The position numbers and the translations under genes are program-made. Of a stretch of 64,000 nt of DNA, positions 1 to 64,000 are shown in pieces; position 1 is the first letter of the stretch, and each line of letters opens with the position of its first letter. A model generated the notes under the pieces. That model did not search any database, had not been told where the DNA came from, and saw only the letters and a list, made by a program, of their open reading frames with translations. The DNA comes from Selenomonas ruminantium subsp. ruminantium ATCC 12561. Its GTDB lineage: Bacteria > Bacillota > Negativicutes > Selenomonadales > Selenomonadaceae. The stretch spans positions 1 through 64,000 of the forward strand of contig NZ_AUJE01000014.1 in assembly GCF_000424065.1 (NCBI RefSeq), given 5' to 3'.

Positions 1-2
1 TG

Positions 3-905
3 GACGATAATCCGATTTCCGACAAAATCCCAGACAAATACAAGCTGCTGGGAAAAATCAGCGAAGCAGAGAAAGTCGTGGAAAACAGCCATGTACAGAA
101 CGTAATCATCACGGCCCCGGGGATGGAGCGTGACAAATTACAGCAGCTCATAACCACTGTCCAGCCCCATGTACGCAATCTGTCTTATGTGCCGGATTTA
201 ATTGGTACACCAATGGCAGGGGTAGAGGCTCAGTCACTGTTCGGTGAAGAAATTCTCATGCTGCATATGAAGAACAATCTTGCCCTGCGGCGCAACCGGA
301 TTTATAAACGTTTATTTGATTTGATACTGAGCATCGTAGGCGGCATTGCCATTAGTCCAATACTGCTGTTCCTGGCATTATGCATAAAACTGGATTCCAA
401 AGGCAATGTATTCTACAATGCAGACCGCATTGGCAAAGATGGCAAGAATTTCAAGTGCTATAAATTCCGTTCCATGTATATCAACAGCGATGAAATTCTC
501 AAAGACTATTTGGACAAGAATCCGGAAGCCGCTGCGGAATGGAAGGAATATGCCAAACTTCGCGACTATGACCCGCGGGTTACTAAGGCAGGCACATGGT
601 TGCGTAAGTACAGCCTCGATGAACTGCCGCAGATACTCAATGTCATAAAGGGCGATATGAGTTTGGTCGGCCCAAGACCATACCTGCCCAGAGAGAAAGA
701 AGATATTGGCGAGGAACTCAGTACCATAACCATGAGTATGCCGGGAATCACTGGCTATTGGCAGGTGAGCGGCAGAAATGACGTTAGCTTTCATGAAAGG
801 GTGACTATGGATTCTTGGTATGTAAGAAACTGGTCTATATGGCTTGATATAATGTATTTTGCTAAGACATTCACGATAGTTTTTAGAGGCAAGGGCGCAT
901 ATTAA
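3..905 (+). CDS. Undecaprenyl-phosphate sugar phosphotransferase (WbaP-like), 5' end outside window
   Basis: Initiating enzyme of O-antigen or capsule assembly: transfers a sugar-1-phosphate (galactose-1-P in the WbaP prototype) to undecaprenyl phosphate at the inner membrane. The frame is open from position 3, so the gene starts upstream; the GTG at 78 lies inside the protein. The visible part has the end of the central nucleotide-binding-like domain, one hydrophobic segment (RLFDLILSIVGG onward), then the catalytic domain with KFRSMYINSDE, DPRVTKAGTWLRK, SLDELPQ, GDMSLVGPRPY and PGITGYWQVSGRN. These are hallmarks of polyprenyl glycosylphosphotransferases. The donor sugar cannot be told from sequence. 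It heads the polysaccharide locus, and its GC content is clearly higher than that of the genes just downstream. Confidence 0.93.
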   Translation, partial: DDNPISDKIPDKYKLLGKISEAEKVVENSHVQNVIITAPGMERDKLQQLITTVQPHVRNLSYVPDLIGTPMAGVEAQSLFGEEILMLHMKNNLALRRNRIYKRLFDLILSIVGGIAISPILLFLALCIKLDSKGNVFYNADRIGKDGKNFKCYKFRSMYINSDEILKDYLDKNPEAAAEWKEYAKLRDYDPRVTKAGTWLRKYSLDELPQILNVIKGDMSLVGPRPYLPREKEDIGEELSTITMSMPGITGYWQVSGRNDVSFHERVTMDSWYVRNWSIWLDIMYFAKTFTIVFRGKGAY

Positions 906-966
906 ATTTGAATTGTAGTTGATGGGTTTTTTGAATATCTTTTAGAAATACTATAAGCGAGAAATT

Positions 967-2058
967 ATGCAAAAAATTAAAATTTTACATGTTGGTGAGT
1001 ATGTTCAAGGCGGTGTGGCAACATACATTAAGACGCTTGTTGCACATGAAAATTCCAATATAGAGAATTATATATTATGTTCAGATTATAAATCTGAACA
1101 TAATTGGAGTTTATCAGAATGTCAAGTTAAATACTATGAGTATAAACGTAGTGTAGCTAATATACCAAAAGCAATATATTTCATATATAAAGTAATAAAT
1201 TGCGTAGCACCTGATATTGTTTATTGTCATAGTACATGGGCAGGTTTTTTTGTACGAGTTCCTTTGTTGTTTACTCGTAAGAGATTTAGAGTTGTGTATA
1301 ATGCTCATGGCTGGTCTTTCTTGCAGACTGTGTCTAAATGGAAATGTTGTATATACGCTTGGGTAGAAAAAACATTATCTGTAAAAACAGATCATATTAT
1401 TAATGTGTCTAAAAATGAATATGAGGAAGCGATACGTTGGGGAATCGATGAAAGTCTAATGTCGATTATTTACAGCGGAATTTCGGAAGAGAAAGAAAAA
1501 AATTCAATTCAAATAAATTGGCCTGATGATAAAATAAATATTTTATTTGTGGGCAGATTTGATCAACAAAAGGGGATAGATATTCTTTTAGAGGAGTTTA
1601 ACAAATGTAGTCGTGCAGATTTACAACTAACAGTTATTGGTGAAGGTGTTTTGAAAGAAAATAACTACAAGGTAAAATATGGATATGATAATGTCAAATT
1701 TTTAGGATGGGTTTCTCATGAGGAAATTTCTGCATATTATAAAGCTGCGGATGTTGTAGTTATGCCCTCGAGATGGGAAGCTTTCGGGTTAGTAGCAATA
1801 GAGGCAATGAAATATGGAACTCCTGTAATTGCTAGTAACTGTGGTGCTTTAAAAGAAATAATACAACACAATAAAAACGGATACTTGTTTTCTTTAAAAA
1901 AAGGAGAGTTAACAAGTATATTGCAAAAATTGTCAAAAAAAGAATTGATACAGCTAGGTAAAAATGCTAAATTAACGTTTTTGCAACGATATCGGGCGGA
2001 GCAAATGATAAATAAAACTGAGGAGTTATATATGGAAATTAACTTTAGTAAAAAATAG
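967..2058 (+). CDS. Glycosyltransferase family 4
   Basis: Retaining GT-B transferase expected to add a sugar to the lipid-linked repeat unit on the cytoplasmic face of the membrane. 363 residues. The C-terminal half has the GT4 donor-site signature: VGRFDQQKGIDILLEEF, then MPSRWEAFGLVAIEAMK with the E-x7-E glutamates, then GTPVIASNCGALKEI. The N-terminus has the Gly-rich start HVGEYVQGGVATYI. It is strongly AT-rich compared with the preceding WbaP gene, which marks the left edge of the low-GC block. The Shine-Dalgarno sequence is weak. Donor and acceptor are unknown. Confidence 0.9.
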   Translation: MQKIKILHVGEYVQGGVATYIKTLVAHENSNIENYILCSDYKSEHNWSLSECQVKYYEYKRSVANIPKAIYFIYKVINCVAPDIVYCHSTWAGFFVRVPLLFTRKRFRVVYNAHGWSFLQTVSKWKCCIYAWVEKTLSVKTDHIINVSKNEYEEAIRWGIDESLMSIIYSGISEEKEKNSIQINWPDDKINILFVGRFDQQKGIDILLEEFNKCSRADLQLTVIGEGVLKENNYKVKYGYDNVKFLGWVSHEEISAYYKAADVVVMPSRWEAFGLVAIEAMKYGTPVIASNCGALKEIIQHNKNGYLFSLKKGELTSILQKLSKKELIQLGKNAKLTFLQRYRAEQMINKTEELYMEINFSKK

Positions 2059-2116
2059 GTAGTATATCATGTTTGAAAGTTGTATAAATGATATGGTATT
2101 AGAAGGAGAATAATTA

Positions 2117-3547
2117 ATGATGAATAAAGATAGAGATACATTGCAAAACCAAATATTGTATGTACAAAATTTAGAAGAAAAAAATGATGAATTTGAAATA
2201 GATATGAGTCGTATAGCAAGTTTATTTTGGGATCGTCGTGCTTTTGCTGCGAAGTGCTCTTTGGGACTTGCAGTGTTATTTTTAGGGACTAGTTTTATTC
2301 TACCAAAAACATATGAATCTACAGCTATAGTACAAACGTCGATGGCCGCAAATACGGGGGGAGCATCTGCGCTATTGGCAAGTATGAGCGGCGGGAGTGG
2401 TAATGCGGTTGTAGATAGTTATATAGCACTAATGAAAAGTCGTACAGTGATTGAGCCAATTATAGCTAATATGGATTATGATGATGAAGAAACAAAGAAA
2501 CGGGCTATTGCTAAATACGATAAGTGGGTAGAAAAAAATCTTAGAATAGAGAGTACTACTGGAACAAATTTGATTTCTGTTACGGCTAGTGCAAAAACTC
2601 CAGAAAAAGCCCAGGAAATAGCACAGTCTGTTATAGATAATTTTTTGTTACTTCAAACAGATTTGAATCAAAAACAACAATCATTGTTAGTAAAATTTTT
2701 GGATGAGCGTATAAAAGAAGCTTATAAAGATGCAGCAGAGGCTGGAAAAAAGTTTTCTTTATATCAAAAAGAGCATGGAATATATGCTCCCTCTGAACAA
2801 GCTAAAATTGCAATAGGCCGTATGGATGCTTATGCAAATAAATTAGTTGATTTAAAGACAAAACAGTTGGCAACTAATACTGAATTGTCTATTTCAAATG
2901 AGCAGTTATCTAATCTAAATATTGGTAGTATTAAGTATCAAATTAATGATAATTCAACTATACGAGAAATGAGACAAAATATTGCGAATAAAGAAGTTGA
3001 ATTGGTTTCTTTACAATCGAGGTATACGGATGATAATCCATCGGTAAAGAGAGCTGAACTTGAATTAAATAAAATGCGAGAAAGCTTATCCCAAGAAGTT
3101 AATGCTATAGTATCCTCACAAACGGCTGCAATGAGTCCGCAGCAATCGGCATTGATAGGGAAAAAACTTAATGCAGAAGTTGAATTAAAGGTTGCGGAAA
3201 TAAGTGAACAAGCGATTAAGGAAAAACAAAATGAGGAGCAACATAAATTAGATGATTTTCCAGAAGAAGTACGTAATTATATGGATTTACAACAAGAAGC
3301 CGTTATGAAGCAATCGATATATTCTAAATTAGTAGATAGAGAAGAAGAGGCGAAAATGAAGGCGGCACAAGATTCAATGGATATACAAGTCGTTGATCAG
3401 CCCAATTTGCCATTGGAAGAGATGCCAGCATCACCTAAAAAAGGAAAAAATGCTTTAATAGGTTTTGTAATAGGCCTTTTAGTGACATTGTTTAAGGTAA
3501 TGTATGTTTATTGGAGAGAATGTAAAGCAGATACTAAATCTTGTTAA
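2117..3547 (+). CDS. Wzz-type polysaccharide chain-length regulator
   Basis: Polysaccharide co-polymerase that sets chain length with Wzy at the inner membrane. 476 residues: cytoplasmic N-terminus with the Wzz entry motif (EIDMSRIASLFWDRR), TM1 near residues 45-65, a large helical periplasmic part with coiled-coil-like Q/E/K-rich stretches, the Pro-rich segment LPLEEMPASPKKGKN, and TM2 near 447-468. It ends shortly after TM2 with no tyrosine-kinase domain, so it is the diderm Wzz or KpsE style rather than a BY-kinase fusion. Good Shine-Dalgarno (agaaggaga) ahead of ATG 2117; ATG 2120 is an equally possible start. Confidence 0.88.
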   Translation: MMNKDRDTLQNQILYVQNLEEKNDEFEIDMSRIASLFWDRRAFAAKCSLGLAVLFLGTSFILPKTYESTAIVQTSMAANTGGASALLASMSGGSGNAVVDSYIALMKSRTVIEPIIANMDYDDEETKKRAIAKYDKWVEKNLRIESTTGTNLISVTASAKTPEKAQEIAQSVIDNFLLLQTDLNQKQQSLLVKFLDERIKEAYKDAAEAGKKFSLYQKEHGIYAPSEQAKIAIGRMDAYANKLVDLKTKQLATNTELSISNEQLSNLNIGSIKYQINDNSTIREMRQNIANKEVELVSLQSRYTDDNPSVKRAELELNKMRESLSQEVNAIVSSQTAAMSPQQSALIGKKLNAEVELKVAEISEQAIKEKQNEEQHKLDDFPEEVRNYMDLQQEAVMKQSIYSKLVDREEEAKMKAAQDSMDIQVVDQPNLPLEEMPASPKKGKNALIGFVIGLLVTLFKVMYVYWRECKADTKSC

Positions 3548-3614
3548 ATATATTTTGTTTAGGGGGTAATTAGTTGGTGATTTTATGATGTGTGATATTG
3601 AGGTGAAAGTCTGA

Positions 3615-4793
3615 ATGCTAAATAAACTAAAAAATAAATACATCTTTAGAAAGGCTATGCTGTTGTTTGCGAAGATGCTTTCTTTGTTGAATATGATAAT
3701 TCCTAAAAATGAAAGACAGATGCTTTTTTACGATTCGGCTCGTACATTTTTAGATGATAACACAGAAGCATTATATACATATCTTATCAATCATGGATAT
3801 GAAAAAAAATATAAGATGATTTGTTGTGTACCAAATCAGAAAAAGGAATCGCCATTTGCAAATTATAAACCTGTAGGAGCAATTAGAGGTATTTTAGCTT
3901 TTATGACATCAAAGTATGTATTTTTTTCATTTGGTGATTTTAGGATCAAACCAGCAAGAAATCAAGTGGTTGTTAATCAATGGCATGGAATGCCTGTTAA
4001 GAAAATAGGTAAGTATACAAAAGATCCTAAATATCTAGAAGAGAGATTAGACAATTTTACATATTTGCTGGCATCTTCAGAAATGTATAAACCTATTATG
4101 GCAAAAGCTTTTGGGTGCGATTTGGATAAGGTCAAAGTGCTCGGAGCTACAAGAATTGACTATTTTTTTTCGAAAAAAAACACATTGAATAGTTTTAATA
4201 TAATACGGAAAGACTATAATAAATTAGTGATTTGGATGCCTACTTTTCGCAATTCTATAGATGATAGATTTCACGATGGAGGAGAGGATAACGAAACTTT
4301 ATTGCCAATTTTTTATACGTATGATAGCTTGAAGATGTTAGATGAATATTTAAATAAAAAAAACATTCTTATGGTTATAAAAATACATCCAATGGCAAAG
4401 TTTAAAAAGGGAATTTACAAAAGAATAAAAATAATAACTAATGATGAAATAACATCTCAAGGGGTTCGGTTGTATGAGTTTATAAAAGAATTTGATGCCT
4501 TAATTACTGATTATTCATCTATATATAATGAGTTTATTATTTTAAACCGTTATATGGCTTTTACAATTGATGATCAAGAGAATTATTTAAAAAGTAGAGG
4601 TTTTATATTTGATGATATTAATGAGATGCTTCCAGGTCCCAAAATAAGTAATGTAAAGGAATTTTATTCCATGTTGAATGATATACAGAATGATGTCGAT
4701 CTATATAGAGAACATAGAAAACGTGTAAAAAAACTTGTAAATAAGTATGATCGTAACCATTGTGAACGACTAGTTGATTTTCTGGGATTATAG
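3615..4793 (+). CDS. CDP-glycerol glycerophosphotransferase family protein (TagB/TagF-like)
   Basis: Predicted to transfer glycerol phosphate from CDP-glycerol onto the glycan. 392 residues. Family signatures: NQWHGMPVKKIG with the conserved His near residue 120, ASSEMYKP, LGATRIDYFF, WMPTFR, KIHP, and DALITDYSSIYNEF (the DYSS nucleotide-binding motif) followed by a YLKSRGFIFD segment. It is shorter than teichoic acid polymerases, which suits addition of single residues. The glycerol-phosphate activation trio at 7186-9777 in the same locus would supply the donor. AT-rich like its neighbours. Start ATG 3615; upstream sequence gaggtgaaag. Confidence 0.85.
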   Translation: MLNKLKNKYIFRKAMLLFAKMLSLLNMIIPKNERQMLFYDSARTFLDDNTEALYTYLINHGYEKKYKMICCVPNQKKESPFANYKPVGAIRGILAFMTSKYVFFSFGDFRIKPARNQVVVNQWHGMPVKKIGKYTKDPKYLEERLDNFTYLLASSEMYKPIMAKAFGCDLDKVKVLGATRIDYFFSKKNTLNSFNIIRKDYNKLVIWMPTFRNSIDDRFHDGGEDNETLLPIFYTYDSLKMLDEYLNKKNILMVIKIHPMAKFKKGIYKRIKIITNDEITSQGVRLYEFIKEFDALITDYSSIYNEFIILNRYMAFTIDDQENYLKSRGFIFDDINEMLPGPKISNVKEFYSMLNDIQNDVDLYREHRKRVKKLVNKYDRNHCERLVDFLGL

Positions 4794-4811
4794 TTTTTGA
4801 GGATGATAAGG

Positions 4812-6113
4812 TTGAAAAAAATACGTGTTTTGATTATCACACATGCACCATGGAGAAATGATACAAGTGTTGGTAATTCTTATTCAAATATATTTAATGG
4901 ATTAAATGATTCAATAGAATTCGCACAGATATATATAAGAGATGGAATGCCTGAAAATGATATAGTACATAAATATTTTCAAATATCCGAAAAAGAGTTA
5001 ATTAAGAGTGTAGTAAATAGAAAGGAAGTTGGTAAATATTTTGTAATGGATGATCCAATGGATACGCAACCAGTTGAATTTTCTAATACATATAATTGCA
5101 TGAGAAGATTGAGATGGAATATATTTCTATTGTGTAGAGATATTATTAGTTCCATGGGGGGGTGGAAATCTAAGGCTTTGAATAAGTTTTTAGACGAGTT
5201 TCAACCAGATATTATATTTGGCACATTGGGATTTATTCCTGTAATAAACCAATTGATGGTGTATGCTAAAAATAGAACAGGAGCAGTTTTAATACCTTAT
5301 CCTTGGGATGATTGGTATAGTATTAATAAAAATTATGTATCGCCTATTTATTATATTAGAATTTTTTTAGAACGCTATTATATAAAAAAAACTGTGACTA
5401 ATAGTGCTTTTTTATATGTTATAACCGAAGATATGAGAGACAAATACAATAAATTTTTTAAAAAAGATTGTAAGGTTTTAAGAAAAGGTTATGATTTTGA
5501 TATTGAAAAAAAATATGAATTGTTAGTAGATAATCAAATTAAAATGATTTATACGGGAAATATTGGGGATGAAAGATGGAAAGTATTATCTATGATTGCA
5601 GAAAGTATAGCAAAGTTAAATGGAAAGTATGATAGGAAATTACATTTATATATTTATACATTAAGTCCTATTAGCAATGAAATGGAAGCGAAACTGAATA
5701 TTGAAGGTGCGTCTACTTTAATGGGGGCTGTTCCTTCGAAAAAAATTCCTGAAATAACTGATAAAGCGCATGTTTTAGTCCATGTAGAACCGGTAAATAA
5801 AGTGAAATTAGAAAACAGCATGCTTTCATTCTCAACAAAAATTGTTGATTATATGTATCAGAAAAGGTGTATATTGGCAGTTGGTGGTCAGAATGCGTCA
5901 ATGAAATATTTAAAAGCTAACAATGCTGCGATAGTAGTAAATGAATTAGATACTATTGATAATGTTTTAGAGAAAATTATATTACAACCTGAATTGTTAA
6001 GTGATTATGCAAATAATGCATGGGAATGTGGTAAAAAGAATCATAGTATTAGCGAGATACAGAAAATGATAATTTCTGATTTTAAATTGAGTATGAAAAA
6101 TAGGGCTGATTAA
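4812..6113 (+). CDS. Predicted GT-B glycosyltransferase
   Basis: Likely a glycosyltransferase of the polysaccharide assembly line; family assignment is looser than for its neighbours. 433 residues from TTG 4812. N-terminus KKIRVLIITHAPWRND resembles the Rossmann start of GT-B enzymes. The C-terminal half has MIYTGNIGDERWKVL and SFSTKIVDYMYQKRCILAVGG, which look like the donor-site loop of GT4 proteins. TTG 4812 is preferred because gagg at 4799-4802 sits 9 nt ahead of it; ATG 4803 and TTG 4797 in the same frame have no spaced ribosome site. Substrate unknown. Very AT-rich. Confidence 0.75.
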   Translation: MKKIRVLIITHAPWRNDTSVGNSYSNIFNGLNDSIEFAQIYIRDGMPENDIVHKYFQISEKELIKSVVNRKEVGKYFVMDDPMDTQPVEFSNTYNCMRRLRWNIFLLCRDIISSMGGWKSKALNKFLDEFQPDIIFGTLGFIPVINQLMVYAKNRTGAVLIPYPWDDWYSINKNYVSPIYYIRIFLERYYIKKTVTNSAFLYVITEDMRDKYNKFFKKDCKVLRKGYDFDIEKKYELLVDNQIKMIYTGNIGDERWKVLSMIAESIAKLNGKYDRKLHLYIYTLSPISNEMEAKLNIEGASTLMGAVPSKKIPEITDKAHVLVHVEPVNKVKLENSMLSFSTKIVDYMYQKRCILAVGGQNASMKYLKANNAAIVVNELDTIDNVLEKIILQPELLSDYANNAWECGKKNHSISEIQKMIISDFKLSMKNRAD

Positions 6114-6115
6114 AG

Positions 6116-7147
6116 ATGAAAGTGACAGTGATTATACCTATATATAATGGAGAACATTTTATACAAAAAATGTATTCCTTATTAGTTGCACAAACATATA
6201 GGGATTTTGAAATAATATATATTAATGATGGCTCGAGTGATAATTCGTTAGACTTATTAAATAAAATATCACTAAATGATAGCTCAGTTAGTGTTTATTC
6301 GCAATCTAATAAGGGGATTTGTGCTTCACGGAATGTTGGGATAGATAATGCTAAGGGTGAGTATTTAATATTTTTAGATCAAGATGATGGGATAGAAAAA
6401 GATTTAATTGAAAACTATGTTAGAATTATTGAAGAAAAGAATGTAGATCTAGCATCGTTTGGAAAAATTCATTACTTTATAGAAAATAGTAATGTCTGTT
6501 CAGTTGAACCACAAAAAATAGATGAAGAGCTAGTGACTGATAAATCGAGAATGATGGAGTGCCTTTTTAATATAGATAATAAAAAACGCTTGATGACGAT
6601 TTGGAATTGTATATACAAAAAAGATATAATTGATAAGTATAATATTAGATTTGATGAACATTTTAAACATGGTGATGAAGATGGAATGTTTAATATTGAG
6701 TATACTTTAAAATGTCAGAGAATATATTTTTCAAGCAAATCATATTATCATTATTATATTAGAAAAGGAATAAGCACTATAACTAAATATAATAAAGATT
6801 TGTTAAGTGATTACTTGTATTATGCAGATAAGGTTTCTAAATTAACAGTGGATTTTGATAAAAATGACCTATTAATTGTTAAGCTGTATTTGCTGAGATT
6901 TTACTCGAATGTATATTGTAGATTTTGTAGATTTAATAACAGTATAAAAGATAAAGTTAATTTTTTGATAAAATCAGGCACTTCTCGAGGTTTCGTGTTT
7001 GCAACGTCGTTAAGTGTGCATTCTGATACTTCGAGAATACCTAAAAAATATATTTTTTGGGATTTATTTAGTTTTATATATAAAAAAGAACAATACTATT
7101 TTGCTGTTTTTTTGCTTGAATTTTTATATAGAATAAAAAGTAATTAA
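6116..7147 (+). CDS. Glycosyltransferase family 2
   Basis: Inverting GT-A transferase for repeat-unit assembly. 343 residues. N-terminal GT2 domain with TVIIPIYNGEHFI, YINDGSSDNS, ASRNVGIDNAKGEYLIFLDQDDG (the metal-binding DxD region reads DQDD) and the acceptor-site HGDEDGMFN near residue 180. The C-terminal third is basic and aromatic with no clear membrane helix. The gene starts 2 nt after the previous stop, so the two are probably translationally coupled. Confidence 0.9.
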   Translation: MKVTVIIPIYNGEHFIQKMYSLLVAQTYRDFEIIYINDGSSDNSLDLLNKISLNDSSVSVYSQSNKGICASRNVGIDNAKGEYLIFLDQDDGIEKDLIENYVRIIEEKNVDLASFGKIHYFIENSNVCSVEPQKIDEELVTDKSRMMECLFNIDNKKRLMTIWNCIYKKDIIDKYNIRFDEHFKHGDEDGMFNIEYTLKCQRIYFSSKSYYHYYIRKGISTITKYNKDLLSDYLYYADKVSKLTVDFDKNDLLIVKLYLLRFYSNVYCRFCRFNNSIKDKVNFLIKSGTSRGFVFATSLSVHSDTSRIPKKYIFWDLFSFIYKKEQYYFAVFLLEFLYRIKSN

Positions 7148-7185
7148 TAATATATTAATAGTTCAATTGATTAAGGGTGAGTAGG

Positions 7186-8214
7186 TTGAAAAGTAATATA
7201 TTGAAAATTGGTTCAGGAAAAATTTCTGAAATAGAGTCAACGTTAAGAGCAGCTGATATTTCTGGAAAAATTCTTTATATTTCAGATCCGTATGTTGATT
7301 CGCTATACGGTGCTTCTGTTCGTCCTCAGATTGAAGCTGTAGGAAAGATTAAGGAGCAATCTGTTGATTATAATACGATAGCCTATTCTATGGAAGTTGC
7401 TGAAAGAGTGATCGCAACGGATATTGACTGTATTGTTGCGATGGGCGGTGGAAAGACTCTTGATGTGGGCAAGTATGCAGCTTTTGTTTCAAAACGTCCA
7501 TTTTTATCGATTCCGACAACTATGGCTCATGATGGTATTGTTTCTCCAATAGCAGTATTAAAACGACAGGATGAAAAGCCTAAGAGTTTAGGATGTGCTA
7601 TGCCATCAATGATTATTTTGGATACAAAGCTAATGGCTACATGTCCAAAACACCTTATCAAAGCTGGAATAGGTGATACTATTTCAAATTATATGGCACT
7701 GAAAGACTGGGATTTTGCGGTATCGCATGGCAAAGATGAGATGAATGGTTATGCCTATATGATGTCTCGTACATCCTTAGATGCTCTTATGAAAACACAA
7801 TTTGATCATATTTGTCCTGAATTTATAGATGTTCTTGCTAATTCTCTTGTGCTTTCTGGAATTGCAATGGATTTCGCAGGCAGTTCTCGTCCGGTTTCAG
7901 GATCGGAACATCTCTTTTCGCATGCTTTAGATTATTATTGTGAAAAGCAAAACTTACATGGATTTAATGTTGCTTTGGGCACAATTGCTGTTTTAAAGAT
8001 TATCGGTGATGATCCTACTGAAGTTATAGATTATCTTAAAAAATTTGAAGTGGATGTGAATCCTGAGCATATGGGAATTTCAGAGGACAGTTTCGTTTAT
8101 TGTATGCAGCATGCAACAGAAATGCGAAATAACCGATATACATATCTTCATGAAGCTGATTTAGATTCTGATAAATTGAAAAATGTATATAAAGAACTTG
8201 TGGAGGAATTGTAA
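7186..8214 (+). CDS. Iron-dependent alcohol dehydrogenase family, glycerol-1-phosphate dehydrogenase-like (Gtp1-like)
   Basis: NAD(P)H-dependent reductase predicted to make the glycerol unit for CDP-glycerol. 342 residues from TTG 7186, chosen because aaggg at 7173-7177 is well spaced from it; GTG 7177 is an in-frame alternative. Motifs: MGGGKTLDVGK (nucleotide phosphate loop), IPTTMAHDG, GIGDTISNY and the metal ligands in GSEHLFSHALD and LHGFNVALG. Family members include archaeal-type sn-glycerol-1-phosphate dehydrogenase and pneumococcal Gtp1. The next two genes are a nucleotidyltransferase and a HAD-IIA protein, the same three families as gtp1-gtp2-gtp3 for CDP-2-glycerol (inference). Which glycerol phosphate isomer is made is undecided. 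Confidence 0.82.
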   Translation: MKSNILKIGSGKISEIESTLRAADISGKILYISDPYVDSLYGASVRPQIEAVGKIKEQSVDYNTIAYSMEVAERVIATDIDCIVAMGGGKTLDVGKYAAFVSKRPFLSIPTTMAHDGIVSPIAVLKRQDEKPKSLGCAMPSMIILDTKLMATCPKHLIKAGIGDTISNYMALKDWDFAVSHGKDEMNGYAYMMSRTSLDALMKTQFDHICPEFIDVLANSLVLSGIAMDFAGSSRPVSGSEHLFSHALDYYCEKQNLHGFNVALGTIAVLKIIGDDPTEVIDYLKKFEVDVNPEHMGISEDSFVYCMQHATEMRNNRYTYLHEADLDSDKLKNVYKELVEEL

Positions 8215-8215
8215 A

Positions 8216-8962
8216 ATGGATTCGTATGTAAGCAATAATAAAGCACTTATCTTAGCTGCGGGATTAGGAACTCGTTTGGCTCCTATTACAAATGATAGAC
8301 CGAAATCACTGGTTCCGGTAAATGGTAAGCCAATCCTGTTTAAGCAAATTGAAAATTTAAAAGAAAATGGTATATATGATATTACTATTGTCTCGGGATA
8401 TAAAGCAGATTATTTGCAAAAAGCAGTACATGAGAAATTTCCAGAAGTAACGATAATTGAATCTAGAGATTATGCAACTACTAACAATATGTATTCTGCA
8501 TATATTGGAATAAAGAGTATGTTTCCAAATGGCTGCACTAAACCATTTTATATGATGAATGCAGATGTATTTTTTGATACTTCTGTAATTACGGCTTTGG
8601 AAAAAAGTTCTTTGGATAATCTTGTGGTTGTTGACTTGGGAAGATATATTGATGAATCAATGAAAGTTATGGAGGACAAAGGTCGTTTGATTGCTATATC
8701 AAAACAAATAAAGCCTGACGAAGCATTAGGGTGTTCCATAGATGTTTATAAGTTTGGCAGTGACGGTGGAGAAGCATTTTACAAGCGATGCTGTGACTAT
8801 ATCGAGAGAAAAAAAGAGTTCAAAATGTGGTCGGAAGTTGCCTTGAATGATGCTTTTTCTGATGTGATATTCAAAGCTTGTCCACTGGATGGTCGATGGC
8901 TTGAAATTGACAATCATAACGATCTAGCTGCGGCAGAAAAGCTTTTTGGGGATGAAAAATGA
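8216..8962 (+). CDS. Sugar/polyol nucleotidyltransferase, CDP-glycerol synthase-like (Gtp2-like)
   Basis: GT-A-fold nucleotidyltransferase predicted to activate a glycerol phosphate with CTP. 248 residues. ILAAGLGTRLAPIT and RPKSLVPVNGKP are the nucleotide-binding signature, MNADVFFD supplies the metal-binding Asp, and EIDNHNDLAAAEKL is the usual C-terminal motif of phosphocholine and glycerol-phosphate cytidylyltransferase relatives. Start ATG 8216 follows ggagg at 8203-8207 and lies 1 nt past the previous stop; the longer frame from ATG 8183 would overlap the upstream gene. CTP specificity is inferred from context; phosphocholine cytidylyltransferase (LicC-like) is the main alternative. Confidence 0.82.
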   Translation: MDSYVSNNKALILAAGLGTRLAPITNDRPKSLVPVNGKPILFKQIENLKENGIYDITIVSGYKADYLQKAVHEKFPEVTIIESRDYATTNNMYSAYIGIKSMFPNGCTKPFYMMNADVFFDTSVITALEKSSLDNLVVVDLGRYIDESMKVMEDKGRLIAISKQIKPDEALGCSIDVYKFGSDGGEAFYKRCCDYIERKKEFKMWSEVALNDAFSDVIFKACPLDGRWLEIDNHNDLAAAEKLFGDEK

Positions 8963-9777
8963 GAGATTATTTTGGGAAGGATTCATCCAAGCTTAAAAAT
9001 AAAAAATTATGGTTATTTGACATGGATGGAACCATATATGAAGAAGGCCATGTGTTTGATGGTACATTTAATCTTTTGGATGCAATTGTAGAGCAAGGTG
9101 GTCGTTATGTTTTCATTACAAATAATTCTTCGAAGTCTGTTATTGACTATATCCAAAAAGTTAATCAACTAGGGATTCGTGCAGATATTGAAAACTTTTT
9201 TACATCTTCACAAGCGGCTATTTTATACTTGAAACAAAATTATCCAGGAGCAAAAGTTTATTGTCAAGGAACTAAAAGTTTTGTGGAGGAACTAGGTAAT
9301 GCAGGTATTGACGTGACAGAAGAGGTAAAACCTGTGGATATTGTACTGATTGGGTTTGATATGGAACTAACCACAGAAAAAGTGCGTAATACCTGTGAGA
9401 TTCTTAGTACACAAGATGTAGATTATATTGCTACAAATCCAGATTGGGCTTGTCCCGTATCTTTTGGTTTTATTCCTGATTGTGGTTCTATCTGTTTAAT
9501 GATTAAAAATGCAACAGAAAAGTGGCCTAAATTCATAGGAAAGCCTGAACCAACGATGGTTCAGATTGTTATGGAGAAATTTGGTATTGAATCGAATGAC
9601 ACGGTGGTTGTTGGCGATCGTTTATATACTGATATAGCAGCTGGTTTGAATGCTGGTGTACAAGCGATTTGTGTGTTAACTGGGGAAGCTACTGTTGAAA
9701 GAATAATAAACAGTGAAAACAAGCCTTCATATACATTTGAAAGCGTGTATGATATTGCCAATATACTAAAAAAGTAA
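8959..9777 (+). CDS. HAD-IIA family hydrolase/phosphotransferase (NagD-like, Gtp3-like)
   Basis: HAD superfamily protein with a C2 cap. 272 residues. Motif I FDMDGTIYEE (nucleophile and acid Asp near residues 21-23), motif II FITNNSS, motif III Lys in GKPEPTMVQIV and motif IV VVGDRLYTDIAAG are all intact. It overlaps the nucleotidyltransferase by ATGA, so the two are made together. In pneumococcus 23F the third gene of the CDP-2-glycerol set (gtp3) is reported to phosphorylate glycerol at C2; here phosphatase or phosphotransferase action on a glycerol phosphate is inferred from context. A general NagD phosphatase is the alternative. Confidence 0.8.
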   Translation: MRDYFGKDSSKLKNKKLWLFDMDGTIYEEGHVFDGTFNLLDAIVEQGGRYVFITNNSSKSVIDYIQKVNQLGIRADIENFFTSSQAAILYLKQNYPGAKVYCQGTKSFVEELGNAGIDVTEEVKPVDIVLIGFDMELTTEKVRNTCEILSTQDVDYIATNPDWACPVSFGFIPDCGSICLMIKNATEKWPKFIGKPEPTMVQIVMEKFGIESNDTVVVGDRLYTDIAAGLNAGVQAICVLTGEATVERIINSENKPSYTFESVYDIANILKK

Positions 9778-9801
9778 TATATCATACATTAAACTGTTGA
9801 C

Positions 9802-9830
9802 TTGACAATTAAATGGCAGGGTACTAAAGT
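9802..9830 (+). promoter_or_regulatory. Predicted sigma-70 promoter inside the polysaccharide locus
   Basis: A perfect -35 box TTGACA (9802-9807), a 17-nt spacer and TAAAGT (9825-9830) lie in the 119-nt gap between the HAD gene and wzy. This is the largest gap in the left half of the locus, so the downstream genes probably have their own transcript start. Confidence 0.55.
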
Positions 9831-9896
9831 ATATGGTTAATAAAATGGTGAATAAAGTATGCTAGATTTATTTGCGAAAATATGTGGAGTGAAATA

Positions 9897-11234
9897 ATGA
9901 ATAATCTATATTTAATTATATTATTTGTAATTACCATAGTTTTATTTTCGATAGAGTATTATAAATGTAAATATGATTTAGCTAATCCAGTAGTTGGAGT
10001 TTTTTTATTTTTTTCGATTTCTCTTTTGTTTGCTACTAGTGGAAATGACTCTTGGGGGAATTATATAAGCGGAGAATATTTATTGATAATAATATTAGGG
10101 TATGTAGGCATAATTGCTGGTGGAGAGATCGGAGCAAGGATAAAGAAAAAAAAACGTATAAACCTCAATTTAGGAATAACACGTATTGAGCTGTCAAAGA
10201 AAAAACGTATTGTGGTTATAGGCTTGGCGTGTGTTTTGACTATATTGTATGTTAGAGATATTATTCAGTTAGGAAGCAGCTTAAATGCTGTTGGATTTGG
10301 TGTAATTGCTGCTGTGCGGGGCGATGAAAATGTGTCAGGCAATTTTTATCTAAGGCAGGGAATAAAATACATAATGGCTGCTGCTTATGTTAATAATTAT
10401 ATATTTGTAAATAATTGTATGTCGAATAAGTTTAAAAAAACGGATATTATGTATATTTTGCCATTTATCTGTGGTTGCGTTTGTTCTATTTTTACTGGTG
10501 TTAGAACTGAAATTTTTAGATTGGTAATCTCGTTTTTTGTGTATTTTGTTGTTTTAAATAACGAAAAACATTCATGGCAAAGGAAAAATAAAACAATAAA
10601 AATGATATTGAAACGTTTTGCAATACCTATGTTGGGGCTTCTGTTTTTGTTTTTTGCATTGCGTTCTATAGTGAAAGCTTCTACTAATTTAGCTGAGAAT
10701 AAAGCATATGGATTTATTCAGTATCTAGAGTTTTATATCGGTTCGTCGTGGATAGTACTTAATGAGAAAATCAAGTTGGGGTTGGATAATCTAAAATCAA
10801 ATTATTTTGGGGAAAATTCGTTTCCTAGTGTTTGGAAGGACTTAACTGATTTTGGATTAGTAAGTAATTTGCCTATGTGCAGTAATCGAGAATTTTATAT
10901 AGTAGATCCAGTAACTAGAGTAGGAGGAAATGTTGATACTATATTTGGGCGAGCACTGATTGATTTTGACATTTTGGGTATGATGTTGTTCGTTTTTATT
11001 GTTTTTTTGTTATTGTCATATTATTATAATGCTAATATAAAAAATACATATAGAGGGTATCAACGTGATAAATCTTTAATAATTTATAGTTTTTTATATT
11101 ATGCAGTTGCGTTTTCTTTCTATGCAAATATTATAAATTATCTTATAACAGTATATTTTATTTTAACGATAATAATGATAGTATTGCTATATTGGTACTA
11201 TTTTGGAAAGTCAAAAATTAAAATAAAATTTTAA
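9897..11234 (+). CDS. O-antigen/capsule polymerase (Wzy-like)
   Basis: Predicted oligosaccharide repeat-unit polymerase in the inner membrane. 445 residues, with hydrophobic helices through most of the length (about ten or more), basic cytoplasmic patches (KKKKRINLN, SKKKRIV) and a larger polar loop around residues 255-345 before the last helices. This pattern matches Wzy/O-antigen polymerase proteins, which share little sequence; no other polymerase candidate is seen in the locus. ATG 9897 has ggag at 9885-9888; the in-frame ATG 9882 has none. Extremely AT-rich. Confidence 0.78.
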   Translation: MNNLYLIILFVITIVLFSIEYYKCKYDLANPVVGVFLFFSISLLFATSGNDSWGNYISGEYLLIIILGYVGIIAGGEIGARIKKKKRINLNLGITRIELSKKKRIVVIGLACVLTILYVRDIIQLGSSLNAVGFGVIAAVRGDENVSGNFYLRQGIKYIMAAAYVNNYIFVNNCMSNKFKKTDIMYILPFICGCVCSIFTGVRTEIFRLVISFFVYFVVLNNEKHSWQRKNKTIKMILKRFAIPMLGLLFLFFALRSIVKASTNLAENKAYGFIQYLEFYIGSSWIVLNEKIKLGLDNLKSNYFGENSFPSVWKDLTDFGLVSNLPMCSNREFYIVDPVTRVGGNVDTIFGRALIDFDILGMMLFVFIVFLLLSYYYNANIKNTYRGYQRDKSLIIYSFLYYAVAFSFYANIINYLITVYFILTIIMIVLLYWYYFGKSKIKIKF

Positions 11235-11257
11235 TCAATTTAATATGGGGGAGGCGT

Positions 11258-12190
11258 ATGATGAATAATAATATAAAAATCAGTATTGTTGTGTTATTGT
11301 ATAAAAAATTTGATAACCTTAAGTATAATTTTCAATCTATATCAAAACAAAATTATCATAACTATGAAGTGATTTTACAGGATGATGGATCTGATAATTT
11401 TGATTTAAAATATATAATGGATCTAGCTTCAGAAATACATATAGATGTTAGCGTAGAATCTAATCATAAAAACTGTGGGACAGTAAAAAATTATAACAAA
11501 GCAATTTTGCGTTGTTCTGGTGATATTATAGTCCCATTATCTCAGGATGATGTGTTCTGTGATGAACATTCGTTAGAATATATAGTCAATTTTTTTGAGG
11601 AAAATCAAGTTGATGTATGTTTTGCAAAAAGAAAAGGAAAAATTAGTGGTAGGGTATATCCTGATAAAAAAGATATTGAGTTAATGAATAAATGTGACAA
11701 TAATCTTTTGTGGGGGAGGTTGGCCGTAAACAATTTTATTTCTGGTTCTGTATTGTATTGGAGAAAAGACTATTTAATAAATAATCTATTTGATGAGAGA
11801 TATATATTAATGGAAGATTATCCTAAAATAATGGATTTAGTATATAAGAGGAAAAAAATAGGCTTTATAGATGAAAATATTATTATCTATGGTGAAAAAG
11901 GTGTGGTGGGAGGAGGAAAAGTAAATAAATTATTAAATAAAGATAAACTTTTGCTAATTGAAGATTTGATTAGGGGGGATTATATAGGTGAAATAAAAGG
12001 GATAAACTTGTTAAAAAAGTTTTTGGAACTTAAGCTATATTTGGTTGAAAATAATACTAATTGGGGATTGAGTGTACCAATTAGGTTATGGTATGTAAAT
12101 ATTATATTTATGTGCTGTAAAATAGTTAGTAAAATATTTGGTGTATCCAGTGATTATATATTAGCAAAAATTTTATTAAAACAAAAATAA
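11258..12190 (+). CDS. Glycosyltransferase family 2
   Basis: GT-A transferase for repeat-unit assembly. 310 residues. ISIVVLLYKKFDNL, LQDDGSDN, and PLSQDDVFCDEHSL (DxD-like metal site) identify family 2; a later MEDYP segment may be the catalytic-base region. The C-terminus has a short hydrophobic stretch (IRLWYVNIIFMCCKIV). Strong Shine-Dalgarno (gggggagg) before ATG 11258, with ATG 11261 as a near alternative. It is the last gene of the first very low-GC block. Confidence 0.88.
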   Translation: MMNNNIKISIVVLLYKKFDNLKYNFQSISKQNYHNYEVILQDDGSDNFDLKYIMDLASEIHIDVSVESNHKNCGTVKNYNKAILRCSGDIIVPLSQDDVFCDEHSLEYIVNFFEENQVDVCFAKRKGKISGRVYPDKKDIELMNKCDNNLLWGRLAVNNFISGSVLYWRKDYLINNLFDERYILMEDYPKIMDLVYKRKKIGFIDENIIIYGEKGVVGGGKVNKLLNKDKLLLIEDLIRGDYIGEIKGINLLKKFLELKLYLVENNTNWGLSVPIRLWYVNIIFMCCKIVSKIFGVSSDYILAKILLKQK

Positions 12191-12247
12191 ATTTCACAGT
12201 ATATGCTTAATGCGTGAGTTGTAAAAATTAAAGTTTTAGGAGGAAAA

Positions 12248-12658
12248 ATGCAAGTAATTAAATATGTATTCCAGCCCCATGGAGATGACCGTGGGCAATT
12301 AATTGCCTTAGAGGAGTTTAAGGACATTCCTTTCAAAATCAAGCGTGTCTATTATATGTACGACACTGCAGAAGGTGTGGTGCGGGGACATCACGCGCAT
12401 AAGCAGTTGGAGCAGATATTGGTATGCATTCACGGAAGCTGTAAGATTCGGCTGGACAATGGGAAGGAAAAGAAGGTTGTTCCGCTAGAAAAGCCGTATG
12501 AAGGGCTGTATGTAGCCAATAATATGTGGCGAGAAATGTTTGATTTTTCTTCTGACGCAGTCTTGCTGGTATTTGCTTCAGAACTTTATGATGAACGTGA
12601 TTATATCCGTGATTATGATGAGTTTTTGAAGTTTGTTAAGGAACATCCTGAGAAGTGA
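12248..12658 (+). CDS. fdtA: dTDP-4-oxo-6-deoxyglucose 3,4-ketoisomerase (FdtA/QdtA family)
   Basis: Cupin-fold isomerase that moves the keto group of dTDP-4-keto-6-deoxyglucose from C4 to C3, giving the substrate for 3-amination. 136 residues, usual family length. Markers: DDRGQLIALEE, RVYYMYDT, RGHHAHKQLEQILVCIHG with the active-site His pair, and NNMWREM (the aromatic-rich WxxM segment). The aminotransferase partner lies at 15343 and rmlA/rmlB, which make the substrate, at 22717 and 24185. Whether the product leads to Fuc3N (FdtA) or Qui3N (QdtA) cannot be decided by eye. GC content jumps up at this gene. Shine-Dalgarno aggagg. Confidence 0.87.
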   Translation: MQVIKYVFQPHGDDRGQLIALEEFKDIPFKIKRVYYMYDTAEGVVRGHHAHKQLEQILVCIHGSCKIRLDNGKEKKVVPLEKPYEGLYVANNMWREMFDFSSDAVLLVFASELYDERDYIRDYDEFLKFVKEHPEK

Positions 12659-13258
12659 ATGGGAGATGGTGGTTTGAGCAGGGTGCCGGAGTTAATTGGT
12701 CATAAGGTGATTTTGAAGGAACTTTCGCCTGAGTTTTTTTCTGAAGTTGTTGATTGGCGTAATGATAAAGAACTCAATAAGTTTCTGAATCAGCCACAGA
12801 AATTGACCTTGGAGGCAGAGACAGCTTGGTATCAGAATCGGTATTTGCAGGATGATACGCAGGGTCTGATGATTTTTATTGACAAGGAGAATGGAACACC
12901 TTTTGCCACTTTAGGTTGGACGGATATGGACAGGGAGAAGCGGCGCTGCATATTGGGGAGGTTGCTCTTAGGCAATTCTGAATATCGCAATCATGCAGGC
13001 TTCTTGGAAGGCTTTTTCCTATTGTCGGATTATCTTTATCAATCTGTGGATATGATGCACATCCATGTGGTTAAGGATAACCGCAAAGCGATTCGTTTGA
13101 ATAAAATGCTTGGTTTTGTGGAAAATTATGGTGAAATACAGTATCCACATGAGCTTTTTGTAAACAATTTGCATCAGCGGGAATATTACCGCACTAAGGA
13201 GATGTATCAAAAGGTTAGAAAATCCTTGTATGAAGATTTACAGGAATCTTTATTTTAA
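12659..13258 (+). CDS. GNAT family N-acyltransferase, probably acting on the 3-amino sugar
   Basis: Predicted acyl-CoA- or acyl-ACP-dependent N-acyltransferase. 199 residues. GNAT features: N-terminal strand RVPELIGHKVILKELSPE, central strand near TPFATLGWTDM, and the C-terminal MMHIHVVKDNRKAIRLNKMLGF, which matches the usual xxNxxAIxLYxxxGF end of the fold. It sits between fdtA and an acyl carrier protein, so it may take its acyl group from that ACP rather than from CoA (inference). ATG 12659 starts right after the previous stop; TTG 12674 with gggag upstream is an alternative start. Confidence 0.78.
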   Translation: MGDGGLSRVPELIGHKVILKELSPEFFSEVVDWRNDKELNKFLNQPQKLTLEAETAWYQNRYLQDDTQGLMIFIDKENGTPFATLGWTDMDREKRRCILGRLLLGNSEYRNHAGFLEGFFLLSDYLYQSVDMMHIHVVKDNRKAIRLNKMLGFVENYGEIQYPHELFVNNLHQREYYRTKEMYQKVRKSLYEDLQESLF

Positions 13259-13281
13259 AGTTTATTTTGGAGGTATTTACA

Positions 13282-13497
13282 ATGGAACAGAAATTTATTG
13301 AAGAATTAACAGAAACCATCGATACGGAAGAAACGCTGGCTATGGATACGGTGCTGGACGACTTGGAAGACTGGGATTCTTTAAGCTTTGTTAGCTTTAT
13401 TTCGATGGCAAATACGAGCTATAACAAAAAGGTGTCTGCTGAACAGGTACGTGAAGCCGTAACGGTGGCTGACCTTTATGCATTGGTCAAAGGTTGA
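13282..13497 (+). CDS. Acyl carrier protein, locus-specific
   Basis: Small acidic carrier of acyl chains. 71 residues, within the family range. The phosphopantetheine attachment serine is Ser33 in the motif EDWDSLSFV. Start ATG 13282 follows ggagg; an in-frame TTG 13267 overlaps that site and is not credible. It is not in a fab cluster: neighbours are a GNAT transferase, an SDR ketoreductase and a KAS III enzyme within a sugar locus, so it probably serves a dedicated short-acyl pathway. Confidence 0.88.
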   Translation: MEQKFIEELTETIDTEETLAMDTVLDDLEDWDSLSFVSFISMANTSYNKKVSAEQVREAVTVADLYALVKG

Positions 13498-13503
13498 TGG
13501 AGT

Positions 13504-14250
13504 ATGGGGCAGGTAACTTTTGATTTTACCGGCTGTCGTTTTGTGGTCACTGGTGCGTCTTCAGGTATGGGCTGTGCTATAGCAAGGGAACTAGCCTTGG
13601 CTGGTGCCGATGTATTAGCTGTTGCCCGCCGGGAGGAAAAGCTGCGAATTTTGCAGGCAGAGTTTCCAGAGCGTATAACGATTGCAGCTGTGGATGTCTG
13701 TGATAAAGAAAAAGTGGGCGAGGCAGTCTGTAATTTTGTGCAGGCGAAAGGTAAATTAAATGGCGGTATTCATGCAGCTGGCATTTTAGGGATAACGCCC
13801 TTGAAGCAGCATGACAGTAAAATGGCCCGAAAAATAATGGATGTAAGTTTTTGGGCGGGTATGGATTTTTTGCAAATTTGTACCAAAGCAGCTGTGTCTG
13901 AAAAAGGAGCAAGTTATGTGCTGTTTTCTTCAGTAGATGCTATTGCTGGAGAGAAGGGGAAGTTTGCATATAGCAGTGCAAAGATGGCCGTCAACAGTGC
14001 GGTGAAATCCATTGCTAAGGAAATAGCCCGCCGTGGTCAGCGTGTCAATTCTATTTTGCCCGGCTGGGTGCAGACCAATATGACCAAAGAAGCGGCAGAG
14101 CTTACGGACATGGCATCGATTATGGAGCGTGAACTCTTAGGTGTAGGCAAGCCGGAAGATGTCACGGGACAGGTGTTATTCCTGCTTAGTGACCGGGCTA
14201 CATGGATTACGGGGACCAACGTTGTAGTAGACGGTGGTTATCTGGCATAA
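13504..14250 (+). CDS. SDR family oxidoreductase, 3-oxoacyl-ACP reductase-like
   Basis: NAD(P)H-dependent ketoreductase. 248 residues, the length of FabG. TGASSGMG (cofactor loop, near residue 18), AGILG in the NNAG position, catalytic Ser in VLFSSVDA, and YSSAK (YxxxK) are present; the C-terminus GTNVVVDGGYLA is typical of FabG. Cofactor preference for NADPH is suggested by VARREEK after the second strand. Between ACP and KAS III genes, it would reduce a 3-oxoacyl-ACP to 3-hydroxyacyl-ACP (inference). Confidence 0.87.
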   Translation: MGQVTFDFTGCRFVVTGASSGMGCAIARELALAGADVLAVARREEKLRILQAEFPERITIAAVDVCDKEKVGEAVCNFVQAKGKLNGGIHAAGILGITPLKQHDSKMARKIMDVSFWAGMDFLQICTKAAVSEKGASYVLFSSVDAIAGEKGKFAYSSAKMAVNSAVKSIAKEIARRGQRVNSILPGWVQTNMTKEAAELTDMASIMERELLGVGKPEDVTGQVLFLLSDRATWITGTNVVVDGGYLA

Positions 14251-14262
14251 GGAGTTTTTATT

Positions 14263-15258
14263 TTGAAGGCATATATCAGAGGGCTGGCATACGCTTTGCC
14301 CGAACAGGTTGAGGAAAATGAGAAAAATCGTTTGACCAAGAAGACAGGCATTCTGCGGCGGCATATTGCAGCAGAAGGGGAACTGGCTTCGGACTTGGCG
14401 GTACAGGCTGCAGAAAAGCTGTTTGCTAAGGGGTTGGATAGAAGCAAGGTAGATTTCCTGCTTTTTTGTACGGAATCTCCGGATTATATCCTGCCGCCGA
14501 CAGCCTGCCTACTGCAGAATCGATTAGGCTTGTCTAAGCATATTGGAGCTTTTGACTATAATTTAGGCTGCTCTGGTTTTGTTTATGGATTGGGCATAGC
14601 TAAAGGATTCATCGAATCCGGACAGGCTAAAAATGTGCTGCTTATTACAGCGGAAACCTATAGCAAGCATATTCACCCGCAGGATCACAGTACTGCGCCT
14701 TTGTTTGGTGACGGTGCCAGTGCCGTATGGATAGAAGGTTTGGAAAGTGAAACTTCTGGCATTCGGGCACTTCATTATGGTACCGATGGCAGCGGGGCAG
14801 AAAACCTTATTGTTCCTGTTGGCGGCATGCGTAATCCCTATGGCGTAGACAAAAAGGAAACTACTGACCAATACAACAATATTCGGGATAATTATCACTT
14901 GCAGATGGTTGGTTCGGCTATCAGCGAATTTTCGTTGGAAGTCGTACCGGAAACCTTGCAGAATGTCTTGGCGGAAGCTGGACTAGCCAAGGAAGACGTA
15001 GATTACTATGTATTCCATCAGGCAAACAACTTCATGCTCAAATACCTGCAGCAAAAATGTGACCTGCTTGATGTGCCCTATTGGAATGACGTAGCTGAAT
15101 ATGGCAATACCGTGTCCAGTTCCATTCCCCTTGCGCTGGAAGATATGCTGAAAGCTAATGCAGATAAAATCCTGCAAAATGTGGTTATCATGGGCTTCGG
15201 CGTAGGCTTGTCCTGGGCTGGGGGCGTCATTGATTTGACGAAAGAAAAATATTTATAA
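14263..15258 (+). CDS. 3-oxoacyl-ACP synthase III family protein (FabH-like)
   Basis: Thiolase-fold condensing enzyme. 331 residues. The triad is intact: Cys103 in NLGCSGFVYGL, His252 in VFHQANNFM, Asn282 in EYGNTVSSS. Also FGDGASAVW and the C-terminal MGFGVGLSWAGGVI loop. TTG start with ggag 8 nt upstream. FabH would condense acetyl-CoA with malonyl-ACP to acetoacetyl-ACP. Next to a single ACP and a reductase, and with no FabF, FabZ or FabI in the locus, one round of elongation is expected, stopping at a 3-hydroxyacyl-ACP (inference). Confidence 0.87.
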   Translation: MKAYIRGLAYALPEQVEENEKNRLTKKTGILRRHIAAEGELASDLAVQAAEKLFAKGLDRSKVDFLLFCTESPDYILPPTACLLQNRLGLSKHIGAFDYNLGCSGFVYGLGIAKGFIESGQAKNVLLITAETYSKHIHPQDHSTAPLFGDGASAVWIEGLESETSGIRALHYGTDGSGAENLIVPVGGMRNPYGVDKKETTDQYNNIRDNYHLQMVGSAISEFSLEVVPETLQNVLAEAGLAKEDVDYYVFHQANNFMLKYLQQKCDLLDVPYWNDVAEYGNTVSSSIPLALEDMLKANADKILQNVVIMGFGVGLSWAGGVIDLTKEKYL

Positions 15259-15342
15259 CAGCCCCAATATTTATAGCGGACTAGCGTAAGGGTATTAGAT
15301 AACTTCACATTGAAATCAGTAATTTTTGGGAGGAAAACGATT

Positions 15343-16446
15343 ATGGAAATCTCGTTTGCAGATTTACGTCCGATGCATGATGAAATTCGTGCTGATTTGG
15401 ATGCGGCTTATAAGAAGGTTATGGATAACAGCTGGTTTATTCAGGGCAGGGAACTGGAAGCTTTTGAAAAAGAGTTTGCCGAGTATGTAGGTGTGAAGCA
15501 TTGTATTGGCGTGGCTACAGGCTTGGATGCGCTTTATCTGGTCTTGAAGGCTTATGGCATTGGCGCAGGCGATGAAGTTATTGTGCCGTCTAATACATTT
15601 ATTGCTACGGCATTAGCTGTTTCCTACGCAGGTGCAACGCCGGTGTTTGTGGAGCCGATATTGGAAACGTTTAACATTGATGCGTCCCGAATTGAAGCCG
15701 CGATTACGCCGAAAACCAAGGCGATTATGGCTGTACAGTTACAGGGACGTTGCTGTGATATGGATGAAATCAACCGTATTGCGAAAGTGCATGGTTTAAA
15801 AGTTATTGAAGATGCTGCTCAGGCGCATGGTTCTAAGTATAAGGGAAAGATGGCAGGCGCATTAGGCGATGCGGCAGGCTTCAGCTTCTATCCCGGCAAA
15901 AATCTTGGTGCATTGGGCGATGGCGGCTGCGTAACTACGAATGATGATGAACTGGCGGCAAAGGTGCGTGCTTTAGGCAACTATGGTTCCGATTATAAGT
16001 ACCATCATATTTATAAGGGAACAAACAGCCGATTGGATGAAATGCAGGCAGCTTTCTTGCGGGTAAAATTGCCGCATTTGGACAAATGGAATGAAAATCG
16101 CCGTAAGATTGCGGCAAGATATTTGGCAGAAATCAAGAATCCGCTGATTAAACTGCCATTGGCAACATCTGAAACTTATGAGCACATTTATCATGTGTTT
16201 GTAATCCGTTGCGAAAAAAGAGATGAACTGGAGAAATATTTGGCTGATAATGGCATCCATACAGTGAAACATTATCCAATTCCCATGCATATGCAGCAGG
16301 CATATGCAGAATTAAAGATTTCCGAAGGGACACTTCCAATCGCTGAAGAAATCAGCCGGACGGTGTTAAGTATTCCGATGTACTATGGAATGACTGATGT
16401 GCAGGTAGATTATGTGATTAATAAGCTGAATAAGTTTAGCAAATAA
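15343..16446 (+). CDS. fdtB: dTDP-3-amino-3,6-dideoxyhexose transaminase (FdtB/QdtB-like, DegT family)
   Basis: PLP-dependent sugar aminotransferase. 367 residues. [47 protein letters not shown] and [14 protein letters not shown] with the PLP lysine at K186 identify the DegT/DnrJ/EryC1 family; the NTFIATALA and GSDYKYHH segments are typical of FdtB/QdtB enzymes that aminate C3. Partner of FdtA at 12248. Start ATG 15343 has gggagg upstream; the longer frame from TTG 15310 has no ribosome site. The amino product is the likely target of the GNAT enzyme at 12659. Confidence 0.87.
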
Positions 16447-16447
16447 A

Positions 16448-17512
16448 ATGATTGACATAGGGAAATATATGTTACAGACAGAGCGTAATTCTGCTATTGA
16501 ACTTTTAAGAATTTTTGCAGGTTTAGCGATTATAGTTCTCCACTTTAATTTTTGGAACTTGCATGTAGTGGATTTAACTACAGGATTAACACAAAAAGTA
16601 TTGCTAATACTAGAAGCAATATGTGTATGTGCGGTTAATGTGTTTATTTTGATTAGTGGTTATTGTAGTGCAAATAGCAGAAAAGTAAATGTTAGTAGAT
16701 TAGTAAATCTTATAATACAAACAAGTGCCTTTAGTTTTATATTTGCTGTATTAGGGAGTATTATGCATGATTCATGGCAAATAAAAAGAATAATAGGTTC
16801 GTTGTTGCCAGTCAATTACTATGTGATATTATATGTTGCTTTAATGTTCATAGCTCCGTTTATAAATATAGTTATGGATAGGTTGAGTAAAGCATGTATG
16901 AAAAAATTTATATGGATAGTTATGTGTGTATTTTCGATATATCCTACATTAATAGATGTGTTGGAAGAAGTATTAGGCAAAACTTTTATGGGGCTAAATT
17001 CTATTTCTATAAAAGGATCTATAGAAGGATATACTGTAATCAATTTTATGCTTATATATACAATGGGTGTTTATATAAGAAAAAGTGATTTAGTAAAAAA
17101 AATAAATAATAGTATATTGAAAATATCAGTAATATCTTCTATAGTTGCTATATTCATTTGGCATGAAATTTTGCCTAAATCAGCCTATAACTATAGTAGC
17201 CCATTAGTGATTTTAGAAGCGTGCATAATATTTATGATATTTGCTAAGATGGATTTTAAACAGAGGTTTATAAATTTTGTTGCTCCAGCGTCATTTACAT
17301 GCTTTTTGATTCATGGATATTTTTTAATCTGGATTGGAAAATATGTTCCGATTGAAGATTCGTTTTGTTATGTTATGTTATTATTGTCTGTATGTCTAGT
17401 GGGGATATATGTTGTTTCTGTGGTGGTTATGATGATTTGGAATTTTATGTCCAAACATCTATTCGCAGTTGTAGTAGATAAACTCCCAATCATAAAAGTT
17501 GAGGAAAAATAA
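16448..17512 (+). CDS. Acyltransferase family 3 membrane protein (O-acetyltransferase-like)
   Basis: Integral membrane acyltransferase likely to O-acetylate the glycan. 354 residues with about ten hydrophobic helices. The N-terminal RNSAIELLRIFAGLAIIVLHF matches the family start, including the His near the end of TM1; SGYCSANS is the usual FxxSGF-like motif in TM2. It is markedly AT-rich between two higher-GC genes, suggesting separate acquisition. ATG 16448 lies 1 nt after the fdtB stop with no ribosome site; ATG 16469 has a weak taggg upstream and may be the true start. Confidence 0.82.
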   Translation: MIDIGKYMLQTERNSAIELLRIFAGLAIIVLHFNFWNLHVVDLTTGLTQKVLLILEAICVCAVNVFILISGYCSANSRKVNVSRLVNLIIQTSAFSFIFAVLGSIMHDSWQIKRIIGSLLPVNYYVILYVALMFIAPFINIVMDRLSKACMKKFIWIVMCVFSIYPTLIDVLEEVLGKTFMGLNSISIKGSIEGYTVINFMLIYTMGVYIRKSDLVKKINNSILKISVISSIVAIFIWHEILPKSAYNYSSPLVILEACIIFMIFAKMDFKQRFINFVAPASFTCFLIHGYFLIWIGKYVPIEDSFCYVMLLLSVCLVGIYVVSVVVMMIWNFMSKHLFAVVVDKLPIIKVEEK

Positions 17513-17533
17513 ATACAAGTTTGTGTTAGGAAA

Positions 17534-18943
17534 ATGAACAAATTTAAACTTTTTATAGAAAACTTTCTGGTGTATGGCCTTGGCAGCGTTATTAGCAAGG
17601 TGATTCCGCTGATAATGCTACCAATTATCACCAGACTTATGCCTGACCCTGCGTTTTATGGTTTGTTTGACTTATCCAATACGATAACTTCCTTTGGAAC
17701 AGCGATTGCAATCCTGGGAATGTACGATGCCATGTTTCGCTATTTCTTTGAAAAAGATGATGAAGAATATAGGAAGGATATTTGTTCTACGGCGTTTATT
17801 TTTACTTTAGGAACATCGATTGCGATATTCTTGCTGATGATTCTGTTTGAAAAGGAAATCGCTGTTTGGGTATTTGCAGATGAACAATATGGCCTATTGG
17901 TATATTTAACAGCAATTGCTACTTTGCTCGGAGCGACTAACGGTATAATTTCAGCGCCAACTCGGATGCAGAATAAGCGAAAAGTCTTTTTGGTAACGAA
18001 CACTTTGTCACCAATCATTGGCTATACAGTATCTATACCGCTATTGCTTGCTGGACATTATCTTGTTGCTCTGCCCTTGGCGGGAATTGTGTCTTCTTTC
18101 CTTCTTGAAGGTGCTTTTGCCTATATGAATCGGCAATTTTTTTCTTTCAATAGATTTCATGGTGAATATTTACGAAATATGTTGAAGCTGGCCGTACCAT
18201 TGGCACCGACTTTTCTAGTTTATTGGGTATTTAACTCTGCTGACCGTTTGATGATTTCTAATATGATTGGTGTACAGGCTAATGGTATTTATTCCATTGG
18301 TTCCAAGCTGGGGATGGCTAGTCAATTTATTTACCAGGCATTTGCTGGTGGTTGGCAATATTTTGCTTTTTCGACGATGAAGGAAAAAAATCAAGTAGAA
18401 TCCAATTCTAAGGTTTTTGAGTATTTGGGGATTATATCCTTTATTTCCTGTATGTTTATTTGTACCATCAGTAAAGAATTTTATGAACTGATATTTACAG
18501 GAGAATATGTCGCAGGCTATATCGTTTCACCATATTTGTTTTTGTCACCGTTATTGTTGATGCTCTATCAGGTGATTGCTAATCAGTTTTTGGTGGTCAA
18601 AAAAACTTGGCCGGGAACGGTTGTGTTGACATTGGGGGCATTATCGAATGTAGTATTCAACTATTTGTTGATTCCTATATTAGGTGTGGAAGGTGCTGGC
18701 ATTGCTACGTTGTGTGGCTATGTATTGACAGTATTTTTAGCTTCGGCATTGCTTATAAAGATGCATTTATTAATCATATCGAAAAAGTTTCTAGTCTCGG
18801 TTGGTATTATGGCGTTGTATTTCATTATCTGGCGTTGGTGCTTTATCAATGAATTGGGGATGAGTTTAATTTCTGCTGTGTTTTTGTCTGTAATATTATT
18901 AGTATTGTATAGACATGAATTTGGACTGCTGATGAAGCGATAG
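17534..18943 (+). CDS. Wzx-type polysaccharide repeat-unit flippase
   Basis: MOP-superfamily exporter that flips the undecaprenyl-linked repeat unit across the inner membrane. 469 residues with 12 or more hydrophobic segments. Family features: ENFLVYGLGSVISKVIPLIMLPIITRLM at the N-terminus, PDPAFYGLFDLSNT, and the repeat-like second half starting LKLAVPLAPTFLVYWVFNSADRLMI. Together with Wzy (9897), Wzz (2117) and WbaP it completes a Wzy-dependent pathway. Confidence 0.88.
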   Translation: MNKFKLFIENFLVYGLGSVISKVIPLIMLPIITRLMPDPAFYGLFDLSNTITSFGTAIAILGMYDAMFRYFFEKDDEEYRKDICSTAFIFTLGTSIAIFLLMILFEKEIAVWVFADEQYGLLVYLTAIATLLGATNGIISAPTRMQNKRKVFLVTNTLSPIIGYTVSIPLLLAGHYLVALPLAGIVSSFLLEGAFAYMNRQFFSFNRFHGEYLRNMLKLAVPLAPTFLVYWVFNSADRLMISNMIGVQANGIYSIGSKLGMASQFIYQAFAGGWQYFAFSTMKEKNQVESNSKVFEYLGIISFISCMFICTISKEFYELIFTGEYVAGYIVSPYLFLSPLLLMLYQVIANQFLVVKKTWPGTVVLTLGALSNVVFNYLLIPILGVEGAGIATLCGYVLTVFLASALLIKMHLLIISKKFLVSVGIMALYFIIWRWCFINELGMSLISAVFLSVILLVLYRHEFGLLMKR

Positions 18944-18970
18944 CTTATCCTTTAGAAGGGAGTGCTTTTA

Positions 18971-19045
18971 TTGATAAAAAAAGGAATAATCTTGGCAGGG
19001 GGTTCGGAAACACGTTTATAGCCATTAACGAAAGTGGTTTCCAAA
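18971..19045 (+). pseudogene. 5' remnant of a second rmlA (glucose-1-phosphate thymidylyltransferase)
   Basis: From TTG 18971 the frame reads MIKKGIILAGGSETRL, stop, PLTKVVSK, then diverges. It aligns without gaps to the start of the intact rmlA at 22717, with 58 of 74 bases identical by hand count, and the similarity includes the ribosome site (ggagtgctttt against ggaggtgctttt). The nucleotide-binding GGSGTRL has Gly to Glu, and the Tyr codon of RLYP has become TAG. About 200 bases between wzx and capE hold only this fragment and a 12-bp palindrome (GTCGCTAGCGAC, 19115-19126). Confidence 0.85.
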
Positions 19046-19147
19046 GTAGTGTATCGATTTAAGATCATACTTAGCAAAGGAAAGTCGTATCTTTGTTTTT
19101 TCGTGTATATTTATGTCGCTAGCGACAGCGATGGAATGGAGCTTTAT

Positions 19148-20224
19148 ATGTCAAAAAAAGATATTATAGTTGAGTCTTTCTCCAATAAGACTTTAGTTAT
19201 CACCGGTGGAACAGGCTCTTTTGGTTCTACAGTGTTGAAGCATTTTATTACTTCTGATTTAGGTGAGATTCGTATTCTCAGCCGAGATGAGAAGAAGCAG
19301 GACACCATGCGGCATACGTTGCAGGCAAGATATCCTGAATATGCTTCGAAGGTGAAGTTTTATGTAGGAGATGTGCGGAATATTTCTTCTGTACGCGACT
19401 GTTTGTATGGTGCGGATTATGTTTTTCATGCCGCAGCCTTGAAAGAAGTTCCGTCCTGTGAGTTCTTTCCCATGGAAGCGGTGAAAACGAATATTATTGG
19501 TACGGATAATGTGATTACGGCGGCAGTGGAAAATGCAGTAAAGAGGGTTGTTTTCCTGTCTACAGATAAGGCAGCATATCCCATCAACACGATGGGCGGA
19601 ACGAAGATGTTGGGAGAGAAGGTCGTTGGTGCCCGGGCGCAGGCTGCTTTTGACCGTAGCGGTACGGTTCTTTGCTGTACGCGCTACGGCAATGTTATGT
19701 GCAGTCGTGGTTCGGTTATTCCTCTGTTCATTGACCAGATTAAGCGGAAGGCGCCGATTACCATTACCGACCCGAACATGACCCGCTTTTTGATGAATCT
19801 GGATGAAGCAGTGGATTTGGTGGCGTTTGCGTTCATGCATGCTGAACCGGGCGATTTGTTCATCCAGAAGGCGGATGCCAGCACGATTGGTGACCTTGCT
19901 GATGGTGTAATGAAAGTCTTTGGTCAGACGGAGAAGAAAATCATTGGCTCACGCCATGGTGAGAAGCTTTATGAAACCTTGATGACCCGTGAGGAACGCC
20001 TGCGTTCTACGGATATGGGCGATTATTTCCGTATCAGCCCGGATGCGCGTGGACTTAATTATGACAAGTTCTATGTGCAGGGGGATGTCCTTACCGAAGG
20101 TGATGAGGCGTATACTTCCCATAATACCAATCGACTGGATGTAGATGGCGTTGTGCAAAAGATTATGACGACAGACTATGTGAAGGAAGAGCTGGAAGGA
20201 CGTCCACATGCTGTGGAAGCGTAA
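19148..20224 (+). CDS. capE: UDP-GlcNAc 4,6-dehydratase/5-epimerase (CapE/FnlA family)
   Basis: First enzyme of UDP-L-FucNAc synthesis: inverting dehydration of UDP-GlcNAc. 358 residues. TGGTGSFGSTVL binds NAD(P); LSRDEKKQD, HAAALKEVPSCE and NTMGGTKMLGEK follow, where Met replaces the usual SDR Tyr (MxxxK), a known trait of this dehydratase family. RYGNVMCSRGSVIP is also diagnostic. ATG 19148 has ggag at 19137-19140; the upstream open frame from 19034 runs through the rmlA remnant and is not coding. Followed directly by capG and capF. Confidence 0.9.
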   Translation: MSKKDIIVESFSNKTLVITGGTGSFGSTVLKHFITSDLGEIRILSRDEKKQDTMRHTLQARYPEYASKVKFYVGDVRNISSVRDCLYGADYVFHAAALKEVPSCEFFPMEAVKTNIIGTDNVITAAVENAVKRVVFLSTDKAAYPINTMGGTKMLGEKVVGARAQAAFDRSGTVLCCTRYGNVMCSRGSVIPLFIDQIKRKAPITITDPNMTRFLMNLDEAVDLVAFAFMHAEPGDLFIQKADASTIGDLADGVMKVFGQTEKKIIGSRHGEKLYETLMTREERLRSTDMGDYFRISPDARGLNYDKFYVQGDVLTEGDEAYTSHNTNRLDVDGVVQKIMTTDYVKEELEGRPHAVEA

Positions 20225-20235
20225 TGGAGGGCATC

Positions 20236-21408
20236 ATGGAAGCAAAATGGCAAAATAATGGCAAAATCAGGCTGATGATTATTGTGGGCACGCGTCCGGA
20301 AATCATCCGCTTGGCTGCTGTAATCAAGAAGTGCCGCAAATATTTTGATACGTTGTTGGTACATACAGGACAAAATTACGACTATAACCTGAATGGGGTA
20401 TTTTTTAAGGATTTAGGCCTGGCAGATCCGGAACTGTATTTGAATGCGGTGGGCAATGATTTGGGCGAAACGATGGGCAATATTATCGCATCGTCCTATA
20501 AGGCTATGGCAGAACTGCAGCCGGATGCGGTTCTGGTGCTGGGCGATACGAATTCCTGTCTGTCCGTTATCGGTGCCAAGCGTCTGCATATCCCCATTTT
20601 CCATATGGAGGCCGGCAACCGTTGCAAGGATGAATGTCTGCCGGAGGAGACGAATCGGCGCATTGTGGATATCATCAGTGATGTGAATTTGGCTTATTCC
20701 GAGCATGCCCGCCGTTATCTGGCGGACTGCGGCTTGCCGAAGGAACGCACTTATGTAACCGGTTCGCCCATGGCTGAGGTGCTGACCAATAATCTGGAGG
20801 CAATCAAGGCATCGGATGTGCATGCCCGCCTTGGCTTGGAGAAGGGCAAATACATTCTCCTGTCTGCTCACCGCGAAGAGAATATTGATACGGAAAAGAA
20901 TTTTACGAGTCTCTTTACGGCTATTAATCGCATGGCCGAAAAATACGACATGCCGATTCTTTATTCCTGCCATCCGCGTTCCAGGAAGAGGCTGGAGGCT
21001 TCCGGATTTACGCTGGATTCGCGTGTAATTCAGCATGAACCGCTGGGCTTCCATGATTATAACTGTTTGCAGATGAATGCTTTTGCGGTTGTTTCGGATT
21101 CCGGTACCTTGCCGGAGGAAAGCAGTTTCTTTACTTCTATAGGACAGCCGATTCCGGCAGTTTGCATCCGCACCTCGACAGAACGGCCGGAAGCGTTGGA
21201 TAAGGCCTGTTTTATCCTATCCGGAATTGATGAAAAGGGATTGCTGCAGGCTGTAGATACGGCGGTAGAGATGGTAAAGGCTGAGAAAAATGGTGGCGCT
21301 ATACCCGTGCCGGATTATACGGACATCAACGTGTCGGATAAGGTCGTAAAACTCATTCAATCCTATGTTGGCGTGGTTAATAAGATGGTTTGGAGAAAAG
21401 ACGTATGA
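20236..21408 (+). CDS. capG: UDP-N-acetylglucosamine 2-epimerase family, CapG/FnlC-type
   Basis: Non-hydrolysing 2-epimerase; in UDP-L-FucNAc synthesis it converts UDP-2-acetamido-2,6-dideoxy-L-talose to UDP-L-FucNAc. 390 residues. IIVGTRPEIIRLA, HTGQNYDYN, VLGDTNSCLS, HMEAGNRCKDECLPEETNRRI, SAHREENID and SDSGTLPEES match the WecB/CapG fold. Between capE and capF the L-FucNAc role is favoured over ManNAc synthesis. ATG 20236 has ggagg 5 nt upstream; ATG 20224 overlaps that ribosome site. Confidence 0.88.
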   Translation: MEAKWQNNGKIRLMIIVGTRPEIIRLAAVIKKCRKYFDTLLVHTGQNYDYNLNGVFFKDLGLADPELYLNAVGNDLGETMGNIIASSYKAMAELQPDAVLVLGDTNSCLSVIGAKRLHIPIFHMEAGNRCKDECLPEETNRRIVDIISDVNLAYSEHARRYLADCGLPKERTYVTGSPMAEVLTNNLEAIKASDVHARLGLEKGKYILLSAHREENIDTEKNFTSLFTAINRMAEKYDMPILYSCHPRSRKRLEASGFTLDSRVIQHEPLGFHDYNCLQMNAFAVVSDSGTLPEESSFFTSIGQPIPAVCIRTSTERPEALDKACFILSGIDEKGLLQAVDTAVEMVKAEKNGGAIPVPDYTDINVSDKVVKLIQSYVGVVNKMVWRKDV

Positions 21409-22640
21409 AGATACTGGTAACAGGCGCGGCAGGCTTTGTCGGCCGTAATCTTGTAGAGAACTTGAAAAATATTCAGGCTGGAAAGAATAGAACGCGGCCT
21501 AACATATCCATTCAGGCGATTTATGAGTATGATCGTCAGAATACGGTAGAGGATTTGGAGCAGTTTTGTGCTGACTGTGATTTCGTCTTTAATCTTGCAG
21601 GGGTAAACCGTCCCAAAGACCCGAAAGAATTTAAGACAGGGAATTTTGGTTTTGCCAGTGTCCTGCTCGATACGTTGAAAAAACATAATAACAAATGCCC
21701 TGTGATGCTGAGTTCTTCATTGCAGGCAACGCTGGCTGGCCGTTTTGGAACGTCGGAGTATGGTCTGAGCAAGCGGGATGGGGAGGAGTTGTTCTTCCAG
21801 TATGGCGAGGAAACAGGTGCGCCTGTTTATGTGTATCGTTTTCCCAATTTGGTTGGCAAATGGGTGCGTCCAAACTACAACTCTGCAGTAGGAACCTTTT
21901 GCCATAATATTGCCCATGATTTGCCGATAACGGTAAATGATCCGTCCGTAGAACTGGAAATGCTGTTCATTGATGACCTGCTGGAAGTTATGTATGATTT
22001 GCTTGAAGGTAAGGCAGTGCGCTGTGAGTATCCCCAAACAGGAGAAGGGATTGACGGCATTGTGTATGATGGTTTGACGGCAAAACCAACTGAATCCGGA
22101 CGTTATTGCTATGCTCCGGTTACGCATAAGGCTACGTTAGGGCAGATTGTGGAACTTCTGCATACCTTCCATGACCAGCCGCAGAATCTTATCATGCCAG
22201 CAATTTCGGAAGGCAGCCTTGCCAAGAAACTATATAGCATGTATCTGTCCTATCTGCCAAAGGAGAAAGTCGCTTTTGATTTAAAGATGAACTGCGATGA
22301 TCGTGGCAGCTTTACGGAGCTGCTGAAGACCGCTGAGCATGGTCAGTTTTCGGTGAATATCAGCAAACCGGGAATAACCAAAGGACAGCATTGGCATAAC
22401 AGCAAGTGGGAGTTCTTTATTGTGGTTGCTGGTCATGGCTTGATACAGGAACGAAAAATCGGTACGGATGAAGTTATCGAATTTGAAGTTAGTGGTGAGA
22501 AAATACAGGCAGTTCATATGCTTCCGGGATATACCCATAATATTATCAATTTGTCCGAAACGGAAAATTTAGTGACGGTTATGTGGGCTAATGAGCTGTT
22601 TGATTCCAATAGACCGGATACGTTTTTTGAACCGGTTTGA
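21405..22640 (+). CDS. capF: UDP-L-FucNAc synthesis reductase (CapF/FnlB/WbjC), SDR plus cupin
   Basis: Bifunctional enzyme acting between CapE and CapG: epimerisation at C3 and NADPH reduction at C4. 411 residues. N-terminal SDR domain (LVTGAAGFVGRNLVENL, FNLAGVNRP, SSSLQA, YGLSKRDGEE) and C-terminal cupin (residues about 300-410) with the metal ligands in GITKGQHWHNSKWEFF and the His in PGYTHNIINL. The two-domain design is specific to CapF. Its ATG overlaps the capG stop (ATGA), so the genes are coupled. Confidence 0.92.
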   Translation: MKILVTGAAGFVGRNLVENLKNIQAGKNRTRPNISIQAIYEYDRQNTVEDLEQFCADCDFVFNLAGVNRPKDPKEFKTGNFGFASVLLDTLKKHNNKCPVMLSSSLQATLAGRFGTSEYGLSKRDGEELFFQYGEETGAPVYVYRFPNLVGKWVRPNYNSAVGTFCHNIAHDLPITVNDPSVELEMLFIDDLLEVMYDLLEGKAVRCEYPQTGEGIDGIVYDGLTAKPTESGRYCYAPVTHKATLGQIVELLHTFHDQPQNLIMPAISEGSLAKKLYSMYLSYLPKEKVAFDLKMNCDDRGSFTELLKTAEHGQFSVNISKPGITKGQHWHNSKWEFFIVVAGHGLIQERKIGTDEVIEFEVSGEKIQAVHMLPGYTHNIINLSETENLVTVMWANELFDSNRPDTFFEPV

Positions 22641-22716
22641 TTTTTATAAAGAAATGACACTGTTATAAAGTAAAGGTTATTTCGTGACTTTTGCCATAAT
22701 ATTGGGAGGTGCTTTT

Positions 22717-23589
22717 TTGATTAGGAAGGGATTGATACTGGCAGGCGGCTCCGGAACTCGTTTATATCCGTTAACAAAAGTGGTTTCCAAGCAATTGATG
22801 CCTGTCTATGACAAACCGATGATTTATTATCCGCTCAGTACGTTAATGTTGGCGGGGATTAAGGATATCCTGATTATAACCACGCCGCAGGATAATGAAT
22901 CCTTCAAGAAGTTGTTGGGGGATGGTAGTCAGTTAGGGATAAGTATTTCTTATGCGGTACAGCCCAGTCCGGACGGCTTGGCGCAGGCTTTTATCATTGG
23001 CGAGGAATTCATCAATGGGGAAGGTTGTGCGTTGGTGTTAGGAGATAATATCTACTATGGCTCAGATTTGGCACAGTCAGTACAGCGGGCTGCTTCTATG
23101 GAAGAAGGGGCAACAGTCTTTGCTTATTATGTGTCCGACCCGGAACGTTATGGCGTAGTAGAGTTTGATGAACATGGTCATGCGCTGAGTTTGGAGGAAA
23201 AGCCGGCTCAGCCCAAATCCAATTATGCGGTAACTGGCCTGTATTTCTACGACAAAGATATTGTGGACGTGGCAAAATCCATTAAACCTTCGGCTCGTGG
23301 CGAATTGGAAATCACGGACGTCAACAAGGTATATCTGGAACGCGGTAAGCTGCAGGTGGAGAAGATGCGCCGTGGTTATGCATGGCTGGATACCGGCACG
23401 CATGAATCCCTGCTCGATGCGGCGTCTTTTGTACGGACGATTCAGGCGCGGCAGGGGCTGAAGATTGCCTGCTTGGAAGAAATTGCTTACCGTATGGGCT
23501 ATATTGATGCGGCACAGGTGGAGCGCTTGGCACAGCCATTGTTGAAGAATGAATATGGCAAATATCTTATCCGCATGATTCGGGAATAA
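22717..23589 (+). CDS. rmlA: Glucose-1-phosphate thymidylyltransferase
   Basis: Makes dTDP-glucose from glucose-1-P and dTTP. 290 residues, family length. [87 protein letters not shown] and [13 protein letters not shown] are all present. TTG start preceded by gggagg; a longer frame from GTG 22684 has no ribosome site. First of rmlA-rmlC-rmlB. A broken copy of its 5' end lies at 18971. Confidence 0.95.
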
Positions 23590-23600
23590 AGGAGTTTTTG

Positions 23601-24182
23601 GTGGGCATGAAAGTTATTGAAACAAGTATACCGGGTGTGCTGATTATTGAAACGGATGTGTTTGGTGACCATCGCGGTTATTTTACGGAAACGTATAACA
23701 AGCCGAAATATGAGGCGCTGGGCATAACGAATGATTTTGTACAGGACAATATGAGTTTTTCGGCACAGAAGGGCACTTTGCGCGGTTTGCATTGGCAGAA
23801 TCCGCCTTATGCGCAGGCGAAGTTGGTTTCCTGCTCCAAGGGCAGAGTTATCGATGTGGCTGTGGATATCCGTAAGGGCAGCCCAACTTTTGGCAAGTGG
23901 GTTTCGGTGGAACTTAGTGCAGAAAATCATCGGCAGTTCCTAATTCCCCGTGGCTTTGCTCATGGTTTCCTGACGTTGACGGATGATGTGGAGTTCCGCT
24001 ACAAATGCGATAATGTTTACAACAAAGCAGCAGAAGGCGGCATGCGTTATGATGCGCCGGAGGTAAATGTGGACTGGGGCTCTTTGCTGGCTGGCATTGA
24101 ACCGGTGCTCAGTGAGAAAGATACGACCGGGCCGACTTTGTCCGACAGTGATAATCAGTTTGTGTATGGGGAGAATTGTTAA
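23601..24182 (+). CDS. rmlC: dTDP-4-dehydrorhamnose 3,5-epimerase family protein
   Basis: Cupin epimerase of dTDP-4-keto-6-deoxyglucose. About 193 residues. FGDHRGYFTETYN, FVQDNMSFSAQKGTLRGLHWQNPPYAQAKL (catalytic His in RGLHWQ), GRVIDVAVDIRKGSPTFGKW and PRGFAHGFLTL (second His) are intact. No rmlD is seen in the window, so either rhamnose is completed by an enzyme elsewhere or this protein has another role. GTG 23601 has the best spacing to ggag (23591-23594); ATG 23607 and TTG 23598 are alternatives. Confidence 0.92.
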   Translation: MGMKVIETSIPGVLIIETDVFGDHRGYFTETYNKPKYEALGITNDFVQDNMSFSAQKGTLRGLHWQNPPYAQAKLVSCSKGRVIDVAVDIRKGSPTFGKWVSVELSAENHRQFLIPRGFAHGFLTLTDDVEFRYKCDNVYNKAAEGGMRYDAPEVNVDWGSLLAGIEPVLSEKDTTGPTLSDSDNQFVYGENC

Positions 24183-24184
24183 TT

Positions 24185-25213
24185 ATGAAAATTGTTGTAA
24201 CAGGTGGTGCCGGTTTTATCGGCGGCAACTTTGTTTATTATATGTTGAAAAAACGTCCGGAAGATACGATTATCTGCCTGGATAAGTTGACCTATGCGGG
24301 CAATATGGAAACCATGGCTGAAGCCATGAAGAATGACCGTTTTAAGTTTGTACGTGCAGATATTGCTGACCGTAAGGCTGTATATGAGTTGTTTGAAAAG
24401 GAAAAGCCGGATGTTATCGTGAATTTTGCGGCAGAATCTCATGTAGACCGTTCGATTGAAAATCCGGAAATCTTCCTGCAGACCAATGTTATCGGCACGA
24501 GTGTGCTGCTCGATGCCTGCCGCAAGTATGGGATTAAGCGTTATCATCAGGTATCTACGGATGAAGTTTATGGGGATTTGCCGCTGGACAGACCGGACTT
24601 ATTCTTTACGGAAACAACGAACCTGCATACGTCCAGCCCGTATTCGGCTTCCAAGGCTTCGGCAGATTTGTTGGTGATGGCTTACCATCGCACGTACAAA
24701 GTGCCGGTGACCATTTCTCGCTGCTCGAACAACTATGGCCCCTTCCATTTCCCGGAGAAGCTGATTCCGTTGATGATTATCAATGCGCTGGCGGATAAGA
24801 AGCTGCCGGTCTATGGTGACGGCCTCAATGTTCGTGACTGGCTCTATGTGGAAGACCACTGTGCGGCCATCAATCTTATTTTAGAGAAGGGCAAAGTCGG
24901 TGAGGTTTATAACATTGGCGGCCATAATGAGCGGGCTAATATCGATGTGGTTAAGACAATCCTCAAACAGTTGGGCAAGAGTGAAGATTTGATTGAATAC
25001 GTTGGTGACCGCAAGGGCCATGACCGCCGTTATGCCATCGACCCGACCAAGATTCATAATGAACTGGGCTGGCTGCCGGAAACGAAATTCGAAGACGGCA
25101 TAAAGTCTACGGTGCAGTGGTATCTGGATAACCGCCAGTGGTGGGAGAACATCATCAGTGGTGATTATCAGGATTATTATGAGCGCATGTATGGACAGGA
25201 TTCTAAACATTAA
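24185..25213 (+). CDS. rmlB: dTDP-glucose 4,6-dehydratase
   Basis: Makes dTDP-4-keto-6-deoxyglucose, the branch point to both rhamnose and the FdtA/FdtB amino sugar. 342 residues. VTGGAGFIGGNFVYYML (NAD), AAESHVDRSIENP, STDEVYGDL (catalytic Thr-Asp-Glu), YSASKASADLLV (YxxxK) and RCSNNYGPFHFPEKLIP define the family. Start ATG 24185 lies 2 nt after the rmlC stop with ggggag upstream. End of the polysaccharide locus. Confidence 0.95.
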   Translation: MKIVVTGGAGFIGGNFVYYMLKKRPEDTIICLDKLTYAGNMETMAEAMKNDRFKFVRADIADRKAVYELFEKEKPDVIVNFAAESHVDRSIENPEIFLQTNVIGTSVLLDACRKYGIKRYHQVSTDEVYGDLPLDRPDLFFTETTNLHTSSPYSASKASADLLVMAYHRTYKVPVTISRCSNNYGPFHFPEKLIPLMIINALADKKLPVYGDGLNVRDWLYVEDHCAAINLILEKGKVGEVYNIGGHNERANIDVVKTILKQLGKSEDLIEYVGDRKGHDRRYAIDPTKIHNELGWLPETKFEDGIKSTVQWYLDNRQWWENIISGDYQDYYERMYGQDSKH

Positions 25214-25254
25214 TCAAGGATATTGTAAAATAGTGGCATAGATTCCCAGGTTTG

Positions 25255-25262
25255 TGTATAAT
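25255..25262 (+). promoter_or_regulatory. Candidate -10 element for galU
   Basis: A perfect TATAAT (25257-25262) lies 37 nt before the galU ATG in an 85-nt gap. The -35 region at 17 nt (TGGCAT) is poor, so this is a tentative promoter that would separate galU from the locus upstream. Confidence 0.4.
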
Positions 25263-25298
25263 AGTATAAGGAAATTATAAAGCAAGGGGATTTTGACT

Positions 25299-26171
25299 AT
25301 GCAGAAGATTAGAAAGGCAGTAATTCCGGCAGCAGGGTATGGTACGCGGTTTTTGCCCGCGACCAAAGCAACGCCGAAGGAGATGCTGCCCATCGTCGAC
25401 AAGCCGACCATTCAGTATATCGTGGAAGAGGCCAAGGCCAGTGGGATTGAGGATATTCTGATTATCAGTGGTCATGGCAAGCGTGCTATTGAAGACCATT
25501 TTGACAGTGCTCCGGCGCTCGAAATGGAATTGCGGAAAAAGGGTAAGGATGAGTTGTTGAATATGGTGCTGGAAACGGCAGATATCAATATTCATTACAT
25601 CCGTCAGCGTTATATGCGTGGGCTGGGCGATGCGATTCTCTGTGCCCGTTCCTTCATGGGAGACGAGCCGTTTGCTGTGCTTTTGGGTGATGATGTGGTT
25701 TACAATCCGGAGAAGCCGGCACTGGCACAGCTGATTGATATTTATGAAGCTACTGGCGGCTCTGTTTTGGGCTGTCAGAACGTGCCGGAAGATAAGGTTT
25801 CTTCCTATGGTATCGTAGCGGGAACGCAGACGGACAACAGCCGTCTGATGCGGGTTTCGGATATGGTGGAAAAACCGGCAGTAGAAGAAGCACCCAGCCG
25901 TATGGCTGTTTTGGGCCGTTATATCATCAAGCCGCAGATTTTCGATATTTTGGAAAGCACGCAGCCGGGCAAGGGCGGCGAAGTGCAGCTTACGGATGCA
26001 CTCAAGGTGCTGGCTCGTCAGGATGCGGTTTATGCGTATGACTTTGAAGGCAAGCGCTATGATGTGGGCGATAAGCTGGGCTTTTTGAAGGCTACGGTGG
26101 AGTATGCTCTGCGCCGTGAGGATTTGGGTGGGCCGTTCAAGGCTTATTTGAAGGAATTTATGGCGAAGTAA
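25299..26171 (+). CDS. galU: UTP-glucose-1-phosphate uridylyltransferase
   Basis: Makes UDP-glucose for surface polysaccharides. 290 residues. RKAVIPAAGYGTRFLPATKATPKEMLPIVDKPTIQYIVEE is the GalU N-terminus; LGDDVV, GSVLGCQNVP, VEKPAVEEAPS, GRYIIKP and GGEVQLTDAL follow. ATG 25299 has aagggg upstream; TTG 25293 is a less likely start. It follows the sugar locus in the same direction but with a possible promoter of its own. Confidence 0.95.
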   Translation: MQKIRKAVIPAAGYGTRFLPATKATPKEMLPIVDKPTIQYIVEEAKASGIEDILIISGHGKRAIEDHFDSAPALEMELRKKGKDELLNMVLETADINIHYIRQRYMRGLGDAILCARSFMGDEPFAVLLGDDVVYNPEKPALAQLIDIYEATGGSVLGCQNVPEDKVSSYGIVAGTQTDNSRLMRVSDMVEKPAVEEAPSRMAVLGRYIIKPQIFDILESTQPGKGGEVQLTDALKVLARQDAVYAYDFEGKRYDVGDKLGFLKATVEYALRREDLGGPFKAYLKEFMAK

Positions 26172-26204
26172 AAAATTAAATCCGTTGAATCTGAGGTGTA
26201 AATC

Positions 26205-27437
26205 TTGCAGAAAAAAAATAAAGCCAATCTGGCCTTGGGCCTAAGTGCGGCAGGTTTTCTGGGGACATTTGCCCTGCCGGAAGGTTTTGTTGCCGGTATG
26301 GTACATCACGGTTTTTTGGCGGCGACGATTGGCGGTCTGGCAGATTGGTTTGCTGTGACCGCCATTTTTCGTCGTCCTTTGGGCATATCCTACCGCACAG
26401 ATATTTTGCGGCGCAACCGGCCGCGTATTATGGAAGCATTGGTCACCTATACCAGTGATGACCTGCTGAGTACAGAGAATATCATGGCTGTGCTGGAAAA
26501 ACAGGATACGGCGCAGCTTTTGACGGCGTATTTCATTCATCGTGGCGGGCGCGAACGTGTACAGCAGGTGGTGGATGAGGTACTGCTGAAGGTCGTAAAT
26601 GACCTGAACGCGGAAAAGATAGCCGCTGAACTTGCTCCGGCGATACGGCAGGGGCTGAATTCCTTTGCCTTGGAAAATATTTTGCCCGATGTCCTGCAGC
26701 AATTGGCACAGAAGAAACATCTGGAACGGCTGCTGGTGAGTCTGACGGCTATTGGGGGACAGGTTCTCGAATCTCCCGCTTTGCAGCAGGCATTGCTGGA
26801 GCATATCCGTATTCTGAGGGAAAGCTATGAACGCGATTCAGCAGGGCGGGCCTTTGTACTGGCTTCGCTGGGGCTGAGTGATGAGAAGATTTTAAACTTG
26901 CTTATTGGCCGGATAAAGGACAGAATTGCGAAAGTGCAGCAGGCCGGGCTTGCAGAGAACAGCGATTTGCAGCGGGGACTGTCGGTTATGCTCTACAGTC
27001 TGAGCCAGGATGAGCGTCTGCGGGATTTGTTGAAGGACCGCAAGGATAAGCTGTTGGAGCAGGTGGATTTGACTGGCCTGATTGCCCGCTGGCTGGAGGG
27101 GAATATCAAGGGGGATAATCCGTTCTGGTTGCCGCAGATGCATGCTTATGTGGACCGGCTGATTGACAAGTTTATCGGTTCGGCTTCATTGCAGGCCAAG
27201 TTTGATAAGGCGGTTAAGGAGTTTTTGCGCACAGAACTGGTAAAACATCATGATTTGATACCGGGACTTATTCGTGAGCATCTGAATGGTTTATCCGATG
27301 ATGAACTGGTGACGTTCGTGGAGGACAAGGTGCAGGACGATTTGCAGATGATTCGCATTAATGGTTCTGTGGTCGGTGCTTTGGTGGGCATGGGGCTGTA
27401 TGTCCTTATTGCTTTGGCAGAAAGGATGTGGGGCTGA
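26205..27437 (+). CDS. DUF445 family membrane protein (first of two)
   Basis: Function unknown. 410 residues: hydrophobic N-terminus (residues 8-50), IGGLADWFAVTAIFRRPLG, the conserved DUF445 motif, a long helical middle, and a C-terminal helix after VQDDLQMIRINGSVVGALVGMGLYVLI. TTG start with gaggtg upstream. The same two end motifs recur in the next gene, so the pair arose by duplication. Related proteins have been placed at the membrane in other bacteria; no catalytic motif is visible. Confidence 0.85.
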   Translation: MQKKNKANLALGLSAAGFLGTFALPEGFVAGMVHHGFLAATIGGLADWFAVTAIFRRPLGISYRTDILRRNRPRIMEALVTYTSDDLLSTENIMAVLEKQDTAQLLTAYFIHRGGRERVQQVVDEVLLKVVNDLNAEKIAAELAPAIRQGLNSFALENILPDVLQQLAQKKHLERLLVSLTAIGGQVLESPALQQALLEHIRILRESYERDSAGRAFVLASLGLSDEKILNLLIGRIKDRIAKVQQAGLAENSDLQRGLSVMLYSLSQDERLRDLLKDRKDKLLEQVDLTGLIARWLEGNIKGDNPFWLPQMHAYVDRLIDKFIGSASLQAKFDKAVKEFLRTELVKHHDLIPGLIREHLNGLSDDELVTFVEDKVQDDLQMIRINGSVVGALVGMGLYVLIALAERMWG

Positions 27438-28735
27438 TGACGCGTGGATTGAACAAGGCAGATAAGACCTTGTGCATTGTCTTTGTGCTGTTTCTGTTGT
27501 CCTTGGGGCTTCATTTAAGTTATCCACAGAATCTGCTGGCGGATTTGCTGCTGTTTTGCAGCGAAGCGGCGCTGGTGGGCGGTATTGCTGACTGGTTTGC
27601 TGTGACGGCGCTTTTCGAAAAGCCGTTGGGTTTTCCTTATCATACGGCGATTTTGCCAAGGCGGCGGGAAGCATTTATCGAAGCTTCGGTGACGTTGGTG
27701 CAGCAGGAGTTTTTCTCCCGCCGCAAGATTTTCCATCATTTGGAAAAGATGCATCTTATGCCGATGCTGATTTCCTGGCTGCGGGAACCGGCTATGGAGG
27801 CGAGGCTTATCCAGCAGCTGGTCGATTATATGCGGGACTTTCTGTTGCAGCAGAGCAAGGCGCAGGCGGCGATTATCGCGGCCAAGCTGCGGGAGTCGTT
27901 GGCCAAAGTTGAACCGGAGGATTTTTTTGCGCTGTGGGGAACATGGTTGCAGAAAACCGGTAAAGACAAAGAGTTTTTGGCGAGAGTCGCCGCTTATTGG
28001 CGGGGACAGGTTTCTACAGCGGAGGCTCGTCAACAGATTAAGGCGATGCTGGAAGCCTATGAGCAGGAAAAAACCAATGATAATGTCTTGGCGCAGTTAT
28101 TGGCCGGTTTTGCGCAGGCGGTGGATTTAATCAATTATGAGGAAGCAGCAGAGCTTATTCAGCAGCAGCTTTTGACCATGCTCGATGAGCTTGGCCGCAG
28201 TGATTCCAAACTGCAGAAAGAAATTCTGAACTTGTTTTATGAAAAGGCGGTCGAACTCAACAAGGAGCCGCAGTTCCATCAGCTGACCCATGAGTTAAAG
28301 GACAGTCTTTTGCGGGATTTGCCTTTGGAATCTGCGGTGGAGAATATGTTTGATCAGCTGCGCATTCACTTTTTGGAGGATAAGGCCCGTGATGTTGACC
28401 CGCTCGCGGAGCATCTGCCTGCCCTGCGCAACCGCCTGGAAGAGTTAATCAGCGAGGAGTATCAGCGGACTTTGCATTTGATTGAGCAGGATGCTGAACT
28501 CAATCATGCGGTGGGCAGTTTTTTGTATGATGTGATTGCCCGTACGGCACTCCATGCCCAAACTCTGGTGGGGGTGATTGTGACCGATGTATTGTCACGC
28601 CTGACGGATGAACAGTTAAATCATCTGGTCTATGACAAGGTGGAGCCGGACTTGCTTTGGATACGCATGAATGGTTCCATTGTCGGTGCGGGCATTGGGC
28701 TGGTGTTATTCCTTATTTTGCAGGTGACGATGTGA
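27437..28735 (+). CDS. DUF445 family membrane protein (second of two)
   Basis: Function unknown. 432 residues with the same layout as the gene before: N-terminal helices, VGGIADWFAVTALFEKPLGFPYHTAIL, a charged helical middle, and VEPDLLWIRMNGSIVGAGIGLVLFLIL at the end. Start ATG 27437 overlaps the upstream stop (TGATG), with gtgggg just before, so the two are coupled. Divergence across the middle is strong, suggesting an old duplication and possibly a heteromeric pair. Confidence 0.85.
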   Translation: MTRGLNKADKTLCIVFVLFLLSLGLHLSYPQNLLADLLLFCSEAALVGGIADWFAVTALFEKPLGFPYHTAILPRRREAFIEASVTLVQQEFFSRRKIFHHLEKMHLMPMLISWLREPAMEARLIQQLVDYMRDFLLQQSKAQAAIIAAKLRESLAKVEPEDFFALWGTWLQKTGKDKEFLARVAAYWRGQVSTAEARQQIKAMLEAYEQEKTNDNVLAQLLAGFAQAVDLINYEEAAELIQQQLLTMLDELGRSDSKLQKEILNLFYEKAVELNKEPQFHQLTHELKDSLLRDLPLESAVENMFDQLRIHFLEDKARDVDPLAEHLPALRNRLEELISEEYQRTLHLIEQDAELNHAVGSFLYDVIARTALHAQTLVGVIVTDVLSRLTDEQLNHLVYDKVEPDLLWIRMNGSIVGAGIGLVLFLILQVTM

Positions 28736-28753
28736 GGTTTTGCGCAAAGTCCA

Positions 28754-28782
28754 TTGTCAAAGATAAGATTTTGTGATAAAAT
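28754..28782 (+). promoter_or_regulatory. Predicted promoter of the valS T-box transcript
   Basis: TTGTCA (28754-28759), 17-nt spacer, TAAAAT (28777-28782). It sits just upstream of the T-box leader and fits a sigma-70 promoter in both box sequence and spacing. Confidence 0.65.
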
Positions 28783-28794
28783 TAACGCCATATT

Positions 28795-29035
28795 AGTAAA
28801 TAGTAAGGCAATGACGAAGAGGAGTAGGGCTGGACCTGCGGCAGAGAGAGAAAACGGCTGGTGGAAGTTTTCGTGCAGGAGGCGTGAAGGTCGCTTCGGA
28901 GCTTTTGGGCTGAATTTTAGTAGGCGCAGACGTATGGCCGCGTTAAGGCTTTGAGCTGGCAGGGCTTTCCTGCCGGGAACATTGGTGGTACCACGAAAGT
29001 ATGCGCTTTCGTCCTTTGGGGCGAAGGCGCTTTTT
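28795..29035 (+). ncRNA. T-box riboswitch leader, tRNA-Val responsive
   Basis: Senses uncharged tRNA-Val and allows read-through into valS. The 5' side of stem I has caatgacgaagaggagtag (from 28809), the usual T-box opening. A candidate specifier codon GTC (Val) lies at 28890-28892 in gtgaaggtcgc. The T-box itself is tggtggtaccacg at 28983-28995. It is followed by a 12-bp terminator stem, 29003-29014 with 29019-29030, then TTTTT. The T-box and the stem's 5' side are adjacent, as expected for alternative antiterminator and terminator folds. The rest of the 320-nt gap before valS holds only the promoter. Confidence 0.9.
29003..29035 (+). terminator. T-box-controlled terminator before valS
   Basis: Stem of 12 pairs (arms 29003-29014 and 29019-29030, two or three of them G-U in RNA), loop of four, then five T. 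It stops transcription when tRNA-Val is charged. Confidence 0.88.
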
Positions 29036-29056
29036 AGTTTATTGAGGAGGACAATG

Positions 29057-31735
29057 ATGAGCGAAGAAATGGCACAGGAAAACAACATTCCGAAGGTTTA
29101 CGACCCGCAGTCGTTTGAAAAGAAATGGTATAAGTTCTGGGAGGATAACAAACTCTTCCATGCTGAAGTGGATAAGAGCAAGAAGCCGTACAGCATGGTT
29201 ATCCCGCCGCCAAATGTCACGGGGCAGCTGCACATGGGCCATGCGCTTGACAATACGCTGCAGGATATCCTGATTCGTTTCCGCCGCATGCAGGGCTACA
29301 ATGCCGTCTGGATTCCGGGCTGTGACCATGCCGGTATCGCAACGCAGGCTAAGGTTGAAGCGTCCTTGCGTGAAGAAGGCACGAACCGTTATGAACTGGG
29401 CCGCGAAAAGTTCCTTGAACGCGTTTGGGACTGGAAGGAACAGTATGGCAACCGCATCATGTCCCAGCTGCGTTCTTTGGGGTCTTCATGTGACTGGGAC
29501 CGCCAGCGTTTCACGATGGATGAGGGTTGCTCTGCGGCTGTGCGTGAAGTGTTCGTAAGCCTGTATGACAAGGGGCTTATTTATCAGGGCACGCGTATTA
29601 CCAACTGGTGCCCGAACTGCAACACGGCCATTTCGGATATCGAAGTGGAACATGAAAATGAAAACGGCCATCTTTGGCACCTGCGCTATCAGGTAGAGGG
29701 CGAGGACCGTTATGTGGAAATCGCCACGACCCGTCCCGAAACGATGTTCGGTGATACGGGCGTAGCGGTGCATCCGGAAGATGAACGCTATAAGGATATC
29801 GTGGGCAAGACATTGATTCTGCCGATTGTGAACCGCCGCATTCCGCTGTTCGCTGATGAATATGTCGACAAGGAATTCGGTACCGGTGCTGTTAAGGTTA
29901 CGCCGGCTCATGACCCCAACGACTTTGAAATGGGGCTGCGCCACAACCTTGAACAGATTAAGGTCATCAACAACGATGGTACGATGGGCGAAGGTGCTGG
30001 CAAATACAACGGTATGGACCGTTACGAATGCCGCAAGGCACTCGTCAAAGAGCTTGAAGAACTCGGCGTACTGGTATCCGTTGAAGAACATGAACACGCT
30101 GTTGGTCATTGCTCCCGCTGCCATAGCACGATTGAACCGATGGTATCCAAGCAGTGGTTTGTCAAGATGGAAAGCCTTGCCAAGCCGGCTATGGAAGCCG
30201 TTAAAGACGGCCGCATCAAGTTCGTGCCGGAACGCTTCAGCAAGATTTATCTGCAGTGGCTGGAAAACATCCGTGACTGGTGTATCTCCCGTCAGCTTTG
30301 GTGGGGCCACCGGATTCCTGCCTGGTACTGCGATGACTGCGGTGAAACCAGTGTTTCCCGTACGGATTTGACGGAATGCCCGCACTGCCACAGCAAGCAC
30401 ATTCATCAGGACGAAGATGTACTCGATACCTGGTTCAGTTCCGGCCTCTGGCCGTTTGAAACCATGGGCTGGCCGAATGAGACGGAAGAGCTCAAGCATT
30501 TCTATCCGACGGCTACGCTCGTAACCGGTTACGACATCATCTTCTTCTGGGTAGCCCGCATGGTGATGATGGGCCTGGAATTCGGCAAGGATATTCCATT
30601 CCATCATGTATTCATTCATGGTCTCGTGCGCGACAGCCAGGGCCGCAAGATGAGTAAGTCTTTGGGCAACGGCATTGACCCGGTAGAAGTTATCGAAAAA
30701 TACGGTGCCGACACCCTGCGTTTCATGCTGATTACGGGCAACACGCCGGGCAACGATATGCGTTTCTACTGGGAACGCGTGGAAGGTGCCCGCAATTTTG
30801 CCAACAAGATTTGGAACGCTTCCCGCTATATGCTCATGAACCTCGAAGGCTTTGACAAGAACTTCAAGCCGGCTGAGGAAGATTATACGCTGTCCGATAA
30901 GTGGATTCTGTCCCGCTATGCGCGCACGGTGCGTGACGTTACGGAAAATCTGGACAAGTTCGAACTCGGCGAAGCTGGCCGCATGATTTATGAATTCATT
31001 TGGAATGAGTTCTGCGACTGGTATATCGAGCTTACGAAGGCACGTCTTTACGACAAGGAAAATGTCCGTGCCCGCAATACGGCGCTTTATGTGCTCTCCA
31101 CGGTGCTCGAAGGCACGCTGCGCCTGCTGCATCCGTTCATGCCGTTCCTCACGGAAGAAATCTGGCAGAAGGTTCCCCATGATGATGCCCTCAAGAGCAT
31201 TATGGAAACCAGCTGGCCGGAAGTTAAGGCCGAGTGCATCAGCGACGAAATCGAAGCTGATATGACGGCCATCATGGAAACCATCAAGACGGTCCGCAAT
31301 ATGCGTGCTGAGGTTGGTGCGGCTCCGAGCAAGAAGAGCGAGCTGATTCTGAACTTCACGGACGAATCCCTGCGCGCTGTATTTACGGAGAATCAGAGCT
31401 ATCTGGATAAGCTGGCATCTTCTGACCCGATTACCATTCTGCCTGCCGGTGCTGACAAGCCGGAAAATGCGATGGCCGGTATGGTAAACGGCGTGGAAGT
31501 ATTCCTGCCGCTCAAGGGCCTCATTGATGTGGATAAGGAAACGGCCCGCCTCACGAAGGAACTGGAAAAACTCGACAAGGAAATCAGCCGCCTGGCCAAG
31601 AAACTGGGCAACGAAGGCTTCCTCGCCAAGGCTCCTGCTGATGTGGTAGCCGGTGAGAAGGAAAAACTGGCTGGTTATGAAGAAAAGAAAAAATCTGTGG
31701 AAGGCCGTATGCAGGATTTGGCCAAACTGAAATAA
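29057..31735 (+). CDS. valS: Valyl-tRNA synthetase
   Basis: Class I synthetase charging tRNA-Val in the cytoplasm. 892 residues. [17 protein letters not shown] (HIGH motif at residues 59-62), [20 protein letters not shown] (editing domain), [16 protein letters not shown], the zinc-type Cys pairs CPNC and [16 protein letters not shown] (KMSKS) and a C-terminal coiled coil ([21 protein letters not shown] onward) are all present. ATG 29057 has gaggagg 6 nt upstream; ATG 29054 is possible. Controlled by the T-box leader. Confidence 0.97.
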
Positions 31736-31753
31736 TCGTTAGGAGAATCCTAT

Positions 31754-33067
31754 ATGAATTATCAGGAATCGCTGGCATATTTAGAAAGTCTCAATATATT
31801 TGGTATTAAACTCGGTCTGGAACGCATTCAAAAACTGCTGGCGCGTTTGGAACTGCCGCAGGAACGGTATCGCACGATTCATGTAACCGGCACCAATGGC
31901 AAAGGTTCGGTGTCCGCCATGCTGGCGGGCATCCTGCGCCATTCGGGCATCCATACGGGCTTTTACAGTTCCCCGCATCTCGTTTCTTATACGGAACGGA
32001 TAAGGGTGGACGGTCAGGCCATCAGCGAGCAGGAATTTGCCGACTGCCTGAGTTCCATCAAGGTCTATATCGACCAGATGGTGGCAGACGGGGAAGAATG
32101 TCCGACCCAGTTTGAGGTGCTCACCGCACTGGCTTTCTTCTACTTTGCGATCAAGCATGTAGAATATGCCGTTATTGAAGTGGGACTTGGGGGGCTTCTG
32201 GATTCCACCAATGTTATTGTGCCAGAAGTGTCGATTATCACCAATGTCACATTGGAACACGCTGACCGCTGCGGAGGTACGCTGGAAGGTGTGGCCCATC
32301 ATAAGGCAGGTATCATCAAAGATGATGTGCCGGTGGTCACGGCTGCGCAAGGTGTTGCACTCGATATTATCCGTCAACAGGCGGAGGAAAAGAATGCGGA
32401 TATCTTTGTGGCAGGTGAGGACTTCAGTGCCGAATTTATTAGCTGTGAGAGCAATTTCCAGCGCTTGGAATTTTCTTCCGGTCTGTTGGGAGCGGTAAAG
32501 GAACCCTATACGCTCCATCTTTTGGGCAAGCATCAGATTGAAAATGCTGCGGTGGCGGTGATGGCTGCCAAGCTTATCCACAATCTGGACGACCGCATCA
32601 CCAATAAGACCATTGATGATGCGCTGTCCCTGGTCAGCTGGCCAGCCCGCTTTGAGCGGGTGGAAATGGGCCGTCAGAAAATCATTATTGACGGCGCTCA
32701 TAATCCGGCAGGCATGGTTGCCTTGCGGGAAAGCCTTGACCTTTATTATCCGGCAGAGGAACGCGTATTGCTTTTGGGGATTCTCAAGGATAAGGATATC
32801 GACACCATGCTGGATATTCTCCTGCGTCCGAACGATACAGTGGTTGTTACCGTACCACATTCGGACAGGGCCAGCGACCCGCAGCTTTTGGCCGGGAAAG
32901 TGGCAGCACATGTACAGCATGTGGAAGCCATTGCAGATAACGATGAGGCGATGAATCGTGCCTTGGAACTGGCCAATGGTGAGAAACTGCTGGTTATGGC
33001 AGGCTCCTTGTATCTGGTGGGTGAACTGCGGAAAATGCTGCTGGATAAAAAGGGGGGAGAAGCATGA
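31754..33067 (+). CDS. folC: Folylpolyglutamate synthase / dihydrofolate synthase
   Basis: Adds glutamate to (dihydro)folate, ATP-dependent, cytoplasmic. 437 residues. HVTGTNGKGSVSAMLAGIL (P-loop), YSSPHLVSYTERIRVDG, TQFEVLTALAFFYF, EVGLGGLLDSTNV, HKAGIIK and DGAHNPAGM are the Mur-ligase-type signatures of FolC. Eighteen bases after valS with its own aggag site, so probably on the valS transcript, a common Firmicute pairing. Confidence 0.95.
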   Translation: MNYQESLAYLESLNIFGIKLGLERIQKLLARLELPQERYRTIHVTGTNGKGSVSAMLAGILRHSGIHTGFYSSPHLVSYTERIRVDGQAISEQEFADCLSSIKVYIDQMVADGEECPTQFEVLTALAFFYFAIKHVEYAVIEVGLGGLLDSTNVIVPEVSIITNVTLEHADRCGGTLEGVAHHKAGIIKDDVPVVTAAQGVALDIIRQQAEEKNADIFVAGEDFSAEFISCESNFQRLEFSSGLLGAVKEPYTLHLLGKHQIENAAVAVMAAKLIHNLDDRITNKTIDDALSLVSWPARFERVEMGRQKIIIDGAHNPAGMVALRESLDLYYPAEERVLLLGILKDKDIDTMLDILLRPNDTVVVTVPHSDRASDPQLLAGKVAAHVQHVEAIADNDEAMNRALELANGEKLLVMAGSLYLVGELRKMLLDKKGGEA

Positions 33068-34875
33068 GTGAAGTGGATTCTCCTGAAATGCAGCTGGTCA
33101 AACAAAGACGCCGGGAAGCCGCTAAGGAAAAATGGCGTGATAGGTTTAAGAAATGGTCGTGGCAGTTTGTGCTGGCCGAGGCCTTTTTACTGCCTCTGCT
33201 GCCATCGGCGGCTACGGCAGCTTTGCTTATTGCCGTTGTGCTGACCATCCTGCGGTTTCGTACGGAGGCTGAGTTTAAGTTCCGTCAGCTGCCCTTTGAT
33301 GTGCCGGCGGCACTCTTTGTCCTGCTCAGCGGCCTTTCCATCATGGCTTCACCGGATAAAGGCTTCAGTTTTTACAACTGGTATAATCTGGTGGGCGTTT
33401 ATGTGCTGACCTATTTTGTCGTGGGGCAGAATATGCGCAGCGTGCAGCAGGTTAAGGAACTGCTTATCGTCACGGCGATGGCGGCAGTCCTTGTCGTGCT
33501 CTATGGTTTTTACCAGTTTATTTTCGGTATTGACATCAGTGCGATGAAATGGGTGGATGGTGATGCCTTCCCCGAGTTGAGGAAACGCGTATTTTCCACT
33601 TGGGAAAATCCCAATATTTTGGCGGGGTATCTGGATATTATCATCTGTCTGGTCTTTGGTTTGTTTGTCAAAGCGGATTCGCAGAAGAAAAAGATTGTTC
33701 TGGGCGTTATGCTGGCGGCAGGAGCTGCCTGTCTGGCGATGACCTATGCCCGCGGGGCGTGCCTGGTTATTGCTGTTATTTTTGCCCTTTATGGAATGTT
33801 AAAAGATTGGCGCGTGCTTTTAGCCTGTGTGGCGGTGGCTGTGGGCTTGCTCGTGGTTGACCCCGTGCTCTATGAACGTTTGAGTTCAGTGTTTACGAAG
33901 GTAGATACCTCGTCGGAAATGCGGCTGGCCTTTTGGGAAAGCACCATTGCGATGATTCAGGACCATCCCTTTTTGGGCATTGGCTGGGGCGCTTACTGGA
34001 TGGTGTATCCGGAATACGATTTTTACCTGCAGGGAGCCGATATCCGCATTGTACATGCGCATAACTGGTATCTCAATTATGCGGCAGAAATCGGCATCCC
34101 CGGTATGCTTTCCTTTGTCTGGCTGTTTTTCGGTTCGCTGTTCCTGACCCTGCAGCAGAGATTTCTGCCGCCCCAGCCGGAAATTCCTGCGCCCACGCCG
34201 TTTGACTATAACGAAGGCGCGGCAGCTGATGTGGAATTGAAAAAAGTTGCTGACAGTGTGCAGGTTGAAGAAGCGACGCCGGAAGTTTCGTTATGGCAGG
34301 ATTTTTGCCGTTGGACGGACTGGCACATTTTAGATGGTGCGGCTTTAGGTTTAGGATTAGCGCTTATATCTGTTGCTTTAAATGGCTTTACAGACGATTT
34401 GCTCTTTAATATTCCTTCATCGATGTTGCTGTGGATGTTGTTTGCTTTTATCGCGGCAGTGGCTGAATTAAATCAAGCAGAGGAGGAAACTCCAGATTTG
34501 ACAGCTGAAGTGCCGGCGTCTCTGCTGAGTGAAATCTCCGCAGATAACAAAGCGGAAGAAAAGATGCCGGAGCCAGAAACGAAGATGGAAGAGGAAGATG
34601 TGCCGGAAACGGATTCTGCCAGCGAAGAGCAGCAAGATATTCAGCCGGCAGCTGAAGCAGATGCTGAAACGGCTCCTGAACAGTCGGCTGAGACTGGAAC
34701 TGAAGATAAGGAAACTGAAACTGAGGTAACAGAAGATAAAGCTGAAACTGAGGAAAAATCTGAACCGCAGAGTGAGGCTGAACAAGCTGATGAAGAGAAA
34801 CCGCAGAAAGATGGAAACGCGGAGGAGGCAGGAATAGATGAAAAGTCCGACAACCATATCAAAGGCGACCATTGA
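33064..34875 (+). CDS. O-antigen ligase/polymerase family membrane protein with long acidic tail
   Basis: 603 residues. About 11 hydrophobic helices; the Wzy_C-type segment has TWENPNILAGYLDI, RGACLVIAVIF, SSEMRLAFWESTIAMIQDHPFLGIGWGAY and VHAHNWYLNYAAEIGIPGM, the usual O-antigen ligase loop with conserved Arg and His. Role would be joining glycan to lipid A core or a related acceptor in the periplasm. The last 130 or so residues after the final helix are almost entirely Glu, Asp, Ala, Thr, Lys and Pro and look disordered, which is unusual. ATGA overlap with folC; the last 38 bases overlap rex. Confidence 0.85.
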   Translation: MSEVDSPEMQLVKQRRREAAKEKWRDRFKKWSWQFVLAEAFLLPLLPSAATAALLIAVVLTILRFRTEAEFKFRQLPFDVPAALFVLLSGLSIMASPDKGFSFYNWYNLVGVYVLTYFVVGQNMRSVQQVKELLIVTAMAAVLVVLYGFYQFIFGIDISAMKWVDGDAFPELRKRVFSTWENPNILAGYLDIIICLVFGLFVKADSQKKKIVLGVMLAAGAACLAMTYARGACLVIAVIFALYGMLKDWRVLLACVAVAVGLLVVDPVLYERLSSVFTKVDTSSEMRLAFWESTIAMIQDHPFLGIGWGAYWMVYPEYDFYLQGADIRIVHAHNWYLNYAAEIGIPGMLSFVWLFFGSLFLTLQQRFLPPQPEIPAPTPFDYNEGAAADVELKKVADSVQVEEATPEVSLWQDFCRWTDWHILDGAALGLGLALISVALNGFTDDLLFNIPSSMLLWMLFAFIAAVAELNQAEEETPDLTAEVPASLLSEISADNKAEEKMPEPETKMEEEDVPETDSASEEQQDIQPAAEADAETAPEQSAETGTEDKETETEVTEDKAETEEKSEPQSEAEQADEEKPQKDGNAEEAGIDEKSDNHIKGDH

Positions 34876-35467
34876 CCGCTTACCCTTGTATTTCCGCACT
34901 TTGCGCCTGGCACAGGACGAGGGGATAGATATTATCTCCTCGGATGAGCTGGGCCGCCGTCTGGGTATTACGCCGGAGCAGATTCGTAAGGATTTGGCAT
35001 CTTTTGGGCAGTTTGGCAAAAAGGGCGTAGGCTACTATGTCAATGAACTGAAGCGTAATGTGGGCGGCATTTTAGGTTTGGATAATCACTGGAATATCGC
35101 GATTATCGGCATTGGTCACCTGGGGGCAGCTTTGGCGAACTTCCATAATTTTGTCACGCTGGGGTTTAATCTCGTGGCGCTTTTCGATGAAGACCCGGAA
35201 GTGATTGGCACAACGGTTAACCATGTGAAGGTGGAAGACATTGCCAATCTGGAGCAGATTGTGCAGGAACGGCAGATTCATATCGGCATCATTGCTGTTC
35301 CTGCGGCTTTTGCCCAAGGGGTAGCCGATAAACTGGTCGCATCTGGCGTCAAGGGGATCTGGAATTTTGCACCCATCAAGATGGAAGTGCCGGATACCAT
35401 GCATATTGTCAATGAGGACTTGTCTGTAGGGCTTAGCAGCCTTTCTTATCACATTACCCGCAAATAA
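34838..35467 (+). CDS. rex: Redox-sensing transcriptional repressor Rex
   Basis: NADH/NAD+-responsive repressor of fermentation and respiration genes. 209 residues. N-terminal winged helix (ISKATIDRLPLYFRTLRLAQDEG, SSDELGRRLGITPEQIRKDLASFGQFGKKGVGY) and C-terminal Rossmann domain (IGIGHLGAALANF). The C-terminal motif GIWNFAP contacts the partner subunit. The start lies inside the upstream tail-coding region with ggagg before it. Confidence 0.96.
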   Translation: MKSPTTISKATIDRLPLYFRTLRLAQDEGIDIISSDELGRRLGITPEQIRKDLASFGQFGKKGVGYYVNELKRNVGGILGLDNHWNIAIIGIGHLGAALANFHNFVTLGFNLVALFDEDPEVIGTTVNHVKVEDIANLEQIVQERQIHIGIIAVPAAFAQGVADKLVASGVKGIWNFAPIKMEVPDTMHIVNEDLSVGLSSLSYHITRK

Positions 35468-35498
35468 TTTTTACCGAAAAATAAATGAAGAAGGAATT

Positions 35499-35527
35499 TT
35501 GCTTTTTCTATAGAACTGTGTTATTAT
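35499..35527 (+). promoter_or_regulatory. Predicted sepF promoter
   Basis: TTGCTT (35499-35504), 17-nt spacer, TATTAT (35522-35527), about 75 nt before the sepF start in the 135-nt gap after rex. Confidence 0.55.
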
Positions 35528-35602
35528 AAGGTTAGTTAATTAGGATTAGGAATCACTGAAATTATTAATAAACGTGAAAAACTACTGGAAGGACGATTGA
35601 AG

Positions 35603-36172
35603 ATGGGGCCATTTGGAAAAATTGCGGACAAGTTTTCAGGCTTAGTTGATGTTATCATGCCGTTGGACAATGAATACGATGAGGAATTGGACGAAGTAGA
35701 GGAAGAACTGGCTGACAAGAAGCAGCAGAAAAAGCAGGTTTCAACCCAAAGCAGCCAGAAAAGTGCTATGTCTGGTGTCAGCTATACGGAAGAATATAAG
35801 GTTTCCAATGGCGAGTCGGTGCGGGTTGAACGTCCGTCTTATAGCAGAGAAGCAGGTGTCTTCCGGCAGAAAAAGTCCCAGCCCCAGCTTACAGTGCATA
35901 CGACTAAGCAGCCGCAACTCAAGATGCAAATTTATGCTCCGCGTAATTTTGATCAGGTGACGGCAATTGCCGATGACCTCAAGGCCGGTAAGTCTTGTGT
36001 GGTCAATTATGAACAGATTGAGGCTATGGAACAGCGTCGCATTTGTGATTTCGTAAATGGCGTTTGCTATGTTTTGGATGGCTCAGCAAAGCGCATTTCC
36101 AATCAGATAATGCTCTATGTACCCAATGGGGTAGATGTGACAGAGGCCATGACGATGGCACTGGCGGATTGA
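35603..36172 (+). CDS. sepF: Cell division protein SepF
   Basis: FtsZ-bundling membrane anchor of the divisome. 189 residues: short amphipathic N-terminus (MGPFGKIADKFSGLVDVIM), an acidic linker (EYDEELDEVEEELADKK), a variable region, and the SepF core QIYAPRNFDQVTAIADDLKAGKSCVVNYEQIEAMEQRRICDFVNG with VLDGSAKRISNQIMLYVPNGVDV at the end. ATG 35603 is 9 nt from ggaagga; TTG 35597 is only 3 nt from it. Standing alone rather than with ylmD/ylmE/ylmG. Confidence 0.94.
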   Translation: MGPFGKIADKFSGLVDVIMPLDNEYDEELDEVEEELADKKQQKKQVSTQSSQKSAMSGVSYTEEYKVSNGESVRVERPSYSREAGVFRQKKSQPQLTVHTTKQPQLKMQIYAPRNFDQVTAIADDLKAGKSCVVNYEQIEAMEQRRICDFVNGVCYVLDGSAKRISNQIMLYVPNGVDVTEAMTMALAD

Positions 36173-36203
36173 TAGCTGCCCGCAATAATAAAGTTTTTAA
36201 GTT

Positions 36204-36242
36204 AGGTCAGGCAGTCTCTTCGGGGATTGTCTGACCTATTTG
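36204..36242 (+). terminator. Probable terminator after sepF
   Basis: A 13-pair stem (arms 36204-36216 and 36225-36237, two G-U pairs) with an 8-nt loop, followed by a weak T-rich run. It ends the sepF transcript; the weak tract lowers confidence. Confidence 0.55.
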
Positions 36243-36304
36243 CTATGAAATCTTAGTCAGTCAAGCCAATAGGCGCAGAATGGCTTAGATTTCGTGTAAG
36301 GGCT

Positions 36305-36330
36305 GATGAAAAATTGTGAGATTTTTCATC
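36305..36330. promoter_or_regulatory. Perfect inverted repeat upstream of pepD, possible operator
   Basis: GATGAAAAAT and ATTTTTCATC form a perfect 10-bp inverted repeat around tgtgag, 32 nt before the pepD start. There is no T-run after it, so an operator or an mRNA hairpin is more likely than a terminator. The loop holds TGTGA, one half of a CRP-type site, but the second half (TCATC) is poor. Confidence 0.4.
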
Positions 36331-36361
36331 TTGCTTATGTGGTAAAAGGATGGAGATAGTA

Positions 36362-37810
36362 ATGGCACAGAACAATGAAATCTTGGAAGGCGTATTAAAT
36401 GAGTTTGCAAAGTTGGCAGCAATTCCCCGTAAATCCGGTCATGAGCAGGCAGTCAGCGATTTTCTGAAAAAATATCTGACGGAGCTTGGCTTTGCCGTAA
36501 CGCAGGACGAGAAGAATAATATTATTGCCGATAAGCCAGCTTGTGCGGGCTTCGAAAATGCTCCGTTGACCATTCTGCAGGGTCATATGGATATGGTCTG
36601 CGTGGCAGCAGAAGGTGTCGCCTTCGACCCGCTTAAAGATGCCATCAAACTGGTGCGGGATGAAAAATTCCTGCGCGCTGATGGCACGAGCCTGGGGGCT
36701 GATGACGGTATTGGTGTCGCCGAAGCCATTTACATTATGAAGAATGCCAAGGATCACGGCCCGCTGCGCATGATTGTCACTGTAGACGAGGAACAGGGGA
36801 TGACCGGTGCGATTCATCTTGATGCCAAGCATCTGCAGGATGCCAAGTTCCTGATTAACTGCGATTCGGAAAACTATGATGAACTGACAGTAGGCAGTGC
36901 CGGTAGTGTTAACCTCGACTTCTCGCGTGAAATCAAATGGGTGAAGCCGGAAATGTCGGCGGCTTGGCAGATTGAGGTCAAGGGCCTTTTGGGTGGCCAC
37001 TCAGGTGAACGCATCGGTGATGGCCGCGGCAATGCTATCCGTACTTTGGCTATGACGCTTGCTGCACTTTCTGCTGAAGGTGAAGTGGAACTGGCTGCGT
37101 TTAACGGCGGCAAAGCACGTAATGCTATCCCTGATGATGCTCGTATGACCATTGTTACAGATTTGGACAAGGCTGCTATCGAAAAGGTGCTCAAAGACCA
37201 GCAGGAACGTTTTAATAAAATGTACGGCAGTGTTGACCCCAATGCGCAGTTCGTGCTGAACAGTGCTGATGTGCCGGAACAGGTAATGAATGCCGGCGAT
37301 ATGACTCGTTTGATTCGTCTGCTGACGATTCTGCATACGGGCACTTTTGCGATGTCTACGGTGATTCCGGGCCTTGTGGAAACTTCTGCCAACCTTGGTG
37401 TAGTGGAAACGACGGATACGGAAGTCAAGGTGCAGTATTTCCCGCGTTCTGCTGTAGACCAGAAGCTCGACGAATTCCGCTTTATGGCTGAAGAATGGGG
37501 AGCGCTCACCGGCTTTATGGCGCATATCGGCACGCAGTCTCCGGGCTGGAAGGAAAACAAGGACAGCAAGCTGGCCAAAATCATGGCTGACACCTTCAAG
37601 AAACAGAACGGCAAGGATATGAAGGTGGAAACCATTCATGCAGGCCTTGAATGCGGCTGGCATTTCCGTAAAAATCCGCAGCTTGATATGGTGTCCATCG
37701 GTGTAACGACCATGGATATTCACAGCCCGAAGGAACGTTTGTTGCTTGAAACGGTTAAACCGCAGGTGGATTTGATTGTGGAAACTTTGCATGAAATTGC
37801 AAAAATGTAA
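36362..37810 (+). CDS. pepD: Aminoacylhistidine dipeptidase (M20C family, PepD-like)
   Basis: Zinc dipeptidase with broad X-His and dipeptide range, cytoplasmic. 482 residues. Metal and catalytic motifs: LQGHMDMVC (His and Asp), TSLGADDGIGVA, VDEEQGMTGA (Glu base) and INCDSEN; lid domain with GGHSGERIGDGRGNAI, typical of PepD. ATG 36362 has ggag 6 nt upstream; ATG 36350 overlaps that site. Monocistronic: a terminator precedes it and another follows. Confidence 0.92.
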   Translation: MAQNNEILEGVLNEFAKLAAIPRKSGHEQAVSDFLKKYLTELGFAVTQDEKNNIIADKPACAGFENAPLTILQGHMDMVCVAAEGVAFDPLKDAIKLVRDEKFLRADGTSLGADDGIGVAEAIYIMKNAKDHGPLRMIVTVDEEQGMTGAIHLDAKHLQDAKFLINCDSENYDELTVGSAGSVNLDFSREIKWVKPEMSAAWQIEVKGLLGGHSGERIGDGRGNAIRTLAMTLAALSAEGEVELAAFNGGKARNAIPDDARMTIVTDLDKAAIEKVLKDQQERFNKMYGSVDPNAQFVLNSADVPEQVMNAGDMTRLIRLLTILHTGTFAMSTVIPGLVETSANLGVVETTDTEVKVQYFPRSAVDQKLDEFRFMAEEWGALTGFMAHIGTQSPGWKENKDSKLAKIMADTFKKQNGKDMKVETIHAGLECGWHFRKNPQLDMVSIGVTTMDIHSPKERLLLETVKPQVDLIVETLHEIAKM

Positions 37811-37851
37811 GAGAACATAAAAAGGGGCTGTGAAGTATCCCTTTTATACAG

Positions 37852-37886
37852 AAAGTGCGTTGACATAAATTATCAACGCACTTTTT
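37852..37886 (+). terminator. Rho-independent terminator after pepD
   Basis: Perfect 10-bp stem AGTGCGTTGA (37854-37863) with TCAACGCACT (37873-37882), extendable by two A-T pairs, then a T-run. A weaker hairpin (AAAAGGG with CCCTTTT, about 37820-37843) precedes it. Confidence 0.88.
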
Positions 37887-37939
37887 GCAAATTGCAGTTT
37901 GCCAGTACGTGCTGAAATTTTTTTGTTACAGCTCAGTTT

Positions 37940-38134
37940 GGGCGGAGGTGGTAATACTTTTCGCCGTTGCACGAAATGACCCACAAGCAAAGGAATGCAC
38001 TTTTTAGTTACCTGCGCCGGGCAAGACCGGCGGCGCGTATGTTCAGCTCAATTTCTAGAAACTGTCGTTTGTGGGCCAGTCCTCACTGCGTTCGGACAGT
38101 CGTTCCACAGCGAAAAGCATCACCACCTCCGCCC
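37940..38134 (+). repeat. Structured repeat, copy A
   Basis: Outer arms 37940-37964 and 38110-38134 are complementary at 23 of 25 positions. Inside lie a further pair (CCCACAA near 37980 with TTGTGGG near 38069), a GC-rich hairpin (GCGCC 38014-38018 with GGCGC 38032-38036) and the block CACTGCGTTCGGACAGTCG (38084-38102). This gives a branched fold rather than a simple hairpin. Confidence 0.75.
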
Positions 38135-38242
38135 TAAGTGATGTTCGTATAAAACGGCATTTTCGCGGTGACAAGCAGCAAGTACATCGATGTTCTTGTG
38201 ACGGGAGCAACGAGTTCGTGGCAATAGGCTAATCCGTAACTT

Positions 38243-38436
38243 GGGGCGAACGGGGAGTGCTTTTTCTGTTAGGAGCGACTGCCTGAACGCAGTGAAGGCC
38301 GGCCCCATGTAGAACGAGACTAGGATAATACGCTGAAAGCAGCGCCGTTGGCCTGCCCGGCGCGAGTAACTGGACAGCTATTTTTTCCGAGGGGGTCGTT
38401 TAGCGGGAAACAGAAAAAGTACTCCCCGTTCGCCCC
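38243..38436 (-). repeat. Structured repeat, copy B (inverted)
   Basis: Outer arms 38243-38270 and 38409-38436 are complementary at 27 of 28 positions. Read on the - strand it has the same order as copy A: arm, GC-rich hairpin (38342-38363), CACTGCGTTC block (38276-38294), arm. The arm sequence starts GGGGCGAACGGGGAGT where copy A has GGGCGGAGGTGGT, so arms changed together while staying paired. Confidence 0.75.
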
Positions 38437-38526
38437 TGACTACGTATGAACAAGATATCTTTACCACGAACTGAACTCCCCGACAAACTGCAATTTCACA
38501 GCTTCTTTATATTAGGAGATTCGTAA

Positions 38527-40338
38527 ATGGAAGAAAATAAAATTCTCTGGCTGGCTGTCAATGCCAAGTATTCTCATACCTCGCTGTCTGTCCGTTATTT
38601 GCGGCAGGCAGTGCCGGGCTCGGAAATTATGGAATTGACGATTAATCATCAACTATTGGCCATGCTCGGGGAAATCTATAGTGCCCAGCCTAAGGTGCTG
38701 GGGATTTCCTGTTATATCTGGAATATCGAACTGGTCAAGAGCCTGCTGAAACTTTTGCCTGCGGCTTTGCCGAATACCATCATCATCTGTGGCGGGCCGG
38801 AGGTTTCCTATGGCGTGGCTGAGTTCATGCAGGACTTTCCCATGATGGATTATGTGTGCCGTGGGGAAGGTGAAGCTGCCCTGCCGGAGTTGGCGAACTA
38901 TTTGCAGCAGGCCGATTTTGACCGGTCAAAAGTCAACGGTCAGCTTGACCAGTCAGCGATTCCAGGCATTGCTTGGCGCAGTTTGACTGGTCAAATCAAT
39001 GAGGGGCAGGATGTGACGGTGGCCGATTTTGCGGGCAAGGTGCCCTTTGCCTATCGCGCGGAAGAAATGGCGGATATCAAGGAGCGGATTCTCTACTACG
39101 AAACCAGCCGCGGCTGTCCGTTTTCCTGTGCCTATTGTCTTTCCTGTGCGACGGCAGGCGTGCGCTTTTTGCCGTTGGAGCGGGTGTTTAAGGAACTGGA
39201 TTTCTTTGTTGCTCATGATGTGCGGCAGGTGAAATTTGTTGACCGCACATTTAATGCCAAAAAAGCACATTTCCTGCCCATCTTGCAGTATTTACTGAAA
39301 TTGCCCGCTGATTGCCGCACTAACTTCCATTTTGAAGTGGCCATTGATTATCTGGATGAAGAAGTCATGCAGGTGCTCGCGCAGCTGCCCAAGGGGCGTG
39401 TCCAGCTCGAAATTGGCATACAGTCCACCAATCCTGCGACGCTAAAGGCTGTTTCCCGCGTAAATCATTGGCAGGATATTGCCGACCATATCCAAAAGAT
39501 AATGAGTTTCCATAATATGCACCTGCATGTGGATTTGATTATCGGCCTGCCGGGGGAGGGCATGGAATCCTTCCACAAGTCCTTCAATGATGTTTATGCT
39601 TTGCAGACGGATATGCTGCAGCTGGGCTTTTTGAAATTCCTCAAGGGGGCTGCGATGATGCAGCTGATTGAGACTTATCATTATCAGTATATGCCCATGG
39701 CACCTTATGAGGTACTGCAAAACGATGCGTTGAGCTACGGCGAAATTCGCTGGTTCCACAGTTTTGAACAGGTCTTTGAACTCTATTATAATGCAGGTCG
39801 CTGTCGTAAGACGGCTAACTACCTGATTCAGGAATGTGAGCGAGGGGATGCCTTTGCCTTTTGGCAGAAGTTCACCGACTGGTGGGAGGCGCAGGGCTTC
39901 CACAAAATCGGCCATAGCACCAAGAATCTCTATGGCTATCTGCGGGATTTTGCGCTGGCGGCGTATGCTTTGCCTGCTGATTTGCTGGATAACTTACTGC
40001 GCTATGATGCCCTGCTCTCCGATGGCGGCAAAATCCGCCCGGAGAACCTCAATTGGAACCGCCTGCAGTATCAGGATATTACCGCTGATTTTTGGAAGGG
40101 CGCCCCGAGCCGCGTGCGGGCTTACCTGCCGGATTACGAGTTCACCAACTGGCGGGATGTGAACAAGAAATACCATATTGAGGTCTTTGGCTATAATGTG
40201 ATGTTGGCCAGTAAACATTTGACAGGACAAAAACGGATAGCTCAACAGACTGCCCTGTTGTTTGACTATACCGCAGACGAGCCAGTTTGCCAGCGGGTTG
40301 AACTGGAGATTGAAGTTGCTGCACAAGATGGTGTATAA
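38527..40338 (+). CDS. B12-binding-domain radical SAM protein (DUF4080 type)
   Basis: Radical SAM enzyme of unknown substrate. 603 residues. N-terminal Rossmann-like cobalamin-binding domain (residues 1-140: VNAKYSHTSLSVRYL, LGISCYIWN, IICGGPEVSYG, CRGEGEAALPEL), radical SAM core with RGCPFSCAYCLSC (CxxxCxxC) near residue 195, EIGIQSTNP and DLIIGLPGE, and a long C-terminal domain from about 430. The usual DxHxxG B12 motif is not evident, so B12 binding is uncertain. Shine-Dalgarno taggag. The structured repeat lies just upstream. Confidence 0.85.
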   Translation: MEENKILWLAVNAKYSHTSLSVRYLRQAVPGSEIMELTINHQLLAMLGEIYSAQPKVLGISCYIWNIELVKSLLKLLPAALPNTIIICGGPEVSYGVAEFMQDFPMMDYVCRGEGEAALPELANYLQQADFDRSKVNGQLDQSAIPGIAWRSLTGQINEGQDVTVADFAGKVPFAYRAEEMADIKERILYYETSRGCPFSCAYCLSCATAGVRFLPLERVFKELDFFVAHDVRQVKFVDRTFNAKKAHFLPILQYLLKLPADCRTNFHFEVAIDYLDEEVMQVLAQLPKGRVQLEIGIQSTNPATLKAVSRVNHWQDIADHIQKIMSFHNMHLHVDLIIGLPGEGMESFHKSFNDVYALQTDMLQLGFLKFLKGAAMMQLIETYHYQYMPMAPYEVLQNDALSYGEIRWFHSFEQVFELYYNAGRCRKTANYLIQECERGDAFAFWQKFTDWWEAQGFHKIGHSTKNLYGYLRDFALAAYALPADLLDNLLRYDALLSDGGKIRPENLNWNRLQYQDITADFWKGAPSRVRAYLPDYEFTNWRDVNKKYHIEVFGYNVMLASKHLTGQKRIAQQTALLFDYTADEPVCQRVELEIEVAAQDGV

Positions 40339-40366
40339 GAAAGTATATAAGAAAGTATATAAGGTA
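40334..40366. repeat. Short tandem repeat, 12-nt unit, about 2.75 copies
   Basis: The unit TATAAGAAAGTA is repeated at 40334, 40346 and (partly) 40358. It starts at the stop codon of the upstream gene and fills most of the gap to the next radical SAM gene. Replication slippage could change the spacing between the two genes. Confidence 0.7.
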
Positions 40367-40380
40367 TTGAAAGGTTATAA

Positions 40381-41340
40381 ATGGAACAGACAATATATCG
40401 GGCATTTTCCGATTATCTAAAAGACCGCTACGGCGAGAAGGTTTATAAGCTGCCGATTGCGTTGCCCGTTACGTGCCCAAATCGAGACGGCACCTGTGGC
40501 AATGGCGGGGCAGGCTGCACGTTTTGCGGGGAGATTGGCACGGGGTATGAGAATCTGCCGGCTTCAATGACGATTACGGAGCAGATGGAGGCCAACAAGG
40601 CGCATATCGTGCCGAAGTACAAGGCGAAGAAGTTTATTCCCTATCTGCAGAATTTCAGCAACACCTACACCACGCCGGAAAAATTGGCGGCCTGGGTGGA
40701 TGAAGCCGGAGCGCCGGAAGATGTGGTGGCGGTATATATCGCCACCCGTCCCGACTGCGTCAGTGACGAGCATTTGGCGGTGCTGCAGGAACAGAAGGAG
40801 AAACACAATATTGACATCTGTGTGGAACTGGGGCTGCAGAGCACCAATGTCCATACTTTGGTGGAGATTAATCGCGGCCATACGCTGGCAGAGCTTATCG
40901 ATGCCATTTTGCGCATTAAGAAATTCGGTATGCAGTCCTGTGTTCATCTGATTCTGAATCTGCCCTGGGATGACGAGCTGGATGTGATTGAGGATGCGAA
41001 GATTTTGTCGGCGTTGGGCGTTGACCAGGTGAAGCTGCATGCCTTGTATATCGTCAAGGGCACAGCTATGGCAAAAGATTATGAGGCGGGCAAAATCAAA
41101 ATGATTACCCTGCCGGAATATGAAGACCGCGTGATTAAGTTTTTGGAACACCTCTCGCCGGATATTGTTCTGCAGCGCATTATCGGCCGGGCACCGGAGG
41201 AAAATACCCTCTTTTCCAACTGGCATACGGGCTGGTGGAAAATCCGCGACCACATCATCAATGTAATGCGGCAGGAGGGACGCTATCAGGGGCGGCTGTG
41301 TGATTATCTTAATGGCAAGGCTGTGCGAAAATTGTGCTAA
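40381..41340 (+). CDS. TIGR01212 family radical SAM protein (YhcC-like)
   Basis: Radical SAM protein of unclear substrate, widespread in bacteria. 319 residues. RYGEKVYKLPIALPVTCPNRDG start, cluster cysteines in CPNRDGTCGNGGAGCTFCG, YLQNFSNTYT, IATRPDCVSD, VELGLQSTN, NRGHT and HLILNLPWDD, all family hallmarks. Likely co-transcribed with the preceding radical SAM gene (42-nt gap). Confidence 0.9.
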   Translation: MEQTIYRAFSDYLKDRYGEKVYKLPIALPVTCPNRDGTCGNGGAGCTFCGEIGTGYENLPASMTITEQMEANKAHIVPKYKAKKFIPYLQNFSNTYTTPEKLAAWVDEAGAPEDVVAVYIATRPDCVSDEHLAVLQEQKEKHNIDICVELGLQSTNVHTLVEINRGHTLAELIDAILRIKKFGMQSCVHLILNLPWDDELDVIEDAKILSALGVDQVKLHALYIVKGTAMAKDYEAGKIKMITLPEYEDRVIKFLEHLSPDIVLQRIIGRAPEENTLFSNWHTGWWKIRDHIINVMRQEGRYQGRLCDYLNGKAVRKLC

Positions 41341-41391
41341 ATTATATGGATTTTTATGTATAGAGCAGGAAATTCAGCGTTAAAGGTGTAA

Positions 41392-41420
41392 TTAACTATG
41401 TAGTGTAGTGAATCTATATA
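41392..41420 (+). promoter_or_regulatory. Candidate promoter of the GGDEF gene
   Basis: TTAACT (41392-41397), 17-nt spacer, TATATA (41415-41420), 17 nt before the ATG at 41438, which would leave a very short leader. Tentative. Confidence 0.35.
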
Positions 41421-41437
41421 AGTGTGGTGGTTGACCG

Positions 41438-43465
41438 ATGTTTCATTCAATAAAATTTCAAATACTGGCCATGTGTATGACCTTTATGCTGATACTGGCT
41501 TTGGGGATGGGCTCGGTCAGCGTGATGACCATTGACCGGTTGACGGGAGAACATGAGGCGGAGAACCTTAACCGCGTAGCGGAGAATCAGCGGGCGGTTA
41601 TCAACACGCAGCTGATTCATGCCGAGGATGTGACCAAGTTCGTTGCCAATGAGGTAAAGCTGCAGGTTGCAGCGGCACCGGGATTGCCGGATAAGGAAAT
41701 GCGGGAATTTTTGAGCCGCAGTGCAAAGCAGGCGTTTCAGAATGCAGTAGGCAATATGGATGTCGTATGTTCCTACTATGTCTATTATGCCGATGAGCTT
41801 AATGGCAGCGAGGAAAATTTGTGGCGTGTGCGGCCGGCCGAAGGCGAAGATTTTGAGGACAGGCCGCTCGGTCTGGTTTCGTCCTATGCTGCGGATGATG
41901 TGGCGCATACCAGCTGGTATAAACTGCCGGTAGAAAAAGGTCATGGGATGTGGGTACCGCCTTATTACTACGATGTGCAGGGGCGCTATCTGCTGTCTTA
42001 TGTAACGCCGGTTTACAAGGATAAAAAACTCGTCGCGGTAATCGGTGTGGATTTGGATTTTCGTCAGCTGTTGTCACGCATAGAACATGTTCCGTCCTAC
42101 AATTCGGGGCAGGCTTTTCTGACGGATTTATCCGGACGCATTCATTATACGTTGGAAAATCCGGATGGCATTGAGTCAACCCGTGGCGGTCAGCTGATTT
42201 CCAGTACAGGTAAATTCTTTGTGCCCAATACGCACAGCAAGGAACTCATGCGCTACAACTGGAGCGGCAAAGAATACGATATGGCGGTGGTCAGTCTGCG
42301 CAATGAGCTGGCTCTGATGGTGGCAGCACCTGTACATGAAACCTATGCAGAAGCCATGTATAAAATCATTCAGCTCTGTGAAATATTCCTGCTCCTCGTG
42401 GTGGTTTCGGCAGTATTTTGCTTTTTGGTGAGCACGCGCATGACGAAAAAACTGACGCGTCTTACGGAAGTATCGTATGAGGTGGCGGCCGGCAAGTTTG
42501 ATGTGGCTGTGCCTGAGGGCGGCAACGATGAAATCGGTGATTTGTGCCGGGCTTTTGCCAATGCGGCCAGTCAGTTGAAGCGCAATCAGGAGGAAATGGA
42601 GAAGCGAACCTACCATGATGCGCTGACGGGCTTATTTAACCGCTTTGGTGTGGAGCGGGAACTCAAGGGCTGGTGGACGGACGCCAAAACGGCGGTGATG
42701 ATGACACTGGATATTGATGATTTTAAGTTCATCAATGATTTGTATGGTCATGCCATCGGGGATGAGGTGCTGAAAAAACTGTCCCGGATTTTGCTTTCCT
42801 ATTTCGGTGATGTGGGCATTGTGGGACGCAATGGCGGTGATGAATTCATCGTCATATTGAAGGATATCTCTGTGGTAGAGGCTGAAAAACGGATTGCCGA
42901 TTTCTGCAGCCTGCCAAAGAGTTTTACGGTCGGTGAGCGGGGCAAGACATTCTCGGTTTCTGTGGGCGTCTCGATATATCCCGATTTAGCTGAAGACTTG
43001 ACTGCTCTGTTCCGGCAGTCGGACGAAGCACTTTATGGCGTGAAGCTCAAGGGTAAGAATGGCTATGTGATTTATGATGCGGAGCTGGAGCAGCAGGTTA
43101 TGCGGACAAGATTGGGCTTTAATCTGCACAATGTCAGCTGCAATCTGCCGGCGGCTATTTTGATTTACAAGATTGACCCGCAGAATACCTTGCTTTATGC
43201 GAGTGGTGAGCTCTTGCGGCTGACGGGGGATGAAAGCTTGGATGCCCTGCAGCAGCGGACGGATGGTTCTGCCTTGGCTTTAGTGGATGAAAAGGAGCGA
43301 AATATCTTCCATAAGGAGAGCGAAAGCGAGAATACGAAAATATTCCGCTATCATCTGCAGAATGTGCAGCGGGGAGCGGTGGAAGTGGAAATCTGTCATC
43401 GCTTGGAGCTGCATCCTCTGTATGGAACGATATGTTATGCCGTAATGTTGGAGCGGGAAAAGTAA
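41438..43465 (+). CDS. Membrane diguanylate cyclase: Cache-HAMP-GGDEF with C-terminal PAS-like domain
   Basis: Predicted to make c-di-GMP in response to an extracytoplasmic ligand. 675 residues: TM1 (8-30), large periplasmic double-Cache region (about 35-300, including WYKLPVEKGHGMWVPPYYYD and VAVIGVDLDFRQL), TM2 (308-330), HAMP (to about 385), GGDEF domain (about 395-550) with DALTGLFNRFG, DIDDFKFINDLYGHAIGDEVL and RNGGDEFIVIL. The active site is intact. The RxxD inhibitory site expected just upstream reads YFGD. Residues 560-675 resemble a PAS fold (NLPAAILIYKIDP, LLYASGELLRLTGD), an unusual position. Only a weak ribosome site. Confidence 0.88.
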   Translation: MFHSIKFQILAMCMTFMLILALGMGSVSVMTIDRLTGEHEAENLNRVAENQRAVINTQLIHAEDVTKFVANEVKLQVAAAPGLPDKEMREFLSRSAKQAFQNAVGNMDVVCSYYVYYADELNGSEENLWRVRPAEGEDFEDRPLGLVSSYAADDVAHTSWYKLPVEKGHGMWVPPYYYDVQGRYLLSYVTPVYKDKKLVAVIGVDLDFRQLLSRIEHVPSYNSGQAFLTDLSGRIHYTLENPDGIESTRGGQLISSTGKFFVPNTHSKELMRYNWSGKEYDMAVVSLRNELALMVAAPVHETYAEAMYKIIQLCEIFLLLVVVSAVFCFLVSTRMTKKLTRLTEVSYEVAAGKFDVAVPEGGNDEIGDLCRAFANAASQLKRNQEEMEKRTYHDALTGLFNRFGVERELKGWWTDAKTAVMMTLDIDDFKFINDLYGHAIGDEVLKKLSRILLSYFGDVGIVGRNGGDEFIVILKDISVVEAEKRIADFCSLPKSFTVGERGKTFSVSVGVSIYPDLAEDLTALFRQSDEALYGVKLKGKNGYVIYDAELEQQVMRTRLGFNLHNVSCNLPAAILIYKIDPQNTLLYASGELLRLTGDESLDALQQRTDGSALALVDEKERNIFHKESESENTKIFRYHLQNVQRGAVEVEICHRLELHPLYGTICYAVMLEREK

Positions 43466-43471
43466 ATACAG

Positions 43472-43506
43472 CAAGAGCGGATGCCAAATATCGGCATCCG
43501 CTCTTG
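43472..43506. terminator. Shared hairpin between convergent genes
   Basis: Perfect 14-bp stem (arms 43472-43485 and 43493-43506) with a 7-nt loop, midway between the GGDEF gene and the convergent - strand gene. T-runs on both sides are weak, but position and symmetry suit a bidirectional terminator. Confidence 0.7.
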
Positions 43507-43525
43507 TTGTATGGATAAAATTCAG

Positions 43526-43990
43526 TTATTGCTGATTGTTGTTGCGCCGGGCTAAAATGCGAATGACCTTGGCGCCGGTGTTGTGGATTTTGCGCAAGGG
43601 CGCAACTTTTGTCTTTACCTTGGGTTTGATTTCCTTCGGTGCACCGAAATCTCCACGTTTTAAGACCGTGGTCTTGGTCTTATCCGGTTTGAAGAAATTG
43701 CGTATAGCCTGACCAAGTTTATCCGGCTCGGCATCCTCCTGACAGAGGAAGACATCCAAAGCTACATATTTGAGCTGAGGATAGACATGCAGGGTAATAT
43801 GCCCTTTGTCCAGTGCCAGAATGAATACAGCGTGTTCGCTGTCCGGAGATTCCGTAACACAGCTGCTCAGCTTCATTTGCAAATCCTGTAAAATGGTCTT
43901 GAGCATATCCAAAATGAGTTCTTTATCGGTTAATTGATTGTTTTGACAGTTAAATAAATCCGCGGTCAAATGCCGGGCAAGTATTTTCAT
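43526..43990 (-). CDS. S-adenosylmethionine decarboxylase-like protein, catalytically degenerate
   Basis: 154 residues. The fold is recognisable: LARHLTADLFNC at the start, GHITLHVYPQLKYVALDVFLC in the core, matching the ESHLTIHTWPE...DVFTC segment of SpeH/SpeD. Numbering falls in register with the Thermotoga enzyme. His68 and Cys83 are kept, but Ser63 (source of the pyruvoyl group) is Gly63, Glu62 is Lys62 and Ser55 is Val55. Self-cleavage and decarboxylation should be impossible. A basic tail of about 45 residues (KPKVKTKVAPLRKIH, RILARRNNNQQ) is extra. Shine-Dalgarno gggag; strong promoter upstream. Role unknown: regulatory, binding or structural. Confidence 0.78.
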   Translation of the reverse strand: MKILARHLTADLFNCQNNQLTDKELILDMLKTILQDLQMKLSSCVTESPDSEHAVFILALDKGHITLHVYPQLKYVALDVFLCQEDAEPDKLGQAIRNFFKPDKTKTTVLKRGDFGAPKEIKPKVKTKVAPLRKIHNTGAKVIRILARRNNNQQ

Positions 43991-44026
43991 GTTTTAATCC
44001 GCTCCCTTCCCTATGACATAACCTAT

Positions 44027-44056
44027 ATTATAGTGGATAAGCAGGGGGCTAGTCAA
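44027..44056 (-). promoter_or_regulatory. Predicted promoter of the AdoMet-decarboxylase-like gene
   Basis: On the - strand: TTGACT (44056-44051), 18-nt spacer, TATAAT (44032-44027), 37 nt before the start codon. Near-consensus, suggesting the degenerate gene is well transcribed. Confidence 0.65.
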
Positions 44057-44085
44057 ATTTATTCTCGCAAAGAGAGGAGGATTTC

Positions 44086-44115
44086 TTGCGTTATAGAGCA
44101 AAAATTGATATTCTA
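44086..44115 (+). promoter_or_regulatory. Candidate ispE promoter
   Basis: TTGCGT (44086-44091), 18-nt spacer, TATTCT (44110-44115), divergent from the promoter at 44027-44056 and 29 nt before ATG 44145. Confidence 0.4.
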
Positions 44116-44144
44116 TTAGAAGTTGATTGAATGGGAGTGTGCAG

Positions 44145-45014
44145 ATGGTTACAGTAGAAGCAAATGCCAAGATAAATTTGACGCTGGATATATTGGGCAA
44201 GCGTCCGGATGGTTTTCATGAAGTGGCTATGGTCATGCAAACCATAGGTCTTCATGACACGCTGGTGATGGAAAAAACGGAACGGGATATCGAGCTGAGC
44301 ATTAACGTGCCCTGGCTGAAGGCGGATGAAAAGAATCTGGCCTGGCGGGCGGCAGAGCTTATACGGCAGGAATACGGCCTTGAGGGAGGCGTGCGCATTG
44401 AACTGACAAAGCGTATCCCTGTTGCGGCAGGTCTTGCCGGCGGCAGCGCAGATGCAGCGGCTGTGTTCAAGGGCATGAATGATTTATATGGACTGCAGCT
44501 CGATGAGGAAAAACTCTGTGAACTGGGGGCGCGTCTGGGCTCGGATATTCCCTTCTGCATTATGGGCGGCACCATGCTGGCTACGGGGCGCGGAGAAGTG
44601 CTGACGAGGCTTTCTGATATGCCGGAAACCTGGGTGGTGCTCGCTAAACCGCGCATTTCGGTGTCCACGGCCTGGGCTTATCAGAATTATGATGAACAGG
44701 GCGCAGAGCGTCATCCGGATAATGAAGCCATCAAGCAGGCCATAGACTGCGGCAATCGAAAAGCTGTAGCCGGGTTATTGTGTAATGTGCTGGAAAGTGT
44801 TACTATAAAGAAGTATGACGTGATTGCAGAATATAAGCAGATGATGCTGGACAAGGGCGCGATGGCCAGCATGATGTCCGGCAGCGGCCCGACTGTCTTC
44901 GGCCTGGCAAAAAGCCGGGAACAGGCGGAGGCCATTGCCGATGTTCTGCGGCAGGAAACCAATGCGGATGTCTTTGTCACCCGTACATTTCAAATGAATC
45001 GAAGAAAAGCGTAA
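44145..45014 (+). CDS. ispE: 4-diphosphocytidyl-2-C-methyl-D-erythritol kinase
   Basis: GHMP kinase of the MEP isoprenoid pathway. 289 residues. VEANAKINLTLDILGKRPDGFHEVAMVMQ start, IPVAAGLAGGSADAAAVF (ATP loop), LGSDIPFCIMGGT, and MMSGSGPTVFG. ATG 44145 has gggag upstream. Followed by a GntR-type regulator and glmU, the order seen in Firmicutes, where purR usually occupies the middle place. Confidence 0.95.
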   Translation: MVTVEANAKINLTLDILGKRPDGFHEVAMVMQTIGLHDTLVMEKTERDIELSINVPWLKADEKNLAWRAAELIRQEYGLEGGVRIELTKRIPVAAGLAGGSADAAAVFKGMNDLYGLQLDEEKLCELGARLGSDIPFCIMGGTMLATGRGEVLTRLSDMPETWVVLAKPRISVSTAWAYQNYDEQGAERHPDNEAIKQAIDCGNRKAVAGLLCNVLESVTIKKYDVIAEYKQMMLDKGAMASMMSGSGPTVFGLAKSREQAEAIADVLRQETNADVFVTRTFQMNRRKA

Positions 45015-45037
45015 TTTATAAAAGAGGTAGGCCTGAT

Positions 45038-45751
45038 ATGACAAACAGATTAGCTCCAATTAAGCTTGATAGTTACCAGCCGCTCCGTGAGGTTGTGTGT
45101 GAATCCCTGCGGGAAGCTATTCGCAGCGGGGTATTGAAACCTGGCGAACGCATTATGGAAATTCAGCTGGCTGAGGAGTTGGGGGTCAGCCGTACTCCGG
45201 TGCGGGAGGCTATCCGCAAACTGGAGCTTGAGGGCTATGTGGTGATGATGCCCCGGCGGGGAACGTATGTAGCCAGTATGTCCATCCGTGACATTAATGA
45301 GATTTTTGAAATCCGCACCGCCTTGGAATCGTTATCCAATGGGCTGGCTGCTGACCATATCACCGATGATGAGCTTGAACATTTGCAGCGTCTGCTCGTG
45401 ATTATCGGTGGTTATATCAAGGAAGGCAATATCGAAAAAATCGTGGAAACGGATATTGAGTTCCATGATTTACTCTATCATGCGGCCCGCAATGAACGTT
45501 TGGTGGGCATTATTTCCAATTTGCGCGACCAGCTCACGCGGTTCCGTACCCTCTCCATGTCCTATCCGGGGCGTCTGGAAGAAACGCTGGAGGAACACCG
45601 ACTGATTGTGGATGCCATAGCCAGTGGTGACCGTAAGGCTGCCAGCCGCGCGGCAGAGCGCCATATGGAAAACTCGGAAAAGACACTCTTAAAGGCTATG
45701 GAAGCCCTGGAAAATGAAAAAAAAGCCAAGGCGAAAAAGGCCAAGAAATAA
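45038..45751 (+). CDS. GntR family transcriptional regulator, FadR/FCD subfamily
   Basis: DNA-binding regulator with a small-molecule-binding C-terminal domain. 237 residues. Winged helix: QPLREVVCESLREAIRSGVLKPGERIMEIQLAEELGVSRTPVREAIRKLELEGYVVMMPRRGTYVASM; FCD domain from about residue 90, with possible metal ligands in EFHDLLYHAA and RAAERHMEN. Lysine-rich tail (KKAKAKKAKK). The ligand is unknown. Placed between ispE and glmU. Confidence 0.93.
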   Translation: MTNRLAPIKLDSYQPLREVVCESLREAIRSGVLKPGERIMEIQLAEELGVSRTPVREAIRKLELEGYVVMMPRRGTYVASMSIRDINEIFEIRTALESLSNGLAADHITDDELEHLQRLLVIIGGYIKEGNIEKIVETDIEFHDLLYHAARNERLVGIISNLRDQLTRFRTLSMSYPGRLEETLEEHRLIVDAIASGDRKAASRAAERHMENSEKTLLKAMEALENEKKAKAKKAKK

Positions 45752-45774
45752 AATTTTAAGGAGATATTGAAACA

Positions 45775-47139
45775 ATGTCTGATTTAGTAACTGTAATCCT
45801 TGCTGCCGGCAAGGGCACCCGTATGAAATCCAAACTCCCGAAGGTTCTGCACAAGGCTGCAGGTAAGTCCATGGTGCAGCACGTCATTGATGCCGCTAAG
45901 GCTGCTGGCGCGAAACGCAATATCGTAGTCACTGGTTTTGGCGGTGAAATGGTGCGCGAAGCTTTGGGCACGCAGGCTGAATTTGCTGAACAGAAAGAAC
46001 AGCTGGGTACAGGTCATGCTGTATTGCAGACTGCAGAACTCTTGAAGGACGAGCAGGGAACGGTAATGGTACTTTGTGGTGATACACCGCTTCTGACCGG
46101 TGATTTGCTGAAAAAGCTCTATGAATCCCATGTGGAAGCCAAGGCAAAGGCTACAGTGCTCACGGCTATCATGCCGGATGCTACGGGCTATGGCCGCATC
46201 ATCCGTGCCGAAGACGGCAGCGTGCTCAAGATTGTGGAGCATAAGGATGCTACGGAAGCAGAACGTGCGGTGAAGGAAGTAAACTCCGGCATCTATTGCT
46301 TTGATGCCCGCGCGCTCTTTGCCTCCTTGCAGCAGGTTACGAATGACAATGCACAGGGTGAATATTACCTGCCGGATGTGCTCGAAATTCTCCAGAAGCA
46401 GGGTGAAAAAATCTGGGCTGTAGCAGCCGATGATTATGAATCCACGCTGGGCATCAACTCCCGCCTGCAGCTCTCCGGTGCTGAAAAAATCCTGCGCCGC
46501 CGCAAGAATGAAGAACTCATGGCTGATGGCGTTACGATTATGGACCCGGACACCACTTATGTGGATTGTGATGTAAAGATTGGCCGTGATACGGTTATCT
46601 ATCCGCAGACTTGGATTGAAGGCAATACGGTTATCGGTGAAGACTGTGAGGTAGGCCCCTGCGTCCGTCTGCAGGATGTCAAGATGGGCAATAAGGTTAT
46701 GGGCCAGTTCGGCTACTACCATGACTGCGTGATTGATGATGGCGTAATCCTCGGCCAGTTCAACCACATCCGTCCGGATTCTCACCTGATGGCTGGTGTC
46801 AAGATGGGCAACTTCGTGGAAGTCAAGAATTCCGTAATTGGCGAAGGTTCCAAGCTGCCGCACTTGTCCTACATTGGCGACACGGATATGGGTTCCGGCG
46901 TCAACATGGGCTGTGGTACCATCACGGTCAACTACGATGGCAAGAATAAGTTCCGCACGAAGATTGGCAATGATGCTTTCGTAGGCTGCAATTCCAATTT
47001 GGTGGCTCCTGTGGAAGTTGAGGACGGTGCATATATCGGTGCCGGCTCCACGATTACCAAAAAAGTGCCCAGCAATACACTGGCTATCGCCCGTGCCCGC
47101 CAGACAAATATCGGAGGCTGGGCAGATAAGCGTAAATAA
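45775..47139 (+). CDS. glmU: Bifunctional UDP-GlcNAc pyrophosphorylase / glucosamine-1-phosphate acetyltransferase
   Basis: Makes UDP-GlcNAc for peptidoglycan, lipid A and the CapE pathway. 454 residues. N-terminal uridylyltransferase (VTVILAAGKGTRMKSKLPKVLH, QLGTGHAV, LCGDTPLL, GYGRIIR, VNSGIYCFD), then left-handed beta helix from about 250 with hexapeptide repeats, and active-site segments FVEVKNSVIGEG, LSYIGDTDMG, NYDGKNKFRTKIG. Family length. Good ribosome site (aaggaga). Confidence 0.97.
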   Translation: MSDLVTVILAAGKGTRMKSKLPKVLHKAAGKSMVQHVIDAAKAAGAKRNIVVTGFGGEMVREALGTQAEFAEQKEQLGTGHAVLQTAELLKDEQGTVMVLCGDTPLLTGDLLKKLYESHVEAKAKATVLTAIMPDATGYGRIIRAEDGSVLKIVEHKDATEAERAVKEVNSGIYCFDARALFASLQQVTNDNAQGEYYLPDVLEILQKQGEKIWAVAADDYESTLGINSRLQLSGAEKILRRRKNEELMADGVTIMDPDTTYVDCDVKIGRDTVIYPQTWIEGNTVIGEDCEVGPCVRLQDVKMGNKVMGQFGYYHDCVIDDGVILGQFNHIRPDSHLMAGVKMGNFVEVKNSVIGEGSKLPHLSYIGDTDMGSGVNMGCGTITVNYDGKNKFRTKIGNDAFVGCNSNLVAPVEVEDGAYIGAGSTITKKVPSNTLAIARARQTNIGGWADKRK

Positions 47140-47195
47140 TCATAAATAAGGGCTTTATGTAAGCTGCAAACAGTGATATACTGTTGTAGATAGAA

Positions 47196-47211
47196 TGTGA
47201 CTCAGGTCACT
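47196..47211. promoter_or_regulatory. CRP/FNR-type binding site upstream of prs
   Basis: TGTGACTCAGGTCACT: half-sites TGTGA and TCACT with a 6-nt spacer match the CRP consensus TGTGA-N6-TCACA at 9 of 10 fixed positions. It lies 54 nt before the prs start in the 125-nt gap after glmU, just downstream of a TATACT (47177-47182) that could be a -10 box. If that promoter is used, binding would repress. A Crp/Fnr regulator is encoded just after prs. Confidence 0.55.
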
Positions 47212-47264
47212 TCCCCATGATGTGTTAACTTTAGGAAAAGAAAGATTTGGAGGACTTGTACAAA

Positions 47265-48212
47265 ATGGCTTTAGACACTGGAAACTTATGCATCCTGACC
47301 GGTAACGCTAACCCGGAACTGGCAAAAGAGATTGCGGACCACATTGGTGTAAATCTTTGCGATGCATATGTCGGTCATTTCAACAACGGTGAAACCCAGG
47401 TTATGATTAGCGAAAGCATTCGCGGCAAGGATATTTTCATCATCCAGCCGACTTCGTACCCGGTAAACGACAACTTGATGGAACTGCTCATTATGGCAGA
47501 TGCCTGCAAGCGTGCTTCTGCCCATAGCATAACGGCAGTTGTTCCCTACTACGCTTATGCCCGTCAGGACCGCAAGACCCGCGGCCGTGAACCCATCTCT
47601 GCTAAGCTCGTGGCTAACCTCATGACCACGGCTGGCGTTACCCGTGTTGTCACTGTAGACCTCCATGCTGGCCAGATTCAGGGCTTCTTCGATATTCCTG
47701 TGGACCATCTGGCAGCAGCGCCTGTAATTGCCAACTATTTCCGCAGCCAGAAGCTCGATGATGTGGTGGTGGTTTCCCCGGACCTGGGCGGTGTAACCCG
47801 TGCCCGTGTTTTGGCTGACCACCTCCATGCACCCATTGCTATCATTGAAAAACGCCGTCCGAAACCGGGCTGTGCTGAGGTAATGAACCTCATCGGTGAA
47901 GTGGAAGGCAAGACGGCCATCATCATTGATGATATCGTAGATACGGCAGGCTCTCTCTGTGAAGGCGCTAAGGCACTGGAAAAGCGTGGTGCTAAGCGGG
48001 TATTTGCTTCCTGCTCGCATGCTATCTTAAGTGACCCGGCAGTGCAGCGCATCAATGAATCCTGCATTGAGAAACTGGTTATCACCAATACCATTCCTCT
48101 GCCGCCGGAGAAGCATTCCGATAAGATTGTAACGCTGTCCTTGGCAGATGCTATCGGTGATGTTATCATGCGCATTCAGGGCCGCCGCTCTGTAAGCCAG
48201 CTTTTCCGCTAA
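47265..48212 (+). CDS. prs: Ribose-phosphate pyrophosphokinase (PRPP synthetase)
   Basis: Makes PRPP from ribose-5-P and ATP. 315 residues. [93 protein letters not shown] and the PRPP loop [13 protein letters not shown] are all intact. ATG 47265 follows ggagg with 11 nt; TTG 47247 overlaps it. glmU-prs is a conserved Firmicute pair, here separated by a putative regulatory gap. Confidence 0.97.
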
Positions 48213-48234
48213 GCTGAGCAAAGCAAAAAAAATT

Positions 48235-48264
48235 AGAGCCTTCCCCAAAGGGAAGGCTCTTTCT
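48235..48264 (+). terminator. Rho-independent terminator after prs
   Basis: Perfect 11-bp stem AGAGCCTTCCC (48235-48245) and GGGAAGGCTCT (48250-48260), 4-nt loop, then TTCT. The next gene starts 18 nt later, so its expression may depend on read-through. Confidence 0.82.
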
Positions 48265-48281
48265 GTAGGAGGGGATTATCA

Positions 48282-48959
48282 ATGTCACAAGCATTGATGG
48301 AGGTTTTTGCTCATTATTTTGATTTTTGGGAAGAATTAAGTGATGAAGAGAAGGAATGGGTCTACGCCCATACGCGCAATGCCAGCTATCCAAAGGGAGC
48401 TTATGTTCATCAGGGACCTTTGGATTGCATAGGTGCACTCTTACTCAAGTCGGGGCAGCTGCGCGTATATACCATGTCTGAGGATGGGCGCGAAGTAACT
48501 TTGTACCGTCTTTTCGCCGGTGATGTAGGCATTATGTCGGCGGCCTGCGTTCTGGATGACCTGACTTTTGATGTCTATGTTGATGCAGAAGAGGATACAG
48601 AGGTTCTGCTGACTGAGGCACCGGCATTCCGCCGGCTGGTTGAAAACAATGTTCATGTACGCTGTTATGCCTATCAGTTGACCACCCAGCGCCTTTCGGA
48701 TATGCTTTGGAAAATGCAGCAAGTATTGTTTTTGTCTGCTGACCGGCGTTTTGCCATTTTCCTGCTGGAGGAAAGTGCACAACATGGTTCGGATGAAATT
48801 CATCTTACCCATGAGCAGATTGCGCGTTATATGGGGACGGCCCGGGAAGTGGTCAGCCGCATGGTGAAGTACTTCAATCAGGAAGGCTGGATAAAAAATT
48901 CCCGGGGCTGCATAAAGATTATCGACCGTCAGGCCCTTGAGCAGTTGAAAGGGAAGTAA
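48282..48959 (+). CDS. Crp/Fnr family transcriptional regulator
   Basis: 225 residues. N-terminal cupin-like sensor domain (residues about 15-125: PKGAYVHQGPLDCIGALLLKSGQLRVYTMSEDGREVTLYRLFAGDVGIM), dimer helix, and C-terminal winged helix with HLTHEQIARYMGTAREVVSRMVKYFNQEGWI. The recognition helix has Arg188-Glu189-xxx-Arg193, the same R-E-x3-R pattern that lets E. coli CRP read TGTGA. No four-Cys N-terminal cluster of FNR. The cAMP-contact RS motif of CRP is not evident, so the ligand is unknown. Its 3' end overlaps lgt (- strand) by 41 bp. Confidence 0.92.
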   Translation: MSQALMEVFAHYFDFWEELSDEEKEWVYAHTRNASYPKGAYVHQGPLDCIGALLLKSGQLRVYTMSEDGREVTLYRLFAGDVGIMSAACVLDDLTFDVYVDAEEDTEVLLTEAPAFRRLVENNVHVRCYAYQLTTQRLSDMLWKMQQVLFLSADRRFAIFLLEESAQHGSDEIHLTHEQIARYMGTAREVVSRMVKYFNQEGWIKNSRGCIKIIDRQALEQLKGK

Positions 48960-49722
48960 ATTTTGGGGCTGCAATAAAGCAAATCAGTGCGATAACAAAG
49001 CCTATAGCACTGGTGGTCTGACCGCTGGTCATAAAGCCGAGTACCTTTTCGGCATAGTCGCCGCGTAAGAATTCCAGTCCGAAGCGGGCGGCACAGTAGA
49101 GCATGACATAGAGGGCAAAACACTGTCCTTTGGCGTGCTTGACTGTGGCGCGGAAGATGAGCAGCAGGGCAAAGATGACGATATCGAGCTGTCCTTCCCA
49201 GATTTCCGCAGGCCAAAGCGGCTGGCTGCCATAAGTGTGGGCAGCCAGGGTCGTTGCGGGATAAACAATGCCAAAGCTGCTGCCGGTGGGAGCGCCGAAG
49301 GCATCGCCATTCAAGAGATTGGCACAGCGGCCAAGTGCCTGTCCCAAGATGATGGCAGGAGCAAGCACATCCATCATATGCAGGGTGTCCAGCTTATGAT
49401 GGCGGCAGTAAAAAACGCCTGTGAGGACGCCCAGGAAGACGCCGCCCTGAATGGCCATGCCACCCTGCCAAACATTGAAGAGTTCGGTCAGGTGGTGGGA
49501 GTAGTAATCCCAGTCGAAGAAGAACACATCCCAAAGGCGGGCGCCTAAGAGTCCGGCAAGACCACAGTAAATGCCCAGGTCGACAAGATGTTTTTCTGCT
49601 CCGCGGCCATCCTGTTTGGCCAGGAAATAACCAACGCCGGTAGCCAGCATAATCGACAGGGAAATGACAAGTCCGTAAGCGCGGACGGGGAAATCACCGA
49701 CAAAAAATAAATACTGATGCAT
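48919..49722 (-). CDS. lgt: Prolipoprotein diacylglyceryl transferase
   Basis: Inner-membrane enzyme that lipidates the lipobox cysteine of prolipoproteins. 267 residues with seven or so helices. RAYGLVISLSIMLATGVGYFLAK, GLAGLLGARLWDVFF, WQGGMAIQGGVFLGVL and the signature GRCANLLNGDAFGAPT are present; PLWPAEIWEG and RFGLEFLRGD close the family pattern. ATG at 49722 has taggag upstream; the longer frame to 49770 lacks one. Convergent with the Crp/Fnr gene, stop codons crossing by 41 bp. Confidence 0.94.
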   Translation of the reverse strand: MHQYLFFVGDFPVRAYGLVISLSIMLATGVGYFLAKQDGRGAEKHLVDLGIYCGLAGLLGARLWDVFFFDWDYYSHHLTELFNVWQGGMAIQGGVFLGVLTGVFYCRHHKLDTLHMMDVLAPAIILGQALGRCANLLNGDAFGAPTGSSFGIVYPATTLAAHTYGSQPLWPAEIWEGQLDIVIFALLLIFRATVKHAKGQCFALYVMLYCAARFGLEFLRGDYAEKVLGFMTSGQTTSAIGFVIALICFIAAPKFTSLSTAQGPDGR

Positions 49723-49750
49723 AACGAAAACTCCTAAAATAAGTATCTGT

Positions 49751-49783
49751 CCCTCATTATTATAAACCATGAGGGGCTTTTTT
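49751..49783 (+). terminator. Possible terminator between lgt and pepT
   Basis: CCCTCAT (49751-49757) and ATGAGGG (49769-49775) form a stem with an 11-nt loop, followed by GC and six T on the + strand. It would stop + strand transcription entering from antisense of lgt, isolating the pepT promoter. Confidence 0.55.
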
Positions 49784-49797
49784 ACTATAGACAGTTA

Positions 49798-49806
49798 TGC
49801 TATAAT
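49798..49806 (+). promoter_or_regulatory. Extended -10 promoter of the pepT operon
   Basis: TGCTATAAT: a consensus extended -10 (TG-N-TATAAT, 49798-49806), 45 nt before the pepT ATG. No good -35 box, as is usual for extended -10 promoters. It may drive the long downstream operon. Confidence 0.6.
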
Positions 49807-49850
49807 GATAAGTTGTATGAAACGAACAAAATTTATTCGAGGTGTTTTTC

Positions 49851-51104
49851 ATGGAATTAAGCATGGATATTTTAGTGAAACGGTTTAAGGATTATGTGAG
49901 TTTTGATACGCAATCCGATGAGGATAACGACAAAGCTTGCCCTAGTACGCCGGGACAGATGGTGCTCGCGAAGCACTTAGCTGAGGAGCTGAAAGAAATC
50001 GGGCTTAGTGAAGTGGAACTCGATAACCATGGCTATGTGATGGCAACCCTGCCGGCTAACGGCATGGAAGATGCTCCGGTAGTCGGCTTTATTGCCCATG
50101 TGGATACGAGCCCGTCTGCCTCGGGCAAGGATATCAAGCCGCAGATTGTGAAAAATTATGATGGCAAGGATATTGTGCTCAATGCGGAAAAAAATATTAT
50201 CTTCTCCACCAAGGCTTTCCCGGAAGTGCTGAAGTATCAGGGGCAGGATATCATGTTCACGGATGGCACGACGCTTCTGGGGGCTGATGACAAGGCTGGT
50301 GTGACGGCAATTGTCAGCGCTATGCAGTATCTCGTACAGCATCCGGAAATCAAGCATGGCAAGATTCGCATCGGCTTTACGCCAGATGAGGAAACGGGCC
50401 GCAGCGCTGACCGTTTCGATGTGGAAAAGTTTGCAGCTGATTTTGCCTATACCATTGATGGCGGTGAACTGGGCGGTTTGGAGTATGAGAACTTCAATGC
50501 AGCCAATCCCACGATTGTGTTCCACGGCGTCAGCGTGCATACCGGTGATGGCAAGGGCAAGATGATTAATGCTCTGTCGATGGCTTGCGAATGGCAGCAG
50601 ATGCTGCCTGCCGGTGAGAAGCCGGAGTACACGGAAGGTCACGAAGGTTTCTTCCATGTCTACAAGATGAGCGGTGATGTGGAAACCTGCACGATGAGCA
50701 TGCTGATTCGTGACCACAACCGTGAGAAGTTCGAGGAACGCAAGGCCTATCTCGACACCATGGCCGCATTCTTCAACAAAAAGTATGGTGAAGGCCGCGT
50801 GGAAGTGAAGCACCATGACGTGTACTTCAATATGCTGGAAAAGATTGAAGACGGCAATATGTATGTGGTAGAGCTGGCTAAGGAAGCCATGAAGGCTGCC
50901 GGTGTAGAACCTGATGTACAGCCGATTCGCGGCGGTACGGATGGCGCCCGTCTGTCCTTTATGGGGCTGCCGTGTCCAAATATCTTTACCGGTGGCGCCA
51001 ATTTCCATGGCCGTTTTGAATACCTGCCATTGGAATCTCTCAAAAAAGCCGGGGAAACGGTGCTGCAAATCGCCGTGGGCGCAGGCAAATTGAACAAGAA
51101 GTAA
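49851..51104 (+). CDS. pepT: Peptidase T (tripeptide aminopeptidase, M20B)
   Basis: Zinc tripeptidase, cytoplasmic. 417 residues. FIAHVDTSPSASGKD (metal His and Asp), GTTLLGADDKAGVTAIVSA, FTPDEETGRSADRFD (Glu base), YTIDGGELGGLEYENFNAA, GVSVHTGDGKGKMINAL and PIRGGTDGARLSFMGLPCPNIFTGGANFHGRFEY are PepT hallmarks. ATG 49851 sits 7 nt after gaggtg. First gene of the long operon. Confidence 0.96.
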   Translation: MELSMDILVKRFKDYVSFDTQSDEDNDKACPSTPGQMVLAKHLAEELKEIGLSEVELDNHGYVMATLPANGMEDAPVVGFIAHVDTSPSASGKDIKPQIVKNYDGKDIVLNAEKNIIFSTKAFPEVLKYQGQDIMFTDGTTLLGADDKAGVTAIVSAMQYLVQHPEIKHGKIRIGFTPDEETGRSADRFDVEKFAADFAYTIDGGELGGLEYENFNAANPTIVFHGVSVHTGDGKGKMINALSMACEWQQMLPAGEKPEYTEGHEGFFHVYKMSGDVETCTMSMLIRDHNREKFEERKAYLDTMAAFFNKKYGEGRVEVKHHDVYFNMLEKIEDGNMYVVELAKEAMKAAGVEPDVQPIRGGTDGARLSFMGLPCPNIFTGGANFHGRFEYLPLESLKKAGETVLQIAVGAGKLNKK

Positions 51105-51113
51105 GGAGAATAT

Positions 51114-51581
51114 ATGGCATTATTAGAAGTATTGAAGGCGGGCAATCCCGTCCTGAAGCGGGTTTCTGTACCTGTGGAACGCGTAGATAAAAAACTCAAA
51201 AAACTGATGGACGATATGGCCGAAACCATGTATGAAAACGATGGCGTGGGGCTGGCTGCACCACAGATTGGACAGAACATCCGTCTGGTGGTCATCGACT
51301 GTCAGGACGAGCATGGCCTGTTAGAGCTCATCAATCCGGTGATTACCTTCAAGGAAGGCGAGGCTGTCGATACCGAAGGCTGCCTTTCTGTACCGGATAT
51401 TTATGGTGAAGTAAAGCGGGCGGCCAAGGTCAAGGTGGAATTTATGAACCGCCGGGGCAAGCGCCAGCATCTGACGGCCACGGGACTTTTGGCCCGCTGC
51501 ATTCAGCATGAACTTGACCATTTGGAAGGCCAGCTCTTTATTGATATTGCCACGAGTGTTCATAGGGGGAATCAGTCGTGA
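51114..51581 (+). CDS. def: Peptide deformylase
   Basis: Removes the N-formyl group from new proteins; metal-dependent. 155 residues. All three motifs are intact: GVGLAAPQIG, EGCLSVP (metal Cys) and QHELDHLEG (HExxH-type metal ligands). Followed with a 4-nt overlap by fmt, which makes the formyl-Met-tRNA: the classic def-fmt pair. Confidence 0.97.
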   Translation: MALLEVLKAGNPVLKRVSVPVERVDKKLKKLMDDMAETMYENDGVGLAAPQIGQNIRLVVIDCQDEHGLLELINPVITFKEGEAVDTEGCLSVPDIYGEVKRAAKVKVEFMNRRGKRQHLTATGLLARCIQHELDHLEGQLFIDIATSVHRGNQS

Positions 51582-52513
51582 AGAAATTTCGCGTAGTATT
51601 TATGGGTACGCCGGAATTTGCGGTGCCCTGCTTGGCCGCTCTCCACGAACAGTGCGAGGTCATGGCGGTTATCACCCAGCCGGATAAGCCCAGAGGGCGC
51701 GGGCAGAAGATGATGCCGTCGCCGGTAAAGGCTTGGGCTGTCGAGCATGACTTGCCTGTTTATCAGCCGGAGAAAATCAAAACGGAAGAATTTACCGCCA
51801 AGTTGGAGGAAATGAAACCGGACCTTATGGTGGTTGTGGCTTTTGGACAGATTCTTTCTCAGCGTATTCTGGACATTCCTGAATACGGCTGCATCAATGT
51901 CCATGCATCGCTTTTGCCGCGCTACCGCGGGGCTGCGCCCATGCAGTGGTGCGTGATTAACGGTGAAGAAAAGACTGGCGTTACCACGATGTTTATGGAT
52001 GCTGGTTTGGATACCGGGGATATGCTCTTAAAGGCAGAATTCCCGATTGGTGAAGACACCACGCTTGAAGAAGTGCATGATGGTCTGATGGACATGGGCG
52101 CTAAAGTTCTTATGGACACGCTGGAAAAACTCTCTGACGGTACGCTTACGCGCACGCCGCAGCCTGCTGAATCCAACTATGCGCCAATGCTCACAAAAAA
52201 CACTGGTCAGATTGACTGGTCAAAAACAGCGCAGGATGTGCATAATCTTGTGCGCGGGCTTAATTCCTGGCCCGGTGCATATACGCAGCTGGACGGGGCC
52301 AAGTACAAAATCTGGCGTACGCGCCGTACAGGCGAAAAGGCCAGCGCGCCGGCAGGTTCTATTGTAAGGGCAGATAAAAAGACAGGCCTCTTTGTGGCTG
52401 CCGGTGATGAAGTTCTGGAGATTGTGGAATTGCAGGCTCCCGGCAAGAAGAAAATGCGGGCAGCGGACTATCTGAATGGTCATGGTTTTGCCGATGGGGC
52501 AAAATTTGCCTGA
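51578..52513 (+). CDS. fmt: Methionyl-tRNA formyltransferase
   Basis: Formylates initiator Met-tRNA using 10-formyl-THF. 311 residues. VVFMGTPEFAVPCLAAL, QPDKPRGRGQK, VVVAFGQILSQRILDIPEYGCINVHASLLPRYRGAAPMQW (catalytic Asn/His), and the C-terminal RNA-binding domain (VHNLVRGLNSWPGAYT). GTG start overlapping the def stop (GTGA), with aggggg upstream. Confidence 0.96.
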   Translation: MKKFRVVFMGTPEFAVPCLAALHEQCEVMAVITQPDKPRGRGQKMMPSPVKAWAVEHDLPVYQPEKIKTEEFTAKLEEMKPDLMVVVAFGQILSQRILDIPEYGCINVHASLLPRYRGAAPMQWCVINGEEKTGVTTMFMDAGLDTGDMLLKAEFPIGEDTTLEEVHDGLMDMGAKVLMDTLEKLSDGTLTRTPQPAESNYAPMLTKNTGQIDWSKTAQDVHNLVRGLNSWPGAYTQLDGAKYKIWRTRRTGEKASAPAGSIVRADKKTGLFVAAGDEVLEIVELQAPGKKKMRAADYLNGHGFADGAKFA

Positions 52514-52553
52514 TTTGTTTGGAAAGCAAGGGGGAGAGTTGTTGGAGGTTTCA

Positions 52554-53360
52554 ATGACGGATTCTACCCAAAAGAAAAAATATAAATTGCCGGGCAGGCC
52601 GAAGAAACGGCTGTTTATCGGAATGCTGGCACTGACTACGGTGTTGGCTTCGGTGGTGCTTTATGGCATTTGGTATATTGCCCGTTTAGGGCTGGCCGAA
52701 ATAGCAGAGCCACTGCCTATGGTGGTCGGTGCGCTGTTTGCCCTGCTCAGCGGCGGGGCAATGCTCGCCATTTTGAATATGGTGCTGGCGGTCAAGGGCT
52801 GGTTTTATTTGCCCTTTTTGCAGCGGCAGACCTATGAGCTGATCAATGTGCTCTTTCCCGTGGCCGTATATGTTGCCAAAATTTTTGGCGTGGGAAAGCG
52901 GAAGTTGGAAGGCTCGTTCATTGCTACCAGCAATCTGCTGTTTAACCGTTTGGGGCTTAAGGTCCCGGCAGACCGATTGCTGGTAGTAACGCCGCATTGT
53001 CTGCAGCTGGCGACCTGCCCGCATAAAATCACGCGTGACCCGCAGAATTGTAAGCGCTGTGGCGGCTGTGATATCGGTTCACTGGTGACGTTGTCGGAAG
53101 AAATGGGGTTTCATTTCTTTGTGGCTACCGGTGGTACTTTGGCCCGGCAGGTGGTGTATAATACCCGGCCGCAGGCGGTGCTGGCCATTGCCTGTGAGCG
53201 CGATTTAATGAGCGGGATTCAGGATGTTTATCCCCTGCCGGCCGTTGGGGTGCTAAACATTCGTCCGAACGGCCCCTGCTATAACACCCATGTGGACATG
53301 GCCGAAGTCCGTGCCCAGCTGGAAAAAATCATCATTCCCAAGGAGCAAGATAATGGATAA
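52554..53360 (+). CDS. DUF116 family membrane protein
   Basis: Function unknown. 268 residues: basic N-terminus, two hydrophobic segments (about 18-45 and 52-80), then a cytoplasmic domain with HCLQLATCPHKITRDPQNCKRCGGCDIG, a Cys-rich stretch that could hold a metal or FeS centre, and VATGGTLARQVV, VLAIACERDLMSGI, NIRPNGPCYNTHVD. Start ATG 52554 has ggagg 5 nt upstream; a longer frame runs back into fmt. Common next to fmt and rsmB in Negativicutes and clostridia. Confidence 0.85.
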   Translation: MTDSTQKKKYKLPGRPKKRLFIGMLALTTVLASVVLYGIWYIARLGLAEIAEPLPMVVGALFALLSGGAMLAILNMVLAVKGWFYLPFLQRQTYELINVLFPVAVYVAKIFGVGKRKLEGSFIATSNLLFNRLGLKVPADRLLVVTPHCLQLATCPHKITRDPQNCKRCGGCDIGSLVTLSEEMGFHFFVATGGTLARQVVYNTRPQAVLAIACERDLMSGIQDVYPLPAVGVLNIRPNGPCYNTHVDMAEVRAQLEKIIIPKEQDNG

Positions 53361-54687
53361 AGCGCGGGAAATCGCGATTAAGATATTAAATGAAGTGCAT
53401 GAGGAAGGAGCCTATGCCAATGTGGCTTTGGCCCGTCATCTGCGCAAGGCTGACCTTAGTGACCAGGACCGCCGCTTTGTGACGGAACTGGTTTATGGCG
53501 CGGTCAAGGCTGGGGATACGTTGGATTGGATTCTGCGCCGCTATGTGAACCGGCCATTGAAGAAAATCCCGCCCATGGTGCGGGATATCCTGCGGCTGGG
53601 GCTTTACCAGATTTTCTATCTGGATAAGGTGCCCGCTTCGGCAGCCTGCAATACGGCGGTGGAGCTGACCAAGAAGTACAGTCATGCCGGTACCGTAAAA
53701 TTTGTCAATGCCGTTCTGCGCACCGCTGTGCGGGAGCCGGAAAAGGCGGCTTTCCCCGAAGGTAAGGGCAAGGCAACGGAAGGCTTAGCACTAAAGAGCC
53801 AGCATCCTTACTGGCTCGTGAAGCGCTGGGTCAAGCAGTTTGGTTTTGAAGAAGCGGAAGCGCTCTGCGCCTTTGATAACGGCCAGCCGGTCTTATCGGT
53901 GCGCACCAATACGCTGAAAACCAAGCGAACAGAACTCATGATGGCCCTCAAAGAAGCTGGCGCGGAAGTGCAGGAAAGCCAGTGGACGCCTGAAGGCATA
54001 TTGGTTACGGCGCATGGTGCCTTGGATAATCTTGCCCCCCTGCAGGAAGGCCTGTGTCAGGTGCAGGACGAAAGTTCCATGTTGGTTGCTCATGTGGTTG
54101 ACCCGCAGCCCGGTGAACTCATTATCGACTGCTGCAGTGCTCCGGGCGGCAAGACCACCCATATGGCAGCGCTTATGGATAATAAAGGCCGCATTGTGGC
54201 CGGAGATATCTATGAGCATAAGCTGGAGCGCATTGAGGAAAATGCCAAACGTTTGGGCATTGATATCATTGAACCTAACTTGCTCGATGCCCGCGAAGTG
54301 GGCGAGGAATACGAAGATATGGCCGACCGCGTGCTCGTGGATGCACCGTGTTCCGGTCTGGGTGTTCTGCGGCGCAAGCCCGATGCCCGCTGGAATAAGT
54401 GTGCTGAGGAGATTGCGGCTTTGCCGCCACTTCAGGGGGAAATCCTTGATAGTGCCGCCAAGGCACTTAAAGCGGGCGGCGTACTCGTTTACAGTACCTG
54501 CACCATTGACCCGTCAGAAAATGACGGGGTGGTGGAGGCCTTTTTGACCCGTCATCCGGAGTTTACGCTGGAACAGACCGGGGATTTTTTGCCGGTGAAG
54601 CGTCCGGATAAGATGGTACAGCTTTATCCCCAGCGGGATGGCACCGACGGTTTCTTTATTGCGCGTCTGCGCAAAGCGAAAGGATAA
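53353..54687 (+). CDS. rsmB: 16S rRNA (cytosine-967-C5)-methyltransferase
   Basis: SAM-dependent m5C methyltransferase of 16S rRNA. 444 residues. N-terminal NusB-like RNA-binding domain (residues 1-140), then the RsmB catalytic domain: VQDESSMLVAHVVDPQPGELIIDCCSAPGGKTTHMA (SAM loop), VLVDAPCSGLGVLRRKPD (first catalytic Cys) and LVYSTCTIDPSEND (second Cys). ATG 53353 overlaps the upstream stop; a longer frame lies in the DUF116 gene. Confidence 0.96.
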   Translation: MDKAREIAIKILNEVHEEGAYANVALARHLRKADLSDQDRRFVTELVYGAVKAGDTLDWILRRYVNRPLKKIPPMVRDILRLGLYQIFYLDKVPASAACNTAVELTKKYSHAGTVKFVNAVLRTAVREPEKAAFPEGKGKATEGLALKSQHPYWLVKRWVKQFGFEEAEALCAFDNGQPVLSVRTNTLKTKRTELMMALKEAGAEVQESQWTPEGILVTAHGALDNLAPLQEGLCQVQDESSMLVAHVVDPQPGELIIDCCSAPGGKTTHMAALMDNKGRIVAGDIYEHKLERIEENAKRLGIDIIEPNLLDAREVGEEYEDMADRVLVDAPCSGLGVLRRKPDARWNKCAEEIAALPPLQGEILDSAAKALKAGGVLVYSTCTIDPSENDGVVEAFLTRHPEFTLEQTGDFLPVKRPDKMVQLYPQRDGTDGFFIARLRKAKG

Positions 54688-54691
54688 GACA

Positions 54692-55732
54692 TTGACGAAT
54701 ATATTTGGACTGACCTTAGCAGAGCTGCAGGAAGTCTTGGCGCCCTTTAAGGTACAGAAGTTCCGTGCCAAACAGATTGCCGAATGGCTTTATCAGCGCG
54801 GAGCAGTGGATTTTTCATCCATGACCAACTTGTCGAAAGCATTGCGGGAGCAGCTGGCGCAGAATTTCATCATTGGCCGTCCGAAGATTAAGGCGCGGCT
54901 GGATTCACAGGATGAAAAGACAACGAAGTTCCTGCTCGAATTTGCCGATGGCATTGCCATTGAAACGGTGCTGATGCGTCAGCCTTATGGCAACAGCATC
55001 TGCGTATCCACACAGGCAGGCTGCAATATGGGATGCGCTTTTTGCGCCTCCACCTTGCACGGCATGGCACGGAATCTGACCTGTGGCGAGATTCTCTCGC
55101 AGGCAGTTGTGATTAATGATATGCTGCGTGAGGAGTCCGGCAGCAAGGTGGATACCATGGTGATTATGGGCAGTGGAGAACCCTTGATGAATTACGACGA
55201 AGTTGTGAAGTTCTTGCGCCTTATCCATGAGTCCTACACTTTAGGATTAGGTTATCGCAATATCACGCTGTCCACATCCGGTATCGTACCGGGAATGTAT
55301 CAGTTGGCAGAGGAAGGTCTGCCGATTTCCCTGTCGGTTTCCCTGCATGCACCAAATCAGGAACTGCGCTCGGAAATCATGCCCATCAATCGCAAATATC
55401 CGCTGAAGGATGTGGTGGCGGCGGCCAAGAATTATGCTGACAAGACCAAGCGGCGGGTGACTTACGAATACATCCTGATCGACAAGTTAAACGATGGGGA
55501 GCAGCAGGCCAAAGAGCTTACAGCGCTTATGTACGGCCAACTGGCCAGCGTCAACCTCATTCCCATCAATCCCGTGGTGGAGCGCAATCTTCTGCGTCCA
55601 TCCAAGGCACGGATTGACTGGTTTGAGGGGTATTTGGCGAGCCATCATGTGAACGTGACCGTGCGCCGGGAGATGGGCACGGATATTCAGGCGGCCTGCG
55701 GTCAGTTGCGTAATAAGCATTTGCAGGATTAG
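54692..55732 (+). CDS. rlmN: Dual-specificity rRNA/tRNA adenine-C2 methyltransferase (radical SAM)
   Basis: Makes m2A2503 in 23S rRNA and m2A37 in tRNA. 346 residues. FRAKQIAEWLYQRGA, SICVSTQAGCNMGCAFCAST (CxxxCxxC), MGSGEPLMNYDEV, LSTSGIVPGM, SVSLHAPNQELR and AACGQLR (the accepting Cys near the C-terminus). TTG start preceded by aagga at 8 nt; upstream in-frame sequence lies in rsmB. Confidence 0.96.
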   Translation: MTNIFGLTLAELQEVLAPFKVQKFRAKQIAEWLYQRGAVDFSSMTNLSKALREQLAQNFIIGRPKIKARLDSQDEKTTKFLLEFADGIAIETVLMRQPYGNSICVSTQAGCNMGCAFCASTLHGMARNLTCGEILSQAVVINDMLREESGSKVDTMVIMGSGEPLMNYDEVVKFLRLIHESYTLGLGYRNITLSTSGIVPGMYQLAEEGLPISLSVSLHAPNQELRSEIMPINRKYPLKDVVAAAKNYADKTKRRVTYEYILIDKLNDGEQQAKELTALMYGQLASVNLIPINPVVERNLLRPSKARIDWFEGYLASHHVNVTVRREMGTDIQAACGQLRNKHLQD

Positions 55733-55744
55733 AGGTGTTACTCT

Positions 55745-56494
55745 ATGGGCATTGGCAAATTAGAATCATTTTTGGAAAATCGTATCGAAGGATTCTTTAA
55801 TAAGAAGTTCAGCAGTGATTTGGAGCCGGTAGAACTATCTAAGGCGCTGGAAAAGGAAATTGCCCGACAGGGCAAGGGAAAGGCTCAGCGCATGGTGCCC
55901 AATCAGTATGTGTTTTTCCTCGCCAAGGAAGACTATCAGCGGCTTTGTGCCCGGCGGATTATCGACGAGCTTTATACAGTAGCCGAAAAACAGGTTATCC
56001 TGCAGAATTATCTTATGCAGGGTAACCTGAAGGTGCTTTGTCAGGCCGATGAGGAAAAACAGCGCGGTATCTTCGAGTTAAAAGCCTGTTTTTCAGAGCC
56101 GGAGGATGATACACAGACGAAAAACTGTGATGAGCAAAATACGTTGGTACTGGCTAAGCCACGCTTGGGCAGCCAGCAGCCATTGAATCTGCCCAAGGAA
56201 ATAAAACTCGCTGCTCTGAAAGTTATCGAGGGCCCGGATTTGGATGCGTATCTGGAATTGGGTGAAGGGCAGATTTACATCGGCCGCCGGGATAAAAATG
56301 AGTTTATTCTCACCGACCCTAAGGCTTCCCGGCTTCATGCCTGGATTGCTTATGAAAATCACCGTCATATCCTTTATGACGCACAAAGCACTAATGGCAC
56401 TTTTGTGAACGGTGAGCCGGTGGAATCCGTATGTCTGTGCTCCGGTGATGAAATCCAAATTGGAACAACGGTTTTAGTCTACGAGGTGATTTGA
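55745..56494 (+). CDS. FHA domain protein with DUF3662 N-terminus (FhaA-like)
   Basis: Phosphothreonine-reading protein of the wall-growth operon. 249 residues. N-terminal DUF3662 domain (GKLESFLENRIEGFFNKKFSSDLEPVELSKALEKEI, VPNQYVFFLAKEDYQRL, residues 1-115), linker, FHA domain (about 170-249) with IYIGRRDKNEFILTDPKASRLHAWI and STNGTFVNGEPV: the phospho-contact Arg, Ser and Asn are kept. Same domain order as actinobacterial FhaA. Candidate ligand of the kinase at 60354 (inference). Confidence 0.9.
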   Translation: MGIGKLESFLENRIEGFFNKKFSSDLEPVELSKALEKEIARQGKGKAQRMVPNQYVFFLAKEDYQRLCARRIIDELYTVAEKQVILQNYLMQGNLKVLCQADEEKQRGIFELKACFSEPEDDTQTKNCDEQNTLVLAKPRLGSQQPLNLPKEIKLAALKVIEGPDLDAYLELGEGQIYIGRRDKNEFILTDPKASRLHAWIAYENHRHILYDAQSTNGTFVNGEPVESVCLCSGDEIQIGTTVLVYEVI

Positions 56495-56946
56495 TGCAAG
56501 GTGCGGCAATGGCCATTAAGGTGGCCAGAGTGGCTTTGGAATATGGTATGCTCTTGTGGCTGATTTACTTTACCGTCAGCCTGTCGCGCAGAATGTTTGG
56601 TGAGGTTAAGCAGGAACTGAAGCAACAACATAAGCCTGCGGTCAAACAGAATGAAGCGCTGCTTACCGTAGTGGAGGCCAGCGAGGAAGAACTCCAAGGA
56701 CGGCGTTTTGCTTTTCAGGAGGAAATAACCATTGGCCGGGGCGCAGAAAATGATGTGCGCATTCCCGAAAATTTTGTTTCCCATCGCCATGCCACGATTT
56801 TTCTTCATGGTGCCCAATATGTCATTGAGGATTTGGGCAGTGTGAACCATACGTATGTCAATGGTCAGCCTTTGGAAGGCCAGACTTACTTAAAACCCGG
56901 TGATGAAATTCGTGTGGGCATGGTTACCCTAAGGTTCGAGAGGTGA
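56494..56946 (+). CDS. FHA domain membrane protein (FhaB/FipA-like)
   Basis: 150 residues: one N-terminal membrane helix (about 12-30, VALEYGMLLWLIYFTVSLSRR), short linker, and a C-terminal FHA domain with ITIGRGAENDVRIPENFVSHRHATIF and HTYVNGQPL. The usual STNGT loop reads SVNHT, keeping the Asn. ATG 56494 overlaps the upstream stop. Position between the FhaA-like gene and the PP2C gene matches mycobacterial fhaB. Confidence 0.88.
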   Translation: MQGAAMAIKVARVALEYGMLLWLIYFTVSLSRRMFGEVKQELKQQHKPAVKQNEALLTVVEASEEELQGRRFAFQEEITIGRGAENDVRIPENFVSHRHATIFLHGAQYVIEDLGSVNHTYVNGQPLEGQTYLKPGDEIRVGMVTLRFER

Positions 56947-57662
56947 ACGAATTGCAGCAGGTTTATAAAGCTACTGACGTAGGCTTAGTGCGTAAAGGCA
57001 ATGAAGATAATCTGGTGGTTTTTGATACGGTTTATGCAGTTGCAGATGGCATGGGCGGCGAAGCTGCCGGAGAGATTGCCAGTCAAATGTTGGTTGATAC
57101 CATAAAGGAAAAACTGGCTGGCAGAGATAATATTGGAGAAAGGGAACTTTGTCAGGCTGTCCAGGACGCAAATATGGCTATTCGTCATTATGTTTGGGAA
57201 CATCCCGCCTGTGAAGGTATGGGCACTACGGCAACGCTGCTGCATATTGATGAGCATTGTTGCCGGGCTTTTTGGGCTCATGTAGGCGACAGCAGGTTAT
57301 ATCTTCTTCGTGGTGGTGCAGAGACTTTGGAACAGATAACTCGTGACCATTCGTATGTAGAGGATTTGGTACGGGAAGGAACGATTACTCACGAAGAAGC
57401 AAAGAGACATCCACAACGCAATATGTTGACCCGTGCTGTAGGTGTCATGGAAGAGCTTGTTGTGGATAGCGGTCAGCTGACGATTCATGATGGAGATATT
57501 TTCCTGCTGGCTACAGATGGTTTGATGAAGCATGTAGAGGACACTGCAATCACACATATCCTGCGGGAAAATGCGGAAAACCCGGCGCAAGCACTGTTAA
57601 ATGCAGCTTTGGCTGCTGGCGGCAGGGATAATATTACCGTTGTGGTGGTGAGTCTCACATGA
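56943..57662 (+). CDS. PP2C-family Ser/Thr protein phosphatase (PrpC/PstP-like)
   Basis: Metal-dependent phosphatase that reverses the PASTA kinase. 239 residues. KATDVGLVRKGNEDN, VADGMGGEAAGEIAS (metal Asp), GMGTTATLL, AHVGDSRLYLLRGG, QITRDHSYVEDLV, LLATDGLMKHV and GRDNITVVVV cover the PP2C motifs. GTG 56943 overlaps the previous stop but has no spaced ribosome site; TTG 56952, 7 nt after gaggtg, may be the true start. Confidence 0.95.
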   Translation: MNELQQVYKATDVGLVRKGNEDNLVVFDTVYAVADGMGGEAAGEIASQMLVDTIKEKLAGRDNIGERELCQAVQDANMAIRHYVWEHPACEGMGTTATLLHIDEHCCRAFWAHVGDSRLYLLRGGAETLEQITRDHSYVEDLVREGTITHEEAKRHPQRNMLTRAVGVMEELVVDSGQLTIHDGDIFLLATDGLMKHVEDTAITHILRENAENPAQALLNAALAAGGRDNITVVVVSLT

Positions 57663-58930
57663 AGAATTGGGGACTTTTAACTGCTCCGCTGGGCATTTTC
57701 CTCTGTGGTATGGCTGTTCTGTATTTAAAAATGCAGGGGGCTGTACAAAAGGTGACCAATAACACCTTGCAGGACCCGTTGGTTTATGCGCCGTACCTGT
57801 TGGCAACTGTTTTTCTGACGATTGTTATTCAGATGGTGGTTATCCGTCGTCATTTGGATACGTTCATCCTGCCGATCATTCTGATGCTCGTGAGTATTGG
57901 CTTGGTGGAAATTGCCCGCTTGAAACCGGTTTTGCTGCTCAGACAGATGCAGTGGTTGTGCATAGCCATGTTGGTGATGTTCATCGTTATTCGTCTTTGG
58001 CCGAAAATAAAACGCATGCTCAATTATCCATACCTATTGGGGATTGGCTGTGTGTTTTTGTTGGGACTGCCACTCCTTTTCGGTACGGAAATCGGTGGCA
58101 GCAAAAACTGGCTGGTACTTGGGCCGGTATCCTTGCAGCCTTCGGAATTCGGTAAGATTATTCTGTTGTTCTTTTTGGCATCTTATCTGTCTGACCATCG
58201 GCGGGTTCTGACTTTGCCTGCGCATAAATTCCTGTTCCTGAAGCTGCCGCCTCTGCGTTTTATCGCGCCCCTTATTTGTATCTGGGGCTTGGCGGTTCTG
58301 ATGTTCGTGGTGGAAAAGGATTTGGGTTCAGCACTGCTCTTTTTTGGCATGGCGGTGCTTATGACTTATATGTCTACAGGCAGCAAGTCTTATGTGTTTT
58401 TGGCCATGGCCTTTATGGGGATGGCCGCTGCTGTCAGTTATGCTATGTTCGGCCATGTACGGGTGCGTTTTGATATCTGGCTTGACCCTTGGGCTGACCC
58501 CAATGGAATGGCTTATCAGGTGGTACAGTCACTCTTTGCCATTGGCACGGGCGGACTTTGGGGCACGGGCTTTGGTTTCGGCCATCCCGGCTTTATTCCT
58601 GAAGTGCACACGGACTTTATTTTTTCTGCTATCGTGGAGGAAATGGGGCTTACAGCAGGACTTATGCTTATCATCTGCTATGCGCTGCTTTTCTGGCGGG
58701 GGATAAAAGGAGCACTGAAGCTGAAGAATGCCAGCGAGGCTTTGTTGATGGCGGGCTGTGGTGTGCTCATACTGTTGCAGATGTTTATTATCATTGCCGG
58801 TGTTACCAAATTTTTGCCGCTTACAGGGATTACTCTGCCGTTTGTAAGCTATGGCGGCAGTTCCATGGTTTCCAGTTTTATTCTGCTGGCCATGTTGTTA
58901 TCATTAACCAAGGAGCAGAAAAATGTCTGA
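57659..58930 (+). CDS. FtsW/RodA/SpoVE family peptidoglycan glycosyltransferase
   Basis: SEDS polymerase that extends glycan strands from lipid II. 423 residues with about ten helices. GTEIGGSKNWLVLGPVSLQPSEFGKI, VVEKDLGSALLFFGMA, WADPNGMAYQVVQSLFAIGTGGLWGTGFG (catalytic Asp region), HTDFIFSAIVEEMG and PFVSYGGSSMVSSF are SEDS hallmarks. ATGA overlap with the phosphatase; directly followed by its partner PBP, as in rodA-pbpA of actinobacteria. Confidence 0.95.
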   Translation: MKNWGLLTAPLGIFLCGMAVLYLKMQGAVQKVTNNTLQDPLVYAPYLLATVFLTIVIQMVVIRRHLDTFILPIILMLVSIGLVEIARLKPVLLLRQMQWLCIAMLVMFIVIRLWPKIKRMLNYPYLLGIGCVFLLGLPLLFGTEIGGSKNWLVLGPVSLQPSEFGKIILLFFLASYLSDHRRVLTLPAHKFLFLKLPPLRFIAPLICIWGLAVLMFVVEKDLGSALLFFGMAVLMTYMSTGSKSYVFLAMAFMGMAAAVSYAMFGHVRVRFDIWLDPWADPNGMAYQVVQSLFAIGTGGLWGTGFGFGHPGFIPEVHTDFIFSAIVEEMGLTAGLMLIICYALLFWRGIKGALKLKNASEALLMAGCGVLILLQMFIIIAGVTKFLPLTGITLPFVSYGGSSMVSSFILLAMLLSLTKEQKNV

Positions 58931-60320
58931 TTGGAAGTTAAAACGACAAATTGTACAGGTCGGTGCCTTTCTGCTCGTCATGGTGGCGGTACTTTCTCTC
59001 TATATCGCTTACTTAGCGGTTTGGGAAGGGCAGGAACTGGCGGAAAATCCGCTCAATATGCGGGGAGCGGCAGCCAAGGCCGATATTCGCCGGGGCACTA
59101 TTTTTGACGCTCATGGACGTGTTCTGGCACAAACACAAGGTGATGGTACCAGAACGTATCCTTTGGGCCAGGTGATGGCACATATTACCGGTTATAATGG
59201 GGAAAACATTGGCAGTGCGGGGCTGGAAGGTCATGCCAACAGGGAACTGTTGGGGTTGACAGCGGATATGAGCCGTTTAGGGCCAGCTTCGCAGCTTTTG
59301 CAGACGGACAGCGGCAATGATGTTAAGACTACAATTGAAGCTGATGCCCAACAGGCTGCTTATGATGGCCTGGCTGGGCGAAAAGGGGCTGTTGTGGTCT
59401 TGGATGCAGATACAGGCGCTGTCCTGGCTATGGTCAGTTCTCCGGCCTATGACCCCAATAATGTAGAAGAAAATTGGAAAGCGATGTCGCAGGAAGCAGA
59501 TGGACCGCTCCTAAATCGTACAGTGCAGGGGCTTTACCCACCGGGATCAACCATTAAGCCTATGATTGCTGATGCAGCACTGACAGAGGGGGTAACCAAT
59601 GAGCAGGAAACTTTTGACTGTCCTGGTATTTTGGATGTTGGCGGTGGCCATAGCATTCGGGAGAGTCATGGCGAAGTGCACAATCGGGTAGACCTGCGCA
59701 AAGCCTTGACGGAATCCTGCAATGTGACCTTTGGTACATTGGGAATGCGCTTAGGCGATGATAAGCTCAAGAAGGCCTTTATCCGCTTTGGCTTTGATCA
59801 GTCAATTGGTGGGGAAATCGTTATGACCAGCTCGCATTTGCCGGATTTTGGCAATTTAGGCGGTGGAGATCAGGCGCAGACGGCTATTGGACAGAGCACA
59901 CTTTTAGTAACACCGATGCATATGGCGTTGCTGGCTTCAGCTTTTGCCCATGGCGGAACGGTGATGAAGCCTTATCTTGTGCAGGAAGTCATTACCCCTG
60001 GTGGTTTGGTGGTACATAAGGCTAACCCCGAAAAATGGCTGACGGTGACTACGGAGACCATGGCAGCGAAGGTGCACAGCTATATGGAAGATGTGGTCAC
60101 CAAGGGAACGGGCAAAGCTGCGCAGGTCGGCGGTGTGGAAGTAGCCGGTAAGACCGGTACTGCCGAAAATCCTCATGGAGAGGATCATGCCTGGTTTATC
60201 GGTTCAGCGAAACTGCGCAATCGCAATATCGCTTTTGCCATTATTGTGGAAAACGGTGGCGGCGGCGGCAAAGCAGCAGCACCAATTGCCCGAAAGATAA
60301 TCCTGAGTTTACAGAACTAA
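58923..60320 (+). CDS. Class B penicillin-binding protein (PbpA-like transpeptidase)
   Basis: Membrane-anchored DD-transpeptidase, partner of the SEDS protein just upstream (8-bp overlap). 465 residues: one TM helix (11-33), pedestal with DIRRGTIFDAHGRVLA, transpeptidase domain with Ser209 in GSTIKPM (SxxK), TESCNVTF (SxN) and VAGKTGTAEN (KTG). All catalytic motifs are intact. No PASTA domain. Short for the class, close in length to actinobacterial PbpA. Confidence 0.94.
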   Translation: MSDWKLKRQIVQVGAFLLVMVAVLSLYIAYLAVWEGQELAENPLNMRGAAAKADIRRGTIFDAHGRVLAQTQGDGTRTYPLGQVMAHITGYNGENIGSAGLEGHANRELLGLTADMSRLGPASQLLQTDSGNDVKTTIEADAQQAAYDGLAGRKGAVVVLDADTGAVLAMVSSPAYDPNNVEENWKAMSQEADGPLLNRTVQGLYPPGSTIKPMIADAALTEGVTNEQETFDCPGILDVGGGHSIRESHGEVHNRVDLRKALTESCNVTFGTLGMRLGDDKLKKAFIRFGFDQSIGGEIVMTSSHLPDFGNLGGGDQAQTAIGQSTLLVTPMHMALLASAFAHGGTVMKPYLVQEVITPGGLVVHKANPEKWLTVTTETMAAKVHSYMEDVVTKGTGKAAQVGGVEVAGKTGTAENPHGEDHAWFIGSAKLRNRNIAFAIIVENGGGGGKAAAPIARKIILSLQN

Positions 60321-60353
60321 TTATAAAATGAGCCTTGGGGAAGGAGAAATTCA

Positions 60354-62123
60354 ATGAACCAGCGTGTCTTGGACAATCGATACGAATTGCAGGAACTCAT
60401 TGGCGGCGGCGGAATGGCCGATGTGTATAAAGCCAGGGATATATTGCTTGACCGTACTGTGGCGGTCAAAATCCTCCATGAACAATTCAAGCGGGATTCT
60501 GAGTTTATTCAGAAGTTTCACCGGGAGGCACAGGCTGCGGCCAAGCTGTCTCATCCCAATATTGTCAATATCTATGATGTTGGGGTAATGGGCGATGACC
60601 ATTATATCGTCATGGAATACGTGCCGGGCAGCACCTTGAAGGACCGTATCAAACAGGAGGGTCATTTAAGCGTAGAGGCTGCCCTGCGGGTGGCAAAGGA
60701 TATTGCCAGCGCATTAGCCCATGCTCATGCCAATAATCTGGTGCATTGCGATATCAAACCGCATAATATCCTGATGATGCCAGATGGCAGCGCCAAGGTA
60801 GCCGATTTCGGCATTGCCCGGGCAGTGACAGAATCCACGATGACCTATACGGGAAATGTCGTAGGGTCTGTTCATTACTTCTCGCCGGAGCAGGCCAAAG
60901 GGACGATGATCACGCCCCGCTCGGATGTTTATGCTCTGGGCGTGGTCCTCTATGAAATGCTGACTGGGCAGTTGCCGTTCACGGGGGAAACACCGGTAAG
61001 CATTGCCATGAAACACTTGCAGGAGCAGCCCCGTTCGGTGCGGCAGCTGGATGAAACCATTCCGCCTGTAGTTGAGGCTATCGTTGCCCAGGCTATGCAG
61101 AAAGATGCCAATATGCGTCCGAGCAGCAGTGAACTCATGCAGGATATCGCACAGGCGCAGCAAATGCTGGGAGGATATAGTGCGGGGGTTGCTGACCCTT
61201 ATGCTACGCAGGTTTTGCCCCGGGTAAAAGAATCCATGCCTGTCAGCCGGGGAGAGCGTTATACGCAGCCGTCATATGTTGAGAAAGAACCGGAAGAAAC
61301 GTCGGTGTTCAAATCCAAGAAATTTATCGCCGGTCTGGTGATGGTACTCATGATGGGGTTCTTTGTCGGTGCATTTTTGAGCTTTGGTAAGTTCTGGAGC
61401 ACAGCAGAAGTAGAAGTGCCGGATGTTACCGGCAAGCAGATGACTTTAGCCAAACAGATTTTGGAAGATAAACGCTTGCGGGTTAAAGTGGACGAAGAGT
61501 TCAGTGCAGAGGTTCCGGCAGGCATGGTTATTTCTCAGGATCCCGAAGGCGGCGCCAAGGTCAAGGAAGAACGTACGATTACCATTAAGGTCAGCAAGGG
61601 CGGCGAAAATATCGAAATGCCTGATGTGCGTGGCTTGAAACAGGCAGATGCTGTGGCTAAAATAGAAAAAATGGGGTTGAAGGTAGGCCGGATTTCAGAA
61701 CGGACTTCTGATGAGGAAGAAGCTGGTGTCGTCATAGCTTCTGATCCGCGGGCAGGTACCAGAGTGACCAAAGGCGAAAGTGTTGATTTGGTCATCAGCA
61801 AAGGCCAGCGTAAAGAAAAGAAGGCATCTGTTCCCGATGTAACGGGCCTGCCGCTGGAATCTGCACGTAAGACTCTTACCAGTGCTGGTTTTAAGATTGG
61901 CAGTGTGGAGAAAAAAGCCAGCAAGCAGGCGGCTGGCACGGTTATCAGCCAGAGCCCTGGAGGCAGTGCGGAAGCACTGGCCGGTGAATCCATTCATCTG
62001 GTGGTTGCTGAAACGGGCAAGGTTGAAGAAGAGAAGAAAGATAAACAGACCAAACAGGATAATACTGATGGCAAGCAGGAAGCGGTGACACCTAAGCCGA
62101 ATGAAACGAGCAAAAGCCGCTGA
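60354..62123 (+). CDS. PASTA-domain Ser/Thr protein kinase (PrkC/PknB-like)
   Basis: Membrane kinase sensing muropeptides or lipid II and phosphorylating wall and division proteins. 589 residues: kinase domain 10-270 (GGGGMADVYKA, Lys39 in AVKIL, HCDIKPHNIL with catalytic Asp133, DFGIA at 151, SVHYFSPEQAKG), juxtamembrane linker, TM helix about 325-347, three PASTA domains (about 360-565) and a charged C-terminal tail. The HRD Arg is Cys132, so it is a non-RD kinase. It sits with phosphatase, FHA, SEDS and PBP genes. Confidence 0.96.
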   Translation: MNQRVLDNRYELQELIGGGGMADVYKARDILLDRTVAVKILHEQFKRDSEFIQKFHREAQAAAKLSHPNIVNIYDVGVMGDDHYIVMEYVPGSTLKDRIKQEGHLSVEAALRVAKDIASALAHAHANNLVHCDIKPHNILMMPDGSAKVADFGIARAVTESTMTYTGNVVGSVHYFSPEQAKGTMITPRSDVYALGVVLYEMLTGQLPFTGETPVSIAMKHLQEQPRSVRQLDETIPPVVEAIVAQAMQKDANMRPSSSELMQDIAQAQQMLGGYSAGVADPYATQVLPRVKESMPVSRGERYTQPSYVEKEPEETSVFKSKKFIAGLVMVLMMGFFVGAFLSFGKFWSTAEVEVPDVTGKQMTLAKQILEDKRLRVKVDEEFSAEVPAGMVISQDPEGGAKVKEERTITIKVSKGGENIEMPDVRGLKQADAVAKIEKMGLKVGRISERTSDEEEAGVVIASDPRAGTRVTKGESVDLVISKGQRKEKKASVPDVTGLPLESARKTLTSAGFKIGSVEKKASKQAAGTVISQSPGGSAEALAGESIHLVVAETGKVEEEKKDKQTKQDNTDGKQEAVTPKPNETSKSR

Positions 62124-62154
62124 GATGGTGTTGATTGATTAGGGAGGAGCATTT

Positions 62155-63057
62155 ATGCATTTAGAGGAAGGCCGGGTAATCAAGGCCTATAACAGCTTCT
62201 TCTATGTACAGACGGAAACGGAGCTTGTTTCCTGCAAGCTTCGTGGTAAGTTTAAAAAGACCCGCAAGAGTCAAGGGGTAGTGCCAGGAGACAAGGTGCT
62301 TATCGGCAGATTGCCCGATGGCACAGGCGTGGTGGAAGAACAGCTGCCAAGGGCGAGCCTGCTGCGCCGTCCGGCAGTTGCTAACGTAACACAGGTGATT
62401 TTGACCTTTGCTGCCGCTCAGCCGGATTTACATCCGCTGCTTTTAAACCGTTTTTTGGTGCTGGCCGAGTGGTCGGGGCTGAAAAATATCCTGATTTGCG
62501 TCAATAAGACGGATTTGTACAGTGGTGACAGCGCAGCCTTTTTGCAGCTCTATGAGCAGGCAGGCTATCGGGTTCTGCGTGTGTCGGCCAAGGAAAATCT
62601 GGGTATTGATGAATTGCGGCAGGCACTAGCCGGCGAGACGACGGTTTTTGCCGGACCGTCCGGTGTGGGTAAATCCTCGCTGCTCAATGCAATTGATGCG
62701 AATTTATCCTTAGCGACAGGGCAGGTCAGTGATAAAATTAAGCGTGGGCGGCATACCACCCGCGTAGCTGAGCTTTTGCCCTATGAGCAGGGCTTTATCG
62801 TGGATACGCCGGGCTTTAGTGCAATGGAACTGGGCGAAATTCCCCTTGACGAACTGGCAGGCTTTTTCCCGGAATTCCGACCCTATTTAGGGCAGTGCCG
62901 CTTTGCTCCCTGCAGCCATACCCATGAGCCGGATTGCGGCATCAAGGCTGCCTGGGAAGCTGGGGAGATTTCGCAGGAACGCTACGAGGCCTATCAGACC
63001 ATTTATAAGGAAATACAGGAAGCGCAACAATTGAAACGAAAGAAGGAATACAAATGA
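62155..63057 (+). CDS. rsgA: Small ribosomal subunit biogenesis GTPase RsgA
   Basis: Circularly permuted GTPase for late 30S maturation. 300 residues. N-terminal OB fold (EEGRVIKAYNSFFYV), permuted G motifs NKTD (G4), FAGPSGVGKSSLLN (G1) and DTPGFSAMEL (G3), and C-terminal zinc site CRFAPCSHTHEPDC. Follows the kinase, as prkC-cpgA in Bacillus. Confidence 0.97.
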   Translation: MHLEEGRVIKAYNSFFYVQTETELVSCKLRGKFKKTRKSQGVVPGDKVLIGRLPDGTGVVEEQLPRASLLRRPAVANVTQVILTFAAAQPDLHPLLLNRFLVLAEWSGLKNILICVNKTDLYSGDSAAFLQLYEQAGYRVLRVSAKENLGIDELRQALAGETTVFAGPSGVGKSSLLNAIDANLSLATGQVSDKIKRGRHTTRVAELLPYEQGFIVDTPGFSAMELGEIPLDELAGFFPEFRPYLGQCRFAPCSHTHEPDCGIKAAWEAGEISQERYEAYQTIYKEIQEAQQLKRKKEYK

Positions 63058-63698
63058 TTAAGATTGCACCCTCCATTTTGTCGGCAGATTTTGCTCATCT
63101 GGCTGATGAAGTAAAGAAGGTTACAGATGCCGGTGCTGAATACATCCACATTGATGTTATGGACGGCAGTTTTGTGCCGAACATCACTTTGGGCTCATTG
63201 GTTGTTAAATCTTTGCGCCCGACCAGCAAGGCGATTTTTGATGTACACCTGATGGTGGAACATCCGGAAACGCATATTGAAACCTTTGCCGAGGCCGGTG
63301 CGGATATCATCACCTTCCATTGGGAAGCTGCCCGTCATCATCACCGCATTATTCAGCAGATTAAGGCCGCTGGCTGCAAAGTGGGTATTGCGCTGAATCC
63401 GGGCACGCCGCTCGCCATGATTGAAGAAATCTTGCCCGATGTGGATATGGTGCTCATTATGACGGTAAACCCGGGCTTTGGCGGACAGAAGTTTATCGAA
63501 TCCCAACTCGAAAAAATCCATATGCTCTATCATACGATTAAGGATATGGGCTTTACCTGTGATATCGAAGTTGATGGCGGCATCAATGCTGAAACCAGCA
63601 AGCTGGTGCAGGAAGCTGGTGCCAATGTTTTGGTAGCTGGTTCGGCTGTCTATGGTGCTGAAGATGTAGCGGCAGCCATCAAGGCAATCCGCGGTTAA
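63054..63698 (+). CDS. rpe: Ribulose-phosphate 3-epimerase
   Basis: Pentose phosphate pathway TIM-barrel epimerase. 214 residues. IAPSILSADFAHL, YIHIDVMDGSFVPNITLG, DVHLMVEHPE, HWEAARHHHR, ALNPGTPLAMIEE, LIMTVNPGFGGQKFI and EVDGGINAETS are complete. ATGA overlap with rsgA. Confidence 0.97.
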   Translation: MIKIAPSILSADFAHLADEVKKVTDAGAEYIHIDVMDGSFVPNITLGSLVVKSLRPTSKAIFDVHLMVEHPETHIETFAEAGADIITFHWEAARHHHRIIQQIKAAGCKVGIALNPGTPLAMIEEILPDVDMVLIMTVNPGFGGQKFIESQLEKIHMLYHTIKDMGFTCDIEVDGGINAETSKLVQEAGANVLVAGSAVYGAEDVAAAIKAIRG

Positions 63699-63715
63699 TT
63701 AAGGAGAGGTAAGAA

Positions 63716-64000
63716 ATGGCAAAAGAAAAAGCAGTAGTTCTGCTCTCCGGCGGCCTGGACAGCTGTACCTGTATGGCTGTGGCCAAGGAAGCTGGCTATG
63801 AAGTATATCCCATCAGCTTTAACTATCATCAGCGTCATAGCATTGAGCTCGAAGGGGCGAAGAAAATCGCGAAGTTCTACGATGTGCCCAAACATTTGAT
63901 TATCGAAACCAATATGGAGGCTATTGGCGGCTCGGCGCTGACCGACAGTCATATCGAGGTGCCGGACGGGGATGTGAACCGGGATGATGTGCCCATTACC
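63716..64000 (+). CDS. queC: 7-cyano-7-deazaguanine synthase, 3' end outside window
   Basis: Makes preQ0 for queuosine tRNA modification, ATP-dependent. Only the first 95 codons are in view: KAVVLLSGGLDSCTCMAVAKEAGYEVYPISFNYHQRHSIELEGAKKIA, with the PP-loop SGGLDS and the QueC NYHQRHSIEL motif. ATG 63716 has aaggagaggt upstream. Last visible gene of the operon. Confidence 0.93.
   Translation, partial: MAKEKAVVLLSGGLDSCTCMAVAKEAGYEVYPISFNYHQRHSIELEGAKKIAKFYDVPKHLIIETNMEAIGGSALTDSHIEVPDGDVNRDDVPIT

What the first reader, a model, noticed from the sequence alone, without database searches (positions are those of the whole stretch)
37889..38496. Large quasi-palindrome of two inverted structured repeats with arms that changed together
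A 700-bp gap holds no credible gene but has nested symmetry. Perfect 13-bp inverted ends bound it, and a 20-bp central palindrome sits almost exactly at its midpoint. Each half carries its own complementary outer arms (23/25 in A, 27/28 in B). The arm sequences differ between halves while pairing within each half is kept, and internal blocks (CACTGCGTTC..CAGTCG and a GC-rich hairpin) are conserved in inverted order. That pattern suggests selection on structure, as RNA or as DNA cruciform. Candidates are a new interspersed repeat or MITE-like element inserted twice, or paired structured RNAs. On the left side the pepD terminator seems to split a longer end repeat (GCTGTGAA at 37827-37834 against 38495-38502).
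Basis: partly seen in the sequence, partly recalled or inferred. Interest (0 to 1): 0.8.

Follow-up and report, generated by a model that had tools for sequence, protein, structure and literature searches.

The report
Selenomonas double-hairpin repeat with terminator
This stretch is one of about 27 similar non-coding copies of a 600-base element scattered through this Selenomonas genome; it has fixed mirror-image ends and two back-to-back folded cores whose shape has been kept while the letters changed, and no such family appears in the RNA library or the papers searched.

Summary
Window 37889-38496 is a complete copy of a dispersed repeat. The genome has about 27 loci; a single-contig relative has 31 near-full-length copies; 15 of 22 genomes of the genus carry it. 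Boundaries are fixed by 13-bp inverted ends. Inside are two homologous ~195-nt cores, head to head and pointing outward (A on -, B on +), with the same branched fold. Covariation is strong: 24 two-sided substitution branches against 1.2 expected and 0-1 in slid controls. Fixed wobbles are G.U on the outward strand in nearly every case. Half the copies carry a terminator hairpin of one family abutting exactly one end, absent from four of the five empty sites first read. Copies cluster by genome, not by locus. A covariance model finds the core in other Selenomonadaceae genera, alone or in tandem. No target duplication, no transposase sharing the ends and no Rfam match were found. Best reading: a non-autonomous mobile cassette, homogenised by gene conversion, whose cores fold in neighbouring genes' transcripts. 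Transcription, mover and benefit are not shown. New variant of a known kind.

The parts
37889..38496 (.). complete 608-bp element
   Evidence: same boundaries in copies across the genome and genus
37889..37901 (+). left terminal inverted repeat AAATTGCAGTTTG
   Evidence: recurs at copy ends genome-wide
38484..38496 (-). right terminal inverted repeat
37940..38135 (-). core A, branched structured core read outward (minus strand)
   Evidence: covariance-model match to 37940-38135; fold and covariation
38115..38134 (-). core A, P1 5' arm
37940..37959 (-). core A, P1 3' arm
38080..38096 (-). core A, P2 hairpin with tandem G.A internal loop (CCGAACGCAGTGAGG)
38072..38078 (-). core A, P3 5' arm
37977..37983 (-). 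core A, P3 3' arm
38243..38436 (+). core B, branched structured core read outward (plus strand), homologous to core A
38244..38262 (+). core B, P1 5' arm
38417..38436 (+). core B, P1 3' arm
38282..38298 (+). core B, P2 hairpin
38300..38306 (+). core B, P3 5' arm
38392..38398 (+). core B, P3 3' arm
38179..38198 (.). central palindrome CAAGTACATCGATGTTCTTG, conserved among full-length copies, lost in one one-core copy (L032)
37852..37884 (.). companion terminator-like hairpin AAAGTGCGTTGAC..TCAACGCACTTT
   Evidence: 29 of 58 copies have one of this type, all abutting the element; motif absent from four genomes of the genus without this core type
37817..37845 (.). small hairpin AAAAGGG-GCTGTGAAGTAT-CCCTTTT upstream of the terminator, recurrent at other copies
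   Evidence: TGTGAA upstream of 10 of 29 companion terminators against 2 of 116 control stretches

Best explanation
A non-autonomous mobile cassette. Shown: fixed inverted ends, many dispersed copies, species-specific families, sites that are empty in relatives, one-core and two-core forms, a conserved branched core with compensatory changes, and a one-sided companion terminator. Inferred: an unidentified enzyme acts in trans on the inverted ends; copies sit downstream of genes at terminators and bring or acquire their own terminator there; RecA-type gene conversion keeps the copies of one genome alike; and the outward strand of each core folds as RNA within the transcript of a neighbouring gene (no promoter-like site was found in the element), so that a transcript entering from either side meets one sense core before leaving. 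Most likely local effect, inferred only: the long P1 stem makes a nuclease-processed or stabilised 3' end and insulates neighbouring genes.
For: About 27 loci in the genome; 31 near-full-length copies in G010; fixed ends. Empty sites in relatives: L059, L084, L085, L086, L088 and L224. One-core forms that keep one intact core (L032, L033, L034; L228). Covariation: 248 two-sided cells against 79.5 in shuffles (0 of 500) and 8-20 in slid controls; tree-aware 24 branches in 14 pairs against mean 1.2, maximum 4. Fixed wobbles G.U on the outward strand in both cores. Terminator at one end only, 31 of 58 copies against 0 of 116 control stretches; 29 of 58 of one sequence type. Within-genome clustering. 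Placement: 25 convergent, 31 co-directional, 7 divergent gaps. No sigma-70-like site inside the element. Sense-strand copies between purN and purH in two genera.
Against: No target-site duplication of 3 bp or more. No gene-bearing element with these ends: the two 2.3-kb pairs in G017 are IS1182 insertions with other ends. G010, with 31 copies, has no Y1 or IS110-type transposase match. Many positions are shared between species, so movement is slow. Most empty sites differ from filled ones also in their terminator, so no insertion junction is base-exact. Rare one-sided changes are not biased towards G.U (47:35 in A, 50:50 in B), which weakens RNA-level selection on present copies. No expression data.
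Confidence: 0.55

Rival explanations
1. A host-functional structured RNA class: each core is an RNA (trans-acting or a 3'-UTR / intercistronic processing element) kept by selection on the host, with dispersal secondary.
For: Strong covariation and fixed outward G.U; few broken cores; core in other genera without the Selenomonas arrangement, and in sense orientation between purN and purH in two genera.
Against: Copy number varies widely and several species of the genus lack it; no promoter-like site; rare changes not biased towards G.U; genomic neighbourhoods are diverse.
Confidence: 0.22
2. DNA-level structure: the hairpins act as cruciforms or folded single-stranded DNA (site for a recombinase or nucleoid protein), and pairing is kept partly by arm-to-arm templated correction.
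For: Equal tolerance of G.T and A.C among rare changes; conserved central palindrome; no target duplication; G018 has the same inverted ends with unrelated hairpin sequences; within-genome homogenisation.
Against: Fixed wobbles are G.U on the outward strand in both cores, with G-C and A-U alternatives; the outward strand folds more stably in 69 and 71 of 73 copies; tandem G.A loop on the outward strand.
Confidence: 0.15
3. Chance or a degenerate gene: a palindrome-rich gap or a decayed protein or phage piece.
For: Only that short ORFs cross the element.
Against: Dozens of full-length copies with the same ends, covariation, no exact core motif in viral contigs.
Confidence: 0.01

Closest known systems
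Pneumococcal BOX and RUP repeats (PMC3049150, read by passages)
   Same: Dispersed, non-coding, highly base-paired, with terminal inverted repeats, modular (BOX), able to affect genes they are co-transcribed with
   Different: Those cause target-site duplications and are AT-rich; here none is seen and GC is 51-53%. Here two complex branched cores stand head to head, and a companion terminator is present
SPRITE, the pneumococcal terminator-like repeat (PMC3049150)
   Same: A dispersed family of rho-independent-terminator-like hairpins close to gene 3' ends, like the companion terminator
   Different: Here the terminator abuts one end of a 608-bp structured element and was almost never found alone
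Bcr1 of the Bacillus cereus group (from memory)
   Same: A structured, transcribed interspersed repeat thought to be a non-autonomous mobile element
   Different: About 155 bp, with target duplications; no inverted double core; unrelated sequence (from memory)
REP/BIME elements with RAYT transposases (from memory; REP size and tags from the abstract of PMC3733652)
   Same: Intergenic palindromes, inverted pairs, near gene ends
   Different: REPs are 20-40 bp palindromes tagged GTAG or CGTC; G010 with 31 copies has no Y1 transposase match

Membership tests
MITE (miniature inverted-repeat transposable element) | terminal inverted repeats at constant boundaries | tested here: met
   13-bp ends at both boundaries, recurrent
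MITE (miniature inverted-repeat transposable element) | non-coding and highly base-paired | tested here: met
MITE (miniature inverted-repeat transposable element) | target-site duplication | tested here: not met
   58 copies: 0-1 matches of 3 bp or more at four offsets, as in shuffled pairings
MITE (miniature inverted-repeat transposable element) | AT-rich relative to the host | tested here: not met
   GC 51-53% against 45% of the window
MITE (miniature inverted-repeat transposable element) | a transposase gene flanked by the same ends | tested here: inconclusive
   none seen in G000, G010, G017, G018 by exact end matches; the G017 2.3-kb pairs are IS1182 insertions
REP/BIME with RAYT | cognate Y1 transposase in every carrier | tested here: not met
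   no PF01797 match in G010, G017, G001, G002, G011, which carry many copies
IS110-type (bridge RNA) passenger | DEDD transposase in every carrier | tested here: not met
   no PF01548 match in G010, G013, G003, G001, G002
Any Rfam 15 RNA family | covariance-model score at or above gathering | tested here: not met
   only a T-box elsewhere in the window
Structured RNA | covariation above a relatedness-aware null | tested here: met
   24 two-sided substitution branches against maximum 4 in 300 null runs
Structured RNA | transcribed | not testable with these tools
   no expression data; no promoter-like site in the element

The most novel reading that the evidence does not exclude
The ~195-nt core is a new structured RNA class of the Selenomonadaceae, found alone, in tandem arrays and, in Selenomonas, as outward pairs inside an inverted-repeat cassette with its own terminator; the mobile unit places such an RNA at both ends of an intergenic gap so that either neighbouring transcript ends in it.
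Probability: 0.3. Interest if true: 0.78.

Novelty: new variant of a known kind. Interest (0 to 1): 0.62.

Why it matters
If right, a rumen bacterial genus carries dozens of copies per genome of a large, structurally constrained repeat absent from the RNA library searched, sitting at gene ends together with a family of terminators. It offers a case in which mobile DNA, RNA structure, concerted evolution and terminator turnover can be studied together. In several draft genomes copies lie at contig ends, so the element probably also breaks assemblies.

Tried and rejected
Rfam at gathering and relaxed thresholds: no family. The 2.3-kb inverted-end pairs of G017 as an autonomous parent: they are IS1182 insertions inside the element. 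Y1 and IS110 transposases as partners: not in all carriers. Target duplication: none. Haemophilus-like uptake sequence for the AAAGTGCGTTGAC motif: rejected, because it is nearly confined to terminators beside the element and to chance coding matches. Single exact end matches in G018 at L175, L178 and L179: chance hits in or near ordinary genes. Viral origin: no exact core motif in viral contigs. Literature searches for Selenomonas repeats, MITEs and pSR1 gave nothing relevant; the library holds open-licence papers only.

Full report
Observation. The 13-bp inverted ends at 37889-37901 and 38484-38496 turn out to be the true boundaries of a unit: BLAST of the surrounding 716 bp finds other copies that start and stop at these points. 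The own genome has about 27 loci, several at contig ends; the single-contig relative G010 has 31 near-full-length copies plus two or three partial ones. Fifteen of 22 genomes of the genus match at DNA level and none of 39 outside it. An exact motif scan of 84,980 species genomes returned only Selenomonas records among those listed, and viral contigs gave none.

Anatomy. Seventy-three full-length copies were aligned. The halves are homologous: core A read on the minus strand and core B read on the plus strand share one fold, a long P1, a P2 hairpin with a tandem G.A loop, and a P3 that closes a multiloop with a GC-rich hairpin. The cores stand head to head around a conserved 20-bp palindrome and point outward. 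One-core elements with both ends exist (L032-L034; 316 bp between flanks at L228), so the core is the unit that is kept whole.

Structure is selected. On 54 cores from several species, 18 of 34 pairs have changes on both sides, 248 cells against 79.5 in shuffles, and 8-20 when partners are slid. Because the copies are related, I counted two-sided changes on a tree: 24 branches in 14 pairs against a null mean of 1.2 and maximum of 4, and 0-1 for slid partners. Gene conversion between copies violates a strict tree, so this is an approximation. Strand: at nearly all positions where a helix holds a fixed non-Watson-Crick pair it is G.U on the outward strand, with G-C and A-U as alternatives (A 31/199, 34/196, 76/173; B 54/215, 97/191, 12/242, 14/240); A 84/165 is a possible exception. 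Some of these are homologous between A and B, so the independent cases are about five. Against this, rare one-sided changes split 47 G.U to 35 A.C in A and 50 to 50 in B, which is not what strong current RNA-level selection on each copy would give.

Companion terminator. In 31 of 58 copies a strict intrinsic-terminator hairpin lies within 70 bp of one end, never of both, against 0 of 116 control stretches. With a pattern made for the type CGYTGAC..GTCARCG, 29 of 58 copies have one, all abutting the element. The motif AAAGTSCGYTGA occurs 20 times in G000 and 23 times in G010, mostly within about 130 bp of an element, and not at all in four genomes of the genus that lack this core type in DNA searches. 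The remaining matches that I read were chance coding matches except one solo terminator. Sites empty in relatives carry unrelated terminators in four of the first five cases read. So the terminator came with the element or replaced the old one at the same event.

Movement and homogenisation. At the pepD / B12-radical-SAM gap the element is present in eight or more genomes and in plasmid record pSR1, in both orientations, and absent in G004. Further filled/empty pairs are L012/L084, L009/L085, L015/L086, L018/L088 and L112/L224. Yet copies resemble others of their genome about as much as or more than their positional orthologues, and they cluster by genome: concerted evolution, or repeated replacement. 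No target duplication is visible. No element with a transposase and these ends was found; G010 carries neither a Y1 nor an IS110 transposase match.

Wider family. A covariance model of the core matches 21 of 301 Negativicutes genomes, including other genera of the family. There the cores occur singly, as inverted pairs, or in direct tandem, for example three in a row between purN and purH in G031 and one at the same gap in G007, all in the sense of the operon. The weaker matches (about 25-32 bits, G007 included) should be treated with care, although the shared purN-purH position supports the G007 one. G018 has the same inverted ends around two different hairpin halves, and in G015 a type-1 core lies beside a G018-like hairpin, so ends and cores are partly independent modules.

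Mechanism. I favour a non-autonomous mobile cassette whose cores fold within neighbouring transcripts. Shown: dispersal, fixed ends, structure, terminator association, homogenisation. Inferred: the mover, transcription, and the effect on 3' ends. Placement agrees with life at gene 3' ends: of 63 copies 25 lie in convergent gaps, 31 in co-directional and 7 in divergent ones, by a crude ORF caller. No promoter-like site was found in the element.

Known relatives. The nearest kinds are BOX, RUP and SPRITE repeats (PMC3049150), Bcr1 and REP/BIME (memory). Two MITE features listed in that paper, target duplication and AT-richness, were tested and not met, so I say it works like a MITE without filing it as one. 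Novelty: new variant of a known kind.

Noticed in passing
L035 (NC_002139, pSR1) 1-265 and 4534-4692: The S. ruminantium 'plasmid' pSR1 consists of the radical-SAM and HAMP genes that follow the element in the window, and its record begins at its only HindIII site, which lies inside a repeat core; it may be a chromosomal HindIII fragment or a circle formed between two copies.
   Followed up: partly
L172, L173, L176, L177, L182 (G018): A second element type with the same inverted ends, terminators beside some copies, and two inverted hairpin halves of unrelated sequence.
   Followed up: partly
L166:824-2535 and L167:927-2638 (G017): An identical IS1182-family insertion sequence sits inside two copies of the element at two different points.
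   Followed up: partly
L026 (G000 C23): One copy of the own genome groups with copies of G003/G013 rather than its own, suggesting horizontal transfer of that locus.
   Followed up: no
L059, L088, L224, L226, L182, L172: Another dispersed hairpin family (AAGCCTTCCCC..GGGGAAGGCTT, sometimes with a longer GGATGAGG-containing insert) occupies some of the same gene-end sites.
   Followed up: no
G010 C1: Elements look denser near the two ends of the single contig (25 of 33 in about half of its length), perhaps origin-proximal; not tested formally.
   Followed up: no
window 28802-29019: A T-box leader, the only Rfam match of the window.
   Followed up: no
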